Assembly: GCA_937127445.1 (NCBI GenBank)
Contig: CAKZLY010000035.1
Span: forward strand, 1 to 48,717
DNA from: Eximiradius sp.
Lineage (GTDB): Bacteria; Bacteroidota; Ignavibacteria; Kapaibacteriales; UBA2268
Direction: 5' to 3'
DNA length: 48,717 nt
Positions 1 to 48,717 of the stretch are shown one piece after another. Every line of letters begins with the position of its first letter. Position 1 is the stretch's first letter. The translations under genes and the position numbers were made by a program. The notes under the pieces were generated by a model, which saw only the letters and a program-made list of their open reading frames with translations, did no database searches and was not told where the DNA came from.

Positions 1-33
1 CGGTTCAGTAATAATAAATGTTTCATCATCACT

Positions 34-523
34 ATTTCAATACTAATATAGTGCGATTAGAACCAGGTTGGGGCTTAAAATCTTTATTTAGAGAAATATT
101 TCAATACTAATATAGTGCGATTAGAACTACAAATTTAAATACAAATTTAGATACAAGAAAATCCAAATTTCAATACTAATATAGTGCGATTAGAACTCTG
201 ACAGCTTGATTGTTTTCTAAATCGAGATTACCATTTCAATACTAATATAGTGCGATTAGAACTAATAACGCCAATAACACCAGATACCAACTCAATTATT
301 TCAATACTAATATAGTGCGATTAGAACTTCGATAAACAATCTGAACATTCTAACTTTATACAAATTTCAATACTAATATAGTGCGATTAGAACTGGTTTA
401 AAAAAATAACCCCGGCCGACCTAACGGAATTTCAATACTAATATAGTGCGATTAGAACCGTTTGTGTCATCAAGCACTCTGCAGTATATCTTGATTTCAA
501 TACTAATATAGTGCGATTAGAAC
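34..523 (-). CRISPR. Type I-B CRISPR array (partial, leader-proximal end)
   Basis: Eight identical 30-base direct repeats lie at 34-63, 98-127, 167-196, 233-262, 298-327, 364-393, 429-458 and 494-523. The seven complete spacers are 34, 39, 36, 35, 36, 35 and 35 bases long; bases 1-33 are a further spacer running off the left edge. On the minus strand the repeat begins GTTCTAATCG and ends ATTGAAAT. That 8-base 3' end is the usual type I-B crRNA 5' handle left by Cas6, so the array is transcribed leftward and the leader is to the right. The newest spacer should be 459-493. No repeat degeneracy is seen, as expected near a leader. Confidence 0.98.
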
Positions 524-741
524 CTATCAAAATTAACAAAATCTTATCGATTAATCAATAGTTTATACTATTTTTTTTCTTTAATATTATTGTCGACCGC
601 TGATTATGTATTTTTGTTAGCCTCTCGACAAATATCGAATATATCGATATTTCAGCCTAATTTTCAAATAACTTACCCTTTTATTCTATAATATTGTTTT
701 GAATTTTTTCGAGTTCGACAATTATAATTTTCTTTTCTTTT
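524..741 (-). promoter_or_regulatory. CRISPR leader between cas2 and the array
   Basis: This AT-rich non-coding stretch sits between the first repeat and the cas2 stop codon. Repeat orientation and cas gene direction both point to it as the leader that carries the pre-crRNA promoter and spacer-integration signals. It contains a perfect 9-base inverted repeat (630-638 and 644-652, five-base spacer) and three copies of a TCGAC core (near 593, 625 and 715). I could not place a convincing -35/-10 pair. The short ORFs across it on the plus strand have no family resemblance and look spurious. Confidence 0.75.
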
Positions 742-1017
742 CTACAAAAAGTTCGATGTATACTTGCTTTTATCCACTCCTACTATTTCTCGATTTAAAT
801 ATTTATTTGTGCTCATTTTATACACAATTATTGAATCTTCTTCTTTTTTCATTATTTTTTCTGCAAAATGTAAGTATTCCATCAATTTTGCTTCGGTTGT
901 TTCGCCCTCGAATACTGAGTTCTGTATCCAACTAAAGTACTGTCGTGTTAGTTTTAACATTTTGCCCACTCGCTTTTCCCCAACATCATAGACTACGATA
1001 CAATACATTTTTACCAC
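742..1017 (-). CDS. cas2: CRISPR-associated endoribonuclease Cas2
   Basis: This 91-residue protein is normal length for Cas2. It dimerises with Cas1 in the spacer-integration complex. The N-terminal strand MYCIVVYDVGEKR carries the conserved Asp after a hydrophobic beta-strand, followed by a helix with the usual basic residues and the SVFEGE segment, all typical of a ferredoxin-like Cas2 fold. The start overlaps the end of cas1 by 7 bases, indicating translational coupling. An alternative start is Met4. It is the last gene of the cas operon before the leader. Confidence 0.95.
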   Translation of the reverse strand: MVKMYCIVVYDVGEKRVGKMLKLTRQYFSWIQNSVFEGETTEAKLMEYLHFAEKIMKKEEDSIIVYKMSTNKYLNREIVGVDKSKYTSNFL

Positions 1018-2084
1018 CAGATTTTGAATGGTTCATAAATTTTGTCGCCCAACAAATGTTTAATCAACTTGTAACATTCCAATCTTATTATTCTGCGGTA
1101 GGAGACCTCTTTGTTGATTGTTTTGTGTTTAATTACAGTTTTCATTTTCTCGTCGAATTCTTTTACTACTTCTTTTCGTCCATTTTCTTTTAAATATACT
1201 CCATTAAATTTTGTTTCAAAATCATTGGTCTGGATTTGTTTATTATTAATTAATTTAAATATGATTCTATCGGCAAAAATTGGCTTGAATATTTCTGCTA
1301 TATCCAGAGCCAAGGAAAATCTTCGTTCACTTGGTTCGTGTAAATAAGAGATTGTGGGATTGAGCTGAGTTTTGTATATTTCCGATAATATTGATGTGTA
1401 AACGAGCGAATTAGTAAACGAAATTAAAGCATTAATGGGATTAGATGGTGGATGGAATTTTCTTGTAAGTATAGCAAATTCCTTCCCAATGATTTTTTCG
1501 AAAGTAGAATAATAGATTTTTCGAATGCTTCCTTCCAAACCCATTAATTCGGGAACTTTTTGAATGTCTTTGATATTATTGCTTAATCGCTCAATTTCGT
1601 TTATTTCTGAAATCAAATCAACTTTTCTGCTATTGTAATACTTCAAATTCTTAATAATATTGTAAATAGCTCCTTCCACAAATGATTTTGCAATTTGTAA
1701 TCGTTTTGTATTATTCGAATAGAATTTTACTTGATTCACCAGCAATTTACCGCTTAATAAGTACTCACGTGGATAAAATGTACCTGAGTAAAAACCATAA
1801 TAGTTAAAAAAGTGGATAGGTATATTCTTTTGAGTACAAAAATCTATGAACTTCGTATTAAACGAAATTTCTGTCATTACATTGAATGTTTCTATCTCGT
1901 TTATTGGTAATACAATTTTATTTTTTGAATCTGTTTCGTCCAAATCCGAATCCATTGATAATAGCAACTCATCATCAATGTATTCATTTTCGTTATACTC
2001 GTATTCTTTAAAAGGTACGAAAAATATCGTATTATCTTTTCTTTTCAATTTTCCGGGTGTAAATATATAAAAATTTCGCTTCAT
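1011..2084 (-). CDS. cas1: CRISPR-associated integrase Cas1 (type I-B), with acidic insertion
   Basis: Cas1 is the metal-dependent integrase that inserts new spacers. The start (KRNFYIFTPGKLKRKDNT) and the segment HFFNYYGFYSGTFYPRE are characteristic of I-B Cas1 proteins. The expected metal ligands are visible as Glu184 (GLEGS), His249 (SYLHE) and Asp261/Glu264 (DIAE). At 357 residues it is somewhat longer than the usual 320-335. The excess is an acidic stretch at about residues 27-54, inside the N-terminal beta-domain, rich in Asp, Glu, Asn and Tyr. It lies 10 bases after cas4 and overlaps cas2. Confidence 0.96.
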   Translation of the reverse strand: MKRNFYIFTPGKLKRKDNTIFFVPFKEYEYNENEYIDDELLLSMDSDLDETDSKNKIVLPINEIETFNVMTEISFNTKFIDFCTQKNIPIHFFNYYGFYSGTFYPREYLLSGKLLVNQVKFYSNNTKRLQIAKSFVEGAIYNIIKNLKYYNSRKVDLISEINEIERLSNNIKDIQKVPELMGLEGSIRKIYYSTFEKIIGKEFAILTRKFHPPSNPINALISFTNSLVYTSILSEIYKTQLNPTISYLHEPSERRFSLALDIAEIFKPIFADRIIFKLINNKQIQTNDFETKFNGVYLKENGRKEVVKEFDEKMKTVIKHKTINKEVSYRRIIRLECYKLIKHLLGDKIYEPFKIWW

Positions 2085-2094
2085 ACAAAATCAA

Positions 2095-2592
2095 TCAAAT
2101 ATAACATAATTCGTAATAACTGCAATTTTTGCAAAAAGGTTTATTAATTGGTTTCGGCGGCAAATCGCTGGATATAATTTCTTTGATTTCAGTAATATAA
2201 GTTTGTATTTTCTTGGAATCTTCCTCCGAAAAACTAACTTTAATTTTTTGACGGAGCAAGGGATAATCAATATCGCCCGAGACATCATTAATACCAATTT
2301 GATTTAACACGAAGATATAGAATTTAACCTGCCAGATATGAGTTTCCTCCATTTTGGAAGATTTTTTCACCTCGTGAATAACTTTGTTTTTTGCATCATA
2401 AAAATCAAGGACAATATCAAATTCATCATTGTGGATACGAATTTCGTGCTGTTGTCTTTCATAAGTGGAATTTGAGATAAACCTTCCAATATCGACATTC
2501 TCGGAATTATGCTCCATATTAATATTATGAGCAAAAAGCCAGAGATGACGAGGGCAATGAAAATAATATGAAATATGGGTTCCTGTTATCAT
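2095..2592 (-). CDS. cas4: CRISPR-associated exonuclease Cas4
   Basis: Cas4 is a RecB-like nuclease with an iron-sulfur cluster that trims prespacers and helps select the PAM during adaptation. The four cluster cysteines are Cys13 near the N terminus and Cys154, Cys157 and Cys163 at the C terminus. Nuclease motifs are visible in order: Asp in IVLDFYD, Glu-x-Lys in HEVKKS, and the QVKFY segment matching the QxxxY motif. Length (165 aa) fits I-B Cas4. Its start codon shares one base with the cas3 stop codon (TAATG arrangement), so it is coupled to cas3. Confidence 0.95.
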   Translation of the reverse strand: MITGTHISYYFHCPRHLWLFAHNINMEHNSENVDIGRFISNSTYERQQHEIRIHNDEFDIVLDFYDAKNKVIHEVKKSSKMEETHIWQVKFYIFVLNQIGINDVSGDIDYPLLRQKIKVSFSEEDSKKIQTYITEIKEIISSDLPPKPINKPFCKNCSYYELCYI

Positions 2593-5249
2593 TATATAAT
2601 GTTATTTATCTCTAACGTCTGATTGAAACCGTAGCCGTATGAATATATTTGTTCCCAATGCGTTAAATAAAAATATCCATTTTTAAATTCACCATAATTT
2701 TGTAATTTATTATTATTTATATTTAAGTACATACTAAATACAAACTGCGAGAGTATTGTGTTTATAATTTTTAATTCAGTTTTATTTTTCAAAAAGTCTT
2801 CTCTATCTCTATCTTGTTTAATCAATTGTTCATAAAAAGAAAATAATTTCTCACCGCAAATCTCTTCGTCATCATCAAAATAAATTTGATTGTCTTTTAA
2901 AAAAGCAATTTCTATGTCAGAAAAAAAACTGATTGGAATTTTCAAAGGAACAAAAATTGATATAGTATTATTATCAATCAATTTAAAATTCCTTTTAACT
3001 TCCTTATATTTAAGCAATTTGATATATTTCAGAAAAGAGGATAAATTTTCGGCAAAAATTTGATTATTATAAGAGTTAATATTTGAAAATACATGAGAAT
3101 AATATTTATCAAATTCTTTTGAAATCAAGAATTCATTCAATTGGTTTCGGTCTATTTTCTTTTGTTCATCAAACCTTAAATCATTTTTATAAACAAATTT
3201 TGCACTTCCTGAATCAAAAAGATAAACAATACAATTTGTTTTTGACGCATTGCGATTAATTCTGCCAGCAAATTGTTCATCAGAGTCGATTAACGAAATA
3301 TCCTTGAATCCAATATCCATATCAATATCCAACCCGGCTTCAATTACTTGTGTTGCGATCAGTAATAATTTTCCACTTTTCGTGCTCGACTTCAAGTATT
3401 TGATAATTTCTAATCGCCTTGGTTCTAACACAGTCCCATCAATGTAAATTATTTCAAAATCAGAAAAATTACTATTGCTATGTATAAAGTTATAAAAGGA
3501 ATTAGCTGATTTTTTAGTAACAAATTCAACTAAAGTAAGTACGCGACCATTTAAATTGTAGTATTCATTTACTTTATCGAGAACAAATTCAGCCAAATTT
3601 TTATCACCATAAACTGAACCTTCAGCAAGTAGATCAAAGTTAAATGAAACTCTTTGTGAGAAATTCGGATTGGTAAAATATAAATCCTTGTTCTGAACTA
3701 AATAAATAAAATTGTCCTGCTTTACATTATTCGAACCACTAATAATTAACTGACTGATTTTTGGAAGTGTTGCTGACATCAACACAAAAGTGATATTGAA
3801 TAAATCAGAAAAAGTATTAATAAAATAATTCAACTTATCCCATTCAGATGGCGTGTAGGATTGAAGCTCATCAATAATTACAATAGAATTTGCTAATCGA
3901 TGAAGAAGGTAGTTTTCTTCCTTTTCGTTAGAAACAATTGAGTTGAAAAATTTAATATGGCTCATCAAAACAATTGGGAAATTCACAAATAAAGCATCGA
4001 TATAATTTTTTTTCAATGAGCCATAGAAATCATCCTCGGCTCGATCCTTTTCGAAAGGTGCTTTAGAATGAATTTGAGTTATTTCTGCTGCAGATAATTT
4101 GAAATTGTTTTTAATTGTCGTAAATGTTTGAGTGATGAGAGAAACAAATGGAAAAATATAAAAAATTTTTCTTATATTATTTCTATTTTTTAAAAGTTCT
4201 GAAATTAATAACAATGATAAATTAGTTTTCCCACTGCCTGTGGGGGCTTCTATGTAAAACAATTTGCTATTAGAGCTTTGTCTAAAATTACTTATTACCT
4301 CTGCTGAAAGTTTTTGACGAATTAAGTTAAGATTTTTGTTCGATACTTCTGATAGATTTTCGAAAGACAAATTCGCAAAAAAATCAAGATTGTATTTCAA
4401 TTGCTTGTTATACTCGATGTTATACACTCCTTCGATAATTTTTGATTTTAATTCATTATTCATTATGCCGTAATCTTGTACTGATAAATCGAGCATAAAC
4501 TCATTTGTTGCTAAATAATCGGCAGCTGTTAGTAATGATGAATTAAGTTTCAAAAGAATATAGGCAATACTTGTATCTGTACAGTCTTTTTTAAAATCAG
4601 ATAATTTATCTTTGTTATTTAAAAAAAATATTAATTTCGTTGTATCAAGAAAACTTACACTTTCGAATCTTTGTGTAAAATAATTAAAATTTTTTAAAAA
4701 AAGTTCATTTATTTTGAGATCTAATGCATCATCTAATGAGCTATGATGTTTGTAAATTGAATGAGAGAAAATACATACATAAGTATATAATAATTTTTGT
4801 TCTTGATTGGAAAAAAAAGAAGATATTTTGTTTAAAAAATACGATAAAAAAAGATAATAACTTAGAATAGAATGTTCACTCCCTATGCCGTGTTGAACAA
4901 AAGGGAAAGATGGGTTTCCCATCTTTTCCCTTTGAAAATTAGGATTGATTTTACCAAAGTCGTGAAAATAAATTGATGCAGCAAAAAGCATTTTAATGTA
5001 ATTCTGAATTTCTATTTTCTCGACTGAAAATAAGTTGATTACTTCCTTTGTTATTAAATTGTCAATTATCGGTTCTAATCCATTATTTTCAACAATTTTC
5101 AAAAAGTACTTCATTACTAATTCGGTATGAGCTTTTAAGGTTTCTTTTTTATCTTGTTTTAAATGAGAGAAATACAAATCCCTTTTTTGGAGATTATCTA
5201 ACAAGTAAAAGGGAAAATGCTTCAATATTTCATCAAATGTTTCCATCAT
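2592..5249 (-). CDS. cas3: CRISPR-associated nuclease/helicase Cas3
   Basis: Cas3 is the effector recruited by Cascade to unwind and degrade target DNA. The single 885-residue chain has an N-terminal HD nuclease followed by an SF2 helicase. HD motifs: His41, His96-Asp97 (YFHDFGK) and the later His pairs in VQHGIGSEHS and YKHHSS. Helicase motifs: Walker A APTGSGKT at 335-342, DELQ at 460-463, SAT at 492-494 and the motif VI segment EQFAGRINRNA at 658-668. The region beyond about residue 680 is a less conserved C-terminal domain. The start overlaps the cas5 stop codon by four bases (ATGA). Confidence 0.97.
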   Translation of the reverse strand: MMETFDEILKHFPFYLLDNLQKRDLYFSHLKQDKKETLKAHTELVMKYFLKIVENNGLEPIIDNLITKEVINLFSVEKIEIQNYIKMLFAASIYFHDFGKINPNFQREKMGNPSFPFVQHGIGSEHSILSYYLFLSYFLNKISSFFSNQEQKLLYTYVCIFSHSIYKHHSSLDDALDLKINELFLKNFNYFTQRFESVSFLDTTKLIFFLNNKDKLSDFKKDCTDTSIAYILLKLNSSLLTAADYLATNEFMLDLSVQDYGIMNNELKSKIIEGVYNIEYNKQLKYNLDFFANLSFENLSEVSNKNLNLIRQKLSAEVISNFRQSSNSKLFYIEAPTGSGKTNLSLLLISELLKNRNNIRKIFYIFPFVSLITQTFTTIKNNFKLSAAEITQIHSKAPFEKDRAEDDFYGSLKKNYIDALFVNFPIVLMSHIKFFNSIVSNEKEENYLLHRLANSIVIIDELQSYTPSEWDKLNYFINTFSDLFNITFVLMSATLPKISQLIISGSNNVKQDNFIYLVQNKDLYFTNPNFSQRVSFNFDLLAEGSVYGDKNLAEFVLDKVNEYYNLNGRVLTLVEFVTKKSANSFYNFIHSNSNFSDFEIIYIDGTVLEPRRLEIIKYLKSSTKSGKLLLIATQVIEAGLDIDMDIGFKDISLIDSDEQFAGRINRNASKTNCIVYLFDSGSAKFVYKNDLRFDEQKKIDRNQLNEFLISKEFDKYYSHVFSNINSYNNQIFAENLSSFLKYIKLLKYKEVKRNFKLIDNNTISIFVPLKIPISFFSDIEIAFLKDNQIYFDDDEEICGEKLFSFYEQLIKQDRDREDFLKNKTELKIINTILSQFVFSMYLNINNNKLQNYGEFKNGYFYLTHWEQIYSYGYGFNQTLEINNII

Positions 5250-6055
5250 ATTAATTGAATAATTGTTTTGTTTGAAATTACGTTTTTTGAATTGTTACTT
5301 TCAAATAGTTCATATAATTCATCTATTTTTAAACTATTTGAGAATAATGCATTTGTATAAACAAATTCTTCCAATTCATAATTGCCCGTAATTTTGCTGA
5401 AACCAATTGGTAATCTTTCGAAATATAAGAAAAAGTATTGTTTTTCATTTAAAAAGTCATCAACTCCATCATTAAGTAAGTGATTTTTGATAAAATCATT
5501 TTTACGAAAGATAGAATTAATAGAGTAACTTGATGTATGTTCAAATTTAGTTGCTATGTATTCTTTTGGTTCTTCCCAAGTTAGTTGAAAATCGTTCTTT
5601 CCCAAATATGGGATATAAACTGCCTCTTTGTTTTTCAGCATATCAAAAAGCTTGGAAGCATATTCGTTATTCAAAAGAACATATACCCTATACTTTGGTG
5701 CAATAAGTGTTTGCTCTTTGATTATTAAGTTACCCCCCTCCTCTTTATTTGCATAACCCACACTGTTATTATATGTAATAACTGTTTTTTTGAAATTTCC
5801 GTTCAAAGAGTTGAGAGGTTCTATACCAACTTTAATGTCCTTAAATTTTTCGATATATTCTTGTATATTGGCTTTATTAATAAATGCTTGATAATACCCA
5901 CCTAAACCCAAAATTGCACCAAATATTCCCAAGAGAGCCGGTTTGTGCAAGAAATTATATGTTAAATAAATACTATCATTTATGTCGTTTTTCTTTAAGA
6001 AACCAAAAGTTGCTTTAAAATCAACTGATGCGATCTTGTTTTTCTCCATATTCAT
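5246..6055 (-). CDS. cas5: Cascade subunit Cas5 (type I-B)
   Basis: Cas5 caps the 5' handle of the crRNA in the type I-B Cascade complex. The N-terminal RRM-like strand and the segment KPALLGIFGAILGLGGY (about residues 38-54), with its glycine-rich turn, are the clearest family signature of the Cas5 Tneap/Hmari group. Length of 269 aa is within the family range. It starts two bases after the cas7 stop and overlaps cas3 by four bases. Met3 is an alternative start. Confidence 0.92.
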   Translation of the reverse strand: MNMEKNKIASVDFKATFGFLKKNDINDSIYLTYNFLHKPALLGIFGAILGLGGYYQAFINKANIQEYIEKFKDIKVGIEPLNSLNGNFKKTVITYNNSVGYANKEEGGNLIIKEQTLIAPKYRVYVLLNNEYASKLFDMLKNKEAVYIPYLGKNDFQLTWEEPKEYIATKFEHTSSYSINSIFRKNDFIKNHLLNDGVDDFLNEKQYFFLYFERLPIGFSKITGNYELEEFVYTNALFSNSLKIDELYELFESNNSKNVISNKTIIQLI

Positions 6056-6057
6056 TT

Positions 6058-7050
6058 TCAGATCTCTTGATTGTTCAAGATATTAAAATGTTTTGTAATA
6101 CTACCTTTCGGACAACCAATAATTTTTGTTGTTATGGGATTATAATATATTTCTATTGTTTCTATATCTTCTTCGATCTCTTTTAGAGTTGTTTCTACTT
6201 TTGAACAATCAATTATCGCAGTCTCTCCATCTCGGCTAACATTAATGAGTTCTGTAAAACTTGGTAGCACTTTCTTTGACCCTTCTGTTAACTGCACCCA
6301 GATTGTAGCTTCGTTTTCTGAGCCAATTTTTCGGGAGGAATCAAGTGCAGTTACGGCTCTGTTCATAGCTTCTTTTAATTTATCGATATCTTCGGCCGAC
6401 AAACAAAGCATCTCATTATCTGGTTTTCCTTGATTAATAATATTATAAAATTCTTCTGTATTTTTCGGATTAATTGAAAAGTGGAACACATAATGCCCTT
6501 CTTTTAGATTAGTTTGGTTGCCAAGTGTTGACATCTCTTTTTCTTCTTTTTCTTCTTTTTCTTCTTTTTCTTCTTTTTTTGAATTTCTGAAAGGAGATAA
6601 AATATCCTCATTGTAAATATCGTTTTCTGGAAACTTATTTACACCGTGGTTAACTTGAACTGGTCCGTGAATTGAAATATTGGTATTACCAGCAAAAGTA
6701 GCACCAAATAATCTAATATCCAGGGCAGTCAAAAGTTTTTCAAGTACAGCTTTACGATTGATTTCATTCTTCTTTTCTTTTTTAGGGAAATCACCAAAAA
6801 TACTTTGATACGTTTCGTCCAAACTTAATGGATTTAGATTTTCATTAAATCTTTTGATGTAAAAAATAATGCTATTTGGCAAGTTTTTCCTAAAATAGTC
6901 TTTAATCGCATATTTTAATGCTTTATCGGTAGAATATACCACACCATCCGGTAGTGTTCGTGGATTGTGTGTAAAATCTGCATTGAAATTTGAATTGATA
7001 GATTTGACAATAACTGCACCAAATACTCTGTTTTTGAATTCTTGTAACAT
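6058..7050 (-). CDS. cas7: Cascade backbone subunit Cas7 (type I-B, Csh2-like)
   Basis: Cas7 polymerises along the crRNA to form the Cascade backbone. It has the N-terminal RRM strand (RVFGAVIVKS), the NADFTHNPRTLPDG loop, and the central IRLFGATFAG and GPVQVNHGVN segments typical of Csh2-type Cas7. Length of 330 aa is a little above usual. The excess is a low-complexity run of Glu-Glu-Lys repeats at about residues 158-171, encoded by a 9-base microsatellite. It sits two bases after cas8b and two before cas5 in the effector operon. Confidence 0.95.
   Translation of the reverse strand: MLQEFKNRVFGAVIVKSINSNFNADFTHNPRTLPDGVVYSTDKALKYAIKDYFRKNLPNSIIFYIKRFNENLNPLSLDETYQSIFGDFPKKEKKNEINRKAVLEKLLTALDIRLFGATFAGNTNISIHGPVQVNHGVNKFPENDIYNEDILSPFRNSKKEEKEEKEEKEEKEMSTLGNQTNLKEGHYVFHFSINPKNTEEFYNIINQGKPDNEMLCLSAEDIDKLKEAMNRAVTALDSSRKIGSENEATIWVQLTEGSKKVLPSFTELINVSRDGETAIIDCSKVETTLKEIEEDIETIEIYYNPITTKIIGCPKGSITKHFNILNNQEI
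6536..6580. repeat. 9-base microsatellite inside cas7 (Glu-Glu-Lys tract)
   Basis: On the plus strand the unit TTCTTCTTT repeats about four to five times. On the coding strand this gives a run of EEK tripeptides. Each unit is a multiple of three, so gain or loss changes tract length but not the frame. One end is broken by a longer T-run. Confidence 0.85.
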
Positions 7051-7052
7051 AA

Positions 7053-8906
7053 TTAAACTCCTTCATTTTTTGTTGATTCAAATAATTGTGAATTAGAAAA
7101 ATAACCAGCTAAAAATAGCGGAAGTAAATCTTTAATTTTTGTTTGTGTTTCCCAACCGAGAACCTCACTTGCTAGTTTTTGAAATTTTTTGGTTCCGTAA
7201 GGAAGTTTGTGCTTGTATTTATCGATACCCCGTGCAATTGCAACTTTGAACAACTCTGGTTCATTTTTAGAAATAAATGGTTCCATCAATGCGTGAGTTT
7301 TATTAGCAGCTTCGCTCTGGTAGATTAAGTAATAAACGAGTTGTCCCGCTGAATAAGCAAATTCTTCATCATTTTCAATGTGAACATCGGGATAGTTAAG
7401 CAGGCTTTTCAATTTTTCCTGTAATGGTAGGATTTTAGAACCCATATCCTCACCTCCAAAGTTTTTGTTTAATGAAAAAAATATATTGAGTTTATCTTTA
7501 ATATTGATATCTTTTGTATGTTGTCCGTTTTTATATTCATCGTGTTTGACATCATCAAGAATTCCCGAAATCAAAATATCCTGAAAGACCTGATTTGATA
7601 TGGCATTATGTTTTGATTTGTAAATATAATCATAAAATGCTTTTCGATATTTCATTACATTTAAATATGTAGTTTTTGTCATATATTTTGAATCGAATTT
7701 AATATCATCAAAATATTTTAAAGAATATTGCAATTCTCCATTTTTACCTTCCTTAACTTTTTGAATTAGTACATTATTGAAAGTTTTATGAACTACAACT
7801 GATTCGAATTCAAAAACATCTTTAATTGAATTTTCTTTTATTTCTTTGAAAAAATATGTTATGATCTTGAAATCATCCAAAAAGAATTTGAACAGTGGCA
7901 CATAATCGAAATCTTTAATTTCGAGACCTTTGTAGTTACTCCAAAATATCAGATAAAAATTTGAAAGATCCCTATTATTGTCTTTGATTAATTTTTTTAT
8001 TATTTCACTAAATTTGATAACTTTATCTCTGTTATAAAGTGTAACTACAACTTCATTTAATTCATTTTTATCAATATTTAATTCATTTTTATCAATAAAA
8101 ATAGGAAGTGGATTCGGAAGTTTCTTGTTTTCAAGCATTCTTTTAAAATTATGCAGGTGCTTGTGAATTGAAAGTTCAAATCTACTATTAACTTTAAAAT
8201 TTGAAGTTTTATGGGATATGAAGGGCTTTTTATCTTCACCAAAAGTAGTAAAAAAAGATGTCATTCCATATGTAGTCTCTTTTCCATTTTCGGTTGACTT
8301 AATGTTAATTTTATCATTTTCTACTAAAAAAATCTTATTTTCTATATATAATTCATATGCCTTTCTCAGGGTGTTAATATCTTCGTCGAAATATATTTTT
8401 ATTTTATCTTTATCTTTTAGATTATCAATTATTGATAAATCATCTAATAGTGAGTTAAAATTATTCACAAGGAACTTTTCAATAAGTTTTATTCTGTTAA
8501 TTTCTTGTTCTGTAAATTTCAAGCTATCATCAGTTGCTTTTAATTTTAAGATATTTTTGAAATACACGGGTATTTTTTTTAAAACATTTCCCTTTTTATA
8601 ATTTTCTTTATTAAAAAAAAGTGTATATGGGTTAACAGAAAGAATTTGCATTTTTCCCTTTCCACCTATATCCATAGCTTTGTTGTTCGAAATCCAATTT
8701 GAGTAGTAATCCCTCAACCCAAATTCGCAATATTTGGGTACATCTTCTGGTTTTGTTTTCTTGTTTATATTCCAATGTTCGTACTTTTCATAGTTTCCTT
8801 GAGCATCTAATTTTATCCAAATATGCAATCCTTTCGATGGCTCCAATTTTTCTGTCATATAATGTTCATCAATACATTTAATAAAGTTAACAATTTCAGT
8901 AATCAT
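7053..8906 (-). CDS. cas8b: Cascade large subunit Cas8b (Csh1/TM1802-type)
   Basis: This is the large subunit of type I-B Cascade, expected to recognise the PAM and help recruit Cas3. Assignment rests on position (between cas6 and cas7), length (617 aa) and the general pattern of Csh1-type proteins: an N-terminal segment with LHIWIKLD, an FKVNSRFE segment in the centre, and an alpha-helical C-terminal third (from about 490) ending in a Lys-rich HALMEPFISKNEPELFK region. The family diverges fast, so there are few strict motifs. A strong ribosome binding site AAGGAG (8913-8918) lies six bases before the ATG and fixes the start. A 21-base in-frame duplication repeats NELNIDK near residues 270-283. 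Confidence 0.88.
   Translation of the reverse strand: MITEIVNFIKCIDEHYMTEKLEPSKGLHIWIKLDAQGNYEKYEHWNINKKTKPEDVPKYCEFGLRDYYSNWISNNKAMDIGGKGKMQILSVNPYTLFFNKENYKKGNVLKKIPVYFKNILKLKATDDSLKFTEQEINRIKLIEKFLVNNFNSLLDDLSIIDNLKDKDKIKIYFDEDINTLRKAYELYIENKIFLVENDKINIKSTENGKETTYGMTSFFTTFGEDKKPFISHKTSNFKVNSRFELSIHKHLHNFKRMLENKKLPNPLPIFIDKNELNIDKNELNEVVVTLYNRDKVIKFSEIIKKLIKDNNRDLSNFYLIFWSNYKGLEIKDFDYVPLFKFFLDDFKIITYFFKEIKENSIKDVFEFESVVVHKTFNNVLIQKVKEGKNGELQYSLKYFDDIKFDSKYMTKTTYLNVMKYRKAFYDYIYKSKHNAISNQVFQDILISGILDDVKHDEYKNGQHTKDINIKDKLNIFFSLNKNFGGEDMGSKILPLQEKLKSLLNYPDVHIENDEEFAYSAGQLVYYLIYQSEAANKTHALMEPFISKNEPELFKVAIARGIDKYKHKLPYGTKKFQKLASEVLGWETQTKIKDLLPLFLAGYFSNSQLFESTKNEGV
8057..8097. repeat. 21-base direct duplication inside cas8b
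   Basis: Two copies of a 20-base identical stretch start at 8057 and 8078, offset by 21 bases, so the duplication is in frame. It yields two consecutive copies of a DKNELNI-like heptapeptide in Cas8b. Confidence 0.85.
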
Positions 8907-8912
8907 ATATTT

Positions 8913-8918
8913 CTCCTT
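8913..8918 (-). promoter_or_regulatory. cas8b ribosome binding site
   Basis: The minus strand reads AAGGAG six bases upstream of the cas8b ATG (8904-8906). It separates cas8b translation from that of cas6, whose stop lies about 70 bases upstream. Confidence 0.8.
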
Positions 8919-8990
8919 AATTATTATTAATTATTATTAATTATTATTAATTATTATTAATTATTAATTATTAATTATTAATTATTAATT
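8919..8990. repeat. AT-only tandem repeat between cas6 and cas8b
   Basis: The stretch has about four copies of a 10-base unit (TTATTATTAA) followed by about five copies of a 7-base unit (TTATTAA). It contains only A and T. The right end runs into the last codons and the stop codon of cas6 (8978-8980). Read on the cas strand it is full of TAA triplets in all frames. Tracts of this type expand and contract by replication slippage. Confidence 0.9.
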
Positions 8991-9754
8991 CTCTCTATCA
9001 TACCAAAACCGAGGCTGTTTTTTTCGCCTATCCCGCAATAATATGCAACTTTTTGCATTTCTGGAGTTGCTTCTATTAACAGATTACACATATAGCCTTT
9101 CACTTTGATACCTCCATTTTTTCCTTCTTTTATTGAAATCAATTTAGATTTCACAAAATTTTCTGCAATTTTCACTTTAAGATATTCAGTATAATTTTCA
9201 CCTTTAATTAGCTTATATTTTTTTAACAAATTTTTCTCAATTTGTGCAGAAAAAATCTCATCGCCGGGAGTTAAGTATTTGATTTTTTTCTTGTTGTCTT
9301 CTATTTGCTGAATGGAAACAGATACTGGTGAAATTGTTTTATATTTTATTTTGTTCTCAATAATTTCATTTTCTTGAATTTCAATACTTGAAATAAAAAA
9401 TTTGACATTATTCTCATCGAAGCAAAGTTCAAATTGCGCCTTTTTTAAGACTCCTGCAACAAAAACCTTAACGAGATTAGTCTCTACTGGTGCTGAAAAA
9501 TAGAAATTAGCATCTCCATTTACAATAATCATTTTTCCTTCCAACTCGTAATTCTGAAAATTTAAGTAAGAAAAGTTAAATAATTTAAGTTTTCTACCTT
9601 TATCATCTTGAAATCCATAGTTATGTAGCCATTCTGCTATACTTTCTGAACCTCGATGAAAAATCTTATAAACAGAAGATGACATTTGATATTGATAATT
9701 AATTGGTAACGAAAAAAAATTTTTTTCAGGCACAAGTATAATTTTAAGTCGCAT
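8978..9754 (-). CDS. cas6: CRISPR repeat endoribonuclease Cas6
   Basis: Cas6 cleaves pre-crRNA within the repeat, leaving the 8-base ATTGAAAT handle. The 258-residue protein has the tandem ferredoxin-like Cas6 layout. The N-terminal half contains candidate catalytic histidines His33 (KIFHRG) and His44 (EWLHNYGF, which matches the family's conserved His segment). The C-terminal glycine-rich loop GIGEKNSLGFGM is the family hallmark. It is the first gene of the cas operon, so the operon promoter should lie in 9755-9950. No clear ribosome binding site was found. The last residues are encoded by the start of the AT tandem repeat. Confidence 0.94.
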   Translation of the reverse strand: MRLKIILVPEKNFFSLPINYQYQMSSSVYKIFHRGSESIAEWLHNYGFQDDKGRKLKLFNFSYLNFQNYELEGKMIIVNGDANFYFSAPVETNLVKVFVAGVLKKAQFELCFDENNVKFFISSIEIQENEIIENKIKYKTISPVSVSIQQIEDNKKKIKYLTPGDEIFSAQIEKNLLKKYKLIKGENYTEYLKVKIAENFVKSKLISIKEGKNGGIKVKGYMCNLLIEATPEMQKVAYYCGIGEKNSLGFGMIERINN

Positions 9755-9950
9755 ACTTATAATACCTAATTATTTTATGAAAAATATTTCAAAAAACACG
9801 AGATAAGAAACAAGCAGAGCAAATAAAGCATCAAATAACAACTCAATCGAAGCTATAACGTCAATTTTCGTCGCTTATAAAACAACAACTATATTTTTTT
9901 TATAAAGATAATAATTTTAAAAATAAATTACAACAATTTTTTATAAATAT

Positions 9951-9977
9951 AAAAGCCCTCAATAAATAAGGGCTTTT
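9951..9977. terminator. Terminator downstream of asnS
   Basis: A perfect 9-base stem (AAAAGCCCT at 9951-9959 with AGGGCTTTT at 9969-9977) encloses a 9-base loop. It follows the asnS stop by about 30 bases. The U-rich flank on the minus strand suits rightward-to-leftward transcription of asnS and insulates the cas promoter region. Confidence 0.85.
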
Positions 9978-10006
9978 ATATAAAATAGTAATGATTTTAA
10001 TTTTTT

Positions 10007-11359
10007 TTATGGCACTATCCTATATATCATTCTTGGGAATGGTATTGTCTCTCGGATGTGAGCTGCACCTGTTATCCATTTTACAGTACGTTCTACACCC
10101 AAACCAAATCCACTATGTGGAACCGAACCATACTTGCGCAAGTCTAAATACCATTGGAACGCCTCAAGCGGTAGATTATGCTCGACAATTCTTTGATAGA
10201 GAGCATCGTAGTCATCTTCGCGCTGGCTGCCTCCAATAATTTCTCCGCTTTTTTCTGGGGCAAGCATATCCATTGCTAAGACAACTTTTGGATTTTCAGG
10301 ATCGCGTTTCATATAAAATGCCTTTGCTTCAGCTGGATAGCGATGTATTATACAAGGTTTGTCGAATTGTTCCATAATTGCTTCTTCTTGAACTGCACCG
10401 AAATCTTCTCCCCAAGGAAATGGCAAAATATCAACTTCTTGACCGTCAATTTTCTTTTTAAGCGGGATGTTGTTTTTATGCAGCCAATCTACCGCTTCAG
10501 TATAGCTCATTCGATAAAATGGACGCTTTATTTTTTCTAACTTAGTTGTATCGCGTTCCAGCACCTCAAGTTCTTTCTGACAGGTCTTCAAGCAATAGCG
10601 GACTATGTATTCGACGAGATCTTCTGCTAAATCCATATCATCGTTTAAATCAAAGAAAGGCATTTCGGGTTCAACCATCCAAAATTCTGTCAAATGTTTA
10701 CGAGTTTTCGAACGCTCAGCGCGAAAAGTTGGACCAAATGTATAAACTTTGCCCAAGGCCATACACGAAGCTTCCGCATAAAGTTGACCTGATTGCGATA
10801 GATATGCGCTTCCTAAATCAAAATACTTAGTTTCAAACAAAGTTGAAGTACCTTCGCAAGCGCTTGGAGTAAGAATTGGCGAATCCATCAATTTGAAACC
10901 ATTGCCATCAAAAAAATCACGAATTGCTTTAATTACAGCTGCTCGAACACGCATTATTGCCATCTGTTTAGACGAACGCAACCACAAATGACGATTTTCG
11001 AGCAAAAATGCATCGCCATGCTCTTTCGGTGTGATTGGATAATCTTTTGCTAAATGATATATCTTCAAATCAGTAACATCTATTTCAAAACCTCCCGGTG
11101 CTCTGTTGTCTTCCCTTACAGAACCAGTTAGAGATATGCTCGTCTCCTGTGTTAATCGTTTAGCATTTTCAAATATTTCTTCCGAAACATTTCCTTTGAA
11201 AACAACACATTGAACAAAACCGCTCCCATCTCTTAACATAATGAATACAAGCTTTCCTTTCTCTGTCTTATTATGAACCCAGCCATTTAGAGTAATAGTT
11301 TCACCAATATAATCTTTTAAGTTTTCGATATTTTTGTAACTTTTGTAACGAGATTCCAT
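10007..11359 (-). CDS. asnS: Asparaginyl-tRNA synthetase
   Basis: This cytosolic enzyme charges tRNA-Asn with asparagine using ATP. It has an N-terminal OB-fold anticodon-binding domain (about residues 15-110, with LNGWVHNKTEKGKLVF) and a class II catalytic domain. Motif 2 is FRAERSKTRKHLTEFWMVE (about 224-242), and motif 3 is GFGLGVERTVKW near the C terminus, followed by IPFPRMIYR. The LFETKYFDL and YLSQSGQLYAEA segments match the shorter archaeal-type AsnRS rather than AspRS. Length of 450 aa is normal. It is monocistronic, faces away from the hydrogenase operon, and ends at a strong hairpin terminator. Confidence 0.95.
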   Translation of the reverse strand: MESRYKSYKNIENLKDYIGETITLNGWVHNKTEKGKLVFIMLRDGSGFVQCVVFKGNVSEEIFENAKRLTQETSISLTGSVREDNRAPGGFEIDVTDLKIYHLAKDYPITPKEHGDAFLLENRHLWLRSSKQMAIMRVRAAVIKAIRDFFDGNGFKLMDSPILTPSACEGTSTLFETKYFDLGSAYLSQSGQLYAEASCMALGKVYTFGPTFRAERSKTRKHLTEFWMVEPEMPFFDLNDDMDLAEDLVEYIVRYCLKTCQKELEVLERDTTKLEKIKRPFYRMSYTEAVDWLHKNNIPLKKKIDGQEVDILPFPWGEDFGAVQEEAIMEQFDKPCIIHRYPAEAKAFYMKRDPENPKVVLAMDMLAPEKSGEIIGGSQREDDYDALYQRIVEHNLPLEAFQWYLDLRKYGSVPHSGFGLGVERTVKWITGAAHIRETIPFPRMIYRIVP

Positions 11360-11813
11360 AAATAATTCCTTAATATGTTTCTATTCAAAAGAACAATTTG
11401 CAAATATAAGCAAAACTATATTAATATAACAAAAGTTTCAGCGAGTAAAATTTAGATTCAAAGAATATATTAAAAAAAAGTCATTCGTGAAAATATCTGC
11501 AATTTAAATTCAAGGTTTTCATTATATTTTTGATTTAGAATAGGATAAACTATTAACTAAAAATTAATTTTTGATGAATTACATTAAAAATATAGGATTA
11601 TCAAGGATTTTTCAGAATATTATTTTTGGTTATTAATGATAATTAATGCTATATTAGCAATAGAGAATTTTATCTCTAATATGAATTAAATAGTTTGGAT
11701 GGAACTAAAGTAAAATAATAAAAATGATGAAAATTTTATTAAAATATAGCTGAAACTTATTTTGTTGATTTATTTTGTAATTAGAATTATTCACAAACAA
11801 AGGATTGTTTTCT
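11360..11813. other. Divergent intergenic region between asnS and the hydrogenase operon
   Basis: About 450 bases of very AT-rich DNA hold no plausible gene. The region must contain the promoters of asnS (leftward) and of the hydrogenase operon (rightward), but I could not assign either with confidence. One hyphenated dyad is visible, TAGAGA at 11661-11666 and TCTCTA at 11673-11678, with a six-base AT spacer. It could be an operator or an mRNA hairpin. A ribosome binding site (AGGA, 11801-11804) lies at its right edge. Confidence 0.6.
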
Positions 11814-12350
11814 ATGTCCCTTGAAAAATGTCCCGAATGCTCAAAAGAGCCAACAGAAGATGAACTTTTGGCTCAATTTGAAGAAATTCTTGATGGTTAT
11901 GTCGAAAAACCTGGTGGATTAATTCCTGCTTTGCAAACTGCACAGAAATTATTTGGCTACCTGCCGAAACGAGTGTTACAGCTTATTAGTATGAAACTTG
12001 ATATTCCTTACAGTGAAGTTACGGGAGTTGTAAGCTTTTATTCATTTTTCACAACAGTTCCAAAGGGTAAATATATGGTTAGAGTATGCCTGGGAACTGC
12101 TTGTTACGTTCGTGGTGGAAAAGATGTTCTGGCATCTCTCGAAAAGGAACTTGAAATTGGTGTAGGTGGTACAACACCTGACGGATTATTCTCTATTGAT
12201 GTTGGACGTTGTTTTGGTGCGTGTGGTTTAGCCCCTGTAATAATGGTTAATGATGAAACTCACCAAAGAGTAAAGCCTGAAAAAGTCAAAGAGATTATTG
12301 ATTTCTACCGCGATATTGAAATGACAATAATTAAGGAGAAAGCAGGATGA
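11814..12350 (+). CDS. NuoE/HydC-like [2Fe-2S] subunit of NAD(P)-linked [FeFe] hydrogenase
   Basis: This gamma subunit relays electrons between the flavin subunit and the hydrogenase. It has an N-terminal helical bundle and a C-terminal thioredoxin-like ferredoxin. The four cluster cysteines appear as CLGTACYVRGG (C-x4-C) and GRCFGACGLAP (C-x3-C), as in NuoE. The ATG at 11814 is chosen because AGGA at 11801-11804 stands nine bases upstream; an upstream TTG at 11805 would add only three residues. An extra CPEC motif near the N terminus is not part of the standard NuoE set. It is the first gene of a three-gene operon, with a four-base ATGA overlap to the next gene. Confidence 0.93.
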   Translation: MSLEKCPECSKEPTEDELLAQFEEILDGYVEKPGGLIPALQTAQKLFGYLPKRVLQLISMKLDIPYSEVTGVVSFYSFFTTVPKGKYMVRVCLGTACYVRGGKDVLASLEKELEIGVGGTTPDGLFSIDVGRCFGACGLAPVIMVNDETHQRVKPEKVKEIIDFYRDIEMTIIKEKAG

Positions 12351-15300
12351 TAAAAGCAGATAAAATAAAAAGCGTAGAAGAATTAAGAAAAATCGGCGAT
12401 GCCGTTAGAAATGAGAATTTAAAAATTGGGAACGAAATTGCTGATAAAATATTAGTTTGTGCTGGCGGTGGTTGTATTGCATCTGGTTCGCTAATGGTAA
12501 AAGCAGCTATACAAAAAGAGCTAAAAGAACACGGCATCGATGACAAAGTTCTTCTTGTTGAAACTGGTTGTTTGGGACCTTGTTCACGTGGTCCAGTTAT
12601 TGTAACAGCAAAAGACAAAATTTTTTATCAAGGTGTTTCACCAGAAGATGCCAAGGATATTGTTGGAAAGCATCTTTTAAAAGGCGAAATTTTAGAACAT
12701 CTCTGTTGGAAAGACGAATCTACCGATAAACCTGTTCCAGTTATTACAGATATAGATTTCTTCCGTCGACAGGTGAAGATAGTTCTGAGAAATTGTGGTG
12801 AAATTAATCCATTAAGCATTGAAGAGTATATTGGGAAAGATGGCTATCTTGCTTTGGCTAAAGTAGTTACAGAACATAGCCCTGAATATGTCATCAATGA
12901 AATGAAAAAATCCGGTCTTCGTGGTCGCGGTGGCGCCGGCTTCCCTACTTGGCTTAAATGGTCATTTGCTCAAAATAGCAAAAGCGATGTTAAATATATG
13001 CTTTGCAATGCTGACGAAGGTGACCCTGGAGCCTATATGGATCGTTCTATTTTAGAAGGTGACCCACATAGTGTTATTGAAGGAATGGCTATTGGTGCTT
13101 ATGCTATTGGTGCTTCACAAGGTTATGTATATGTACGAGCGGAATATCCTTTGGCAGTTGAAAGACTTCAAATTGCAATTAATCGGGCAAGAGAATGTGG
13201 TATTTTAGGCAAAAATATCTTTGGTAGTAATTTCTCTTTTGATATTGAAATCAGAATGGGTTCTGGTGCATTTGTATGTGGTGAAGAAACTGCATTAATT
13301 CATTCGATAGAAGGTAGACGCGGTGAACCTCGTCCTCGTCCTCCATTCCCTGCTGAAAAAGGATTGTGGGAAAAACCATCTGTTTTAAATAACGTTGAAA
13401 CTTATGCAAATGTTCCAGTAATTCTATTGAAAGGCGGCGAATGGTTTGCACAATTTGGAACCGAAAAGAGCAAAGGAACAAAAGTATTTGCTCTTGCTGG
13501 AGCAATAAATAATTCCGGGCTTGTAGAAGTTCCTATTGGAACACCTCTTGGTGAATTGATATATGACATAGGCAACGGTATTCCTAACGACAAAAAATTC
13601 AAAGCTGCACAAATTGGCGGTCCTTCGGGAGGTTGCGTCCCCAAACAACATTTGAATGTTCCACTCGACTATGAATCGCTAAACGAATTAGGCGCGATAA
13701 TGGGATCAGGTGGATTAATCGTAATGGATGAAGACACCTGTATGGTTGATGTCGCTAAATTTTTCCTCGAATTTGTTCAAGATGAATCTTGCGGGAAATG
13801 TGTTCCTTGCCGAGTAGGGACAAAGCGAATGTTGGAAATATTAGAAAGAATAACAGAAAAAAAAGGACAAGAGGGCGACATCGAACTTCTAATAGAATTA
13901 GGTGAACAAATCAGAGATACATCACTTTGTGGTTTGGGACAAACTGCACCGAACCCTGTATTATCAACAATTCGACATTTTAGGCACGAGTACGAATCGC
14001 ATATCTTGAAAAGACATTGCGAAGCAGGTGTCTGCCGTGGTCTTGTTCGTGCTCCGTGTCAGAGCGCTTGTCCAGCTGGAGTGGATATTCCTGGATTTGT
14101 ATCTCTCATTGGAGAAAGACGTTATGCAGAAGCATTACGCTTACATAGAGAACGTAATCCTTTTGCTGCTGTTTGTGCACGTGTTTGTTTCCATACTTGC
14201 GAGGATAAATGCAGGCGAGCGACTCTTGACGCACCTGTTTCGATACGCGCTTTGAAAAGATTTATGGTAGATCAAGAAATCACTATTCAGTTGCCAGAAG
14301 TTCATGAAAATGATAAAAACGCTAAAACAAAAATTGCAATAATTGGTGCAGGTCCTGCTGGTTTGTCTTGTGCATATTTCCTTGCACGTCTTGGTTATCG
14401 CCCACACGTTTTCGAATCTGAACAGCGACCTGGTGGTATGTTGGTTCAAACTATTCCAGCTTACAGACTTCCAAGAGAAACATTGGCGCGTGAAATTCGT
14501 ATGATTGAAAATATGGGCGTTGATATTTTGACTGGTAAAAAACTTGGAGTTGATTTCACCCTTTCAGATCTAGTTGAAGACGGTTATAAGGCTGTTTTCC
14601 TTGCAATAGGTAATGCTGGAAGTATTAACTTAGACATTAAAGGTTCAGAAGCAAAAGGGGTTACTACTGCAATGGAATTTTTGAGAACGTATAATTTAAG
14701 AGGATCTGTACCAGTTGGGAAAAATGTTGTCATTGTAGGTGGTGGAAACGCTGCATTCGATGCAGCACGTTCAGCAATTCGTCTAGGAGCTGAAAAGGTA
14801 ACAGTAATTTATAGGCGCAGTCAGGATGAAATGCCAGCTTATGTTGAAGAAATTGATGAAGCATTGCAAGAAGGCATCACTCTTATGCCGCTTACAAATC
14901 CAGAGGAAATCTTAACTGAAAACGGGAAAGTTGTTGGTATGAAATGTACACCTATGAAACTTGGTGATTTCGATCGTTCTGGACGTCGCAGACCTATTAA
15001 AGAAGAGAAAACTTTTGTTGTTGAATGCGATCAAGTTATTTTAGCAGTTGGACAAGCGATAGAAAACCCTGAAATTTTTGAGAAAATAAAGCTAAAAATG
15101 AACAATAACGAAAATATTATAGTTGATCCTGTTACTCAACGAACATCTATTCCGTGGTTATTTGCTGGTGGCGATGTTGCCGTTGTTGGTAATTCAGATA
15201 GAACCGTTATAGAAGCAATTGCTGCTGGTGAACGAGCCGCAGTTGGTATTGATACATACTTAACGGGAGAATTTCATGCTTTCTGGCGAGAAGAAAAACC

Positions 15301-15475
15301 TAACGATACATTATTCGATCCAGATGCCGATCCAGCACCATATCCACGTGTAAAAATGCCACTTCTATCTGTTGATAGAAGAAGAAATAACTTTAACGAA
15401 GTAGAACAATCTTACACCGAAGCCGAAGCAATTCGCCAAGCTAAGAGATGTTTAAGATGTGATTATGGACATTAA
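12347..15475 (+). CDS. NuoF/HydB-like flavoprotein fused to GltD/NfnB-like FAD-NAD(P) oxidoreductase
   Basis: This 1042-residue multidomain electron-transfer subunit has the following modules in order. Residues 1-120: thioredoxin-like [2Fe-2S] domain (Cys38, Cys43, Cys75, Cys79). About 140-545: NuoF core with the glycine-rich NAD/FMN loop RGRGGAGFPTW (192-202), NADEGDPGAYMDR (221-233) and a [4Fe-4S] site at Cys482, Cys485, Cys488 and Cys528. About 555-650: GltD-type N-terminal cysteine domain (Cys558, 563, 571, 575, 610, 614, 618, 622). About 660-1042: FAD fold GAGPAG (667-672), a second dinucleotide fold GGGNAAFD (798-805) followed by YRRS, GGD (941-943), and a terminal CLRC. The usual HydB C-terminal 2[4Fe-4S] ferredoxin domain is absent. 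A ribosome binding site AAGGAG precedes the ATG. Confidence 0.93.
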   Translation: MIKADKIKSVEELRKIGDAVRNENLKIGNEIADKILVCAGGGCIASGSLMVKAAIQKELKEHGIDDKVLLVETGCLGPCSRGPVIVTAKDKIFYQGVSPEDAKDIVGKHLLKGEILEHLCWKDESTDKPVPVITDIDFFRRQVKIVLRNCGEINPLSIEEYIGKDGYLALAKVVTEHSPEYVINEMKKSGLRGRGGAGFPTWLKWSFAQNSKSDVKYMLCNADEGDPGAYMDRSILEGDPHSVIEGMAIGAYAIGASQGYVYVRAEYPLAVERLQIAINRARECGILGKNIFGSNFSFDIEIRMGSGAFVCGEETALIHSIEGRRGEPRPRPPFPAEKGLWEKPSVLNNVETYANVPVILLKGGEWFAQFGTEKSKGTKVFALAGAINNSGLVEVPIGTPLGELIYDIGNGIPNDKKFKAAQIGGPSGGCVPKQHLNVPLDYESLNELGAIMGSGGLIVMDEDTCMVDVAKFFLEFVQDESCGKCVPCRVGTKRMLEILERITEKKGQEGDIELLIELGEQIRDTSLCGLGQTAPNPVLSTIRHFRHEYESHILKRHCEAGVCRGLVRAPCQSACPAGVDIPGFVSLIGERRYAEALRLHRERNPFAAVCARVCFHTCEDKCRRATLDAPVSIRALKRFMVDQEITIQLPEVHENDKNAKTKIAIIGAGPAGLSCAYFLARLGYRPHVFESEQRPGGMLVQTIPAYRLPRETLAREIRMIENMGVDILTGKKLGVDFTLSDLVEDGYKAVFLAIGNAGSINLDIKGSEAKGVTTAMEFLRTYNLRGSVPVGKNVVIVGGGNAAFDAARSAIRLGAEKVTVIYRRSQDEMPAYVEEIDEALQEGITLMPLTNPEEILTENGKVVGMKCTPMKLGDFDRSGRRRPIKEEKTFVVECDQVILAVGQAIENPEIFEKIKLKMNNNENIIVDPVTQRTSIPWLFAGGDVAVVGNSDRTVIEAIAAGERAAVGIDTYLTGEFHAFWREEKPNDTLFDPDADPAPYPRVKMPLLSVDRRRNNFNEVEQSYTEAEAIRQAKRCLRCDYGH

Positions 15476-15487
15476 TTGGAGTATAAA

Positions 15488-17260
15488 ATGATTACATTAA
15501 GCATAAATAACATTAATGTTGAAGTTCCAGAAGGGACAACAGTTTTAGAGGCAGCCAAAAAAGTTGGAATAAATATTCCAACCTTATGCCACTTTGAAGG
15601 TAAAAAGCCTCTTGGTGCTTGTCGTGTTTGTCTTGTAGAAATAGAAGGTGGACGAGCACTTGCAGCTTCTTGCTCCACTCCTGCAACAAACGGGATGAAA
15701 GTGTTTACTAATACTAAAAGAGCTCGTCTTGCAAGAAAAACAGTCGTTGAACTATTACTATCTGAACATAACGGAGAATGCAAAACTTGCGATAGAAACA
15801 ACGATTGTGAATTACAAAATTTAGCCTTCCAAATGGGCATTGAAGATATACGCTTAAAAGGTGAAGTTGCTAAACCTCATATTGATAAATCAACACCCGC
15901 ATTAGTGAGAGACAATGGGAAATGTATTAAATGTCGCCGCTGTGTAACAGTTTGTAATGAAGTTCAGGCAGTTGGCGCGTTGTTCCCACAAGGAAGGGGC
16001 TTTTCTTCGATGATCAGTCCTGCTTTTATGTCAGATTTAGACACAGTTGCTTGTGTACAATGCGGACAATGTGCAGCAGTTTGCCCTGTTGGAGCTATTT
16101 CGGAAAAAAACCATATTGATGATGTTTGGGAAGCCCTTGACGATCCTACAAAAATGGTTATTGTACAAACTGCACCCGCAATTAGAGCTGCTCTGGGCGA
16201 ATGTTTCGATTATGAACCTGGAACATTGGTTACTGGAAAAATGGTTACAGCTCTGAAGCAGTTAGGTTTCGATAAAGTTTTTGACACAAATTTTACTGCT
16301 GACTTGACTATTATAGAAGAAGGGACCGAATTGCTGATGAGATTAAAAGATAAAATTGTAAACGGGAAGAAGGTAGCTCTACCACAATTTACAAGCTGCT
16401 CGCCCGGTTGGATAAACTTTGTCGAATATTTCTATCCGGAGTATACTGATAATTTATCAACTTGCAAATCGCCCCAACAAATGTTTGGAGCTTTAGCAAA
16501 AACTTACTATGCAGAAATGCTGTGTAAAGATATTGATGAAATTGTGGTTGTATCTGTTATGCCTTGCACAGCGAAGAAATTTGAATGCCAAAGAGAAGAA
16601 ATGAATGCAAGCGGGATTCAGGATGTTGATTATGTATTGACTACCCGTGAATTAGCAAAAATGATCAAACAAGCTGGTATAGATTTCACCTCTCTTCCAG
16701 ATTCTAAAATGGATTCACCGTTAGGGCTCTCCTCAGGTGCTGCTGATATTTTTGCTAATACAGGTGGCGTTATGGAAGCAGCAATTCGTACTGTCTATGA
16801 AATTGTTACAGGAAGAGAATTACCGCTTGAAAATTTGCACGTCGAACCGCTTATGGGATTAGAAGGAGTAAAAACAGCTTCTTTGAAAATCGAAGGAACG
16901 CTACCCGATTGGTCATTTTTGGAAGGAGTTGGATTAAAAGTTGCCGTTGCCCATGGATTATCAAATGCAAGAAAACTCTTCAGCTCAATTGAAAATGGAG
17001 AAGAATACCATTTTGTTGAGGTAATGACTTGCCCCGGTGGATGTATTGGAGGCGGTGGACAACCACGATTTACAGATGATACAGTTCGTCAGAAACGATT
17101 AGCGGCTATTTATGCAGAAGATGAAGGAAAAGAAATTAGAAAATCTCACGAAAATCCAGACATAAAACGCCTGTATGAACGCTATCTTGGTAAACCACTT
17201 GGCGAGACATCACATCATCTGCTCCATACACATTACAAAAAGAAAGAAATCTTTAAATAA
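15488..17260 (+). CDS. hydA: [FeFe] hydrogenase catalytic subunit (HydA, NAD(P)-linked type)
   Basis: This subunit reversibly interconverts protons and H2 at the H-cluster. The start ATG at 15488 follows GGAG (15478-15481) by six bases; the TTG at 15476 is less likely. Domains (590 aa): [2Fe-2S] (Cys34, 45, 48, 62), His-Cys3 [4Fe-4S] (His94, Cys98, 101, 107), two [4Fe-4S] (Cys146-156 and 189-199 sets), the H-cluster domain, and a C-terminal small-subunit-like domain. H-cluster motifs are TSCSPGW (302-308), MPCTAKKFE (358-366) and EVMTCPGGCIGGGG (511-524). The first motif has Ser305 where the textbook form TSCCPxW has a second Cys. No maturase genes (hydE, hydF, hydG) are in the window. Confidence 0.95.
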   Translation: MITLSINNINVEVPEGTTVLEAAKKVGINIPTLCHFEGKKPLGACRVCLVEIEGGRALAASCSTPATNGMKVFTNTKRARLARKTVVELLLSEHNGECKTCDRNNDCELQNLAFQMGIEDIRLKGEVAKPHIDKSTPALVRDNGKCIKCRRCVTVCNEVQAVGALFPQGRGFSSMISPAFMSDLDTVACVQCGQCAAVCPVGAISEKNHIDDVWEALDDPTKMVIVQTAPAIRAALGECFDYEPGTLVTGKMVTALKQLGFDKVFDTNFTADLTIIEEGTELLMRLKDKIVNGKKVALPQFTSCSPGWINFVEYFYPEYTDNLSTCKSPQQMFGALAKTYYAEMLCKDIDEIVVVSVMPCTAKKFECQREEMNASGIQDVDYVLTTRELAKMIKQAGIDFTSLPDSKMDSPLGLSSGAADIFANTGGVMEAAIRTVYEIVTGRELPLENLHVEPLMGLEGVKTASLKIEGTLPDWSFLEGVGLKVAVAHGLSNARKLFSSIENGEEYHFVEVMTCPGGCIGGGGQPRFTDDTVRQKRLAAIYAEDEGKEIRKSHENPDIKRLYERYLGKPLGETSHHLLHTHYKKKEIFK

Positions 17261-17284
17261 GCACAATTTGTTTTAGTTTGCGAA

Positions 17285-17320
17285 AAGAGGCTGTTTTATT
17301 AAACTATTGAACAGCCTCTT
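17285..17320 (+). terminator. Terminator after the hydrogenase operon
   Basis: A perfect 11-base stem (AAGAGGCTGTT at 17285-17295 with AACAGCCTCTT at 17310-17320) encloses a 14-base loop and is followed by a T-rich tail. It lies 25 bases after the hydA stop codon. Confidence 0.85.
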
Positions 17321-17541
17321 CTTATTTGTAAAAATTGAAAAGTTATTATTTCATAAAATGGTTAATTTCATTAACATCATTTCTTAAATTTGGAAACATA
17401 TTAAATTATTGAGTTTTATTAGTATTTTATAACTTATTCATTTTGAAATTAATATATTCATAATTAAATTTGTAGTTTGTATTGCAGGTTATTGAAAATA
17501 ATAGCAATTAATTATTATAAAAATTAGGAGACGTTGTATTA

Positions 17542-19716
17542 ATGGGAACTTTTGAAAGAATTAGGAAAATTTCACCTTATGCACTGGCTGCTTTTGTAGT
17601 TATTTTTGTTGGTTTTATGGTAGCAAGTGATGCGGATATTTCCACACTTTTGCAACAAGGCAGCAACCCTCAGACTGCAGCAATTGCTTATATTAATGGT
17701 GAAAAAATCCTCTATAAGGACTTTCAGGAAAGAGTAGAACAAGCAATTGAACAGCAAAGAGCTCAAATGCAAAACCCCGAAGCTGAAATTGACCAAAATC
17801 AGATTATGACCCAAGTCTGGGATCAAATGGTTACTGAAATTATTTTAAAGCAAGAAGCAGAAAAGTTTGGGATAAAAGTCACTAATAATGAAATTGTAGA
17901 TATTTTAATAGAAAATCCACCTGATTTTTTGGCTCGTTCATTCACTGATACAGCAGGGAATCTTAATAAACAAATTTACTACGATTTAATAACAAACCCA
18001 GAAAATATTGTAAAATACATGGGGCGAGACCCAAATCAAATCCCAATTGAAGAAAGAGAAAAAGCAATTAGTGATTTTAGAAACGATTTGATAAAAATTG
18101 AAAATTATCTTCGTTCTCAAAAACTAAACGAAGCTTTGAACACAACTATTACAACTACTGGAAGTTTCATTTCTCCGATGTATGCTAAAACAGTTCTCAA
18201 AGATGAAAATAGCTTTGCTGATGTTCGATTTATTCATCTTGGTGCAAAAGATATTAACCCCGATGAGATAAAGGTAACAGATCAAGAAATCAAAGATTAT
18301 TTCGAGAAAAACAAAAGATATTATAAAGGTGAAAACCAAAGAAAAATTAAGTATGTGCGAATTCCAATTCAACCTTCAAAAGATGATTCATTACGTGCAG
18401 AAAAAAGAGTTCAAAAAATATTGGATGATTTAAATACACTTACCGATATTGCTGCAATTGATAGTGCATTCGAAGTTAGAATTAGCGAATTTGGTGGCGA
18501 ATCTTACGATTGGAAATTAATTAAAGACATAGATCCAAGTCGCCTTTCCTATTTAGCAAATGCAGTTGAAAGACAAGTTATCGGTCCAGTGAAATTGTTT
18601 GACGGTACTTATTTCTTTCGTTTAGATGGACGTCGCAAAGGTGAAAATGAAGTTGTTCAGGCAAGCCATATTTTAGTTTCTTTTGGTAACAACAAAGACA
18701 GTGCAAAAGCAGAAGCTGACAAAATTCTTAAACGAGCTCGTTCTGGTGAAGATTTTGCTAAATTAGCTCAAGAGTTTTCTCAAGATAAAGGTTCAGCTAA
18801 TCAAGGCGGAGATTTAGGCTTCTTTGGAAAAGGACGCATGGTAAAACCATTTGAAGATGCCGCTTTTGGGGCTAATTCTGGTCAAATTGTTGGTCCAATA
18901 GAAACACAATTTGGTTATCATATCATAAAAGTAGTGGATAAAAAATCAGACGAATTAAAATACAGTGAAATTAAAATTACTCCTACAATTTCAAATCCAA
19001 CACGTAACAAGCTCTTTATGGATGCACATGCATTTGTCAAGCAAGTTGAAGAAGGGAAGTCTTTTGATGAATTAGCCAAACAACTTAATTTAAGAGTAGA
19101 TACATCTGATTTTATTTCCAAAACGTTCCCTTTATTTGGTTCTTGGGCACTTACAAACGAAGTATTTGAACTTGAAGTAGGTGGAGTTACAAAACCAAAA
19201 GAAACCAAGCAAAAAGAAATTGTTATTATGCAGGTAATCGATGCCGTTAGTGAGGGTGCACCAAGTTTAGCTGTTTATGAAAAGGAAGTTCGTAGAAACA
19301 TAATTCGCAAAAAACAAATTGAGATGCTGAAAGACAAAGCTCAAAAAGTATATAATGAAGTGAAAGCGATTGGCGATTTAGCTAATGTAACAAACCATAA
19401 TGTAATTCATCAAGAAAAACTGAGTAACAACGGTCAGGTACCTGGTGTCGGCATGGACGTTGTATTCACTAATGCAGTAATTAATTCAGAAACTGGTAAA
19501 ATATTAGAACCTATACGTGGTGAAAATGGGTGGTATATAGCTCAGGTATACTCCAAAATTATTCCGAACGATGGCGAAATTAATGCTAAATATATTGAAA
19601 AAGCTCGTGAGCTTCGCCAAAATGCTCGTGCTTCTGCTTATGGAAGCTGGTTCCAAACAATAAAACAAAAAGCTAAAATTGAAGATTATCGTTCCAAATT
19701 CTATTCTGAATATTAA
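17542..19716 (+). CDS. Membrane-anchored peptidyl-prolyl cis-trans isomerase (PpiD/SurA-like parvulin)
   Basis: This 724-residue periplasmic foldase is tethered by a single N-terminal membrane segment (about residues 12-30, YALAAFVVIFVGFMV). A SurA_N-like helical chaperone region follows (about 45-200, with EQRAQMQNPEAE and WDQMVTEIILKQEAEKFG). A parvulin rotamase domain spans about residues 373-463, starting VVQASHILVSF and continuing through GGDLGFFGKGRMVKPFEDAAF to ETQFGYHIIKV. A long C-terminal region resembles a second, degenerate parvulin unit. An AGGAG ribosome binding site lies 11 bases before the ATG. It is monocistronic, flanked by terminators on both sides. It probably assists outer-membrane and secreted protein folding. 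Confidence 0.92.
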   Translation: MGTFERIRKISPYALAAFVVIFVGFMVASDADISTLLQQGSNPQTAAIAYINGEKILYKDFQERVEQAIEQQRAQMQNPEAEIDQNQIMTQVWDQMVTEIILKQEAEKFGIKVTNNEIVDILIENPPDFLARSFTDTAGNLNKQIYYDLITNPENIVKYMGRDPNQIPIEEREKAISDFRNDLIKIENYLRSQKLNEALNTTITTTGSFISPMYAKTVLKDENSFADVRFIHLGAKDINPDEIKVTDQEIKDYFEKNKRYYKGENQRKIKYVRIPIQPSKDDSLRAEKRVQKILDDLNTLTDIAAIDSAFEVRISEFGGESYDWKLIKDIDPSRLSYLANAVERQVIGPVKLFDGTYFFRLDGRRKGENEVVQASHILVSFGNNKDSAKAEADKILKRARSGEDFAKLAQEFSQDKGSANQGGDLGFFGKGRMVKPFEDAAFGANSGQIVGPIETQFGYHIIKVVDKKSDELKYSEIKITPTISNPTRNKLFMDAHAFVKQVEEGKSFDELAKQLNLRVDTSDFISKTFPLFGSWALTNEVFELEVGGVTKPKETKQKEIVIMQVIDAVSEGAPSLAVYEKEVRRNIIRKKQIEMLKDKAQKVYNEVKAIGDLANVTNHNVIHQEKLSNNGQVPGVGMDVVFTNAVINSETGKILEPIRGENGWYIAQVYSKIIPNDGEINAKYIEKARELRQNARASAYGSWFQTIKQKAKIEDYRSKFYSEY

Positions 19717-19734
19717 GAGCGATTTTTATAAAAA

Positions 19735-19765
19735 GGGCTGCTCAATAATTGGGCAGCCTTTTTTC
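19735..19765 (+). terminator. Terminator after the parvulin gene
   Basis: GGGCTGCTC (19735-19743) pairs with GGGCAGCCT (19751-19759), including two G-T wobbles, around a seven-base AT loop. A run of six T follows, the classic intrinsic terminator form. Confidence 0.88.
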
Positions 19766-19809
19766 TTAGCAACTTTACTTTAATAACCTTCTAAATATAA
19801 GTTCATAAA

Positions 19810-20592
19810 TTATTCATTAGTAAAATTAGGCAATCTTTTTTCTAAATAAGCAAGAGTTCCTTCCTTAAAGTCCTTGGTGCCACATATTTCACCAAATCTC
19901 TCACTTTCATAATGAAGACCTTCAAGCAAAGACATTTCCTGAGATTTGTTGATGCAATTTATTGAGGCTTTTATTGCCAATTTGCTGTTTTTTAAACAAT
20001 TATTTAAAAACTCTATTGTTTTGTCGAACAATTCTTCTTGAGAGAAAACTTTATTAACAAGACCAATTCTGAAAGCTTCGTTTGCATCAATCATTGCACC
20101 GGAAATAATAAGTTCGACTGCTTTTGCTTTACCAACAATACGAGGTAAACGTTGCGATGCTCCATAACCTGGAATGACTCCTAAGCTAACTTCTGGTTGT
20201 CCAATTTTAGCATTTTCAGACGCAAAACGGATATGACAAGCAAGAGCAAGTTCACACCCACCGCCGAGTGCATATCCATTAATAGCCGCTATAACAGGAA
20301 TTGGTAATTGTTCAATGCGTTTAAAAACGTAACTACCATATTCAGAGAATAACTTTCCAGTTTGCTTATCACAATTGTGCAATTCAAAAATATCAGCACC
20401 TGCTGCAAAAGCTTTATCACCTGAGCCAGTAATTATTAGTCCATATATAGAATGGTTTGTCTCTATATTCTTTATACAATCATCGAGTTCATCTAATATT
20501 TTTTTATTGAGAGCATTTAATTTTTCAGGACGATGAAGCTTTATGATTGCAACGTCTCCAACACGCTCGAAAATAATAGTATCGTAAGGCAT
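19810..20592 (-). CDS. Enoyl-CoA hydratase (crotonase family)
   Basis: The enzyme hydrates trans-2-enoyl-CoA to 3-hydroxyacyl-CoA in fatty-acid or amino-acid catabolism. The crotonase fold is clear: the oxyanion-hole segment AFAAGADIFEL (61-71), GYALGGGCELALAC (106-119) and GQPEVSLGVIPGYGASQRL (131-149). Both catalytic glutamates known from mammalian hydratase are present, as Glu114 (GGGCEL) and Glu134 (GQPEV), which supports hydratase rather than isomerase activity. Length of 260 aa is typical. A ribosome binding site AGGAAG precedes the start. The next gene upstream on this strand is a lipoprotein gene with no evident functional link. Confidence 0.93.
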   Translation of the reverse strand: MPYDTIIFERVGDVAIIKLHRPEKLNALNKKILDELDDCIKNIETNHSIYGLIITGSGDKAFAAGADIFELHNCDKQTGKLFSEYGSYVFKRIEQLPIPVIAAINGYALGGGCELALACHIRFASENAKIGQPEVSLGVIPGYGASQRLPRIVGKAKAVELIISGAMIDANEAFRIGLVNKVFSQEELFDKTIEFLNNCLKNSKLAIKASINCINKSQEMSLLEGLHYESERFGEICGTKDFKEGTLAYLEKRLPNFTNE

Positions 20593-20609
20593 GTTACTTC
20601 CTAATTATG

Positions 20610-21656
20610 TTAATTAATGAAATTTTTATAGATCTGCTGCTCATAGCCGGGAATCACCTGATCGATCAACCCTTCTACAACAAATCTCATTGGCAACATT
20701 TTTGCTTTTATTTTCCCGATTCCTGGCACGTAATAAATTGAAAGCACTCTCTCAAGATTTAATGGTAAATTCCCAAATTGTGTCTGAGCATTGCCAACAA
20801 ATTTAAATTTATAATCAACCTGAACAGCATTTTGGAATGTTGTGGAACTGATAGTAGTTGAAACATTCCCTTTATTTATCCCATCAATTGTAAGTTCACC
20901 ATTAAGTGTGCCGAATGTAAATTGTTCATTTATAAATGTATGAGAATAAATACGCCAATCATTTTGGTTTGGGTTAATGATTTTTACCCATTGGTCAGCG
21001 ATTTCGAATGGTAAAACAAATCCAGAAGCTCCAAAATTGACCAAATCATCAAACCAGCTTGAATGTGCATAGTAAGCATTACCGACTTTATAATAGTATT
21101 GATTTTTGTTTTGATTGTATTGATTTGAATTATCAACAGTAGAAAAGCTCAAAAACTTATATGCTTCTTGCTGCAAAATCATTTCTTTACCAACACAAAC
21201 TAAGCTATCCAACGTAAAATAGTTCATTACTGGATTCGCATTAGTATCAAGCTGATATTTTTTATAAACCCAATACCATCCATTACCTAAAGGCAAAAGG
21301 TCACCATTCAGTGCAATGACCACAAAATCAGTTTCACTGTAATAAGTCTTACCTTTGTATGTAATTGAAATTTTTCCAGTCGTTGCCTCAGAAGGAACAA
21401 AAGTTCTAATTACATAACGATTGTTACCAGATGCTTTAGTAATAGTATCAATTACTGCAACTTTCCCATTAAACTTAACTTCAAGTTCAGATTTTTTATT
21501 AGTAAATCCTTCAATAACAATTTCCACAACATTCCCAACCGATCCCGAACTTGGAGCAAAATAAATAATCTTATTTTCAGTAGGTTGAGTAGAATTATCA
21601 TCACTGCAACTTGCTAAAAGTAAGATGGCAAATAATATGAAAACATTTTTTTTCAT
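20610..21656 (-). CDS. Lipoprotein with IPT/TIG domain (tandem paralogue 1)
   Basis: A lipoprotein signal ends in LLASC, followed by Ser-Asp-Asp, so the protein (348 aa) is lipidated at Cys17. Residues about 30-115 form an IPT/TIG immunoglobulin-like domain (IYFAPSSGSVGNVVEIVIEG). The rest is a beta-rich domain shared with the next two genes: GNGWYWVYKKYQLD, VLPFEIADQWVKI, and near the end ERVLSIYYVPGIGKI. No enzymatic motif is visible. Its function is unknown; the cell-surface or periplasmic location is inferred from the signal. A GAGG ribosome binding site lies just upstream of the ATG. It is the last of three co-directional paralogues. Confidence 0.85.
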   Translation of the reverse strand: MKKNVFILFAILLLASCSDDNSTQPTENKIIYFAPSSGSVGNVVEIVIEGFTNKKSELEVKFNGKVAVIDTITKASGNNRYVIRTFVPSEATTGKISITYKGKTYYSETDFVVIALNGDLLPLGNGWYWVYKKYQLDTNANPVMNYFTLDSLVCVGKEMILQQEAYKFLSFSTVDNSNQYNQNKNQYYYKVGNAYYAHSSWFDDLVNFGASGFVLPFEIADQWVKIINPNQNDWRIYSHTFINEQFTFGTLNGELTIDGINKGNVSTTISSTTFQNAVQVDYKFKFVGNAQTQFGNLPLNLERVLSIYYVPGIGKIKAKMLPMRFVVEGLIDQVIPGYEQQIYKNFIN

Positions 21657-21679
21657 TACCTCTTCCCTACTTAAAAATA

Positions 21680-22504
21680 TTATAAGGATAATTTGCTAAC
21701 ATTATAACGGACTAAATTTTTCTGGTAACCTTCAATATCAAACTTTTGAGTTCCCATTGTTCCAAGATTTATTTCAATTGTTTTAGATTCGAGAAGTGAT
21801 TTAACCAATCCAATATTTTCAACAAAATAAAATCTTTGGACTAAATTTACTTCTATCGGAAAATTTAAAATAGTGTAGCTTAAATTACCCTTTATTGAAT
21901 GGTTTAAAATAACTTCAACAGCGTCAAAAGAAATGCTCCCAATAGTAATTTTAGTATTAGTAGTGTTACGTGTTGCTTTAACTGTGTAATTTGCATTAAA
22001 TTTTAAAGCAATTGGTAAGTTAGGAAGTTGAACTGTTTCGTTAGCGAATTGATGGGAGAATACATCCCAATTTGTTGCCTGGAAATCAGCTAAAACAATC
22101 CATTTGTTCTCTATTTTGTCAATGGGTAGACCGAAAACAGCGTTTGCAGGTAAAACATATTTTGTTTCTGTATATAATTTGGGTTTTTCATAATAAAAAT
22201 GGTAACGAGCAGTTTCTACAGGCAATTCGTTAATAAACCAAGAATATTGAACAAAAGGAAATGCCTCTTTTTGCAAGTATGTTACGCTCGAAGCTGTCAT
22301 AACTGAGTCGTTTCGTTTTGTATCAGGTTTTATCTGATTTTGCATATCTAAATCGTAATTCTCATAAAACCAGTAATTCCCAGCTTTAAGCGGGAAATAA
22401 TTCTTTTCCTGAGAATTATCATCAATTGGATTATTGTTGTTGTCATCGTCTGAGCAAGCAAACAAAAAGAATGGTAACAAAAATAACAAAACATACTTTT
22501 TCAT
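21680..22504 (-). CDS. Lipoprotein of unknown function (tandem paralogue 2)
   Basis: This 274-residue protein has a lipobox LFAC followed by SDDDNNNN, an Asp-rich spacer common in exported FCB-group lipoproteins. It lacks the IPT/TIG domain of paralogue 1 but shares the main domain: KAGNYWFYENYDLD, FGLPIDKIENKWIVLADF, NWDVFSHQF and, near the end, VQRFYFVENIGLVKS. It lies 23 bases upstream of paralogue 1 and 10 bases downstream of paralogue 3, which suggests one transcript. No catalytic signature was recognised. Confidence 0.85.
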   Translation of the reverse strand: MKKYVLLFLLPFFLFACSDDDNNNNPIDDNSQEKNYFPLKAGNYWFYENYDLDMQNQIKPDTKRNDSVMTASSVTYLQKEAFPFVQYSWFINELPVETARYHFYYEKPKLYTETKYVLPANAVFGLPIDKIENKWIVLADFQATNWDVFSHQFANETVQLPNLPIALKFNANYTVKATRNTTNTKITIGSISFDAVEVILNHSIKGNLSYTILNFPIEVNLVQRFYFVENIGLVKSLLESKTIEINLGTMGTQKFDIEGYQKNLVRYNVSKLSL

Positions 22505-22514
22505 AATAAACCCC

Positions 22515-23279
22515 CTATTTTATTAAATAATTAGTTAACACTGATTTCGAACCAGGGACTGTAAATCCTAAAAGCTGCACTTTGGTTGGTTGATTAATTT
22601 GTTGAACAAGCCCAATTCCATTTACAAAATGAACATAAATTTTTTGTTCAAAATTCAAGTTAACAGGAATCGGAGCTTGCTGAAATTTTAAATTTCCATT
22701 AAATGATACATTCAGATAAAATTCATATGCTTGAAATTTCTTATTATTCAATAGGAAATCTTTTTTACCTCTGTTTTCGCCTGTAATAAGCAATTTGCCA
22801 GAAATTGTACCCAATCCCATAAATGAAGTTTCTGGAATTTCATCCTCGAATGCTTTCCAATCATCATCATTTATATCCGCAACTTTTACCCATTGCTCTT
22901 TGAAAGTAAAAGGCAACCCCGGCAGCCCTCCACCACTAAAAAATTGATTAAATCTACTTGAATGCATATATAATTTTTGGTTTTCTTCATACGAATAATA
23001 TTCAGATGTTGATAATTCTTGCCCATTGTAATTTTTTGTTGTTGTAAAAAATATCGTTCCTAATTTGTCAAGCAGAGTTTTTTGACCAGAAACAACAACC
23101 GAGTCGTAATTATTTGATTTTTTCTCAACGTTGTTTGAGTCAATATCATAGTTTTCGTATATCCAATAGGAATGAAGACTTTTCGGTTGAATTTCTGACT
23201 TTGTTGGGGAGGTGCTATTTTTATCAGAACAAGAGTATAAAAGTACAATAAGAAATATTAAATACACTCTTTTTTTCAT
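22515..23279 (-). CDS. Lipoprotein of unknown function (tandem paralogue 3)
   Basis: The start at 23279 gives the signal MKKRVYLIFLIVLLYSC with the lipid-modified Cys at 17, and has AGGA a few bases upstream. An earlier in-frame start 13 codons upstream would bury the signal and is rejected. The mature protein shares the family domain: LHSYWIYENYDID, LPFTFKEQWVKVADI, DDDWKAFEDE and, near the end, EQKIYVHFVNGIGLV. It is the first gene of the three-paralogue cluster. Its promoter probably lies in the 150-base gap to tex, which also has an AT hairpin (23380-23396). Confidence 0.84.
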   Translation of the reverse strand: MKKRVYLIFLIVLLYSCSDKNSTSPTKSEIQPKSLHSYWIYENYDIDSNNVEKKSNNYDSVVVSGQKTLLDKLGTIFFTTTKNYNGQELSTSEYYSYEENQKLYMHSSRFNQFFSGGGLPGLPFTFKEQWVKVADINDDDWKAFEDEIPETSFMGLGTISGKLLITGENRGKKDFLLNNKKFQAYEFYLNVSFNGNLKFQQAPIPVNLNFEQKIYVHFVNGIGLVQQINQPTKVQLLGFTVPGSKSVLTNYLIK

Positions 23280-23379
23280 AAATTCCTCGAATAATTTATA
23301 TTTGGAACTATATAACAATATACTCTATAATTTAACAAAAGTTTTAAATTATTAATTTCAAACTGTAAAACGATAATAA

Positions 23380-23396
23380 ACTATAAAAATTATAGT
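23380..23396. other. Small AT hairpin between tex and the lipoprotein cluster
   Basis: ACTATAA (23380-23386) and TTATAGT (23390-23396) form a perfect seven-base inverted repeat with a three-base loop. It could be a weak terminator for tex or an operator for the lipoprotein genes. There is no G-C content in the stem beyond one pair, so the call is tentative. Confidence 0.4.
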
Positions 23397-23430
23397 ATAT
23401 AGCATAATAAAAAATTCCCGACAGCAAAAC

Positions 23431-25662
23431 CTAATTAGAAAACTTAGAACGCAAATCCTCTATTGTAAATGAAATTTTGTTTTTCTTATGTCGTTTTTCC
23501 TTATTTTCAATTGCTTGCTTAATTGACAAACTAATTCGTCGAAGTTTTTCATTAACTTCTAACACTTTTACTTTGACTATTTGCCCAACTTTTATAACTT
23601 TTGTCGGGTCATTAACGTAATTGTGCGAAATTTCAGAAATATGCACCAGCCCATCTTGATGAACCCCAATATCTACAAATGCACCAAAATTAGTTATATT
23701 AGTTACAACTCCTTCGAGTATCATCCCAACTTTTAGGTCTGAAATTTCATTAATACCTTCTTGAAAGTTAGCCCAGCGAAATTCATCGCGTGGATCGCGA
23801 CCAGGTTTTTCAAGTTCGGCAATAATATCTAAAAGTGTAGGTAAGCCGATATCATTAGTGCAATACTTCTGTAAATCAATACTTTTAAGTATTTTAGGAT
23901 AATTAACGATTTCTTCTAGCGATAGGTTTAAATCCTTTGAAAGCATCTCAACAACATAATAACTTTCAGGGTGGACAGCAGTATTGTCCAGAATATTCTC
24001 GGCATTACGAATACGTAAAAACCCAGCAGCTTGTTCGAAAGTCTTTTCTCCTAAAAACGGAACATTTAGAAGTTCTTTACGAGAGGTGAATTTTCCGTTT
24101 TGATTTCGCCATTCAATAATTTTGTCGGCTACCCGCGGGGTAATTCCTGAAACATAGGTTAAGAGTTCTTTTGAAGCAGTATTTAAATCAACACCAACAT
24201 AGTTAACGCAGCTCGCTACAGTTTCCTCAAGTTTCTTTTTGAGTAATTTTTGGTCGACATCGTGTTGGTATTGACCAACACCAATAGATTTCGGGTCAAT
24301 TTTCACAAGTTCGGCAAGTGGGTCTTGCAAACGGCGTCCAATGCTTATTGCACCACGCACTGTTAAATCAAGTTCGGGAAATTCTTCTTGGGCAACTTTG
24401 CTTGCTGAATAGACAGAAGCACCTGATTCATTAACAATTACTAGAATTGGTTTTAATGTAATATTCGAAATCGTCTCACGAACAAATGTTTCAGTTTCTC
24501 GGCTTGCAGTTCCATTACCAATAGCGATAAGTTCTATACGATAATTATTAATGAATGTAGTTAAAATTTTTTTCGCTTCATTTTTTTCATATTCAGAATT
24601 GAAGGGAAATATAGTTTTATATTCAAGGAACTTGCCTGTTTCATCTAAGACTGCCAATTTACAACCTGTGCGAAATCCAGGGTCGATACCAATTGTTCGT
24701 TTTTGTCCAGCAGGTGCAGCAAGTAAAATTTGACGAAGGTTCTTTTCGAAAACTTTGATTGATTCTTCGTCTGCATAGACTTTTTTCGCAAGACGAACTT
24801 CTCCAATAATTGAATTTTTAATTAATCGGGAGAAGCTATCCTTAATAGTATTTTCATAAAATTTACGGATGTTTTCATTTTTATTAAAAATAATTTTATT
24901 GTTTAAATAATTAAAAATGTTCACTTCATCGAACTCGACATCCAACAATATTATTCCTTCGGCCTCTCCACGTCGTAGGGCAAGCATTGTGTGTGGTTGA
25001 ATATCCTTGACTTTTACTTTAAAATCACGATATGTTTCAAATTTAGTAGTGTCTGGTTCAAACTCATCTTTGATTTGCGATTTGAAATATCCGTTTTCAA
25101 TAATGAAATTACGTACCCAAGAGCGATATTCAGCAACCTCGGAAATTTCTTCTGCAATAATGTGAGCTGCACCTGTTAATGCTTCTTTTGCAGAAGCAAC
25201 TCCTTTTTCGAGATTAATAAATTGTTCAGCTTCTTTTAATAAATCCAAATCATCTGCATTAAACGTATTATGCTGTTTTATCGTTTGAGCTAAAGGTTCA
25301 AGTCCTTTTTCCTTAGCAATTGTTGCACGTGTTCGTTTCTTAGGTTTGAAAGGAAGATACAAATCTTCAAGTTCTGTTTTAGAAAGACAGCTTTCTATTT
25401 GATATTTTAGTTCATTGGTTAATTTCCCTTGTTCAGAAATTGTATTAAGAACAGTTTTTTTACGCTCTTCAAGTTCAATAAGATACTCAAACCTATCAAA
25501 AATTTGTCTTAAAATAACTTCATCTAAATTACCAGTCCTTTCTTTACGATAACGAGCAATAAAATGAAGAGTAGCACCTTCGTTGTGAAGATTTAAAGTG
25601 TTTTCTACTTGCCATTGTTGAAGGTTGAACTCTTCTGCCAATAATTTTCTAATGTCTAACAT
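23431..25662 (-). CDS. tex: Tex-family RNA-binding transcription accessory protein
   Basis: Tex proteins bind nucleic acid and are linked to transcription and stress fitness. The 743-residue chain has the Tex N-terminal helical region (residues 1-200), a YqgF RNase H-like domain beginning KRTIGIDPGFRTGCKLAVLD (321-340), a helix-hairpin-helix segment VDLNTASKELLTYVSGI (about 500-540) and a C-terminal S1 RNA-binding domain (about 650-720, VTNITNFGAFVDIGVHQDGL). Length and order match the family. A GAGG ribosome binding site lies five bases before the ATG. Confidence 0.96.
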   Translation of the reverse strand: MLDIRKLLAEEFNLQQWQVENTLNLHNEGATLHFIARYRKERTGNLDEVILRQIFDRFEYLIELEERKKTVLNTISEQGKLTNELKYQIESCLSKTELEDLYLPFKPKKRTRATIAKEKGLEPLAQTIKQHNTFNADDLDLLKEAEQFINLEKGVASAKEALTGAAHIIAEEISEVAEYRSWVRNFIIENGYFKSQIKDEFEPDTTKFETYRDFKVKVKDIQPHTMLALRRGEAEGIILLDVEFDEVNIFNYLNNKIIFNKNENIRKFYENTIKDSFSRLIKNSIIGEVRLAKKVYADEESIKVFEKNLRQILLAAPAGQKRTIGIDPGFRTGCKLAVLDETGKFLEYKTIFPFNSEYEKNEAKKILTTFINNYRIELIAIGNGTASRETETFVRETISNITLKPILVIVNESGASVYSASKVAQEEFPELDLTVRGAISIGRRLQDPLAELVKIDPKSIGVGQYQHDVDQKLLKKKLEETVASCVNYVGVDLNTASKELLTYVSGITPRVADKIIEWRNQNGKFTSRKELLNVPFLGEKTFEQAAGFLRIRNAENILDNTAVHPESYYVVEMLSKDLNLSLEEIVNYPKILKSIDLQKYCTNDIGLPTLLDIIAELEKPGRDPRDEFRWANFQEGINEISDLKVGMILEGVVTNITNFGAFVDIGVHQDGLVHISEISHNYVNDPTKVIKVGQIVKVKVLEVNEKLRRISLSIKQAIENKEKRHKKNKISFTIEDLRSKFSN

Positions 25663-25843
25663 TTTACCTCATTGAAAAAAAAACAGAAGGCAAAAATAAA
25701 AAATATCGATGAGTGTAACTAATTTGAAATTTCTATTGTCTTAAATTATGTTTTTTGTAGAAGAACAAAATATTTGTAATTTTGTTAAATTTTTGTTAAA
25801 AACTGTTGTTTGTCTATTTTTTTCACATTTTTGGAGACTTGTA

Positions 25844-27916
25844 ATGAAACATTTATTCAAAACTTTACTGGTACTAGCACTTGTGCCAGTTATTGCATTT
25901 TCAAAACCATTAGAGCTAAGGCAAGTTGATGCAAATGCATTAATTGACTCTTACAAAAAAGTACCTTATTTATTTAAACAAGACATCCCCGTATCCATTA
26001 AAGCGACTCCGGTCAATAAGCAAGCTTCTATCTACAAAGCATTCAGGAATTCACAAGGGAATCCTCTATTCGGAAGTTGGATGTTTCAGGAAGACACTGA
26101 ACCTATAGCATACGAACCTAAATCTAATACTTATGTATTAATTGGTAGAGATATTATTGAAACTGAAGAAAATCAACCATTCCATCTTCAAAGTGGTGTT
26201 TTATATTTAATTAGTTCACGGGATAATGGGAACACTTGGAGTACTCCACAAGTAATTTTCCGAAAACAGAGTCATTTTGATGTAATGCCAACTGTAGCAG
26301 TTTTTAACCCCAATGGAGCATCAATTCCAACAGACTTGAATTATTTTATATATAGCCGTATAGCAAAAGCCGAAGATGGGCAAACTTCTGCGCCATTTTA
26401 TGGTGGTCACTTTGTATTTGTTACACCTGAATTTACAGATGCAATTGCATTGAAAGGGCCAGTTGATAATAATCCTGCTTCTCGTCAAAAATGGTTTAAA
26501 ACTACTGCTGCAACATATACAAAGAGTGGTGTTGATTATAGCGTACTAGTAGGTCAATTATTACCTGAAACTAATTATCCGGGCGGTAACTATGGACGTG
26601 CTTCTGTCAACATGACTGACATTGACGTTACTTCTGGAATCCCACAACAGTGGGGACTTGATAAGTTTAGGCAAGTCTCAAACCCATCCTCAGGTTCACA
26701 CTATAACAACAATATCTACATTGATGTAGACGAAGAAGGTACTCTTTATGCTTGCGTTGCCAATATGTTCATTGACATGCCAGAAAAGAGAAGAGTAGGC
26801 TTTTCTATTTCAACTGACAACGGGGAAACCTGGTCAGATTTCCAAAAAATGCCTATTAGCGTTTTGTCTAATTATGTAGTTACACAAGGAGGAGATGCAG
26901 ATTCATCATTTATTTATCCTTACGAATCAAATGGTTTTGTTGTTTACGGAAAAAACAAATTTAGTTATTTCACTCGTTTGTTATTAATTGAAAATGGAGA
27001 GAGTTTTTCTCAAATCATCGAAATCAAATATGACAATGGTAATTGGTCAATAAATAATATTCATCAACTTATAGAGCCTCCTTTTGCATTTGGTCGCATG
27101 TGGGCAATAAATACTCAAAGAACATCTGAAACAAGTGAAGAAGAAATCCCATTTTTGTTTGATAGAGGATACGAAATTAGTGCTGGGAAAACATTGGATG
27201 GATATGTATTTTGTAAGTTCCTTGATCATAATGGTGAACTTGTAACTTTCCCTACTACTCAAATTGCAATCCGTCAGGCTACTGAAACTGACCCATATAA
27301 TTATAGAATATTTGCTTGGGATACTTTGCCGACAAATGACGTTTTTGTAGCCTATCGTCCAATCACATCGTCGCAATGGAAAATTTCCAATGTTACTAAT
27401 GATGCTCGTTATAATAGAAATACAATTACTCCAAGACTCGTTAAAAGTATAAATGCTATTCCAATATTGCATTTGAGAACTGATGAACAAATCGTTAAAA
27501 GAGTTAGTTCTACAACTCAACAGCCAATTTATCCAGAATATTATGATTTCCCATCTTTCTTGATTGAACTTATTGATGAAATTAGTATGCCAGTCGCTCT
27601 TGAAGTTGCTATTGCAGATGCCATCAATCCAAACACAGTATCCGAAATAAAAGAAAATAATAATGATTTGTTGGTTTATCCAAACCCTGCTTCTTCTATT
27701 ACAAATATTAATTTTACAATAGAGAAAGCTGGCAATGCAACTATTAAATTAAGCAATACATTAGGTCAGACAATTGATGTATTAGCGAGTGGATATTATA
27801 ATGCAGGTAATTTCAACATTAATTTAGATGCTTCGAAATACTCCGTAGGTTCATACTATGTTACATTAACAGTTGATGGACGCTCAATAACAAAAATGTT
27901 GAGTGTTATTAAATAA
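25844..27916 (+). CDS. Secreted Asp-box (sialidase-fold) protein with T9SS type A sorting domain
   Basis: The start at 25844 gives a clean signal peptide, MKHLFKTLLVLALVPVIAFS, with GGAG seven bases upstream; the 32 residues before it look like chance read-through. The 690-residue protein has at least two Asp boxes (SRDNGNTW near 124 and STDNGETW near 322), typical of sialidase-like beta-propellers. No sialidase catalytic Arg triad was identified, so the activity is unknown. The last 75 or so residues (LLVYPNPASSITNINF to the terminal TKMLSVIK) are a T9SS type A C-terminal sorting domain, which predicts export across the outer membrane and cell-surface attachment. Confidence 0.9.
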   Translation: MKHLFKTLLVLALVPVIAFSKPLELRQVDANALIDSYKKVPYLFKQDIPVSIKATPVNKQASIYKAFRNSQGNPLFGSWMFQEDTEPIAYEPKSNTYVLIGRDIIETEENQPFHLQSGVLYLISSRDNGNTWSTPQVIFRKQSHFDVMPTVAVFNPNGASIPTDLNYFIYSRIAKAEDGQTSAPFYGGHFVFVTPEFTDAIALKGPVDNNPASRQKWFKTTAATYTKSGVDYSVLVGQLLPETNYPGGNYGRASVNMTDIDVTSGIPQQWGLDKFRQVSNPSSGSHYNNNIYIDVDEEGTLYACVANMFIDMPEKRRVGFSISTDNGETWSDFQKMPISVLSNYVVTQGGDADSSFIYPYESNGFVVYGKNKFSYFTRLLLIENGESFSQIIEIKYDNGNWSINNIHQLIEPPFAFGRMWAINTQRTSETSEEEIPFLFDRGYEISAGKTLDGYVFCKFLDHNGELVTFPTTQIAIRQATETDPYNYRIFAWDTLPTNDVFVAYRPITSSQWKISNVTNDARYNRNTITPRLVKSINAIPILHLRTDEQIVKRVSSTTQQPIYPEYYDFPSFLIELIDEISMPVALEVAIADAINPNTVSEIKENNNDLLVYPNPASSITNINFTIEKAGNATIKLSNTLGQTIDVLASGYYNAGNFNINLDASKYSVGSYYVTLTVDGRSITKMLSVIK

Positions 27917-27938
27917 TTGAGATTTCTTTTCAATAACG

Positions 27939-27969
27939 AAGGGCTGAAACAATTTTCAGCCCTTTTTTA
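27939..27969. terminator. Shared convergent terminator
   Basis: A perfect 11-base stem (AAGGGCTGAAA at 27939-27949, TTTCAGCCCTT at 27954-27964) has a four-base loop and T-rich flanks on both sides. It sits between two convergent genes and can serve both strands. Confidence 0.88.
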
Positions 27970-27985
27970 TTAATTTATCCTTATT

Positions 27986-28810
27986 TTACTTAGCATGAAA
28001 TCCATTAACAATAATTAGGGAATCGTAACTCATACCATTGATTTTAACATATCTAAGATATCTATTATAAACATCATAGTTGGGAGCTTGCAAAGAACGA
28101 ATTAAAAGAATTTCTTTGCCCTTCAACGTTTTTATTGCAAAATCTTTTGCTGCTAAGCCGAGAGCAAGTGCTGAATCAACGGAAATTTTGTTTCGTTTAG
28201 CTTGTTCTTCCAATCTCTCGTTAATTTGCGTTTCATAACAATCAATATTCAGAACACGAACCTTATAGAGGACCCCTTCATATTTAAAATCAAATGTATC
28301 ACCATCATAAATCCAGTTTACTATTGCATAAAATTCTTTGTCATCTGGCGAAGGGCGTCGAGGTGCATTCAATTTATTTGCAACAATTATTGAATCATAT
28401 CTTAATCCATTAATAAAAATGTGTCTGAGTAATTCACCTGTTGGGAGGCTATTTGATTGAAGCGAATCACGTCTTATTATAATTTTCTTTTTTAACAATA
28501 ATTCTTTAGCAAATTCTACAGCATTACGAGCAATTGAAAGCGCTGAATCTTCTGAAATCCCGGCAATTTTTGCCTGATTTGTTAGTATCTCATTCCTCTC
28601 TAACTCGAAACAATGCAAATCAACAACAACAACTGAATATTTTTTGTTGTTGATAGTTGTAACTATCTTATTTACATTAATTATAGAATCGACAGTTACC
28701 TCTAATTCCCATTCATTTGGGATATAATTGTTGGAATCCGGATTGGAACTATTATCACCACAAGAATAAAATAAAAGTAACGATAATAACAATAAAGATA
28801 ACTTTTTCAT
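27986..28810 (-). CDS. Lipoprotein with two SNase-like (thermonuclease) domains
   Basis: The start at 28810 gives a lipoprotein signal with Cys17 (LFYSC); an upstream start six codons earlier is less likely. The 274-residue protein holds two repeats of a staphylococcal-nuclease-like domain. Repeat 2 (about 160-274) keeps the key residues: DGD at 169-171, Arg185, Asp190, Glu193 (RVLNIDCYE) and Arg250 (DVYNRYLRYV). Repeat 1 (about 45-150) is clearly homologous (NQAKIAGISEDSA against EQAKRNKISVDSA) but has Val, His66 and Glu126 at the positions of Arg185, Asp190 and Arg250, so it is probably inactive. It may be a surface nuclease; function is inferred. Confidence 0.8.
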   Translation of the reverse strand: MKKLSLLLLSLLLFYSCGDNSSNPDSNNYIPNEWELEVTVDSIINVNKIVTTINNKKYSVVVVDLHCFELERNEILTNQAKIAGISEDSALSIARNAVEFAKELLLKKKIIIRRDSLQSNSLPTGELLRHIFINGLRYDSIIVANKLNAPRRPSPDDKEFYAIVNWIYDGDTFDFKYEGVLYKVRVLNIDCYETQINERLEEQAKRNKISVDSALALGLAAKDFAIKTLKGKEILLIRSLQAPNYDVYNRYLRYVKINGMSYDSLIIVNGFHAK

Positions 28811-28844
28811 AACGTTTATCTCAATCAAAATAAAACATTAAAGT

Positions 28845-29480
28845 TTAAAATAATGAATAATTATTATTTTTGAAATTTAAATCGATTTTTTTTAAAAAAG
28901 AAATTCGATGATATGGCGAAACTCCATATTTTTTTATTGCTTCAATATGTTTTCTTACTCCGTAACCTTTATTTTTATCAAATTCATATTGAGGATACTC
29001 TGAGTGACATACTTCGGACATATATTTATCGCGAGAGACCTTGGCAAGAATTGAAGCAGCAGAAATAGAAATACATTTCTCATCACCTTTGATAATAGTA
29101 GAATGCTCAATCTTTGAACCATTAAAATAGTTTCCATCAATCAATAAAAAGTCAGGTCTTATTTCTAAATTGTCTATTGCATTATTCATAGCAAAGATTG
29201 TAGATTTAAGGATATTAATTTTGTCAATAGTATGATTATCAACAAAGGAAACTGAATAGGCAAGAGCAATTTCTGTAATCAGCTGAAATAAATATTCTCT
29301 TTTTTTTGAAGTTAACTTTTTTGAATCATCAACCCCTAAATCCTTCAAAAAAGAATCTTTTGGCAAAATCACGGCAGCTGCAACAACGGGTCCGGCGATT
29401 GAGCCTCTTCCAACTTCGTCAACACCAGCGACAAATTGATATTTTTTTTGGTAATATTCTTCAATATTATCAATAATCAT
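28845..29480 (-). CDS. rnhB: Ribonuclease HII
   Basis: The enzyme removes RNA from RNA-DNA hybrids and misincorporated ribonucleotides. The N-terminal motif AGVDEVGRGSIAGP gives catalytic Asp21 and Glu22; Asp115 (LLIDG) and Asp151 (KVSRDKYM) complete the DEDD set. The SILAKVSRD and YPQYEFDKNKGYG segments are typical of RNase HII. Length of 211 aa is standard. The start overlaps the folE stop codon by four bases, so it is co-translated with folE and the PTPS gene. Confidence 0.96.
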   Translation of the reverse strand: MIIDNIEEYYQKKYQFVAGVDEVGRGSIAGPVVAAAVILPKDSFLKDLGVDDSKKLTSKKREYLFQLITEIALAYSVSFVDNHTIDKINILKSTIFAMNNAIDNLEIRPDFLLIDGNYFNGSKIEHSTIIKGDEKCISISAASILAKVSRDKYMSEVCHSEYPQYEFDKNKGYGVRKHIEAIKKYGVSPYHRISFLKKIDLNFKNNNYSLF

Positions 29481-30214
29481 AGTTGTATAAGATTAACAAA
29501 TTCATTTCTCAAGCTCTGCTCTTCCATCAAAAGCCCTCTCATCACAGAAGTTGTCATAATAGATTGTTCTTCTGAACCACGAACACCGCGAGCAATCATA
29601 CAATAATGCCGAGCTTTAATGACAACTCCAAGAGCTTGTGGTTTAAGCAAATCTTCAAAATAATCCGCAATTTGTTCGCCCAATTCCTCTTGAATTTGCG
29701 GACGACGAGCGAACCAATTGACAATTCTTGAAATTTTAGAAAGACCAATCACGTAGTCACCCGGTATGTATGCAACAGTACAAGTTCCAGAAATCGGTAG
29801 CCAATGATGGGAACATATCGACATAATTTCAATACCTTGACTAATCACAAGGTTATTAACTTTTTTCCGGTTAGGAAATACTGTTAATGCAGGAGGTTTG
29901 GAAAAACGCCCAATAAGCAGCTCATTGACTAGCATTTTGGCAATTCGGCGTGGTGTATTGGTTGCATTTGGGTCACTTCTGGAAATCCTTAAAATATCAA
30001 GCACTTCTTTAAACTTTTGCTCAAGTTGTAAAATCATCATCTTTCGTTCATCATCTGAAATAGAATGATTCCCGTTAGCATCAAAAAGTTCGTAGCCATA
30101 TTCATTATATTTTTTGAAAATTTCTAAATCTACGTTCTCCTCAATTGACTTTTGAATTTCAACATCCGGTTTAATAATATGATTATCTTTCTTAGGAACT
30201 ATACTCTTACTCAT
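29477..30214 (-). CDS. folE: GTP cyclohydrolase I (FolE type)
   Basis: This cytosolic, zinc-dependent enzyme converts GTP to 7,8-dihydroneopterin triphosphate. Zinc ligands are Cys134, His137 and Cys205; catalytic histidines are His136 and His203 (ARHYCM). Conserved blocks follow the family order: TPRRIAKMLV, GTCTVAYIP, IGLSKISRIVNWFARRPQ, MIARGVRGSE and the TTSVMRG end. The usual CEHH motif reads CSHH here, Ser135 replacing Glu. The 245-residue length includes an N-terminal extension of about 50 residues beyond the compact form. It shares one base with the PTPS stop codon (TAATG). Confidence 0.93.
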   Translation of the reverse strand: MSKSIVPKKDNHIIKPDVEIQKSIEENVDLEIFKKYNEYGYELFDANGNHSISDDERKMMILQLEQKFKEVLDILRISRSDPNATNTPRRIAKMLVNELLIGRFSKPPALTVFPNRKKVNNLVISQGIEIMSICSHHWLPISGTCTVAYIPGDYVIGLSKISRIVNWFARRPQIQEELGEQIADYFEDLLKPQALGVVIKARHYCMIARGVRGSEEQSIMTTSVMRGLLMEEQSLRNEFVNLIQL

Positions 30215-30624
30215 TATTTCTCTCCATAATATTCAACAAAACTTGTATCCGTTTCGAATAATTTAATTCTATAAAGTTTAGCATTTCCAAATTTTCCATC
30301 AAGTAATTCCCAAAATTTTATTGCTAAATTTTCTACAGTTGGAATTACACCTTTTAGGAAATCTACATCTTCGTTCAAATTCTTATGATCAACTTTATCA
30401 ATAATTTCATTATTAACGATTTCTTTAAGTTTCTTTAAATCAAATAAATATCCAATTTCAGGGTCTGGATTGCCATATAAAGTAACTTCAAGCGTATAAT
30501 TGTGACCGTGACCACGTGGATTATTGCATTTATCATAAATTCTTTTGTTTTCCTCATCAGAAAACTCAGGATTATAAAGGCGATGCCCTGCTGAAAATTT
30601 AACTTGTTTTGTAATATATACCAA
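30214..30624 (-). CDS. 6-pyruvoyl-tetrahydropterin synthase / QueD family (PTPS-II-like)
   Basis: This T-fold enzyme acts on dihydroneopterin triphosphate, the FolE product. Zinc histidines are His14 (SAGHR), His39 and His41 (HGHNY). The catalytic Cys33 lies in CNNPRGHGH, spaced C-x5-HGH as in tetrahydrobiopterin-type PTPS rather than the shorter C-x3-HGH spacing of QueD. Asp79-His80 (DHKNLN) and Glu98 (PTVENLA) complete the active site, and Glu124 anchors the pterin. Length is 136 aa. As first gene of the PTPS-folE-rnhB operon it may supply biopterin-like cofactors; a queuosine role cannot be excluded. Confidence 0.87.
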   Translation of the reverse strand: MVYITKQVKFSAGHRLYNPEFSDEENKRIYDKCNNPRGHGHNYTLEVTLYGNPDPEIGYLFDLKKLKEIVNNEIIDKVDHKNLNEDVDFLKGVIPTVENLAIKFWELLDGKFGNAKLYRIKLFETDTSFVEYYGEK

Positions 30625-30641
30625 CTTACAACCTCCAAAAT

Positions 30642-30678
30642 AAAAAACGCCATTACTAAATAAGTAATGACGTTTTTT
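30642..30678 (-). terminator. Terminator of the DUF349-like repeat gene
   Basis: A 15-base stem (AAAAAACG plus CATTACT at 30642-30657, pairing with 30663-30678, one C-A mismatch) has a five-base loop. T-runs on each side allow function in either direction. It ends only 17 bases upstream of the PTPS start codon. Confidence 0.82.
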
Positions 30679-30692
30679 AAGTAAAATATCTT

Positions 30693-32366
30693 TTATTGTT
30701 GCTGAATTTTTTCTTTTTCTTTTTGGAGCTCCTCTATTCTTGTTCTCGTTTCGGCAATTTTTTGTTCTTTTTCAGAAATACGTTCTTGAATTGCTTTTAT
30801 TTTTTCCTCTTTGTCCGACTCATTCATATCATCAGACTTTATATGATCAATTGACTGTTTATCAGCATTAATGGATTCTTCCAAACGTTGGATTTTGAGT
30901 TCAAGGTTACTCAATGTTTCATTAAGTTTAATAATACGTTCTTGCTTGCGTTTTTCAAAATATTCATTTTTCAATTTATCAATAATGACAAATGCTTTTT
31001 GAATTTTTTCAAGAAGTTCGGTTCTTTGTTCACGTTTTAGTTTCACAATACGAACTTCACTTTGAATACCAATGATATTTTCGCGAAGCAATCTAAAATC
31101 ACTCGTGTTATTTAGATAAACAAAAGCTTCTTCAATTTTTGCAGACAATTTCGAGTAATTTTCGTTTGCTTCCTTGTCGTAATTTTCTCTATCAGCATTT
31201 TGTTTTTCATTTATAGATTCAAAAACACGGCGAATATTACTGAAAAGTTCATCTTTTTGAATTTTTCGCAGAATAGCAGCTTTAATTGCGGCTTGTGCAG
31301 CAATTAATGTATCTTTAGCTTCTTTGAAGCTTGTTGTAATATTCTCTGCAAATGAAATTGCATCATCAACGATTTTTTTGATTTTTTGATAATTTTCCTC
31401 GTAATCAGCATCAGACATTTGGCGTTCTTGTTGTTGACGCTGATTAATTCCTTCAAAACAGTCACGGATAATTTGGTACAATTCTTCTCTTTGGTTACGC
31501 TTTAACTTTTTATCTTTTATCTCAGATTGAAGATCAATTAAACTTTGACGAGCAGATTTGAAATGCGTTGCTTTGCTTGCTTTTTCTACTGTAGCTTCAA
31601 CTTTTGCTTTAAGAATATGATAGTTTTCGGAACATTCCATTTCATAGTTTTCACGTTCTTCGCGAATTTTGTTATTTATATTCTCTATTGCATTGTTCAA
31701 TGCTGTGAGAATTTCTTCAGCATGTTCTCTTTTCAACGACAGTTTTCTAAATTCGCTTTTAGCATTGATTAGTTTTTCTCTTGCTTCATTAAAGTTCTGA
31801 GTTTCGTTAGCGAATTTAATTGCTTCATCTACAATTACTTTTATCTGTTCATAATTTTTGGTTTGTTCAGCTTGAATTTTTTCGGTTTCTTCTTTCTGAC
31901 GAGCAATTAAAATTTCTAACGAAGAATTCAATTTATCTAAAAGACTATTTTTATTTTCAAGTGCTGGTTGATAACTATTTAGTATAGAGATTAAGTCTCT
32001 AATTTTGTTTCTAACTTCTTTCCAGTTTGAGCTATTTTTTGCTTCTTCTGTTACAAATTCGATGTCAATATTAATTTCAGAAGCAAATTCCTCTTTAGAA
32101 AAATTCTCTAAATTTGCATAAGGCATCAAATAGCGACGAAGATAAATTTTCCCATCGGTTGAAGTTCTCTTTATTGCCGAAAGATCGGCTGATTTGAACA
32201 TCATTACTACATTTGATAATTCGATAAATAAATCCGGATTAATAATTAAGAATTCAGCATCAGCTGTTTCGTCAAAATTTTCGAATTTTTTGCCTGTAAC
32301 AGCACACATTCCTTTTTGACGTTCCCAAACTGTTCGTTTTTGCTCTTGTGTAAGTTCAGCAATCAC
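30693..32366 (-). CDS. DUF349-like repeat protein with degenerate HNH-like head
   Basis: A GTG start at 32366 is chosen because AAGGGA stands six bases upstream; a TTG nine codons earlier lacks such a site. Residues about 10-65 (KRTVWERQKGMCAVTGKKFE) resemble the first half of an HNH nuclease, but the catalytic His position reads DAEFLI and the second Cys pair is missing. After it come about five tandem helical repeats of 77 residues, with NY-x2-I/L landmarks at 171, 248, 325 and 403 and consensus FKEAR-LI-x-QSEIK-x2-KLKR. Spacing and pattern resemble DUF349. The last 90 residues are a Glu/Lys-rich coiled coil. No signal peptide. Function unknown. Confidence 0.75.
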   Translation of the reverse strand: MIAELTQEQKRTVWERQKGMCAVTGKKFENFDETADAEFLIINPDLFIELSNVVMMFKSADLSAIKRTSTDGKIYLRRYLMPYANLENFSKEEFASEINIDIEFVTEEAKNSSNWKEVRNKIRDLISILNSYQPALENKNSLLDKLNSSLEILIARQKEETEKIQAEQTKNYEQIKVIVDEAIKFANETQNFNEAREKLINAKSEFRKLSLKREHAEEILTALNNAIENINNKIREERENYEMECSENYHILKAKVEATVEKASKATHFKSARQSLIDLQSEIKDKKLKRNQREELYQIIRDCFEGINQRQQQERQMSDADYEENYQKIKKIVDDAISFAENITTSFKEAKDTLIAAQAAIKAAILRKIQKDELFSNIRRVFESINEKQNADRENYDKEANENYSKLSAKIEEAFVYLNNTSDFRLLRENIIGIQSEVRIVKLKREQRTELLEKIQKAFVIIDKLKNEYFEKRKQERIIKLNETLSNLELKIQRLEESINADKQSIDHIKSDDMNESDKEEKIKAIQERISEKEQKIAETRTRIEELQKEKEKIQQQ

Positions 32367-32472
32367 TGTTGTTCCCTTTAGTAAGTAATACAAAAATAAT
32401 AAAGTTAATAAGAACTGTCATTAAATACAAGTTGCTAATTTATTTAATATAAAGTAAAATAACAAATTTTTT

Positions 32473-33270
32473 TCAATAAATAATTTTATTAAAATAATTT
32501 CGTTTAAAGGTGTGAACAATAATCATTATAATGAATGATGAAAAAATAAATAAAAGTACTATTTCAAATGATAATTGATAATCTTGTTTTGCATTTGGGA
32601 ATTTGCTATTAAATAATTTAGATAATATAGTAGTTGTATTTACCAAAAAATGAATAATTATTCCAGGATATATCGAATTTGTATAAAAAGCAATTTTGCT
32701 AATTACGTATGACAATAGGAAAAGTGGAAATAAATTAAGTAAATTGAAATGCAACAGAGCAAAAATCAACGATGTATATATAATCCCTAAATGAGCACCA
32801 AATTTGTGTTCAAATAATTTCTGCAAAAAACCTCTAAATACTAATTCTTCCACTATTGCAGGGACAAGTGCCAGAGACAGCATTGCCATAGGTAGGTTAT
32901 TTATTGCTAAATCCCTTAATATATACTCTGTGTTTTTTGAATATTCTTGGACAATATTTCTAAAAGTTTCTGGCAACAATGACAGTTGTATATATATTAA
33001 TGAGTGAACTAATATGAACAGTGAACAAAATAGAAAAACAGTATATATAAATGAAGAAAGACTTTGTAATCTATTTATGCGGAATATGCTTTTGAAATTA
33101 AAAGAAAGCGAATGCGAAATTAAGACAACTGGCAACAAAAAAAATATTAATTGCGAAATAATTATACTAAAATAAATATTAAATAATAATTCCAATATCT
33201 GTTGAGAAAAAATATAAATTATGTAGCTGACAATAAAGCAAACAGAAGCAAGCCAAAACTTATTTTTCAT
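32473..33270 (-). CDS. CPBP-family intramembrane metalloprotease
   Basis: This integral membrane protein has about seven hydrophobic segments across 265 aa. It carries the three CPBP (CAAX protease and bacteriocin-processing) motifs: EELVFR (Glu141, Glu142, Arg146), His174 in FALLHFN, and His207/Asn211 in HFLVN. The family includes type II CAAX prenyl proteases and bacteriocin-immunity proteins. The bacterial substrate cannot be told from sequence. Neighbours give no clue. The ATG is close to a tandem 10-base repeat upstream. Confidence 0.9.
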   Translation of the reverse strand: MKNKFWLASVCFIVSYIIYIFSQQILELLFNIYFSIIISQLIFFLLPVVLISHSLSFNFKSIFRINRLQSLSSFIYTVFLFCSLFILVHSLIYIQLSLLPETFRNIVQEYSKNTEYILRDLAINNLPMAMLSLALVPAIVEELVFRGFLQKLFEHKFGAHLGIIYTSLIFALLHFNLLNLFPLFLLSYVISKIAFYTNSIYPGIIIHFLVNTTTILSKLFNSKFPNAKQDYQLSFEIVLLFIFSSFIIMIIVHTFKRNYFNKIIY

Positions 33271-33281
33271 TATTTAAACAA

Positions 33282-33309
33282 ATTATTTGATATTATTTGA
33301 TATTATTTG
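33282..33309. repeat. 10-base tandem repeat, about three copies
   Basis: The unit TATTATTTGA is repeated nearly three times and runs over the stop codon of the minus-strand gene that ends at 33303. It resembles in period and position the AT tandem repeat at the end of cas6. Confidence 0.8.
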
Positions 33310-33584
33310 CCAAGTTGTTTAAATTCTTTATCCAGAGTAGATTCAATAGTTTTTTTAGCAATGGAACCGAACAAAGAAAATTCGAAATCTATTGTAATCA
33401 AATTATTCTCTAAAATAATTTTTCCTTTACCTAATTTACTGTTTATGAATAAAGTGTCGCCTTCCCAATGTGTACTTTCAAGAAAAGTTGCAAGAGTTGG
33501 ATTTGGCAATAATTTAGTGGAAATATAGTTTTTCATTTCCGATGCTGAATAATTTGTTTGAAATTGCTTATGCAGCTTCGCCAT
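33303..33584 (-). CDS. Small protein resembling the polyhydroxyalkanoate granule-region family
   Basis: The start at 33584 has AGG about seven bases upstream and gives a 93-codon frame; the upstream start (nine codons earlier) adds atypical residues. The layout is an N-terminal helix with SASEMKNYISTKLLPN, a HWEGDTLFINSKLGKGKI strand pair, and a closing helix IESTLDKEF. This pattern resembles PHA_gran_rgn (polyhydroxyalkanoic acid system) proteins. No PHA genes are nearby, so a PHA role is not supported; the fold could serve another purpose. Confidence 0.6.
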   Translation of the reverse strand: MAKLHKQFQTNYSASEMKNYISTKLLPNPTLATFLESTHWEGDTLFINSKLGKGKIILENNLITIDFEFSLFGSIAKKTIESTLDKEFKQLGK

Positions 33585-33671
33585 AAAGTACCTATTGACT
33601 AAATAATACAATAAATGTAAGTTATAAACGAAAAATAGTAAATATAATTTTAATCACTTTTTTGTGTTTTT

Positions 33672-34148
33672 ATGCCAACTTTTAGCATTTCAAGCAATGG
33701 TAGATTGGAGAAAACAGTTGTTTTCTATAATGGCGAGCAATTAACAGGATTAAAAGAAATTTATATTAATATGAATGAAGAAGGAAATTTTGAAGCAATT
33801 ATTCAGTATCAAGGAACTGATAAAAAAGTTTATGTCTTCAATATTTTTGAAGATTACCTAATTAACTTAAAAACAACTGAACCTACTCTTACAGATTTAG
33901 AGTTGGAAAACTTAATTACATTAACTATTGAAAGCGATGGAAATTTAGAAAACACATCTATTTTTGTTGATGACGAATATCAGGAAGGTATTGTGAGCTT
34001 ATATGTGCATATCAAAGGAGCAGACAACAAAGATGGTATAAGAAAGTTTTTATCTTCAAAATATTATATTCCTGATACACCTGAATTGTATACAGAAATT
34101 ATTTTTAGGAATGAAGATGGTTCATTTAATAAGGAGAAAATATTCTAA
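33672..34148 (+). CDS. Protein of unknown function with duplicated beta domain
   Basis: This 158-residue, acidic, mostly beta-strand protein has no signal peptide or membrane segment. It contains two copies of one motif: ISSNGRLEKTVVFYNGEQL (residues 6-24) and IESDGNLENTSIFVDDEYQ (about residue 90 on). No family was recognised. Its stop codon shares one base with the start of the following membrane-protein gene (TAATG), so the two are probably co-translated and may act together. No ribosome binding site was evident; the ATG is the first in frame. Confidence 0.7.
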   Translation: MPTFSISSNGRLEKTVVFYNGEQLTGLKEIYINMNEEGNFEAIIQYQGTDKKVYVFNIFEDYLINLKTTEPTLTDLELENLITLTIESDGNLENTSIFVDDEYQEGIVSLYVHIKGADNKDGIRKFLSSKYYIPDTPELYTEIIFRNEDGSFNKEKIF

Positions 34149-34738
34149 TGAAAACATATAATCAGTTAAAAAGTTTTTTCGGAATAGTAATTATTTTATT
34201 CGTTATCAAATTATTTCTTTTCCCTGATTTCGCTGATGCAAGAAGAGGAGGCGGAAGCTTCGGAGGTAGTCGCACCTTCAAACCACGTCCAACACAGACA
34301 GCAAAACCTCAAACTTCTAACATTCCGAGACAGCAGCGAACTTCAAGTTTTGGTGGGACGAGAATCTCGAAAGAGCAAGCGAAAGTTAAATATGGAATAC
34401 CTAAAAAGATTGAACAAACTAAAAGAGTTGATGCCGATGGAAATCAACGAACTTATAATATATATAATTACGAAGGTTATGCAAACGGGCTAATGACCGG
34501 TTATCTAATGGGACACACATCTTGGCTATGGATGATGCCTTTCCATCCTGCATTCTATTATAGTAAACCCTATTATGTAGAAAACGAAGATGGCAGCATT
34601 GATGTATATCCGCCCACTTTTTCTATTGTAAAATTAATTATTGGTATAACAATTTTCTCATTTACAATTTGGCTGCTGTATAGACTGATTACTGCAAAAA
34701 GAAAAGTGGGGAAATTGCACAATTCTTCTTTTATTTAG
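34148..34738 (+). CDS. Membrane protein with Gly/Arg-rich segment, unknown function
   Basis: This 196-residue protein has an N-terminal hydrophobic segment (about 10-28, FGIVIILFVIKLFLF) ending near ADA, then ARRGGGSFGGSR and a Pro/Gln/Thr-rich linker. A further SSFGGTR motif is followed by a charged region, a Gly/Met/Trp-rich stretch (YANGLMTGYLMGHTSW) and a C-terminal membrane segment (about 162-182) with a basic tail. RGGG-SFGG motifs after a signal occur in several uncharacterised membrane proteins. It is coupled to the preceding gene, and its stop codon overlaps the stop codon of rnr on the other strand. Confidence 0.7.
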   Translation: MKTYNQLKSFFGIVIILFVIKLFLFPDFADARRGGGSFGGSRTFKPRPTQTAKPQTSNIPRQQRTSSFGGTRISKEQAKVKYGIPKKIEQTKRVDADGNQRTYNIYNYEGYANGLMTGYLMGHTSWLWMMPFHPAFYYSKPYYVENEDGSIDVYPPTFSIVKLIIGITIFSFTIWLLYRLITAKRKVGKLHNSSFI

Positions 34739-36861
34739 TCTGAAACATAAGCAAGGTCAATTATTCTTTTTTCCAGATTAACTTTGATTATTCGAACTCG
34801 AACATTTCCTCCTAGTTTATAAATTTTCTTTGTTTTTTTGCCAATTAATCGATAGTTGGGTTCATCAAAAACAAAGTAATCGCTGTGCATATCTTTAATG
34901 TGCAATAATCCTTCTGCATATAAATCTATTAATTGAACAAATAACCCAAAAGAAGTAACACCAGTAATTATACCGTCAAACTCTTGCCCAATATGTTGAG
35001 AGGCAATCAATGCAAACGCAATTTTATTAGATGCTCGTTCTGCTTCCATTGCAAGTCGTTCCTGATCAGAAGAAACTCGGGCAACATCACGTGATAAGCG
35101 ATGTAAGTAATCTAACCTATTACCATCAGGTTTGCCAATAGCATATTCTTTAAGAAGGCGATGAACAAATAAATCTGGATATCTTCTTATAGGAGAAGTA
35201 AAATGAGTGTAGTGTGAGAAACCCAAACCAAAATGTCCAAAGTTCTGAGCACTATATATTGCTTTTGGCATTGAGCGAATTAGAACTTGATTAACTATAT
35301 TTTTTTCAGGTGCATCTTGTACTTTAATAAGTAATTCATTAATATCTTTTGATGTGATTTTCTTTTTATTAAGTTTATATCCGAGAGACGATATAAATTT
35401 AAGAACAGTTTTAAGCATTTTGGGATCAGGTTCATCGTGAATTCTGTATAAATACGGCAATGGTTTTCGCATATTGAATTCTTTTCGAATTTTATCAACG
35501 TGCAGAGCTACAATTTGGTTTGCAAGAAGCATAAATTCTTCCACAAGAGATGTCGCTGGTGTTGTTTGTTTAAGTTTTACTTGTTTAGGAAATTTCTTCT
35601 CATCTAAAACGAACTTGTATTCCACCGTATCGAAAAGAATTCCACCATTTTGGTAGCGTTTTTCTTTCAGAGTTTGAGCAAGTTTATGAAGTTCGAGAAT
35701 CAGTTCAGCATAATCTCCTTTTCCTGTGTCGATTATTTGCTGAACTTCATCATAATTAAATCTATGAGAACTTTTTATCAATGTTTCGGAAATTCGATAA
35801 TCTGTCACCTCAGCATTAGGTGTTAGTTCAGCAATAACAGAAAAAGTATAACGAGGCTCATTAGGTTTCAATGAACATATTTCATTAGAAAGTTCTTCGG
35901 GTAGCATTGGAATAACACGATCAACGAGATATATACTTGTTGCACGCTTTCGAGCTTCAATATCTATAGAACTATTTTCTTTAACATAGTAGCTTACGTC
36001 TGCAATATGAACACCAAGCAGATAATTACCATTAGGCAATGCTTTAAGAGAAAGTGCATCATCGAAATCTTTTGCGTCTTCTGGATCGATTGTAATAACA
36101 ATTTCATTTCTAAAATCAAGTCTTTGAGCAGGTTTTCTATTAGTTGGTACTTTTAATTTCCTTGCTTCATTAATAACCCCCTCTGGGAATTCGAGTGACA
36201 AATTAAATTCATCGATTACCGCATCATATTCTACAGCCGGATCACCTGCTGCACCTAATATTTTAATAACTTCCGCCTTGGGACTTTTAGTTGGGTCATC
36301 CCAAACAACAAACTGGGCAGCAACTTTATCACCATCGCGTGCTCCATTCAATTTTTTCTGTGGAATTAAGAAATCAACGTAATATGCTGGGTCATCAGGA
36401 ACAAGAAAATAAAAATATCCATCAAATTCAATTTTCCCAACAATAGGTGCTTCGTTTCTTTGCAAAACTTGAATAATTTCTCCACGATGTTTGTTCTTTT
36501 TTTTGCTTGCAAGTAATCTAACAGCTACGACATCACCTTGAAATGCAGTATTCAATTGTGAACGCTTTATTAAAATCTTTGGGATATTTAGCAATCCAGT
36601 TTCAATAACACCTTGACCATCTATTATTTGAAGTTTTCCGGTAAATTCAGAAAATTCATCTTGTTTAAGTTGATAAGTTCTCTTTTTTCCTTTTTCAACC
36701 ACTTCTTGCTCAATAAGCAAGTTAATGGCATCTTTTAGCAATTCGTAATCGGCACTATCACTTTTAATCTGTAAAGCTTTTGAAATTTCTAATATTTTAA
36801 GTGGCTTAACGCTATTTTTTAATATCTCTATAATATTTTGTATTAATAAATCAGTTTTCAT
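34735..36861 (-). CDS. rnr: Ribonuclease R
   Basis: Rnr is a processive 3'-5' exoribonuclease that degrades structured RNA and assists trans-translation. The start at 36861 follows GGAG by seven bases; an ATG six codons earlier overlaps the previous stop codon. Domains in the 708 residues: winged helix (1-65), two cold-shock domains (about 70-130 and 140-205), the RNB catalytic domain with DPEDAKDFDD (Asp259, Asp265, Asp267, Asp268) and GVHIADVSYYV, and an S1 domain (about 625-705, GVTSFGLFVQLIDLYAEGLL). The Lys-rich C-terminal tail seen in E. coli is absent. Confidence 0.95.
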   Translation of the reverse strand: MKTDLLIQNIIEILKNSVKPLKILEISKALQIKSDSADYELLKDAINLLIEQEVVEKGKKRTYQLKQDEFSEFTGKLQIIDGQGVIETGLLNIPKILIKRSQLNTAFQGDVVAVRLLASKKKNKHRGEIIQVLQRNEAPIVGKIEFDGYFYFLVPDDPAYYVDFLIPQKKLNGARDGDKVAAQFVVWDDPTKSPKAEVIKILGAAGDPAVEYDAVIDEFNLSLEFPEGVINEARKLKVPTNRKPAQRLDFRNEIVITIDPEDAKDFDDALSLKALPNGNYLLGVHIADVSYYVKENSSIDIEARKRATSIYLVDRVIPMLPEELSNEICSLKPNEPRYTFSVIAELTPNAEVTDYRISETLIKSSHRFNYDEVQQIIDTGKGDYAELILELHKLAQTLKEKRYQNGGILFDTVEYKFVLDEKKFPKQVKLKQTTPATSLVEEFMLLANQIVALHVDKIRKEFNMRKPLPYLYRIHDEPDPKMLKTVLKFISSLGYKLNKKKITSKDINELLIKVQDAPEKNIVNQVLIRSMPKAIYSAQNFGHFGLGFSHYTHFTSPIRRYPDLFVHRLLKEYAIGKPDGNRLDYLHRLSRDVARVSSDQERLAMEAERASNKIAFALIASQHIGQEFDGIITGVTSFGLFVQLIDLYAEGLLHIKDMHSDYFVFDEPNYRLIGKKTKKIYKLGGNVRVRIIKVNLEKRIIDLAYVSD

Positions 36862-36871
36862 TATAACTCCA

Positions 36872-38908
36872 TTATTCAATGATTGGTGTCTCGATATCTA
36901 TTGTTACTGTTCTACAATAGAATCTACCTTCGGGAAAATTATTATCATAAATAAGTTCACTTTCGCCTATTCCTACAACTGTCACATCTTTTAAGTTTAG
37001 ATATTTTGCAACAGTAGTCGCGCGCTGAGTAGCAATTCGCAAATTAACGTTTTCTTTGCCAATCCTATCCGTATAGCCCTTTATTTTCACATTTGAATTA
37101 GGTTTTATTCGCGATTTAATTAAATCTAATACTTTACGATGTTCATTTCTCAAGCTGGAAGAAGCATAATCAAACAAAATTAAACGATAGTATTCATACT
37201 CACGGTCAGCACGTTTTTCTAAACGTTTTCTGTCGATAGTAATTTGATCAATCGGGATAATTTGTGGTTTCGTTTCGAATGTTTGATTTATCAGATCTCT
37301 CATTGAAAGAGTATAGGTAAGGTTAGAATATACTTTTTGAAAATATTTTTCCTCGTTATTTATTTCCCAATCCACAAAATCTGGAACTGAACCTTCACCA
37401 GATATCTGTTTTATAGTCTCATTTTTATGTTTAATTGTCAGATTCCATTCTTTGATGCCAATTGAAGAAAGTGGCTTCAAATAGAAACGCAACTTTGAAT
37501 TAGAAACAACTCTAATTGTGTCCCCAGTTACAACAGGTTCTGACAATATTGGTGAAGAACTAATAATTTCAACACGTCGATTTTCATCATCTGCTCCTTC
37601 TTCGTCGGATAAAGTAGCTTCCTTAGGTAAATTCCTTGCATTGATGGCAATTCTTTGAGGTTCAATATTCCAAACCTTCACAAAATAATCACATACTTTT
37701 TCTGCTCTTTCAAGAGAAAGATTCTTATTATCTTTCTCCTCTGCTTTATTTGAATTAGTGCCAATAAGTTCAATTTTAACATCAGGATTATTCTGTAATC
37801 TTAACCCAATAATATTCAAAACATTATAATATGTTTGAAGAGCATCGGCATTAATTAATTTGTTAAGAGAAAAATTTTGAATTTCATGTGGTTTTAATTT
37901 GACATATCTATCTGAAATTTCACTCGAATTATGCTCAAAAAAAATGTAATTGAGTAAAGGACGTAGACTTAATGAAGTAAAATCTTCAATTTTCACTGCA
38001 AAGTTCTTTTTTTCGTTATCATTTGAATCAATTTCAACAACATATACGCTAGCAGCAAGTTTGGGCGGGAGCTCAGGTAAATTAGGATCTATGAGTGGAG
38101 GCGCCTTTGGAGGCAAAGGTGGTGGTGGCGGTGGTGGTGGCTGTATATATTTCAGAGCAATCCCAAAATTTAAATTCTGAGAAAACCATTTTTCATCTTT
38201 GATTAGAGGCAAAAACCAAATATTATAAAAAACTTCTGGCATTAGCCGAAAAGAGCCTTGTGAATTTAGGACAAGCTCATACCCCGCACCCCAATTTAGC
38301 CCAATATTAAAATCATTATAGCCTTTCAAATTCCCATCATTTTTGTTCCTATACCTCAGTCCATCATTGAAAGTTACTTTATCAGGCGGATCTTTGATTT
38401 TTTCTATTTGTTTATATTTTGCACTGACAAAAAAAGAGAAATCTACACCAAGTGTCAAAAAAAGTTTTTCTTTCGGAGAAAAAATCACATTTGGTGTAAT
38501 GAAAAACCTATCAAACTCTACATCAACCAAATGTTCAATTTTACCTGGATAAACGTTTCCATCGATAATAAAGGTCTCATCTTCGAGTGAACTAAAACTT
38601 GAGAAAAAATTATGGAAACCTATTCTTGCTCCATAATAGAAATTATCTTGAAAATACTTTTCGAATAATCCACCGATTTGAAATCCATACCCTGAACCAT
38701 TTTTATAATCTGGACAACAACTTGGAACATTTGGAAGACTTTTAAAATTAGTATTTTGAATATTCAAATTATAATTATAAAAAATTCCGAAACGTTCCTT
38801 GTATTCCATCTCCTTTAAGGCTTTTTCATAATCATACTCTTCCTCATTTTGTGCAAAAAATTCAGAAAACGGGAAAAGAAGCAAAAAAAATATAATATAT
38901 TTTTTCAT
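36872..38908 (-). CDS. Outer-membrane protein with two OmpA-like domains
   Basis: The signal peptide MKKYIIFFLLLFPFSEFFAQ is followed by a beta-rich region (about 25-255) that looks like an outer-membrane barrel. A proline linker (about 256-285, with eight consecutive Pro) comes next, then a first OmpA-like domain (about 320-450; LSLERAEKVCDYF), an intervening beta region, and a second OmpA domain (about 575-675). The second keeps the peptidoglycan-binding pattern: Asp in KGYTDRIG and Arg in NLRIATQRATTVAKYL. At 678 aa it is larger than single-domain OmpA proteins. A ribosome binding site AAGGTG precedes the ATG. rnr follows ten bases downstream. Confidence 0.88.
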   Translation of the reverse strand: MKKYIIFFLLLFPFSEFFAQNEEEYDYEKALKEMEYKERFGIFYNYNLNIQNTNFKSLPNVPSCCPDYKNGSGYGFQIGGLFEKYFQDNFYYGARIGFHNFFSSFSSLEDETFIIDGNVYPGKIEHLVDVEFDRFFITPNVIFSPKEKLFLTLGVDFSFFVSAKYKQIEKIKDPPDKVTFNDGLRYRNKNDGNLKGYNDFNIGLNWGAGYELVLNSQGSFRLMPEVFYNIWFLPLIKDEKWFSQNLNFGIALKYIQPPPPPPPPLPPKAPPLIDPNLPELPPKLAASVYVVEIDSNDNEKKNFAVKIEDFTSLSLRPLLNYIFFEHNSSEISDRYVKLKPHEIQNFSLNKLINADALQTYYNVLNIIGLRLQNNPDVKIELIGTNSNKAEEKDNKNLSLERAEKVCDYFVKVWNIEPQRIAINARNLPKEATLSDEEGADDENRRVEIISSSPILSEPVVTGDTIRVVSNSKLRFYLKPLSSIGIKEWNLTIKHKNETIKQISGEGSVPDFVDWEINNEEKYFQKVYSNLTYTLSMRDLINQTFETKPQIIPIDQITIDRKRLEKRADREYEYYRLILFDYASSSLRNEHRKVLDLIKSRIKPNSNVKIKGYTDRIGKENVNLRIATQRATTVAKYLNLKDVTVVGIGESELIYDNNFPEGRFYCRTVTIDIETPIIE

Positions 38909-38941
38909 AGTAACACCTTAATTTCTTAAGGTAATTTATAA

Positions 38942-39679
38942 TTAAAGATTTAATTTTTTGAAAATAGTTTCTGGAATATGTTTTATAACACACATAATAA
39001 ATCTCCAGTAACCCGGTGCATATATAATATCTTTTTGAGCATTAATACCATCAAAAATAATCCTCCCTACAACATCAACTTTTGCAAAAAGAAAGTTTTT
39101 AGGCAAATGTGAAGTCATTGGAGTATCAACTATTCCGGGTTTTATAGTAACGACAGAGACATTCTTGCTTGAAAGACGATTTCTAAGTCCTTGTAAAAAT
39201 AATGATACAGCTCCCTTTGCAGAACCGTAAAGATAATTACTTTTTCTACCTCTATCCCCTGCTACGGACGAAATAACAGCCAGAATGCCTCTTTCTTTCT
39301 CTTCAAAATAATTCGCAGCTATTGAGCATAGTGAAACAATAGATGTGGCATTAATATTAAAATGTTCAATTGCATAGTCAATATCGTTTTGAGATTTTTC
39401 CTGATTAGGTAAAGTTCCATAAGCCACCAATACAATGTCAACTCCGCCTAAAATATCGACAGCTTGATTGAAAATTTCTTTGTGATTGCTAAAATCAAGT
39501 GCATTGAATTCTATCAGTTCAATGCGCGTTTTGTAGCGAGCTAATATGTCGTCACGCACTGCTTGCAAGCGTGTCATTTTAGTATCAAGCAAACATAATT
39601 CTGCACCATCTGCAGCAAATAGTTTTTCAACTTCTGTTGCTATTGCCGAAGCGCCACCAAAAACAATAACTTTTTTCAT
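38942..39679 (-). CDS. Short-chain dehydrogenase/reductase, DprE2-like
   Basis: This NAD(P)-dependent reductase has a classical SDR fold. Start at Met 39679, giving MKKVIVFGGASAIATEVEKL with the cofactor loop GGASAIA; an upstream TTG adds four residues. Catalytic residues: Ser137/Ser138 (ISSVAGDRG) and Tyr151-x3-Lys155 (YGSAK). The C-terminal end (APGYWRFIMCVIKHIPETIF) resembles DprE2, the decaprenylphosphoryl-2-keto-ribose reductase of arabinan precursor synthesis. No DprE1 partner is nearby, so substrate assignment is tentative. It lies 15 bases downstream of the dCMP deaminase gene. Confidence 0.8.
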   Translation of the reverse strand: MKKVIVFGGASAIATEVEKLFAADGAELCLLDTKMTRLQAVRDDILARYKTRIELIEFNALDFSNHKEIFNQAVDILGGVDIVLVAYGTLPNQEKSQNDIDYAIEHFNINATSIVSLCSIAANYFEEKERGILAVISSVAGDRGRKSNYLYGSAKGAVSLFLQGLRNRLSSKNVSVVTIKPGIVDTPMTSHLPKNFLFAKVDVVGRIIFDGINAQKDIIYAPGYWRFIMCVIKHIPETIFKKLNL

Positions 39680-39694
39680 AATATATTTCAATAA

Positions 39695-40267
39695 TTATTC
39701 AACTTTATCTTTATTTAATGAAATAGCTGCTGGATAGAGAATCCCATTCATAAATATTTCAGGTGTAACAATATCACATACTATGTAACGAACTTTAACC
39801 CCTGCTTCTAAAAACATACTTGCAACTTTTTTATATGATTCTATCCATTTTCCGTCTGTATTTTTATCATAAAAATCCTGTCCATTTTGATGAATAATAA
39901 CCTCAGATATACCTGTCTGAATAATTGCACGAGCACAATCAGTGCATGGTGTCCACGGGACATAAATTTTACAACCTTTAAGAACTGTTCCTCGTCGAGC
40001 AGCATTATAGATAGCATTTCGTTCTGCGTGTTCAACCCAAAAATATTTTTCTCCATCATCTCGTGAAACCCTTTTCCCATCTTTATCAATATTTATACCA
40101 CGAGGGAGTGAATTGTAACCAGTTGATACGAGCACATTATCAGAATCAACAATTACAGAACCAACGTGAGTATGCGGGTCACGGCTACGCATTCCAACAA
40201 GATAGCACATTGTTATATAGAGTTGATCCCAATCTGGTCTTTTCATATTCAAATTTATGGATTCCAT
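39695..40267 (-). CDS. Deoxycytidylate (dCMP) deaminase family protein
   Basis: The enzyme is a zinc-dependent deaminase expected to convert dCMP to dUMP for thymidylate synthesis. Motif HAE (80-82, within VEHAERNAI) and PCTDC (Cys108, Cys111) bind zinc and activate water. The N-terminal RDPHTHVGSVIVD and the GYNSLPRGI segment are typical of dCMP deaminases rather than cytidine deaminases. Length is 190 aa. The start used overlaps the upstream PduO gene by 13 bases; Met8 (40246) is a non-overlapping alternative. Confidence 0.9.
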   Translation of the reverse strand: MESINLNMKRPDWDQLYITMCYLVGMRSRDPHTHVGSVIVDSDNVLVSTGYNSLPRGINIDKDGKRVSRDDGEKYFWVEHAERNAIYNAARRGTVLKGCKIYVPWTPCTDCARAIIQTGISEVIIHQNGQDFYDKNTDGKWIESYKKVASMFLEAGVKVRYIVCDIVTPEIFMNGILYPAAISLNKDKVE

Positions 40268-40794
40268 ACTACATCTTCTTTATTGTTTAAGAAATTAGCA
40301 AATCTTGCAGCAACAAACAAATAATCAGAAAGCCTATTTATATATACAATAACAAATTGGCCAATATCTTCTATTTCCAACAAGGAAACAGCTATCCTTT
40401 CCAGGCGACGACAAACTGTTCGAGCCTGGTGCAAAAAAGCAGCTGACTGCGCTCCGCCGGGCAAAATAAAATTCCTTAATGAAGGCAACATTTCAGAATA
40501 TTCATCAATTTTTTGTTCAAGCCATTTAATGTGTTGGTCACCAATTCGATTTACTTTTAATTGATCATTTATCGGTGTTGCTAAGTCGCTACCTAATATG
40601 AATAAATCATTGTTTATTCTAATCAAATCATCTTTCATTTCTTGCGGAACACCAAAAGCAAGGGCTAAGCCAATAATAGAATTCAGTTCATCAACTGTCC
40701 CATAAGTTTCGACACGTAAATTATCTTTTCGAACTCTCTGTCCATCAAATAGTGATGTAGTGCCATTATCGCCAGTTTTAGTATAAATCTTCAT
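40255..40794 (-). CDS. ATP:cob(I)alamin adenosyltransferase, PduO type
   Basis: The enzyme transfers the adenosyl group of ATP to cob(I)alamin, making coenzyme B12. The N-terminal ATP-binding segment KIYTKTGDNGTTSLFDGQRV is diagnostic of PduO-type transferases, and the central helices carry LPGGAQSAAFLHQARTVCRR with the conserved Arg. At 179 aa it is a stand-alone domain. It lies four bases from the mannose-1-phosphate guanylyltransferase gene and overlaps the dCMP deaminase gene. No cobalamin genes are close by. Confidence 0.95.
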   Translation of the reverse strand: MKIYTKTGDNGTTSLFDGQRVRKDNLRVETYGTVDELNSIIGLALAFGVPQEMKDDLIRINNDLFILGSDLATPINDQLKVNRIGDQHIKWLEQKIDEYSEMLPSLRNFILPGGAQSAAFLHQARTVCRRLERIAVSLLEIEDIGQFVIVYINRLSDYLFVAARFANFLNNKEDVVWNP

Positions 40795-40798
40795 ATGC

Positions 40799-41887
40799 CT
40801 ACAAATATTTTTTTAACTGTTTCTTACGCATAATTTCAATTAATTCCTGAACTTGTTCGGATTGTCCTCGTTTACAAATGAGCAAAGAATCATCTCCTTC
40901 AACAACAATAATATCTTCAATTCCGGCTATACAAATCAAGTTTTTGTTAGAAATAATTAATGAATTTGAAGAATTTATCGAAATAACTTCCCCTTCTATT
41001 ACATTATTTCGAGCATCTTTTAATGATAATCTATATAATTCATCCCAATTTCCTAAATCAGACCAGCTGAAGGAAGACATCACAACAAGAACTTTATCAG
41101 ACTTTTCCAAGATAGCGTAGTCAATTGAAATAGGATTAAATTTCATATATATTTTTTCTAACGCTTCATCGTATTTATCGGTACTTATATAGTCTTTTAA
41201 AGTATTAAGCTGTTCAAAATAGTAAGGTAAATATTCTGAATAAGCCTCTTTAAAAATATTCATCTTAACAACAACTATACCGCTGTTCCATAGGAAATCG
41301 CCACTTTCTATGAAACGTTTTGCAGTTTCCAAATCAGGTTTTTCGGCAAAAGTAGTACAGAATCGCACTCCATTATCGAACAATTCACCAAGTGAATTGC
41401 GATTTTCATTAAATTGAATATAACCGAATTGAGTTTCGGGTCGAGTTGGGGCAATTCCAATAGTCACAATAGAATCTTTTGAATGAGCAGCTTCTATGGC
41501 TACATCCAAACTATTAAAAAATTCACCTAAATTAGATATTTCTTGATCAGCAGGGAATGCCAACATAATATCTTCATCAGAATATCTTTGCGAAAGTATT
41601 GTAGAAACAAGTCCGAGAGCAGGAGCTGTATTTTTACCAAAAGGTTCAATTATTATATTATCATTTGGTAAATCTGGAAGTTGCTCTTTCACCAAAAATG
41701 AAAAAGCTTCATTAACAACCACATAAATATCCTCCATTGAAAAATATGTTTCTAAACGCTTAAAAGTGTTTTGAATTAAAGTCCCGTCTCCATACAAATG
41801 AATAAACTGTTTTGGTAGCTTCTCTTTTGTCTTAGGCCAAAAACGAAGTCCGGAGCCCCCTGCCATTATTACAGCAAACTTTTTCAT
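40799..41887 (-). CDS. Mannose-1-phosphate guanylyltransferase
   Basis: The enzyme makes GDP-mannose from mannose-1-phosphate and GTP for glycan synthesis. The start at 41887 gives MKKFAVIMAGGSGLRFWP, with the nucleotide-binding loop GGSGLRFWP (10-18) followed by KLPKQF; the 13 upstream codons are not part of the family. Further hallmarks: EPFGKNTAPALGL, LAFPADQEIS, FAEKPDLETAKRFI, FLWNSGIVVVK and SWSDLGNWDELY. The 362-residue length is the short form without a phosphomannose isomerase domain. It is the first gene of a four-gene minus-strand run. Confidence 0.94.
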   Translation of the reverse strand: MKKFAVIMAGGSGLRFWPKTKEKLPKQFIHLYGDGTLIQNTFKRLETYFSMEDIYVVVNEAFSFLVKEQLPDLPNDNIIIEPFGKNTAPALGLVSTILSQRYSDEDIMLAFPADQEISNLGEFFNSLDVAIEAAHSKDSIVTIGIAPTRPETQFGYIQFNENRNSLGELFDNGVRFCTTFAEKPDLETAKRFIESGDFLWNSGIVVVKMNIFKEAYSEYLPYYFEQLNTLKDYISTDKYDEALEKIYMKFNPISIDYAILEKSDKVLVVMSSFSWSDLGNWDELYRLSLKDARNNVIEGEVISINSSNSLIISNKNLICIAGIEDIIVVEGDDSLLICKRGQSEQVQELIEIMRKKQLKKYL

Positions 41888-42029
41888 TAATATATACATT
41901 ATAGAATAGATTAAAACATAATACAAAACTACAAAAAGAATGATTAATAAAATAATAAAAACAACTAATTTATTGGTGATAAACCATCTTATTCGTAAAT
42001 TTGAAAATTATTTTTATGTAGTATACGCC

Positions 42030-42806
42030 ATGTTTATTTTTGAATTAATTGGTAGAAAAACTCTCCACTTTTTTAGAGAATTTGGACAGATTATTATTCT
42101 TCTTATTTCTACATTTCGTTATTTTCCAAGGATAATAAAAGATAAAAAGCTTGTTCTGGAACAAATGTCAATTATTGGTGCAGATTCATTGCCGTTGGTA
42201 TTACTTATTGGAGCGTTCACTGGTGCAATAGCAGCTCTTCAAGCCACAAGCTTGTTTGAAAAATTCAATTTTATTAGTATAGCTCGCCCATTTATTGGTT
42301 CATCAATAGCAACAGCTGTCTTTCAGGAACTTACTCCTGTGCTGACCGCCCTTGTTATTGCTGGACGAATTGGTGGTTCGATGGCTGCGCAGATAGGTAC
42401 AATGAAAGTAACAGAACAAATTGACGCCCTTGAAATGATGGCAATTGATAAGAATAGGTATTTAGCTATGCCAAGAGCAGTCGCAATTATTTTAATGATG
42501 CCTGTTTTAGCAATTTTTTCGAATGCTGTTGCTTTACTCGGAAGTTTTGTTCTTTCAAGTATTAAATATAATTTCACAAGTGAAGCTTTTTTTGATTCCG
42601 TAATTAGATTTTTCAAAATGAAAGAGCTTATGTTAGGACTTCTGAAAACTACGGTATTTGGTGGTGTAACCGCATTAATCGGTATCCATGTGGGTTTCAA
42701 CACGAAAGGTGGAGCCGAAGGAGTTGGCAATAGCACTGTTAGAGCATTCACTCTTTCGGCTGCGTCTATTTTGATTATTGATGCAATATTTGGCTATATA
42801 TTCTAA
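42030..42806 (+). CDS. MlaE-family ABC transporter permease
   Basis: This is an inner-membrane permease of the type that moves phospholipids between envelope leaflets (Mla/Tgd systems). The start at 42030 gives 258 aa and aligns with MlaE (MFIFELIGRKTLHFFREFG); an ATG at 41940 would add 30 atypical residues. Five or so membrane segments follow. Family signatures: VLLIGAFTGAIAALQA, the block ELTPVLTALVIAGRIGGSMA and GTMKVTEQIDALEMM. The partner ATPase (MlaF) and substrate-binding MlaD genes are not adjacent. The stop codon shares one base with the rqcH start. Confidence 0.88.
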   Translation: MFIFELIGRKTLHFFREFGQIIILLISTFRYFPRIIKDKKLVLEQMSIIGADSLPLVLLIGAFTGAIAALQATSLFEKFNFISIARPFIGSSIATAVFQELTPVLTALVIAGRIGGSMAAQIGTMKVTEQIDALEMMAIDKNRYLAMPRAVAIILMMPVLAIFSNAVALLGSFVLSSIKYNFTSEAFFDSVIRFFKMKELMLGLLKTTVFGGVTALIGIHVGFNTKGGAEGVGNSTVRAFTLSAASILIIDAIFGYIF

Positions 42807-44455
42807 TGCTTAACAATTATCACACACTCTTACATCTTAAAAGAGAATTTGAGTTATTAGTCGGGATGAAAGTAATTGAAATCTTTTCACAAGAAAAAGA
42901 TACTGTTACATTTATTTTTTTTGATGGAATAAAACAATTCTACTTACATTTTTCAGCTCAAAACAATTTTTCTCATATATACTTAGATACAAATTTCAGT
43001 CGAGTAAAGAAGAATTCAATCAATTTAATGCCAGAATTATTAGGAGATTACCTACAAAATATCTCAATTGAAAAAAATGATAGAGTAATTGAATTTCAAT
43101 TTATCAATTATTTTATATATTTTCATTTATTTTCAGGAAGTTCTGCAAATTTATTTTTATGTGATAAAGATAATAATATCTTTTTCAAATTCAATAAAAA
43201 CAATCAAAATAAAGAACAAAAATACTCATACCAAAAATCAGAATTATTAGAATTATCAAACACCCTAGCAAATGAACAAATCATAAAAGCATTGACAAAA
43301 TCAAATTTGCTAATAACAAAATACTACGCTGAAGAAATCTTAACTCGATGTAATTTAGGCATCAATTTGAAACTTTGTGAAATTTCAAATAACCAATTAG
43401 ATGAACTTTACAAACACTCACAAGAATTAGTAATTGAATTACTAAACAGCAAAGAATATTTTATAATTCAAACTGATAGCGAACCAATACTATCTTTAAT
43501 ACCTTTAACTAATCATAATAATATTATTTATAAGTCAAATAACATTTCTTATTTAATAAAAAAATGCAAGTTTCTTAAATTAAGGTATATTAATGAAATT
43601 AAATTAAGAAAAGAAATTTCCGAAGCATTGCAAAAATACTTCGATAAATGCACTCGAAAATTGGAAGAATATGAAAAAAAATTAGAGGACATAAAATTAG
43701 CTAATATTTATAAAGTAATAGGGGATTTGCTGATTTCGCAAAATCACCTTAAAATAAAAGGACAAACAATAATTAACTTAGAAAATTTTAATGGAGAACA
43801 ATTACTGGTCAGACTTGACCCAAAACTATCAATTATTGAAAATGCTCAAAAATATTATGAGAAATCAAAGAAAACCATCAAAGAAATCGAGTTAATCAAT
43901 ATCAAATTAAACAACTTACGAAAATCATTGGATATTCATCAATATTTGTCAAATAAATTACATAATATAAAGGAATATAAAGAACTTAAAAAAATACTTA
44001 ATGAACTTATCAATTATAAAATAATATCACAAACTATTAATAAAAACAAGGAATTAAATAAAAACAAATTCAAAAAGTTTGACATAGGTTCAGGTTTTGT
44101 GTTATTAGTTGGGAAAAATGCTGAGAATAACGACCTACTTACTTTTAAGTTTGCACGACCTCATGACTTGTGGCTACATACTAAGGGAGCATCTGGTTCG
44201 CATGCAATAATCACGTTGAATAGAAAACAGATTGTCCCAACAGAAATTATCCGTAAAGCAGCAGAAATAACTGCCTATTATTCTTCTTTAAGAAATGCAA
44301 ATTATGTCCCAGTTTTATATACAGAAAGAAAGTATATTAGAAAACCTAAAGGAGCAAACCCAGGAGCAGTTGTTGTTACAAGAGGGAAAACAATTTTTGT
44401 TGAGCCTAATATCAATAATATTTTGTCTAACAATAAATTAATCGAAAATGTATAG
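42806..44455 (+). CDS. rqcH: Rqc2/RqcH-like NFACT protein
   Basis: RqcH homologues bind stalled large ribosomal subunits and direct alanine tailing of nascent chains. The 549-residue protein has an N-terminal NFACT-N domain with the conserved Asp92-Arg93 pair (NDRVIEF), a long middle coiled coil (about 270-410, Lys/Glu/Leu-rich) and a C-terminal NFACT-R domain with ARPHDLWLHTKGASGSHAII and the closing YIRKPKGANPGAVVV segment. Its start is fused to the MlaE-like stop codon (TAATG), an unusual pairing. The ORF is notably AT-rich in the coiled coil. Confidence 0.93.
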   Translation: MLNNYHTLLHLKREFELLVGMKVIEIFSQEKDTVTFIFFDGIKQFYLHFSAQNNFSHIYLDTNFSRVKKNSINLMPELLGDYLQNISIEKNDRVIEFQFINYFIYFHLFSGSSANLFLCDKDNNIFFKFNKNNQNKEQKYSYQKSELLELSNTLANEQIIKALTKSNLLITKYYAEEILTRCNLGINLKLCEISNNQLDELYKHSQELVIELLNSKEYFIIQTDSEPILSLIPLTNHNNIIYKSNNISYLIKKCKFLKLRYINEIKLRKEISEALQKYFDKCTRKLEEYEKKLEDIKLANIYKVIGDLLISQNHLKIKGQTIINLENFNGEQLLVRLDPKLSIIENAQKYYEKSKKTIKEIELINIKLNNLRKSLDIHQYLSNKLHNIKEYKELKKILNELINYKIISQTINKNKELNKNKFKKFDIGSGFVLLVGKNAENNDLLTFKFARPHDLWLHTKGASGSHAIITLNRKQIVPTEIIRKAAEITAYYSSLRNANYVPVLYTERKYIRKPKGANPGAVVVTRGKTIFVEPNINNILSNNKLIENV

Positions 44456-44789
44456 AGTAATAGCAACAATTTCTATGCTCATTATTTCAAATATATTTAT
44501 GACTTATGCCTGGTATGGACATTTAAAAACTTTAAGTAAGGAACATTGGTTTAAAGCAGTAGTAATTAGTTGGAGCATTGCATTTTTTGAATATTTGATT
44601 ATGGTTCCTGCAAATAGGATTGGATATGGTCAATTAAATATCGCTCAGTTAAAAATCATCCAAGAAGTTGTGACATTAAGTGTTTTCATACCATTTTCAT
44701 ATTACATTATGCAGCAACCATTAAAACTTGATTATCTATGGGCTGGAATTTGCTTGTTAGGTGCTGTATATTTTATTTTCAGAGCATAA
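44448..44789 (+). CDS. DUF486 small multidrug-resistance-like membrane protein
   Basis: This 113-residue integral membrane protein has four hydrophobic segments. The family pattern is clear: FMTYAWYGHLK, SWSIAFFEYLIMVPANRIGY, and the C-terminal LDYLWAGICLLGAVYFIFR, typical of DMT-superfamily DUF486 proteins. It overlaps rqcH by eight bases and is the last gene of the MlaE-RqcH-DUF486 run. Substrate unknown. Confidence 0.92.
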   Translation: MYRVIATISMLIISNIFMTYAWYGHLKTLSKEHWFKAVVISWSIAFFEYLIMVPANRIGYGQLNIAQLKIIQEVVTLSVFIPFSYYIMQQPLKLDYLWAGICLLGAVYFIFRA

Positions 44790-44844
44790 TGTAACTAATT
44801 TCAATATTATTTGTATTTTACTAAATATCCAATTAAAAATTTAT

Positions 44845-47800
44845 ATGAAAAAAATTATTACATATGCATTTTTAATATTCATTCTCACAACTAATTCTTA
44901 TTCCGAGGAATTAGAATTTATTATCAAAGTGAAGGACCCTAATAAATTTGAAAATCAGATGTCAATCCATAACAATGTAAATTACAGAAAATTCATCAGA
45001 TTAAACAAAACACTTAACAATACGCTTTCAAACAACATTTTATTAAATGAATTAAATAAGTATTTTATTTTAAAAATTAATAGCGATTTTTCATTTTATT
45101 TTTTAAACAAAATAAAAAATAACTTTCAAATAATCAATATAACACCCAATCATAAATATAAATTAGATATTTCAAGTGAAGTAAATGATGAAAAAGTACC
45201 ATTTCAATGGGCACTCTATCAAATTCACGCATTTGATGCATGGAAACAAGCAAGTGGAAAAGGGATAGTAATTGGTGTTATCGATACTGGAATTGATTTT
45301 TATCATCCAGATTTGGCGAACAATCTATGGATCAACACAAAAGAAGACCTAAACAATAATGGAACTTTTGAGTCCTGGCCATATTATGAATTGAGAAATG
45401 GTATTTCAGGAGATTTAAATGGTGTGGATGACGATAATAATGGGATTATTGATGATGTTATTGGATATGATTTTGTAAATCAGCAAATTCCAAATTTAGG
45501 TGATTGGAGTAATCCTGACCCTATCCCAAATGATGAATACGACCACGGCACAGCAGTATCCGGAGTAATTGCTGCGGAACAAAACAACGGTTTAGGGATT
45601 AGCGGACTTGCTTATAATTCAAAAATTATGACGTGCAGAGTTTTTGATGTTACAGGAAACGCCTCTGCCTCTGATATTGCTGCTGCAATAATATATGCAA
45701 CTTTGAATGGTGCTAAAGTTCTCAATTTTAGTTTTGGAGAAAAGTATTCTTCTCCATTGATGCACGATGCTATAAAATTTGCATTTTCACAAGGCGTCAT
45801 AATGGTTGCTTCATCTGGCAATGACGGAAGTGATGCCCCACATTATCCTTCGGACTACCCCGAAGTAATTTCTGTTGGCGGATCAGATAGTCAAGGAAAA
45901 CGATGGAAAGATAGTAATTTTGGTGGGAATCTTTGCTTGCTTGCTCCTGCACAAAGCATAATTACTACAACTCCAAATAAATCTTATGGAATGAAGTCGG
46001 GTACATCTCTTTCTGCTCCATATGTTTCGGCTGCAATCGCACTAATGTTGGAGAAAAATTCTAATTTGACATTTTATGATATTAAATCTATTTTAATGAC
46101 AACAGCCCAAAATATTGATCCCGATGGATGGAATTATTATACAGGGGCAGGAATATTAGATGTTGCTTCAGCTCTTGCTAATTTGCATTATGGGAAAATT
46201 GAAATTAGCTCTCCAAAGCTTTACGAATATATCAACAAAGACAATCAGAAAAATATTTCAATAACTGGTTCGACACTAACTCCACTTTTCGATTCATATC
46301 AAATTTTAATTGGGAAAGGCAAATATCCCAATCGTTGGGACACCATTTCAGTAAGATTTATGAATGCAAAATTAGAGGATACTCTTTATGTACTTGATGT
46401 TTCAGAACTAATTGATACAATTTATACAATTTGCGTATTAGTTGAATTAAAAAATAATAAGAAATTGCAACTAAGAACTCAAATTCTCATATATTCAAGT
46501 AATTCTCCTTTAAAAATTGGAAATTTCGCTCAAAAAGAGACCTTGTTTAATGACGAAAACGTGTTATCAGTGTATTTTTCATCATCATTTGATGCTTTTT
46601 CTTTTATTAAATATAGAAAAAAGAATTCATCAGAGCAATTTAAGACAATTTCTGGAAATATAGAAAAATCCCAAAACCATCTATTCCTATTAACTGACTT
46701 TGACTATGAACAAGAATATGAAGCTATTGCCTGCATATTTTTAGAAAACGGTGATACAGCAAGAGCTGAATTCAGTTTCAATTTAAAACCTATGTTTTTC
46801 CCTAAATATAGCTTTAAAAGAAAGAATTACACTTTACCAAGAGCACTTATTTTCCCGCAAGTCAGTGATATTAATAGAAATAACAAGCCCAATGTTTTAT
46901 TCAACGACATTTCTTCGCTAGTAATAAATAATGCGTTTGTGGCTGAATTTGATAATGGCAAGTTTTACATTATCGATAGCCTTCAAGAGAATGGGATTGT
47001 TACAGGAATTGGTAATTATAATGGCAATGATCTTACAGATTTTTTAGTTTATGCAAATGGCAACTCCACTGTTTTTGAACAGTCAGAAAATCGCGAAAGA
47101 ACATTTAACAAAAAAATTTTTTCATCACAAACATATAATTTTTGGGCTGAACATTTCTATGATATAAATGGTGATGGAAAAGATGAGATAATAGCACATA
47201 ATGATAGCTGCTTTTTCGTTTATTCAAGAATCGGCAATAAAGATAACTTGATAGCACAAACCACTTTACCAAAAGAATTAAGTAAAATAGGCGTTTGGAG
47301 AGGTTCTGCTCTTGGAGATTTTAATAATAATGGGAAACAAAATCTCTATCATTCCAACAATGATGGACATTCATTTATTTATGAATTCGATAATAACAAG
47401 TTCGAATTAATTTATTCAAACACACAAATAAAAGCTTCTGAAAATCAATATGTTATAAAAGCTGATATTGATGCGGACGGTGTTCCTGAAATTGTACATT
47501 CCTCGTATCACATTTATCCAAGACGAAACGATCCATCTGATGGGTTGTGGTATATTAGAATTATTAAATATGACCCCAAAATTGGTTTCTACATTCTTGA
47601 TAGTCTTTTCATATATGGAGTTCGTGCTGGAACTGTTCCACGTATTGGTGCTTCTTACAGAAATGGAGTAGCAGCTGGGGATTTAGACAGCATTGATGGT
47701 GACGAAATAATAATTTCAGCTATGCCAAATCTATATGTATTCAATTGGAATAAAAATTTAAGAAAACTAGAACCTCTCTGGTATTATCCTTTAGCATTTT

Positions 47801-48717
47801 CGAATTCAGCGATATGTTATGATTTTGATAAAAATGGGAAGCAAGAAATTGGATTTGCAACATTCGATAAAACTGAATTCTGGGAATTTGTTTCTTCACC
47901 AAGTATTAATGAACCATATTTGAATGGCTATGTCCTCAACAAATCATCAGTAAAATTATTCTGGAATAGTGTTCCAAATGCAATTCGTTACAATTGCTTT
48001 CTACTCAATGATAGTTCAAGTAAGTTAATTTATGTTGGTTCATATACTGATAACTTTGCAATTATAGAAAATTTAGAAAGTAGAAAATATTACACTTTTT
48101 TTATCAATGCTGAAAATGAAAATTTAAGCAGTAATTTATCGAATAGTGTAACAGTATTTATAGATGATTTAGCCCAAGCAACGTTCGCAGAAGCAATTAA
48201 TTGTTCAACTATTGTTGTGAATTACTCTGATATTTTAGAGATAGGACGAATAGAAGCAGATAATTTCGTATTAATTGACTTACAAAATTCAAAAAATTGC
48301 GAGATACAGTCAATAATTGCATTATCAAATAAAGTATATATACATCTGAAAAATAACATCGAAAATGGTTCATACAAATTGATTTGTAAGGAAATTAAAG
48401 ATTTATATGGCAATCATACTAAACCAAATGAGTTATCAATTGACTGTAATTTCGATAACTTAAATACCAATTTCTATTTAACAAAACTTAAATATTACAC
48501 TAATAACTATTTGCAAATTGAGTTTTCTGAGCTTCCTGATTCATCAGCTTTAAATTTAGATAACTATTCTATTTCGCCTTTTGGCAAAATTATTGGAATA
48601 AATAAAATACCGGGTGATGGACGACTATTTGAAATAGCCCTTTCAAATGAATTCCCGACAAAACCTAAAGGGTTTATTTATTATATCACCGCAAAGAATA
48701 TTACTTCAAATTCAGGG
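44845..48717 (+). CDS. Secreted subtilisin-like serine protease (S8), 3' end beyond the window
   Basis: The open frame runs from ATG 44845 to the last base (1291 codons, no stop). A signal peptide (MKKIITYAFLIFILTTNSYS) and a propeptide (to about 115) precede the S8 domain. The triad is Asp147 (GVIDTGID), His234 (DHGTAVSG) and Ser388 (GTSLSAP), with oxyanion Asn326. Beyond about 470 come Ig-like regions, then four VCBS/FG-GAP-like calcium motifs (near 772, 872, 946 and 992, such as DINGDGKDE), a fibronectin type III domain (about 1022-1107) and another Ig-like domain. A T9SS sorting domain may follow outside the window. Confidence 0.93.
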   Translation, partial: MKKIITYAFLIFILTTNSYSEELEFIIKVKDPNKFENQMSIHNNVNYRKFIRLNKTLNNTLSNNILLNELNKYFILKINSDFSFYFLNKIKNNFQIINITPNHKYKLDISSEVNDEKVPFQWALYQIHAFDAWKQASGKGIVIGVIDTGIDFYHPDLANNLWINTKEDLNNNGTFESWPYYELRNGISGDLNGVDDDNNGIIDDVIGYDFVNQQIPNLGDWSNPDPIPNDEYDHGTAVSGVIAAEQNNGLGISGLAYNSKIMTCRVFDVTGNASASDIAAAIIYATLNGAKVLNFSFGEKYSSPLMHDAIKFAFSQGVIMVASSGNDGSDAPHYPSDYPEVISVGGSDSQGKRWKDSNFGGNLCLLAPAQSIITTTPNKSYGMKSGTSLSAPYVSAAIALMLEKNSNLTFYDIKSILMTTAQNIDPDGWNYYTGAGILDVASALANLHYGKIEISSPKLYEYINKDNQKNISITGSTLTPLFDSYQILIGKGKYPNRWDTISVRFMNAKLEDTLYVLDVSELIDTIYTICVLVELKNNKKLQLRTQILIYSSNSPLKIGNFAQKETLFNDENVLSVYFSSSFDAFSFIKYRKKNSSEQFKTISGNIEKSQNHLFLLTDFDYEQEYEAIACIFLENGDTARAEFSFNLKPMFFPKYSFKRKNYTLPRALIFPQVSDINRNNKPNVLFNDISSLVINNAFVAEFDNGKFYIIDSLQENGIVTGIGNYNGNDLTDFLVYANGNSTVFEQSENRERTFNKKIFSSQTYNFWAEHFYDINGDGKDEIIAHNDSCFFVYSRIGNKDNLIAQTTLPKELSKIGVWRGSALGDFNNNGKQNLYHSNNDGHSFIYEFDNNKFELIYSNTQIKASENQYVIKADIDADGVPEIVHSSYHIYPRRNDPSDGLWYIRIIKYDPKIGFYILDSLFIYGVRAGTVPRIGASYRNGVAAGDLDSIDGDEIIISAMPNLYVFNWNKNLRKLEPLWYYPLAFSNSAICYDFDKNGKQEIGFATFDKTEFWEFVSSPSINEPYLNGYVLNKSSVKLFWNSVPNAIRYNCFLLNDSSSKLIYVGSYTDNFAIIENLESRKYYTFFINAENENLSSNLSNSVTVFIDDLAQATFAEAINCSTIVVNYSDILEIGRIEADNFVLIDLQNSKNCEIQSIIALSNKVYIHLKNNIENGSYKLICKEIKDLYGNHTKPNELSIDCNFDNLNTNFYLTKLKYYTNNYLQIEFSELPDSSALNLDNYSISPFGKIIGINKIPGDGRLFEIALSNEFPTKPKGFIYYITAKNITSNSG

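Follow-up and report, generated by a model that had tools for sequence, protein, structure and literature searches.

Introduction

Proteins with DUF349 (PF03993) are found, at an E-value of 0.001, in 80 of 247 sampled genomes of the phylum treated here, and the family is nearly unstudied. The accessible part of PMC13118837 has a single mention of it, in a list. One characterized DUF349 protein is MSMEG_2731, a mycobacterial protein with three DUF349 repeats; the accessible part of its report describes binding to ssDNA, dsDNA, RNA and ribosomal protein S1, and gives the knock-out strain a mutation rate almost as in wild type, with the data not shown there (PMC3348880). In other classes of the host's phylum, DUF349 proteins share with the protein described below tandem repeats of about 75 residues, a variable N-terminal region and a C-terminal coiled-coil hairpin.

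Here we describe a gene from Eximiradius sp., a member of the Bacteroidota (GCA_937127445.1, contig CAKZLY010000035.1), found in a stretch of 48,717 nucleotides that we call the window. Its product, the rod protein, has an N-terminal head that resembles HNH nucleases and a long helical rod that resembles DUF349. A search of the literature by the word DUF349, with subscription papers mostly outside its reach, found no paper in which an HNH head is joined to DUF349, and we regard the combination as a new architecture. This divergent branch offers handles on what such rods bind: a head recognizably derived from a nuclease, a junction motif that is near-invariant, and ftsH as a recurring neighbor.

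Results

The rod gene and its distribution

Features of the gene are collected in Table 1. A TTG at 32393 is an alternative start; the GTG was chosen over this upstream codon because orthologs have their N-termini at the corresponding position. With a pI of 5.7 the protein is acidic, as are nearly all members of its family, with pI 4.8-6.4 in 30 of 31 sequences and 8.5 in the remaining one. It has no obvious transmembrane segment, since the highest 19-residue Kyte-Doolittle mean is 1.53. The gene is under purifying selection. Between the window gene and two close relatives dN/dS is 0.02-0.04 for the rod and 0.05-0.17 for the head; in the comparison with L030, which is more distant, the head value is 0.16 at a dS near 2, and no value could be computed for the rod.

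Table 1. Coordinates of the rod gene and its parts, numbered along the window
Feature	Coordinates	Strand	Residues	Remarks
Rod gene	30693..32366	-		557 aa; GTG start at 32366, TAA stop ending at 30693
N-terminal head	32103..32366	-	1-88	HNH-derived; without the catalytic His and with one of four zinc Cys left
RQKGMCAVTG	32292..32321	-	16-25	Remnant of the start of the HNH knuckle
Repeat R0	31857..32087	-	94-170	Degenerate, DUF349-like; hhalign to R1-R4 94.39-98.65%
Repeat R1	31626..31856	-	171-247	Profile-profile comparison
Repeat R2	31395..31625	-	248-324	Profile-profile comparison
Repeat R3	31161..31394	-	325-402	Profile-profile comparison
Repeat R4	30927..31160	-	403-480	Profile-profile comparison; net positive in 20 of 21 rows
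R1/R2 junction RENYEMECSEN	31623..31655	-	238-248	Densest conserved run
C-terminal coiled-coil hairpin	30696..30926	-	481-557	Model has helices at 445-511 and 516-556; matches the DUF349 tail in register

The genome carries one copy of the gene. Among 60 related genomes, its own included, 23 have it, and all 23 belong to the host's family. A profile built from 22 members finds the gene in 33 of 54 genomes of that family, representing 17 of 27 genera, and finds none in the other 21 at an E-value of 1e-10. Class-wide, at least 12 of 294 genomes have the gene among the up to four candidates scored per genome, and all of these are again in the host's family. The rod gene was thus found only in one bacterial family.

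Five repeats and a hairpin

The initial annotation proposed a chain of about five helical repeats, marked by an NY-x2-I/L landmark recurring about every 77 residues from residue 171 and preceded by a more degenerate copy. The translation bears out each landmark, at residues 171 (NYEQI), 248 (NYHIL), 325 (NYQKI) and 403 (NYSKL), with spacings of 77, 77 and 78. In alignments over relatives, repeats R1 to R4 match one another at profile-profile probabilities of 99.06-99.94%. The degenerate copy ahead of them, R0, aligns to all four, R0-R4 being the weakest pair, so that all five units align with one another at 94.39-99.94%. The best of 40 column shuffles reached 1.3%, and the C-terminal coiled coil, taken as a helical control, gave no more than 1.3%. 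Because the mutual alignment of the units stands far above both the shuffles and the coiled coil, the five repeats are established beyond chance. The rod gene of L017 / L124 (G013) has one additional 77-residue unit near R2, so repeat number changes by whole units.

Conservation is densest where R1 meets R2. Residues E239, E242, M243, E244 and N248 are present in 19 of 19 counted rows, and C245 in 18 of 19. Four of the five repeats have mean net charges from -3.3 to +0.6; only R4 is consistently basic.

An AlphaFold model of the full-length protein, built from six sequences (mean pLDDT 80.3, pTM 0.35), alternates long helices of about 50 residues with short ones of about 17 and ends in a helical hairpin. 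The overall curvature of the modeled rod is not fixed, because the pTM is low.

Relationship to DUF349

Alignment to DUF349 was sought at several levels. Searched alone against Pfam, the window protein has neither a DUF349 nor an HNH match at an E-value of 1 or better. Among aligned members of the rod family, DUF349 is matched at that level in 8 of 22, the best at 7.6e-5. Run over the 60 related genomes, the Pfam DUF349 model gives ten matches at an E-value of 0.01, nine of them in the rod family's own genes, and one rod-family gene scores above the curated cut-off for PF03993 (26.2 versus 23.9 bits).

The rod family was then compared by profile with 30 DUF349 proteins drawn from the phylum's other classes, probably Bacteroidia. 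The match has a probability of 98% and an E-value of 1.5e-13. It spans 444 columns, covers residues 102-552, and runs in register through all five repeats and the hairpin of the tail, at an identity of 14%. The reversed profile scored 0.5%, the best column shuffle 0.5% and the best shuffle of seven-column blocks 2.1%, with 25 shuffles of each kind. Single repeat units gave weak values against DUF349 (3.4-37.1%), and the C-terminal hairpin alone gave 9%, so that only the whole-rod comparison is convincing. The rod also has the tandem all-helical build of DUF349 proteins, whose repeats run to about 75 residues, in its five units of 77-78 residues, helical in the model, and the rod family shows a profile-profile relationship to accepted members. 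The resemblance to DUF349 first suggested from the letters of the sequence is upheld by the Pfam matches in relatives and by the whole-rod match. Judged by profile, the rod protein is a divergent DUF349 protein.

Unlike DUF349 proteins of the other classes, the window protein has an HNH-derived head, lies below Pfam detection and has different gene neighbors. An HNH-derived head occurs in none of the 30 other-class proteins, some of which are truncated at the N-terminus, either by the limits of the fetched stretch or by the chosen start.

Several other likenesses were weighed and set aside. Weak matches of the window protein in Pfam, NCBIfam and PHROGs (for example SMC, 0.012) were taken as helical or chance. 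A search of the PDB with the A1 profile gave helical chains, among them apolipoproteins (best 1.2e-4) and dynactin, which we ascribe to composition, and Foldseek with the model returned nothing at an E-value of 0.001 or better. The best VIA row was the alanyl-tRNA synthetase C-terminal domain (5t5s, Z 12.0, 121 residues aligned, rmsd 4.2); its Z is below about 13, the level under which VIA warns against matches of helical bundles. The same domain in 6now (Z 10.6, 74 aligned, rmsd 2.0) likewise falls below it.

Rods of the spectrin type have helical units that share continuous long helices, as in the model of the rod protein. Their VIA rows stand at the level expected of any helical rod (5j1i, Z 8.8, rmsd 19.0, 222 aligned; 3kbu, Z 7.7, rmsd 10.0, 215 aligned). 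A spectrin repeat has about 106 residues, compared with the 77-residue unit here. This layout of shared long helices invites the reading that the protein is purely structural, a cytoplasmic rod or cytoskeletal-type spacer on which the head is an interchangeable tether, and the rod is indeed conserved across members whose N-termini are HNH-derived, acidic or short. The near-invariant residues at the R1/R2 junction suggest instead a specific binding site, and we consider a purely structural role unlikely, though it deserves serious weight.

Gene neighborhood

In 12 of 20 fetched relatives, drawn from seven genera, the rod gene lies directly downstream of ftsH on the same strand, with adjacency counted over open reading frames of 80 amino acids or more. 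The gaps are 8-389 nucleotides, and 8-97 in ten of the 12. Rods linked to ftsH carry HNH-derived as well as acidic heads. The same 12 regions include tilS in six cases and hpt in three; for each of FtsH, TilS and Hpt the identity was verified in one example. No ftsH stands beside the rod gene in the window or in seven of the 20 fetched relatives, and the L110 region is too short to tell. In the window, as in L105 and L106, the rod gene precedes queD, folE and rnhB.

This linkage makes it conceivable that the rod protein is a scaffold or adaptor between proteins, tied to the FtsH protease as adaptor, substrate or regulator and with no nucleic-acid role. Its recurrence across seven genera and both kinds of head speaks for such a tie, as does the acidity of the rod, and ftsH is absent among the neighbors shown in all 19 regions around other-class DUF349 genes. 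Against it stand the window and the seven relatives without adjacency, and the 21 of 54 host-family genomes that lack the rod gene, of which 11 of the 12 searched have ftsH. The gene order may also reflect only one ancestral operon. A role confined to FtsH seems to us rather improbable.

A search for an overlooked rod gene downstream of ftsH covered 26 loci, taken from host-family genomes with and without the rod gene and from other families of the order. Neither profile found a match in these loci, of which two have no downstream sequence and three have 295-819 bases of it. In L178 (G012), folE directly follows ftsH; in the window, folE is downstream of the rod gene, after queD. This single relative is too little to tie the rod-queD-folE order of the window to the ftsH operon.

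Other genes of the window were noted in passing. The gene at 27986-28828 (minus strand) encodes a probable lipoprotein, has no Pfam nuclease match, and is conserved near the rod gene in two relatives, L105 and L106; its product carries what we take, by eye, to be motifs like those of staphylococcal nuclease. Three adjacent genes at 20613-23318 (minus strand) encode proteins of 267-348 amino acids that cluster together by BLAST, with no Pfam domain except a weak lipoprotein signal in one. At 33306-33611 (minus strand) a small protein scores 25.3 bits for PHA_gran_rgn, for which the Pfam cut-off is 26.6; its gene adjoins that of a CAAX-type protease upstream of the rod gene.

An HNH-derived head

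The N-terminal region, which includes the segment WERQKGMCAVTGK, had been proposed to resemble an HNH nuclease without its catalytic His. The profile searches and the alignment of the heads agree with that proposal. A profile of the head family matches PDB entries for the HNH domains of the group II intron maturase 6me0 (3.3e-6) and of McrA 6ghc (1.1e-3). The Pfam HNH model (PF01844) matches 3 of 13 heads, the best at 1.1e-5, with the window head unmatched, so the profile relationship of the domain holds at the level of the family. Run over the 54 host-family genomes, the head profile recovers 18 rod heads and 15 matches elsewhere, 12 of which were examined at fetched loci. Several of these non-rod matches look alike, and L170 is GmrSD_N plus HNH by Pfam. 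Such GmrSD-type proteins are the best non-rod matches and have the same knuckle start. They differ from the rod heads in keeping the catalytic DH and in having the HNH domain at the C-terminus. In the alignments to 6me0 and 6ghc, HH occupies the column where the head consensus lacks His.

In a joint alignment, His is missing from the catalytic column in 17 of 18 heads, the window's included; these heads are not independent, as three come from the window's genus and five from one other genus. All 12 comparison HNH proteins have the His, which follows from how they were chosen, as they were cut out by the pattern CxxC followed by DH. Twelve of the 18 heads, again including that of the window, retain the Asn. 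All four zinc Cys are present in seven. The other 11, the window's among them, retain the first Cys only; its partner in the first pair has gone along with the whole second pair. The window head accordingly has neither the catalytic His of a DH/HH motif nor the zinc knuckle of two CxxC pairs that marks the zinc-bearing HNH domains. Each of the 13 aligned heads has R16, Q17, C21 and G25. Models were of little help here, since most of the head is below pLDDT 50 in both the full-length and the head-only AlphaFold models (mean pLDDT 39.8 for the latter). By its profile matches the head is of HNH ancestry, and its catalytic His has been lost. With the loss of His in 17 of 18 heads and of zinc Cys, it would be a domain of HNH descent that cannot be a normal HNH nuclease.

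The N-termini of the family are of three kinds: two are HNH-like and have either two CxxC pairs or a single Cys (as in the window), and the third is acidic or short. This graded series, from four Cys to one and on to an acidic or short N-terminus, could be the trace of a relic decaying without function. The head dN/dS between close relatives and the invariance of R16, Q17, C21 and G25 in all 13 aligned heads argue otherwise, and decay without function appears very unlikely. The series appears rather to be one in which catalytic and zinc residues are lost while the domain stays under selection. That the rod carries a working HNH nuclease we consider extremely improbable, because 17 of 18 heads are without the His and the window head also lacks the second zinc pair. 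In its favor are the HNH profile match of relatives and the head of L113 (G009), the least degenerate one, in which the catalytic column still has a His, followed by two extra residues, and the Asn and the full set of four zinc Cys remain.

We constructed a tree of 30 rods, including that of the window and leaving out L018, L021, L023, L025, L026 and L032 as fragments or duplicates. The N-terminal kinds are clustered on it, with 6 changes compared with 13.7 in shuffles, and 13 of the 30 rows have no HNH-derived head. A tree in which one branch separates all 17 HNH-headed rows from the rest is rejected (p 4e-65). The 11 rows with degenerate heads are rejected as a clade when taken alone (p 1e-31). 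The short-headed L100 nests among them, and one origin with L100 included is not rejected (p 0.459); nor is a single clade of the acidic forms without L100 (p 0.228). The midpoint root, used for drawing only, has HNH-bearing rows to either side of it, so the simplest reading is that the family's ancestor probably had an HNH head that was later lost in some lineages.

Discussion

We infer a non-catalytic binding role for the rod protein. The reading we favor, with somewhat less than even confidence, is that of a non-cutting, rod-shaped binding protein, a DUF349 rod with an HNH-derived head, whose partner is perhaps nucleic acid. An N-terminal HNH domain would have been acquired from a nuclease and would then have lost its catalytic His and, in the window's lineage, its zinc site too. 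It would sit on five helical repeats that share long helices and end in a coiled-coil hairpin. Such a protein would not cut. It would act in the cytoplasm, with the head, or the acidic tail in sister genera, as one contact. The second contact would be the rod itself, chiefly through its conserved R1/R2 junction and through R4, the basic repeat. The junction motif RENYEMECSEN is the first place to look for the putative binding site of the rod.

Several observations bear on the partner. With four weakly or negatively charged repeats and an acidic pI, a nucleic-acid partner is not favored. The recurring neighbor in relatives is the gene of a membrane protease, not a nucleic-acid gene, which counts against a nucleic-acid role. 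Since 13 of the 30 rows have no HNH head, no single function of the head is conserved. Nucleic acid as the partner of the rod protein is put forward as a conjecture, drawn from MSMEG_2731.

A bolder scheme would join these elements. In the family's ancestor, an HNH domain of the restriction type may have been domesticated on a DUF349 rod, to serve for contact without cutting. The rod might then have been wired into the ftsH operon as an adaptor joining the membrane protease to nucleic acid or ribosomes, with the zinc site lost, or the head swapped for an acidic tail, at later stages. We hold this scheme to be very doubtful as a whole.

The analogy of the rod protein with MSMEG_2731 and Rv2731 of mycobacteria is drawn from the shared DUF349 name. 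According to the accessible part of its report, the N-terminus of MSMEG_2731 is proline- and arginine-rich and disordered (PMC3348880), whereas the rod protein has its HNH-derived head in that position. By analogy with MSMEG_2731, the likely partner of the preferred non-cutting binding protein would be nucleic acid or a ribonucleoprotein, and a binding or scaffolding role, possibly one that involves nucleic acid, is plausible for the rod protein.
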